Positions 1 through 7,324 of a stretch of DNA of 7,324 nucleotides are shown here, in pieces. The stretch comes from an uncultured Roseateles sp. Lineage in GTDB: Bacteria; Pseudomonadota; Gammaproteobacteria; Burkholderiales; Burkholderiaceae. Position 1 is the first letter of the stretch. Every line of letters starts with the position of its first letter. The stretch is taken from contig CAMLKW010000220.1 in NCBI GenBank assembly GCA_946480605.1, positions 1-7,324 of the forward strand, written 5' to 3'. The position numbers were made by a program, and so were the translations under genes. Below the pieces are notes generated by a model. That model was not told the DNA's origin and did not search any database. It saw only the letters and a program-made list of their open reading frames with translations.

Positions 1-173
1 AGCACGACATGGGCGTGGTGTTCGGCCTGGCCGACAAGATCGCGGTGCTGGTGTACGGCGAGGTGATCGCCTTCGACACGCCCGACAAGGTGCGGGCCAA
101 CGCCCGGGTGCAGGAGGCCTACCTCGGCTCGGTGCTGGCAGACCAGCAGGCCGCGGTGGCGGGAGCGCATTGA
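1..173 (+). CDS. livG: LivG-like branched-chain amino acid ABC transporter ATPase (partial, C-terminal end only)
   Basis: The last 56 codons of an ABC ATPase enter from the left edge; the first two bases are the end of a Glu codon, giving the reading E-HDMGVVFGLADKI. This is the switch (H-loop) region: the His in EHDM is the conserved H-loop histidine that contacts the ATP gamma-phosphate in LivG-type subunits. The following VLVYGEVIAFDTP and the near-terminal EAYLG are typical of LivG C-termini. LivG is one of two cytoplasmic ATPases that power the LivHM permease for import of branched-chain or related amino acids (family knowledge). Its TGA (171-173) overlaps the ATG of the next ATPase gene, so the two are translationally coupled. 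The actual substrate cannot be told from this fragment; urea or aromatic-compound transporters use the same subunit family. Confidence 0.9.
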   Translation, partial: HDMGVVFGLADKIAVLVYGEVIAFDTPDKVRANARVQEAYLGSVLADQQAAVAGAH

Positions 174-886
174 TGGGCAGCCTCCACCTCGAGAACCTGC
201 ACGCCTTCTACGGCAAGAGCCACGTGCTGCATGGCGTCACGCTCGACGTGAAGCCCGGAGAGATCGTCAGCCTGCTGGGCCGCAACGGCTCGGGCCGCTC
301 CACCACCGTGAAGACGATCATGGGCCTGGTGGACGGGCAGGGCTCCATCAAGTGGGATGGCGATGAGATCCTGGGCAGGAAGGCCTACGAGATCGCGCAC
401 CTCGGCATCGGCTACGTTCCGGAGAACCGCGACATCTTTCCTGAACTCACCGTGCACCAGAACCTGATGCTCGGCGAGAAGGGCAGCAAGGCCGCCAGGA
501 AGGGCAACCCGCGCTGGAGCTTCGACGACATGTACCGGATGTTCCCGCGGCTCAAGGAGCGCCAGCACACCGAGGCCGGCGTGCTGTCGGGCGGCGAGCA
601 GCAGATGCTGACGCTGTGCCGCACGCTGATGGGCGACCCCGACCTGATCATGATCGACGAGCCGACCGAGGGCCTGGCGCCCAAGATCGTCGAGCTGGTG
701 GCCGAGTACTTGAAGGAGCTCAAACGGCGCGGCGTCTCGGTGCTGCTGGTCGAGCAGAAGCTGGCCATCGCGCTGGAGATCTCCGAGCGCTGCTACGTGA
801 TGGGCCACGGCCGCATCGTCTTCGAGGGCAGCCCGGCCGACCTGCGCGCCAACGCCTACATCCGCAAGGAATGGCTGGAGGTCTGA
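173..886 (+). CDS. livF: LivF-like branched-chain amino acid ABC transporter ATP-binding protein
   Basis: A complete 237-residue cytoplasmic ABC ATPase, the usual size for LivF. The motifs are in order: Walker A GRNGSGRST at residues 36-44, Q-loop region YVPENRDIFP at 81-90, ABC signature LSGGEQQ at 138-144, Walker B LIMIDEP at 158-164 with catalytic Glu163, and the LivF-style switch LLVEQ at 191-195. The ATG at 173 is preceded by a good ribosome site (GGGAG, 161-165, 7-base spacing) and overlaps the upstream stop as TGATG; an in-frame TTG at 170 would add only one residue. Together with the upstream LivG-like subunit it forms the ATPase pair of a HAAT-type importer. One oddity is that the Walker A lysine is Arg42 (CGC at 296-298). 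I recall this Lys-to-Arg change in other betaproteobacterial LivF-like proteins, so it is probably tolerated rather than a dead site. The substrate is unknown. Confidence 0.93.
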   Translation: MGSLHLENLHAFYGKSHVLHGVTLDVKPGEIVSLLGRNGSGRSTTVKTIMGLVDGQGSIKWDGDEILGRKAYEIAHLGIGYVPENRDIFPELTVHQNLMLGEKGSKAARKGNPRWSFDDMYRMFPRLKERQHTEAGVLSGGEQQMLTLCRTLMGDPDLIMIDEPTEGLAPKIVELVAEYLKELKRRGVSVLLVEQKLAIALEISERCYVMGHGRIVFEGSPADLRANAYIRKEWLEV

Positions 887-910
887 AGGGGCGGGCTGCT
901 CAACCGCCCT
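887..910. terminator. Short hairpin between convergent livF and GGDEF genes
   Basis: GGGCGG at 889-894 pairs with CCGCCC at 904-909 around a 9-base loop, immediately after the livF stop and overlapping the last codons of the convergent gene. It has no T-tract on either side, so it is at best a weak or Rho-assisted bidirectional end signal. Confidence 0.25.
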
Positions 911-1427
911 GGCGCAGCGCCAGGTCCTGGCAGGCTGCGTCGGCCAGCTGCCTGCCGTTGCGCCCGGCCTCCGGGAACAGCGCCCTGCCCATGCGCACGC
1001 CCAGGTACAGCCGCTGTCCTTCCACGCCGTAGGCGCCGGTCAGGGTCTGCTGCAGCCGCTGCTCGACCAGGGCCGCCGTTTCCGCTCCCGCGCCGTGCAG
1101 CAGCACCGCGAAGCCCAGCCCGGCGACCTGCACCACCTCGTCCGTGCTGCGCACGCGGTTGCGCAGCCGCAGCCCGGCGGCCTGCAGCAGCTCGTGGTCC
1201 ACCGCCGCGCCCATGCCCGCCGCGGCGTTTGGTGCCACCAGCAGCTCCAGCTCTATCCACAGCAGCGTCATCAGCTCGCAGGAGCGACGGCACAGCGCCA
1301 GGCGGCGCGACATGTGCAGGTCCAGCGACTCCATGGACCCCACCCACGGCAGGCCCGCGTTGCGGGCGCCGCGCTGGACGGCGGACGGTTCGTTGGCGGC
1401 GGTGGTGGCGGTGTGGGAGAGAGACAA
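900..1427 (-). CDS. Degenerate GGDEF-domain protein, probable non-catalytic c-di-GMP receptor
   Basis: A 175-residue soluble protein with one GGDEF-fold domain from about residue 35 to the end and no membrane segment. The active-site motif aligned with VARLGGDEFAVLL reads VVQVAGLGFAVLL, so GGDEF has become AGLGF (residues 102-106, bases 1110-1124). The metal-binding DxD of the first strand is replaced by ELE (59-61), so diguanylate cyclase activity is very unlikely. An RSTD motif (93-96) sits exactly five residues before AGLGF, the spacing of the RxxD inhibitory site that binds c-di-GMP in PleD and WspR. Receptors such as PelD keep this site on a dead domain. I chose TTG at 1427 because GGAG lies 7 bases upstream; the alternative is ATG at 1334 (residue 32), which would still keep the whole domain. 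The gene is divergent from the ECF sigma factor and convergent with livF. The fold is a motif-based assignment; the role is inferred. Confidence 0.72.
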   Translation of the reverse strand: MSLSHTATTAANEPSAVQRGARNAGLPWVGSMESLDLHMSRRLALCRRSCELMTLLWIELELLVAPNAAAGMGAAVDHELLQAAGLRLRNRVRSTDEVVQVAGLGFAVLLHGAGAETAALVEQRLQQTLTGAYGVEGQRLYLGVRMGRALFPEAGRNGRQLADAACQDLALRQGG

Positions 1428-1456
1428 GGGAGAGCTCCGGCATTCGGGGGAAGGGC

Positions 1457-1531
1457 GGGTGAGGGGCTGCCGACGGGACGAACCCCGGCTGGGCCGGCCT
1501 CCCGGAACGGACCGTCAGCAGCCCCTCACCC
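1457..1531. repeat. Long inverted repeat in the divergent intergenic region
   Basis: GGGTGAGGGGCTGC at 1457-1470 is repeated perfectly inverted as GCAGCCCCTCACCC at 1518-1531. After one mismatch (1471/1517) the stem continues with GACGG (1472-1476) against CCGTC (1512-1516). The 35-base interior holds a smaller hairpin, CCGGC-TGG-GCCGG at 1485-1497. The total is 19 paired positions plus an inner stem. There is no T-tract on either side, so it is not an intrinsic terminator. It lies upstream of the minus-strand GGDEF gene, where it may form a structured mRNA leader, and about 95 bases upstream of the ECF gene. An operator, a leader structure, or a REP-like repeat are all possible. Confidence 0.7.
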
Positions 1532-1572
1532 TGTAAAACGGGCTGCAGTGCCGCGACCCGACATCGCGCCGC

Positions 1573-1620
1573 AAAAAAACTTTCGTCCGGCGGGTGTCGG
1601 CTCCGGCTGCCGCTAGAGTC
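1573..1620 (+). promoter_or_regulatory. Candidate ECF-type promoter with upstream A-tract for the sigma factor/kinase operon
   Basis: Seven consecutive A residues (1573-1579) followed by CTTTC form the only AT-rich patch in this GC-rich intergenic region and look like an UP element. TGTCGG at 1595-1600 followed 17 bases later by GTC at 1618-1620 resembles ECF promoters, which often pair a TGTC- or GGAAC-type -35 with a GTC-type -10. A start site about 7 bases beyond the GTC would fall at or very near the GTG at 1627, implying a short or absent leader. The call rests on pattern only; autoregulation by the adjacent sigma factor is an inference. Confidence 0.35.
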
Positions 1621-1626
1621 CGGTCG

Positions 1627-2181
1627 GTGCAAGACATCACCCGACTGCTGAGCGCCGCGCAGGCCGGCGACCGCGCCGCCGCCGATCAGGTGGTGGCCCA
1701 GCTGTACGGCGACCTGCGCCGGCTGGCGCGGCGCCACATGCGCAGCGCCGGCGAGCTGACGCTGCTGGACACCACCGCGCTGGTGCACGAGGCCTGGCTG
1801 CGCCTGGCCGGCAGCGGCGGCCAGGCCTTCCCGGACCGGCGCCATTTCCTGGCCTACGCCGCCCGCGCCATGCGCACCGTGGTCATCGACCTGGTGCGAT
1901 CCCGCCTGGCCGAGCGCCACGGCGGCGGCCAGGCACTGCTGACGCTCAATACCGTCATCGCCGAGCAGGCGCCCCAGGGCGACGACCACATCCTGCGCAT
2001 CCACGAGGCGCTGGACGAGCTGGCGCTGCTGGAGCCGCGGCCGGCCCAGGTCGTGGAGATGCGCTACTTCGGCGGCATGCTGGAGCAGGAGATCGCCCAG
2101 GCGCTGGGCGTGACCGAACGCACCGTGCAGCGCGACTGGCAGAAGGCGCGGCTGTTCCTGGCCATGAGCCTGCAGCAATGA
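1627..2181 (+). CDS. ECF-type RNA polymerase sigma factor (Sigma70_ECF/TIGR02999 type), kinase-linked
   Basis: A 184-residue sigma factor. Region 2 spans roughly residues 12-95, with LRRLARRHMR, TALVHEAWLRL and RHFLAYAARAMRTVVIDLVR all typical of the Sigma70_ECF (PF07638) family. Region 4 is about 115-184, with helix-turn-helix EQEIAQALGVTERTVQRDW at 153-171. I chose GTG at 1627 because family members begin just before a DITxLL segment (here QDITRLL) and AGAG lies 8 bases upstream; a GTG at 1594 is in frame but overlaps the candidate promoter. No anti-sigma gene is adjacent. Instead a transmembrane Ser/Thr kinase follows by 18 bases. Where classical ECF factors have acidic DAED in region 2.2, this one has D48-T49-T50-A51, so two of the three acidic residues that contact the beta-prime clamp are missing. 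In the EcfP/PknT system of Vibrio parahaemolyticus, phosphorylation of a threonine in this region restores polymerase binding. A similar mechanism here is inference, and the target genes are unknown. Confidence 0.9.
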   Translation: MQDITRLLSAAQAGDRAAADQVVAQLYGDLRRLARRHMRSAGELTLLDTTALVHEAWLRLAGSGGQAFPDRRHFLAYAARAMRTVVIDLVRSRLAERHGGGQALLTLNTVIAEQAPQGDDHILRIHEALDELALLEPRPAQVVEMRYFGGMLEQEIAQALGVTERTVQRDWQKARLFLAMSLQQ

Positions 2182-2199
2182 CCACGTTTCCTCACGCGC

Positions 2200-4893
2200 A
2201 TGGATGAACAAGAGAAACAACGCTGGCTGGCCCTGAGCCCGCTGCTGGACGAACTGCTGGACCTGGACGAGCCCGCCCGCGAGGCGCGGCTGCAGGCGCT
2301 GGACGCCGACACCGCCCGCCAGCTGCGCGAGCTGCTGGCCCGGGACGCCGAGTTGCAGGCCCAGGGCTTCATGGGGCAGGCGGCGGCCGAGCAGCTGCAG
2401 ATCGCGCCGGGGCCGGCCGAGGCCGAGCTGCCCGACCTCACCGGCCAGTTGCTGGGCCCCTACCGGCTGGAGCGCGAGCTGGGCCAGGGCGGCATGGGCG
2501 CCGTCTGGCTGGCCAGCCGCGCCGACGGCCGCTTCGACGGCCAGGTGGCGGTCAAGTTCCTGAAGGCCGGCGTGTTCGGCAGCGGCGACGCCGGGCGCTT
2601 CGCGCGCGAGGGCCGTATCCTGGCGCGCCTGTCCCACCCGCACATCGCACGCCTGCTGGACGCCGGCGTCTACCAGGAGCTGCAGCCCTACCTGGTGCTG
2701 GAGTACGTGGACGGCCAGCCCATCGACGCCTACTGCCGCGAGCGCGGGCTGGACCTGCAGGCCCGCGTCGCGCTCTTCCTCGACGTGCTGGCCGCCGTGG
2801 CGCATGCCCATGCGCGGCTGATCCTGCACCGCGACCTGAAGCCCAGCAACATCCTCGTCACGCCGGCCGGCGAGGTGAAGCTGCTGGACTTCGGCATCGC
2901 CAAGCTGCTGGACGACGCGGCCGACGGTGGCCCGGCCGCCGACGCCACCGAGCTGACGCGCCGCGCCGGCAACGCCTACACGCCCCAGTACGCCGCGCCC
3001 GAGCAGGTGCAGCAGGCCGACGTGACGACGGCCACCGACGTCTACGCGCTGGGCGTGCTGCTGTTCCAGCTGCTGGGCGGCGGCCACCCGACGGCCGGCG
3101 ACACGCACACCCAGCTGGACCGGCTCAAGGCCATCGTCGAGCTGGTGCCCAGGCGGCTCTCCGAGGCGGCCGCCAGCCAGCCGGACGAGCCCATGGCCCG
3201 TCACGCGCGCGAACTGCGCGGCGACCTGGACACCATCGTCGCCAAGGCGCTGAAGAAGGCCCCGGCCGAGCGCTACGCCAACGCGCAGGCGCTGGCCGAC
3301 GACCTGCGCCGCTGGCAGGCCCACGAGCCCATCGCCGCGCGGCCGGACAGCCGCTGGTATGTGGCGGGGCGCTTCGTGCGCCGGCACCGGTGGGCGGTGG
3401 GGGCGACCAGCCTGGCGGTGCTGGCGCTGGTCGGCCTGACGGTCGTCAGCACGCTGCAGGCCCGCCGCGCCGAGGCCGCAGAGCAGCAGGCCGAACAGCG
3501 GCGCCAGCAATCGGACGAACTGCTGGCCTACATGCTGGGCGACTTTGCCGACAAGCTGCGGCCCATCGGCAAGCTGGAACTGCTGGACAGCATTGGCGGG
3601 CGCGCGCTGGGCTTTCTGCGGGATGCTGCGATTGCGCGACCGCAGGAGCGCCTGAGTCGCGCCAAGGCGCTGACCGTGATCGCCGAGGTGCGCGTGACCC
3701 GCAGCGATCTCGACGGCGCGCTCGAGCCGTTAAACGCTGCCAGGACATTGCTGGCGGGCGACCCGCCGGAGCCGGCCCTGACGGCGTCTTGGCGCAAGGC
3801 CCAGGGCGCCGCCGACTTCTGGCTCGGCCGCATCCTGTTGCGCAAGCGTGACCAGGCGGGCGCGTTGAAGGCCTGGGAGGCGTACCGTGCGGTCAGCCAG
3901 CATTGGCTCGACGCGCTGCCGCAGGACATGGAAGCGATGCTGGAGTTGTCCTACGCCGATACCAACCTCGGCGGCCTGGCGCTCGACAGCGGTCGGCTGG
4001 GTGATGCGGCGCGGGCTTTCGAGGCATCCATCCGCCTGAAGCGCCAGGCACTTCCCCAGTTGCCGGCCGAGCGGCGTGAACAGGCCTTGTCCGACCTGGC
4101 GGGCAGCCTGAGCTGGCTGGGGCAGACGCAGCTGTGGCTCGGTCAGGGCAGTCGCGCGCTGGACACGTTCGACGAGGCCTTGCAGACATTGCTTCCGCTG
4201 AGGCAGGCGCAACCTGCCGACGCGCCCTCTGCCAACCAGGAAGCCATCCTGCGCCGCTGGCGCGGGGAGACCCTGCATGCGCAGGGACGCCATGACGACG
4301 CGCGTGATGAATTGCAGGCGGCGCGGCGGCTGTTCGGCGAGTTGGTGAGCCGAGACCCCTCAAACCACAGCTGGCAGGGCGAGTCCCTCGTCACGCAGTT
4401 GCTGGCGCTGGAAATCAGCCCGCCACGCGAGACCCGCGAACTGCAGACTGCGCTGAACCGGCTGGCGCAGGGGCTCGACCAGTGGGAGCGCTCCGGCAGT
4501 GCTGCCGCCCGTGTTCGTCGCCTGCCTGATCGCGCCCGGTGGGCACGGCTGAACGTCGCCGCGGCAACGGGAGCGGCCCGTGCCGAGGCCTGGGCGCAGC
4601 TTGAGGCTGTGCGCGCCAAGCTGCGTGAAGCGCTGCAGGCACGTCCTGGCGAGTTGCGCCTGGGCCGCGCGCTGGCCCGCATCGGCGACACGCTGCTTCG
4701 AGAGCATGCCCCGGTCGGCGCGATGCAGCAGCATGCCTGCGAACTGGTGCTCAGCGACCTGGCATTGCTTCAGGGCCAGGTCAAGGTGGACTTCCTGGTG
4801 ACGTCCGTCTGGTTGCTCGCGCGCCCTTGCGCGCCTGACGAATCGGGCGACGGTGTGGCAGATGTCCGGGACTGGCTGGGAAGTAGAGGCTGA
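2200..4893 (+). CDS. Transmembrane Ser/Thr protein kinase with TPR-like C-terminal sensor region
   Basis: An 897-residue kinase of the bacterial Hanks type. An N-terminal helical segment (about 1-80) precedes the kinase domain at about 88-375. The motifs are complete: glycine loop LGQGGMGAVW (94-103), ATP-binding Lys119 in VAVK, catalytic HRDLKPSN (210-217), metal-binding DFG (230-232) and APE (266-268). It is therefore an RD kinase and should be active; T253 and T261 are candidate activation-loop sites. One hydrophobic segment (about 398-417) follows RFVRRHR, placing the kinase in the cytoplasm and the rest outside. After it come a charged helix (about 418-440), a MLGDFADKLRPIGKLELLD segment (445-463) often seen ahead of TPRs in such proteins, and helical repeats fitting TPRs (about 582-613, 630-663, 680-713). 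No Shine-Dalgarno is visible before ATG 2200, so translation is probably coupled to the sigma gene. The C-terminal half uses more A/T-ending codons than the kinase half. It likely phosphorylates the upstream sigma factor (inferred from gene order); the signal is unknown. Confidence 0.92.
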   Translation: MDEQEKQRWLALSPLLDELLDLDEPAREARLQALDADTARQLRELLARDAELQAQGFMGQAAAEQLQIAPGPAEAELPDLTGQLLGPYRLERELGQGGMGAVWLASRADGRFDGQVAVKFLKAGVFGSGDAGRFAREGRILARLSHPHIARLLDAGVYQELQPYLVLEYVDGQPIDAYCRERGLDLQARVALFLDVLAAVAHAHARLILHRDLKPSNILVTPAGEVKLLDFGIAKLLDDAADGGPAADATELTRRAGNAYTPQYAAPEQVQQADVTTATDVYALGVLLFQLLGGGHPTAGDTHTQLDRLKAIVELVPRRLSEAAASQPDEPMARHARELRGDLDTIVAKALKKAPAERYANAQALADDLRRWQAHEPIAARPDSRWYVAGRFVRRHRWAVGATSLAVLALVGLTVVSTLQARRAEAAEQQAEQRRQQSDELLAYMLGDFADKLRPIGKLELLDSIGGRALGFLRDAAIARPQERLSRAKALTVIAEVRVTRSDLDGALEPLNAARTLLAGDPPEPALTASWRKAQGAADFWLGRILLRKRDQAGALKAWEAYRAVSQHWLDALPQDMEAMLELSYADTNLGGLALDSGRLGDAARAFEASIRLKRQALPQLPAERREQALSDLAGSLSWLGQTQLWLGQGSRALDTFDEALQTLLPLRQAQPADAPSANQEAILRRWRGETLHAQGRHDDARDELQAARRLFGELVSRDPSNHSWQGESLVTQLLALEISPPRETRELQTALNRLAQGLDQWERSGSAAARVRRLPDRARWARLNVAAATGAARAEAWAQLEAVRAKLREALQARPGELRLGRALARIGDTLLREHAPVGAMQQHACELVLSDLALLQGQVKVDFLVTSVWLLARPCAPDESGDGVADVRDWLGSRG

Positions 4894-4896
4894 GTT

Positions 4897-4918
4897 GCAT
4901 CGCTGCGTGCAGGGATGC
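4897..4918. repeat. Imperfect palindrome/hairpin between the kinase and the small orphan gene
   Basis: GCATCGCTGC (4897-4906) faces GCAGGGATGC (4909-4918) with one G-G mismatch, giving a compact hairpin right after the kinase stop codon. The following TGTTAGCTT is only moderately T-rich, so it could be a weak terminator separating the small gene from the operon, an mRNA-processing stem, or an operator. Confidence 0.35.
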
Positions 4919-4957
4919 TGTTAGCTTGGCGATCCCGTTTATCAGTCAACGATTGCA

Positions 4958-5329
4958 ATGACCACTACCTACTACGTCAAGGCCAGTCCCGATGGCGCCT
5001 TCGCTGCGTGCGACTACTACGCCGACCCCGAATGCACCCAACCCGTGGCAGACGATGCCCTGAAGGTGCCGGCGTCTGCCAGCGCCTGCGACATTGCCGA
5101 GGCCGATGGTTGCGAGTTGGCCCTTGTTGGAGCCAGCTACAAGACACTGGGCCATGCCCCGGTGATGACAGACTCCAATTTCGCGGCGGCCGTCTCTGGG
5201 GTCGTGAGCATCGGCATGCCCACGACCAAGACCGTGACCAAGGGCGTGGTGCTGATCTTCTCGACCCGTGATACGGTGTCCACGCTTTACGCGAGCGCGG
5301 ATCCCCAGATCACCAACGGCGACGAATAG
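4958..5329 (+). CDS. Small orphan protein downstream of the kinase, function unknown
   Basis: A 123-residue protein beginning MTTTYYVKASPDG and ending ASADPQITNGDE. I do not recognise it with confidence. It has no signal peptide and no membrane segment long enough to span a bilayer. Predicted character is mostly beta-strand with many Thr, Ser, Val and Ala residues. Four cysteines lie in the first half (18, 26, 44, 52), which could bind metal or form disulfides, though none makes a CxxC pair. The C-terminal DPQITN segment is faintly reminiscent of the short DP-EP family (PF08985), which I recall as of unknown function; this is a weak resemblance from memory. It starts 64 bases after the kinase stop, beyond a small hairpin, with no clear Shine-Dalgarno. 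The frame is open throughout with normal codons, and it ends 15 bases before the convergent J-domain gene. It may be the third gene of the sigma/kinase operon, a target of the sigma factor, or unrelated. Confidence 0.7.
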   Translation: MTTTYYVKASPDGAFAACDYYADPECTQPVADDALKVPASASACDIAEADGCELALVGASYKTLGHAPVMTDSNFAAAVSGVVSIGMPTTKTVTKGVVLIFSTRDTVSTLYASADPQITNGDE

Positions 5330-5344
5330 AGCCGACTCAGCCTC

Positions 5345-6172
5345 TCAAGCCAGACGCTGATACCGCTTGCGTAGAAAGTCCGCCGCCAGGCCCGCATCGC
5401 CGCCCACGCGCTCGCCGATGTACAACTCCTGGCGGCGCTCCGCGATCTGAGCGCGCAGCCGGGCGGCCATGATGTCCAGCGGCTTCATGCCACCGGCCTC
5501 GGCGCGCTCGATGGCCTCACGCAGCTGGTGCATCTGCAGGTTCTGCAGCAGCGCCGTCTGCGCCTGCACGACGCGGATGCGGCCCTGCACGAGGTGCTCG
5601 CACAGGCCCAGCCAGGCGCGCACGGCGTCGGCCGGGCCGCCGATCACCTTCTCGGGCGCCTCGCCCGCCGCCAGCAGCAATGACTCCAGCTTCTGGCGGT
5701 CGCCGCGCTCGTAGGCGTCGTTGACGATGCTCATGCGCTGTTCGCAGACCTCGCGGTCCGGGCCGGGCGGCGCCAGGTCGGGGTGGAAGCGCTTGGCGGC
5801 GCGCCGGTACAGCGTCTTCAGCGTGGGCGGCGGCAGATCCATCGTCGGGCCGGTGGGCTCGGGCGGCAGCGGCGTGGCCGCGGGCAGCGCCGGAATCTCG
5901 GGCCAGGGCTTGGTGCGTGGCGACGCCGCTGCCGGCACGTCCACGCCCTGGCGCTTCAGCGCGTCGGACAGCAGCGCGGTGGCCTGGTGCAGTTGCGCCT
6001 CCAGCTCGTCCAGCTCGCGCATCAGCGGGCCCAGCGCCTCCAGGTAGCGCAGGCGAAAGCCCAGCAGCTTGGCGCGGACGCCGTCGTGGTCGGCTTCCAG
6101 CACGGCCAGGTAGCGCTGCAGGTCCTGCAACTGCTCGCGCCGCCGCGTCATTTCGTGCCGTGTGACTGCCAT
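5345..6172 (-). CDS. J-domain protein with N-terminal coiled coil
   Basis: A 275-residue cytoplasmic protein. Residues 8-75 are rich in Leu, Glu and Arg with heptad-like spacing and should form a coiled coil or long helical hairpin. A Pro/Ala-rich linker (about 79-116) leads to a J-like domain at about 117-167 with LKTLYRRAAKRFHPDLAP; the HPD triad (130-132) needed to stimulate the Hsp70 (DnaK) ATPase is intact. The C-terminal 100 residues are again helical. It has no Gly/Phe region and no zinc finger, so it is a class C J-protein rather than DnaJ itself. This architecture recurs in proteobacteria as an uncharacterised family. I chose ATG at 6172; in-frame ATGs at 6181 and 6190 would add 3 or 6 residues, and no ribosome site separates them clearly. 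Because a strong terminator ends just 20 bases upstream of ATG 6190, it probably has its own promoter within the end of the pyrophosphatase gene or the short gap. Confidence 0.82.
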   Translation of the reverse strand: MAVTRHEMTRRREQLQDLQRYLAVLEADHDGVRAKLLGFRLRYLEALGPLMRELDELEAQLHQATALLSDALKRQGVDVPAAASPRTKPWPEIPALPAATPLPPEPTGPTMDLPPPTLKTLYRRAAKRFHPDLAPPGPDREVCEQRMSIVNDAYERGDRQKLESLLLAAGEAPEKVIGGPADAVRAWLGLCEHLVQGRIRVVQAQTALLQNLQMHQLREAIERAEAGGMKPLDIMAARLRAQIAERRQELYIGERVGGDAGLAADFLRKRYQRLA

Positions 6173-6210
6173 GCTCGCCATGGCCGCCATTCTGCCGCGG
6201 GCCGCCCATG

Positions 6211-6234
6211 AAAAACGGCCCGCGAGCGGGCCGT
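6211..6234 (-). terminator. Intrinsic terminator of the pyrophosphatase gene
   Basis: On the minus strand a perfect GC-rich stem (bases 6215-6222 against 6227-6234, loop 6223-6226, with a further potential C-G closing pair) is followed directly by five T residues (complement of AAAAA at 6211-6215). It lies 21 bases after the TAA of the pyrophosphatase gene (6256-6258). This is a textbook Rho-independent terminator for that gene. Confidence 0.88.
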
Positions 6235-6255
6235 CTGACCGGTGTTTACCAGGCT

Positions 6256-7324
6256 TTACTGTGATGCGGACGAGGCCGGCAGCTCGGCCACGCTGGCCGC
6301 CGAGGCCACCGGTTCGGCCGCGACGGCCGCCGCCGCCTGTGTGGGCGAGGGCGCCTGGCTGCCGGCGCTCATCGGCAGGATGGGCACGATCAGCAGCGCC
6401 ACGATGTTGATGATCTTGATGAGCGGGTTGACGGCCGGGCCGGCGGTGTCCTTGTAGGGGTCGCCCACGGTGTCGCCGGTCACGGCGGCCTTGTGCGCGT
6501 CGCCGCCCTTGCGGTGCTCCACGCCCTTGTCGTCCTTGAAGCCTTCCTCGATCAGCTTCTTGGCGTTGTCCCATGCGCCGCCGCCGGTGCACATGGAGAT
6601 GCCCACGAACAAGCCCGTGACGATCGTGCCCATCAGCAGGCCGCCCAGCGCAGCCGGGCCCAGCGTGAGGCCCACGATGATGGGCGCAGCCACCGGCAGC
6701 AGCGAAGGCACGATCATTTCCTTGATGGCGGCGGTGGTCAGCATGTCGACCGCGGCGCTGTAGTCCGGCTTGCGCTGGCCGGCCATGATGGCGCCGTCGG
6801 CGAACTGCTTGCGGACCTCCACGACAACTGCGCCGGCCGCACGGCCGACGGCTTCCATGGCCATGGCGCCGAACAGGTAGGGGATCAGCCCGCCTAGGAA
6901 CAGGCCGAGGATGACCTTGTGGTCGGACAGGTCGAACACGACGTGCATGCCGCGCGCCTCCAGCGCATGCGTGTAGTCGGCGAACAGCACCAGCGCGGCG
7001 AGGCCGGCGGAGCCGATGGCATAGCCCTTGGTGACGGCCTTGGTGGTGTTGCCGACGGCGTCCAGCGGGTCGGTGACGTCGCGCACGGCCGGGGGCAGGT
7101 CGCTCATCTCGGCGATGCCGCCGGCGTTGTCGGTAATGGGGCCGTAGGCGTCCAGCGCGACGACGATGCCGGCCATGCTCAGCATGGACGTGGCGGCGAC
7201 GGCGATGCCGTACAGGCCCGCCAGCGCGTAGGCCGCGTAGATGGCCGCGCAGACGAACAGCACCGGCCAGGCGGTGGACTTCATCGACACGCCCAGGCCA
7301 GCGATGACGTTGGTGCCGTGGCCG
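6256..7324 (-). CDS. hppA: Membrane-bound proton-translocating pyrophosphatase, K+-independent type (partial, C-terminal half)
   Basis: About 355 residues of an integral-membrane pyrophosphatase; the N-terminal part lies beyond the right edge, and translation is open to the last base with [11 protein letters not shown] leading into [11 protein letters not shown]. The enzyme hydrolyses cytoplasmic pyrophosphate and pumps protons across the membrane (family knowledge). The substrate-site motif [12 protein letters not shown], then [16 protein letters not shown], and near the end [20 protein letters not shown] are all present, with several hydrophobic helices between them. In GNTTKAVT the Lys (AAG, complement of 7039-7041) and the Thr three residues later are the residues that mark K+-independent pumps; K+-dependent enzymes have Ala at both. 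After the last helix ([10 protein letters not shown]) there is a low-complexity tail of about 35 residues rich in Ala, Ser and Pro that is not part of the catalytic core. The gene ends with TAA and a strong terminator. Confidence 0.96.

Follow-up and report, generated by a model that had tools for sequence, protein, structure and literature searches.

Gene order, co-variation and exchanges of the head show that the outer half of a transmembrane Ser/Thr kinase and the small gene behind it form one exchangeable sensor cassette. In the stretch of DNA analysed here (7,324 nucleotides, hereafter the window), we interpret the locus that carries this cassette, with moderate confidence in the explanation as a whole, as a three-gene operon in which an ECF43-like sigma factor and a transmembrane kinase are joined by a DP-EP-like protein acting as partner. 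All three genes are on the plus strand. The ORF list of the window places the sigma factor (184 aa) at 1627..2181 and, 18 bases later, the Hanks-type kinase (897 aa) at 2200..4893. The third gene (4958..5329) encodes a beta-sandwich protein of 123 aa, recognized from its relatives, a predicted model and a fold match. The span of the earlier sequence-only reading stopped at 4893, so the third gene fell outside it. That reading had seen no anti-sigma gene on either side, and none was found among the seven predicted products scanned in the window. The other products in the profile scan are a LivF/UrtE-like ATPase, a degenerate GGDEF protein, a J-domain-like protein and an H+-pyrophosphatase.

The sigma factor scored 186 bits against TIGR02999 (cut-off 126.15) and 145.7 bits against PF07638 (cut-off 21.1), and it had no match among PDB sequences. 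We call it ECF43-like, the matched model TIGR02999 being possibly wider than ECF43. A longer ORF starting at 1594 was less favoured. Of 20 aligned loci, including the window (TAGAGT at 1614..1619, plus strand, 7 nt before the start codon), 19 have TAGAGT or TACAGT 6-7 nt ahead of a 1627-type start, and thus 1627 is the better start. It is possible that this conserved TAGAGT is a signal for translation or, in a leaderless basal promoter, the -10 element. AACG and CCGACA are exactly 17 nt apart in 19 of the 20 aligned loci and absent in L009. In the window, the conserved AACG-N17-CCGACA(T) at 1537..1564 (plus strand) is a probable ECF-type promoter of the operon; the AACG-N17-CCGACA motif occurs once, against 0.01 matches expected. 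A search of 20 genomes, which covered only exact motif matches, placed 16 of 21 matches at the operon's own promoter, the only clearly enriched site. A wide regulon was rejected in the same search, with five of the 21 matches away from the operon against three for the backward control.

The kinase domain (residues 88-367; 2461..3300, plus strand; PF00069) is complete and RD-type, as had been proposed from the sequence, with H210-R211-D212, DFG at 230-232 and then an APE-type motif. Its best PDB sequence is 9eed (E 3.4e-50), a 364-aa kinase domain, in keeping with the PknS structure published for residues 1-364. The single membrane segment proposed earlier coincides with the strongest hydrophobic stretch of the protein, residues 399-417 (3394..3450, plus strand). 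TPR profile matches were weak. The AF2 model of residues 391-897 is helical throughout (mean pLDDT 92.5), and TPR superhelix proteins, LGN and OGT among them, come first in the Foldseek list. This TPR-like ectodomain (residues 441-897; 3520..4890, plus strand) has a homologue in the C-terminal half of wHTH-nSTAND1 regulators. The ORFs, TIGR02999, PF00069 and the AF2 model thus agree with the arrangement first described, an ECF sigma factor followed at 18 bases by a kinase with a TPR-like outer half.

Sigma-kinase pairing itself is not new, and we rejected it as a novelty because the class is already published. The window pair resembles ECF43, the class of EcfP/PknT and EcfK/PknS, which are the kinase-linked ECF examples worked out in print (PMC8999054, PMC13147305). 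The sequence-only reading had placed the genes in a kinase-linked ECF class with an extracytoplasmic TPR sensor. The pair is of that kind and a TPR-like outer half is present in the model, but the pairing was already known, ECF43 is a described class in which PknS has a periplasmic TPR-rich domain (PMC13147305), and the third gene was missed. In EcfK/PknS of Xanthomonas citri, as here, the sigma factor adjoins a Hanks kinase that crosses the membrane and is rich in TPR in its periplasmic part, and it has Thr at the region 2.2 site and Ser/Thr in the linker. However, the EcfK motif is QATE instead of DTTA, and PknS serves a T6SS cluster, whereas none was seen in the window. The publications consulted for this comparison do not mention a DP-EP partner of EcfK/PknS. 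EcfP/PknT of Vibrio parahaemolyticus also has an adjoining kinase, no anti-sigma factor and Thr at this position (STTA, against DTTA here), a likeness judged on the sigma factor and the presence of the adjoining kinase. The EcfP motif has no acids, while D48 is kept here, and the stimulus there is polymyxin. In the nearest sampled genus, 19 of 20 genomes have a sigma orthologue (69-83% identity), and a kinase follows it in all 19; therefore, the pairing is beyond chance. The gene-order comparison suggested with the earlier reading thus gave coupling throughout this genus, and not a sigma gene that mostly stands without a kinase.

The third gene goes with the kinase ectodomain, and neither with the sigma factor nor with the kinase domain. 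It lies behind the ectodomain in all 19 genus genomes with a sigma orthologue; the pieces in G022 are on separate contigs. In 200 Burkholderiaceae genomes, there are 23 ectodomain matches, 22 with a third-type gene behind them and one cut by a contig end, with tail genes counted by two slightly different rules (any open frame, or ORFs of 90-320 aa). In another bacterial order (that of G954), PF08985 matches occur in 18 genomes, and in 17 of these the matching gene follows a wHTH-nSTAND1 membrane regulator with a homologous ectodomain; in the 18th, L222, the match (19 bits) stays under the PF08985 cut-off, no upstream gene was resolved, and it was counted as a miss. Similar to the window kinase, these wHTH-nSTAND1-TPR regulators (PF00486 + PF20703) have the ectodomain past the membrane segment and the DP-EP-like gene behind, but where the window has a kinase and a sigma factor, they act through a single protein with a DNA-binding and STAND NTPase head. 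Since the same ectodomain and small gene follow both heads, this is one cassette on two unrelated outputs. The head changed at least four times on the ectodomain tree, and kinase heads as a single clade were rejected (p-AU 7e-51). Furthermore, ectodomain distances correlated with third-protein distances (r = 0.89 over 27 kinase systems), and the partial correlation given the kinase domain was 0.849 for these 27 systems and 0.907 for 19 (p 0.0002, 4,000 permutations). The correlation begins at the membrane segment, with a switch between residue windows 401-440 and 441-480. The segment thereby marks the border between a constant head and a variable cassette, the first half of which is the ectodomain.

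The third protein belongs to a set of 33 related proteins, itself included, and its predicted model is a beta-sandwich (pLDDT 90.8). The best fold match is SO1698 of Shewanella oneidensis (self-cleaving DP-EP / DUF1888 family, PF08985), with only 18% identity and a common C-terminal SxDPQ signature. In the alignment, the signature falls on S113-x-D115-P116 (Asp-Pro codons at 5300-5305, plus strand), and D115-P116 is invariant in alignments A1 (33 rows) and A2 (20 rows). The window protein has no match to PF08985, although a relative of it in G017 reached 28.6-29.2 bits (cut-off 25), and thus we named it DP-EP-like. Among ten third proteins scanned with PF08985, one passed, one was below the cut-off and eight had no match. 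Profile A2 found nothing among PDB sequences up to E 10. Lys98 and Asp37 of SO1698 are presumably residues with roles in cleavage. The Lys98 place is occupied by K95, invariant in the 33-row set, but third proteins further removed have Arg, Val or Glu there; the Asp37 place, judged by eye, is not kept throughout the family. Cutting may thus be lost in many members. Leaders were judged by a crude rule over 33 + 27 proteins (78 entries with 18 repeats), and none was evident in the third protein; the proteins of the G954 order were judged by eye, outside these entries. PixA and MakD are weaker fold matches, whose Z is within the usual range for beta-sandwich matches, and no sequence link to either was found.

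The membrane kinase probably activates the sigma factor encoded next to it. By analogy with EcfP and EcfK, it would phosphorylate the sigma factor, with T50 in region 2.2 as the likeliest site and T106 or T109 in the linker as possible ones, and the added charge would let the sigma factor bind RNA polymerase. The sigma factor could then drive at least its own operon via the AACG-N17-CCGACAT element. The outer half is a TPR superhelix, exchangeable together with the DP-EP-like gene behind it. The third protein is a putative partner or ligand of this ectodomain; it would most likely bind there as an activating ligand or an inhibitor, and its state, possibly cut or uncut at the Asp-Pro bond, may set kinase activity. 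Counting against this mechanism, DNA neighbours can be exchanged together without protein contact, and the third protein has no evident leader by the crude rule, yet the ectodomain should be outside. L066 has, after such a sigma factor, a weak relative of the ectodomain (26%, E 5e-12) with no DP-tail ORF found behind it, and hhalign gave only 57.7% between the window family and other DP-EP proteins, which also count against it. More tentatively, the locus might be a polymorphic receptor-ligand module, in which each lineage has a TPR ectodomain and a DP-EP-like protein that match each other and sit on either output, and the protein, or its Asp-Pro-freed tail, is an activating ligand, e.g., from lysing or stressed kin, reporting kin or damage.

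It is unlikely that the kinase has another target, or acts on the sigma factor at sites other than T50. Region 2.2 is D48-T49-T50-A51, with Thr on the published phospho-position, and by motif place T50 (1774-1776, plus strand) is the probable phospho-Thr. Thr is found there in 52 of 62 adjacent sigma-kinase systems and an acid in none, and no acid occurs there or at the next position in any of 81 sigma factors (the window and 80 loci, a biased sample of the best 80 of 532 relatives). Together with the 19/19 coupling in the genus and the two published worked examples (PMC8999054, PMC13147305), this speaks for T50. Nevertheless, all six sigma factors without a kinase found nearby also have this Thr, and thus the residue fails to separate the two sets. 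T50 and A51 fit the ECF43 consensus QTTA (PMC13147305), but D48 is an acid where the consensus has Q, and 43 of the 62 adjacent systems retain an acid at this first place, which favours other sites or targets. So does EcfK, where T51A is still functional and linker sites are involved (PMC13147305); the window sigma factor has linker Thr at T106 (1942-1944, plus strand) and T109 by motif place. Finally, there are 1 to 9 sigma matches per genome in the genus, so cross-talk is possible.

The linkage of ectodomain and third gene could also come from recombination that swaps a DNA block from the membrane segment on, so that the two proteins never meet. The adjacency of the two is consistent with this, as is the rise of the correlation toward the third gene, from 0.57-0.61 just past the membrane segment to 0.77-0.88 from residue 601 on. 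We consider it quite improbable, since the pairing persists over distant groups and two head types (17/18, 22/23) and the J-domain gene beyond the third gene, used as a control, is outside the block (85% identity, r 0.097). The same control ruled out a longer hitchhiking segment. A doubtful but less improbable alternative is that the DP-EP-like protein is a product and not a signal, its amount, export or folding being monitored by the ectodomain as feedback. The third gene would fit this as part of the same operon, whose own promoter is the only clearly enriched site, and so would the weaker fold matches. PixA is an accessory or abundant protein. MakD is described likewise (PMC11484084), and its toxin-operon context was not seen here. 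However, close co-variation with the ectodomain is not required of a mere product, nor is a lasting place behind two unrelated regulators. A monitored product could show both, and to that extent the product and partner readings overlap.

Polymyxin and amoebae are the stimuli reported for two ECF43 kinases (PMC8999054, PMC13147305), and the publications consulted on EcfP/PknT and EcfK/PknS give no molecular ligand. In our literature search on DP-EP/SO1698, the protein was found solely as a cleavage tool. Literature searches joining nSTAND1 with a winged helix or TPR yielded little. The presence of the sensor and small gene on a second regulator type offers a starting point for learning what such kinases sense. 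Two open questions, the ligand of ECF43 kinases and the role of DP-EP, are tied to one ectodomain, and the second, unrelated output head is an independent witness. Therefore, sensing by the receptor kinase becomes testable with three genes and a reporter. If the receptor-ligand reading is true, an ECF43-type kinase would gain a molecular ligand and the DP-EP family would gain a role.

The forward-strand genes for the sigma factor (1627-2181) and the kinase (2200-4893), which the sequence-only reading had described as a pair 18 bases apart with no anti-sigma gene at hand, were both confirmed, and a profile scan of the seven window products found no anti-sigma factor among them. The sigma factor scored 186 bits against TIGR02999 and 145.7 bits against PF07638. 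In the kinase, the profile scan placed the kinase domain (PF00069) at residues 88-367, and HRD, DFG, and APE-type motifs can be read from the sequence. Its strongest hydrophobic stretch is at residues 399-417, and among PDB sequences its best match is 9eed (E 3.4e-50), a kinase domain of 364 aa. A GGDEF-like gene (900-1427, reverse strand) that scores 36.2 bits against PF00990, and against TIGR00254 less than that model's cut-off, is divergent from the sigma gene. All 19 loci examined in the nearest sampled genus carry a match to it (35-56% identity) on the upstream side of sigma.

According to two papers (PMC13147305, PMC8999054), EcfP and EcfK are ECF43 sigma factors with a threonine in region 2.2 that are activated by the adjoining Hanks kinases PknT and PknS, and the periplasmic part of PknS is TPR-rich. 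Region 2.2 of the window sigma factor is D48-T49-T50-A51, and the TLNT of its linker holds T106 and T109. A sigma orthologue was present in 19 of the 20 genomes of the nearest sampled genus (69-83% identity), with the kinase behind it in all 19. The pair is ECF43-like, in line with the kinase-activated class that had been proposed, but such pairing is already published and hence not new; the locus adds one more example of it. Among 81 sigma factors (the window's and those of the best 80 of 532 relatives), a kinase match lay within 700 bases behind sigma in 62 and near it in 12, while six had none and one had no room. Of the 62 with a kinase match directly behind, 52 have threonine at the phospho-place and none an acid, and 43 have an acid at the first place of the motif. 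Since threonine is also found there in the remaining sigma factors (the 12, the six, and the one), a simple reading of the phospho-place is weakened. By analogy with the published relatives, phosphorylation of T50 would activate the sigma factor.

Upstream of sigma, AACG-N17-CCGACA was kept in 19 of 20 aligned loci, as was TAGAGT or TACAGT 6-7 nt ahead of the start; L009 was the sole locus with neither. The former element is probably an ECF-type promoter used by the window sigma factor. An exact longer motif gave 21 matches in the 20 genomes, 16 of them at the sigma-kinase operon, against three for the backward control, and the five extra matches were not clearly above this control. Extra matches lay ahead of a receiver-domain-like gene in two genomes (L250, L254) and next to a helix-turn-helix-like gene in two (L253, L260). 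In a single case (L266, genome G009), the match was 425 nt ahead of a gene encoding a GDPHVNIDG stretch, which we take to be as in DUF1521-type metal-induced self-cutting proteins.

Behind the kinase is a third gene (4958-5329, forward strand) for a 123-aa DP-EP-like protein. When the TPR-like kinase ectodomain (residues 441-897) was searched in 200 Burkholderiaceae genomes, it gave 23 matches in 19 genomes, and 21 were followed by an open frame with a DPx1-4N end. The frame behind L237 ends SPDPMPIQPGPDE, and the remaining match, L241, ends at the contig end. The loci around the best sigma relatives (L001-L080) contain 3,072 ORFs with a length of 90-320 aa, and 20 of these ended in such a tail. 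Nine of the 20 were the third genes of L001-L009, which leaves a background of 11 in 3,063. None of these 11 was directly behind a kinase in L010-L080, and thus the third gene tracks the window-type ectodomain, not ECF43-like kinases generally. Counting against the link, no DP-tail ORF was found behind a distant ectodomain relative in L066 (26%, E 5e-12).

The third protein also co-varied with the ectodomain. Over 27 kinase-headed systems, pairwise distances of the third protein correlated with those of the ectodomain at r 0.889, of sigma at 0.481, and of the kinase domain at 0.502; over the 19 genus systems the values were 0.906, 0.251, and 0.286. After control for the kinase domain, ectodomain and third protein had a partial r of 0.849 (27 systems) and 0.907 (19 systems), with p 0.0002, the floor for 4,000 permutations; for sigma and third protein, after control for the ectodomain, it was 0.148 and -0.377. 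The third proteins of L005-L008 are just 16-21% identical to the window's, and therefore their alignment is unsure. In 40-residue windows of the kinase, r against the third protein was -0.04 to 0.31 through residue 440 and 0.57 to 0.88 across residues 441 to 880. Mean identity was 67-91% at residues 81-440 and 25-63% beyond. A J-domain-like gene next downstream, taken as control, had a mean identity of 85% and r 0.097 (19 systems). Thus, the stretch that runs from the membrane segment through the end of the third gene is a variable island with constant sequence on both sides.

DP-EP genes (PF08985) were also searched directly. Among 197 genomes in the order of G954, 18 had a match; we take this order as Shewanella-like because SO1698 is hit by the protein of L206 at 1.9e-19. 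Seventeen of these 18 carry the gene behind a 1,037-1,141-aa protein whose C-terminal half resembles the window ectodomain (16 by blastp, 2e-21 to 3e-35; L187 by tblastn, 9e-32); the exception was L222, which has a PF08985 score below cut-off and in which no upstream gene could be made out. All 11 such regulators scanned (six from this order, L187, L186, and three from Burkholderiaceae) carried PF00486 and PF20703, a wHTH-nSTAND1 build. PF08985 is rare outside this order: at E 0.01 it matched in one of 399 genomes in the order of G002 (none over cut-off) and in three of 369 in the class of G221 (one over cut-off). Both the former match (L186) and the one over cut-off (L187) were DP-EP genes behind a wHTH-nSTAND1-type regulator. 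In L186, the DP-EP gene and its regulator are followed by two look-alike genes at 7252-8061 (269 aa) and 8119-8847 (242 aa) with no Pfam match. L213 (G987) has a tandem DP-EP gene pair behind a single regulator, and the second protein, unlike other DP-EP proteins seen, has a Sec-like leader by eye.

The same cassette, ectodomain plus third gene, is thus found on two heads. In a quick-search tree of 58 ectodomains (27 with kinase heads and 31 with wHTH-nSTAND1 heads), five head changes were needed, at least four by the starred branches; the kinase groups L005-L008 and L157-L161 form long branches. Forcing the kinase heads into one clade cost 225 log-likelihood units (p-AU 7e-51). Across 135 cross-head pairs, ectodomain and third-protein distances correlated at r 0.796. 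The window third protein was 44-53% identical to five wHTH-headed third proteins, 26-35% to four chosen kinase-headed ones, and 45-68% to its closest kinase-headed relatives.

The sequences show how the genes are ordered, which domains they encode, and that there is a cassette which is exchanged between heads. The DP-EP-like protein would be read by the TPR ectodomain. By a crude rule, no convincing leader was found in the third proteins looked at, although the ectodomain should be outside the cell, and the proposed reading does not account for this. In the open-licence PMC papers searched, we found no description of this cassette as common to two unrelated heads. Sigma-kinase pairs are already known; it is the cassette of a TPR ectodomain and a DP-EP-like protein, carried on two unrelated heads, that deserves tests.
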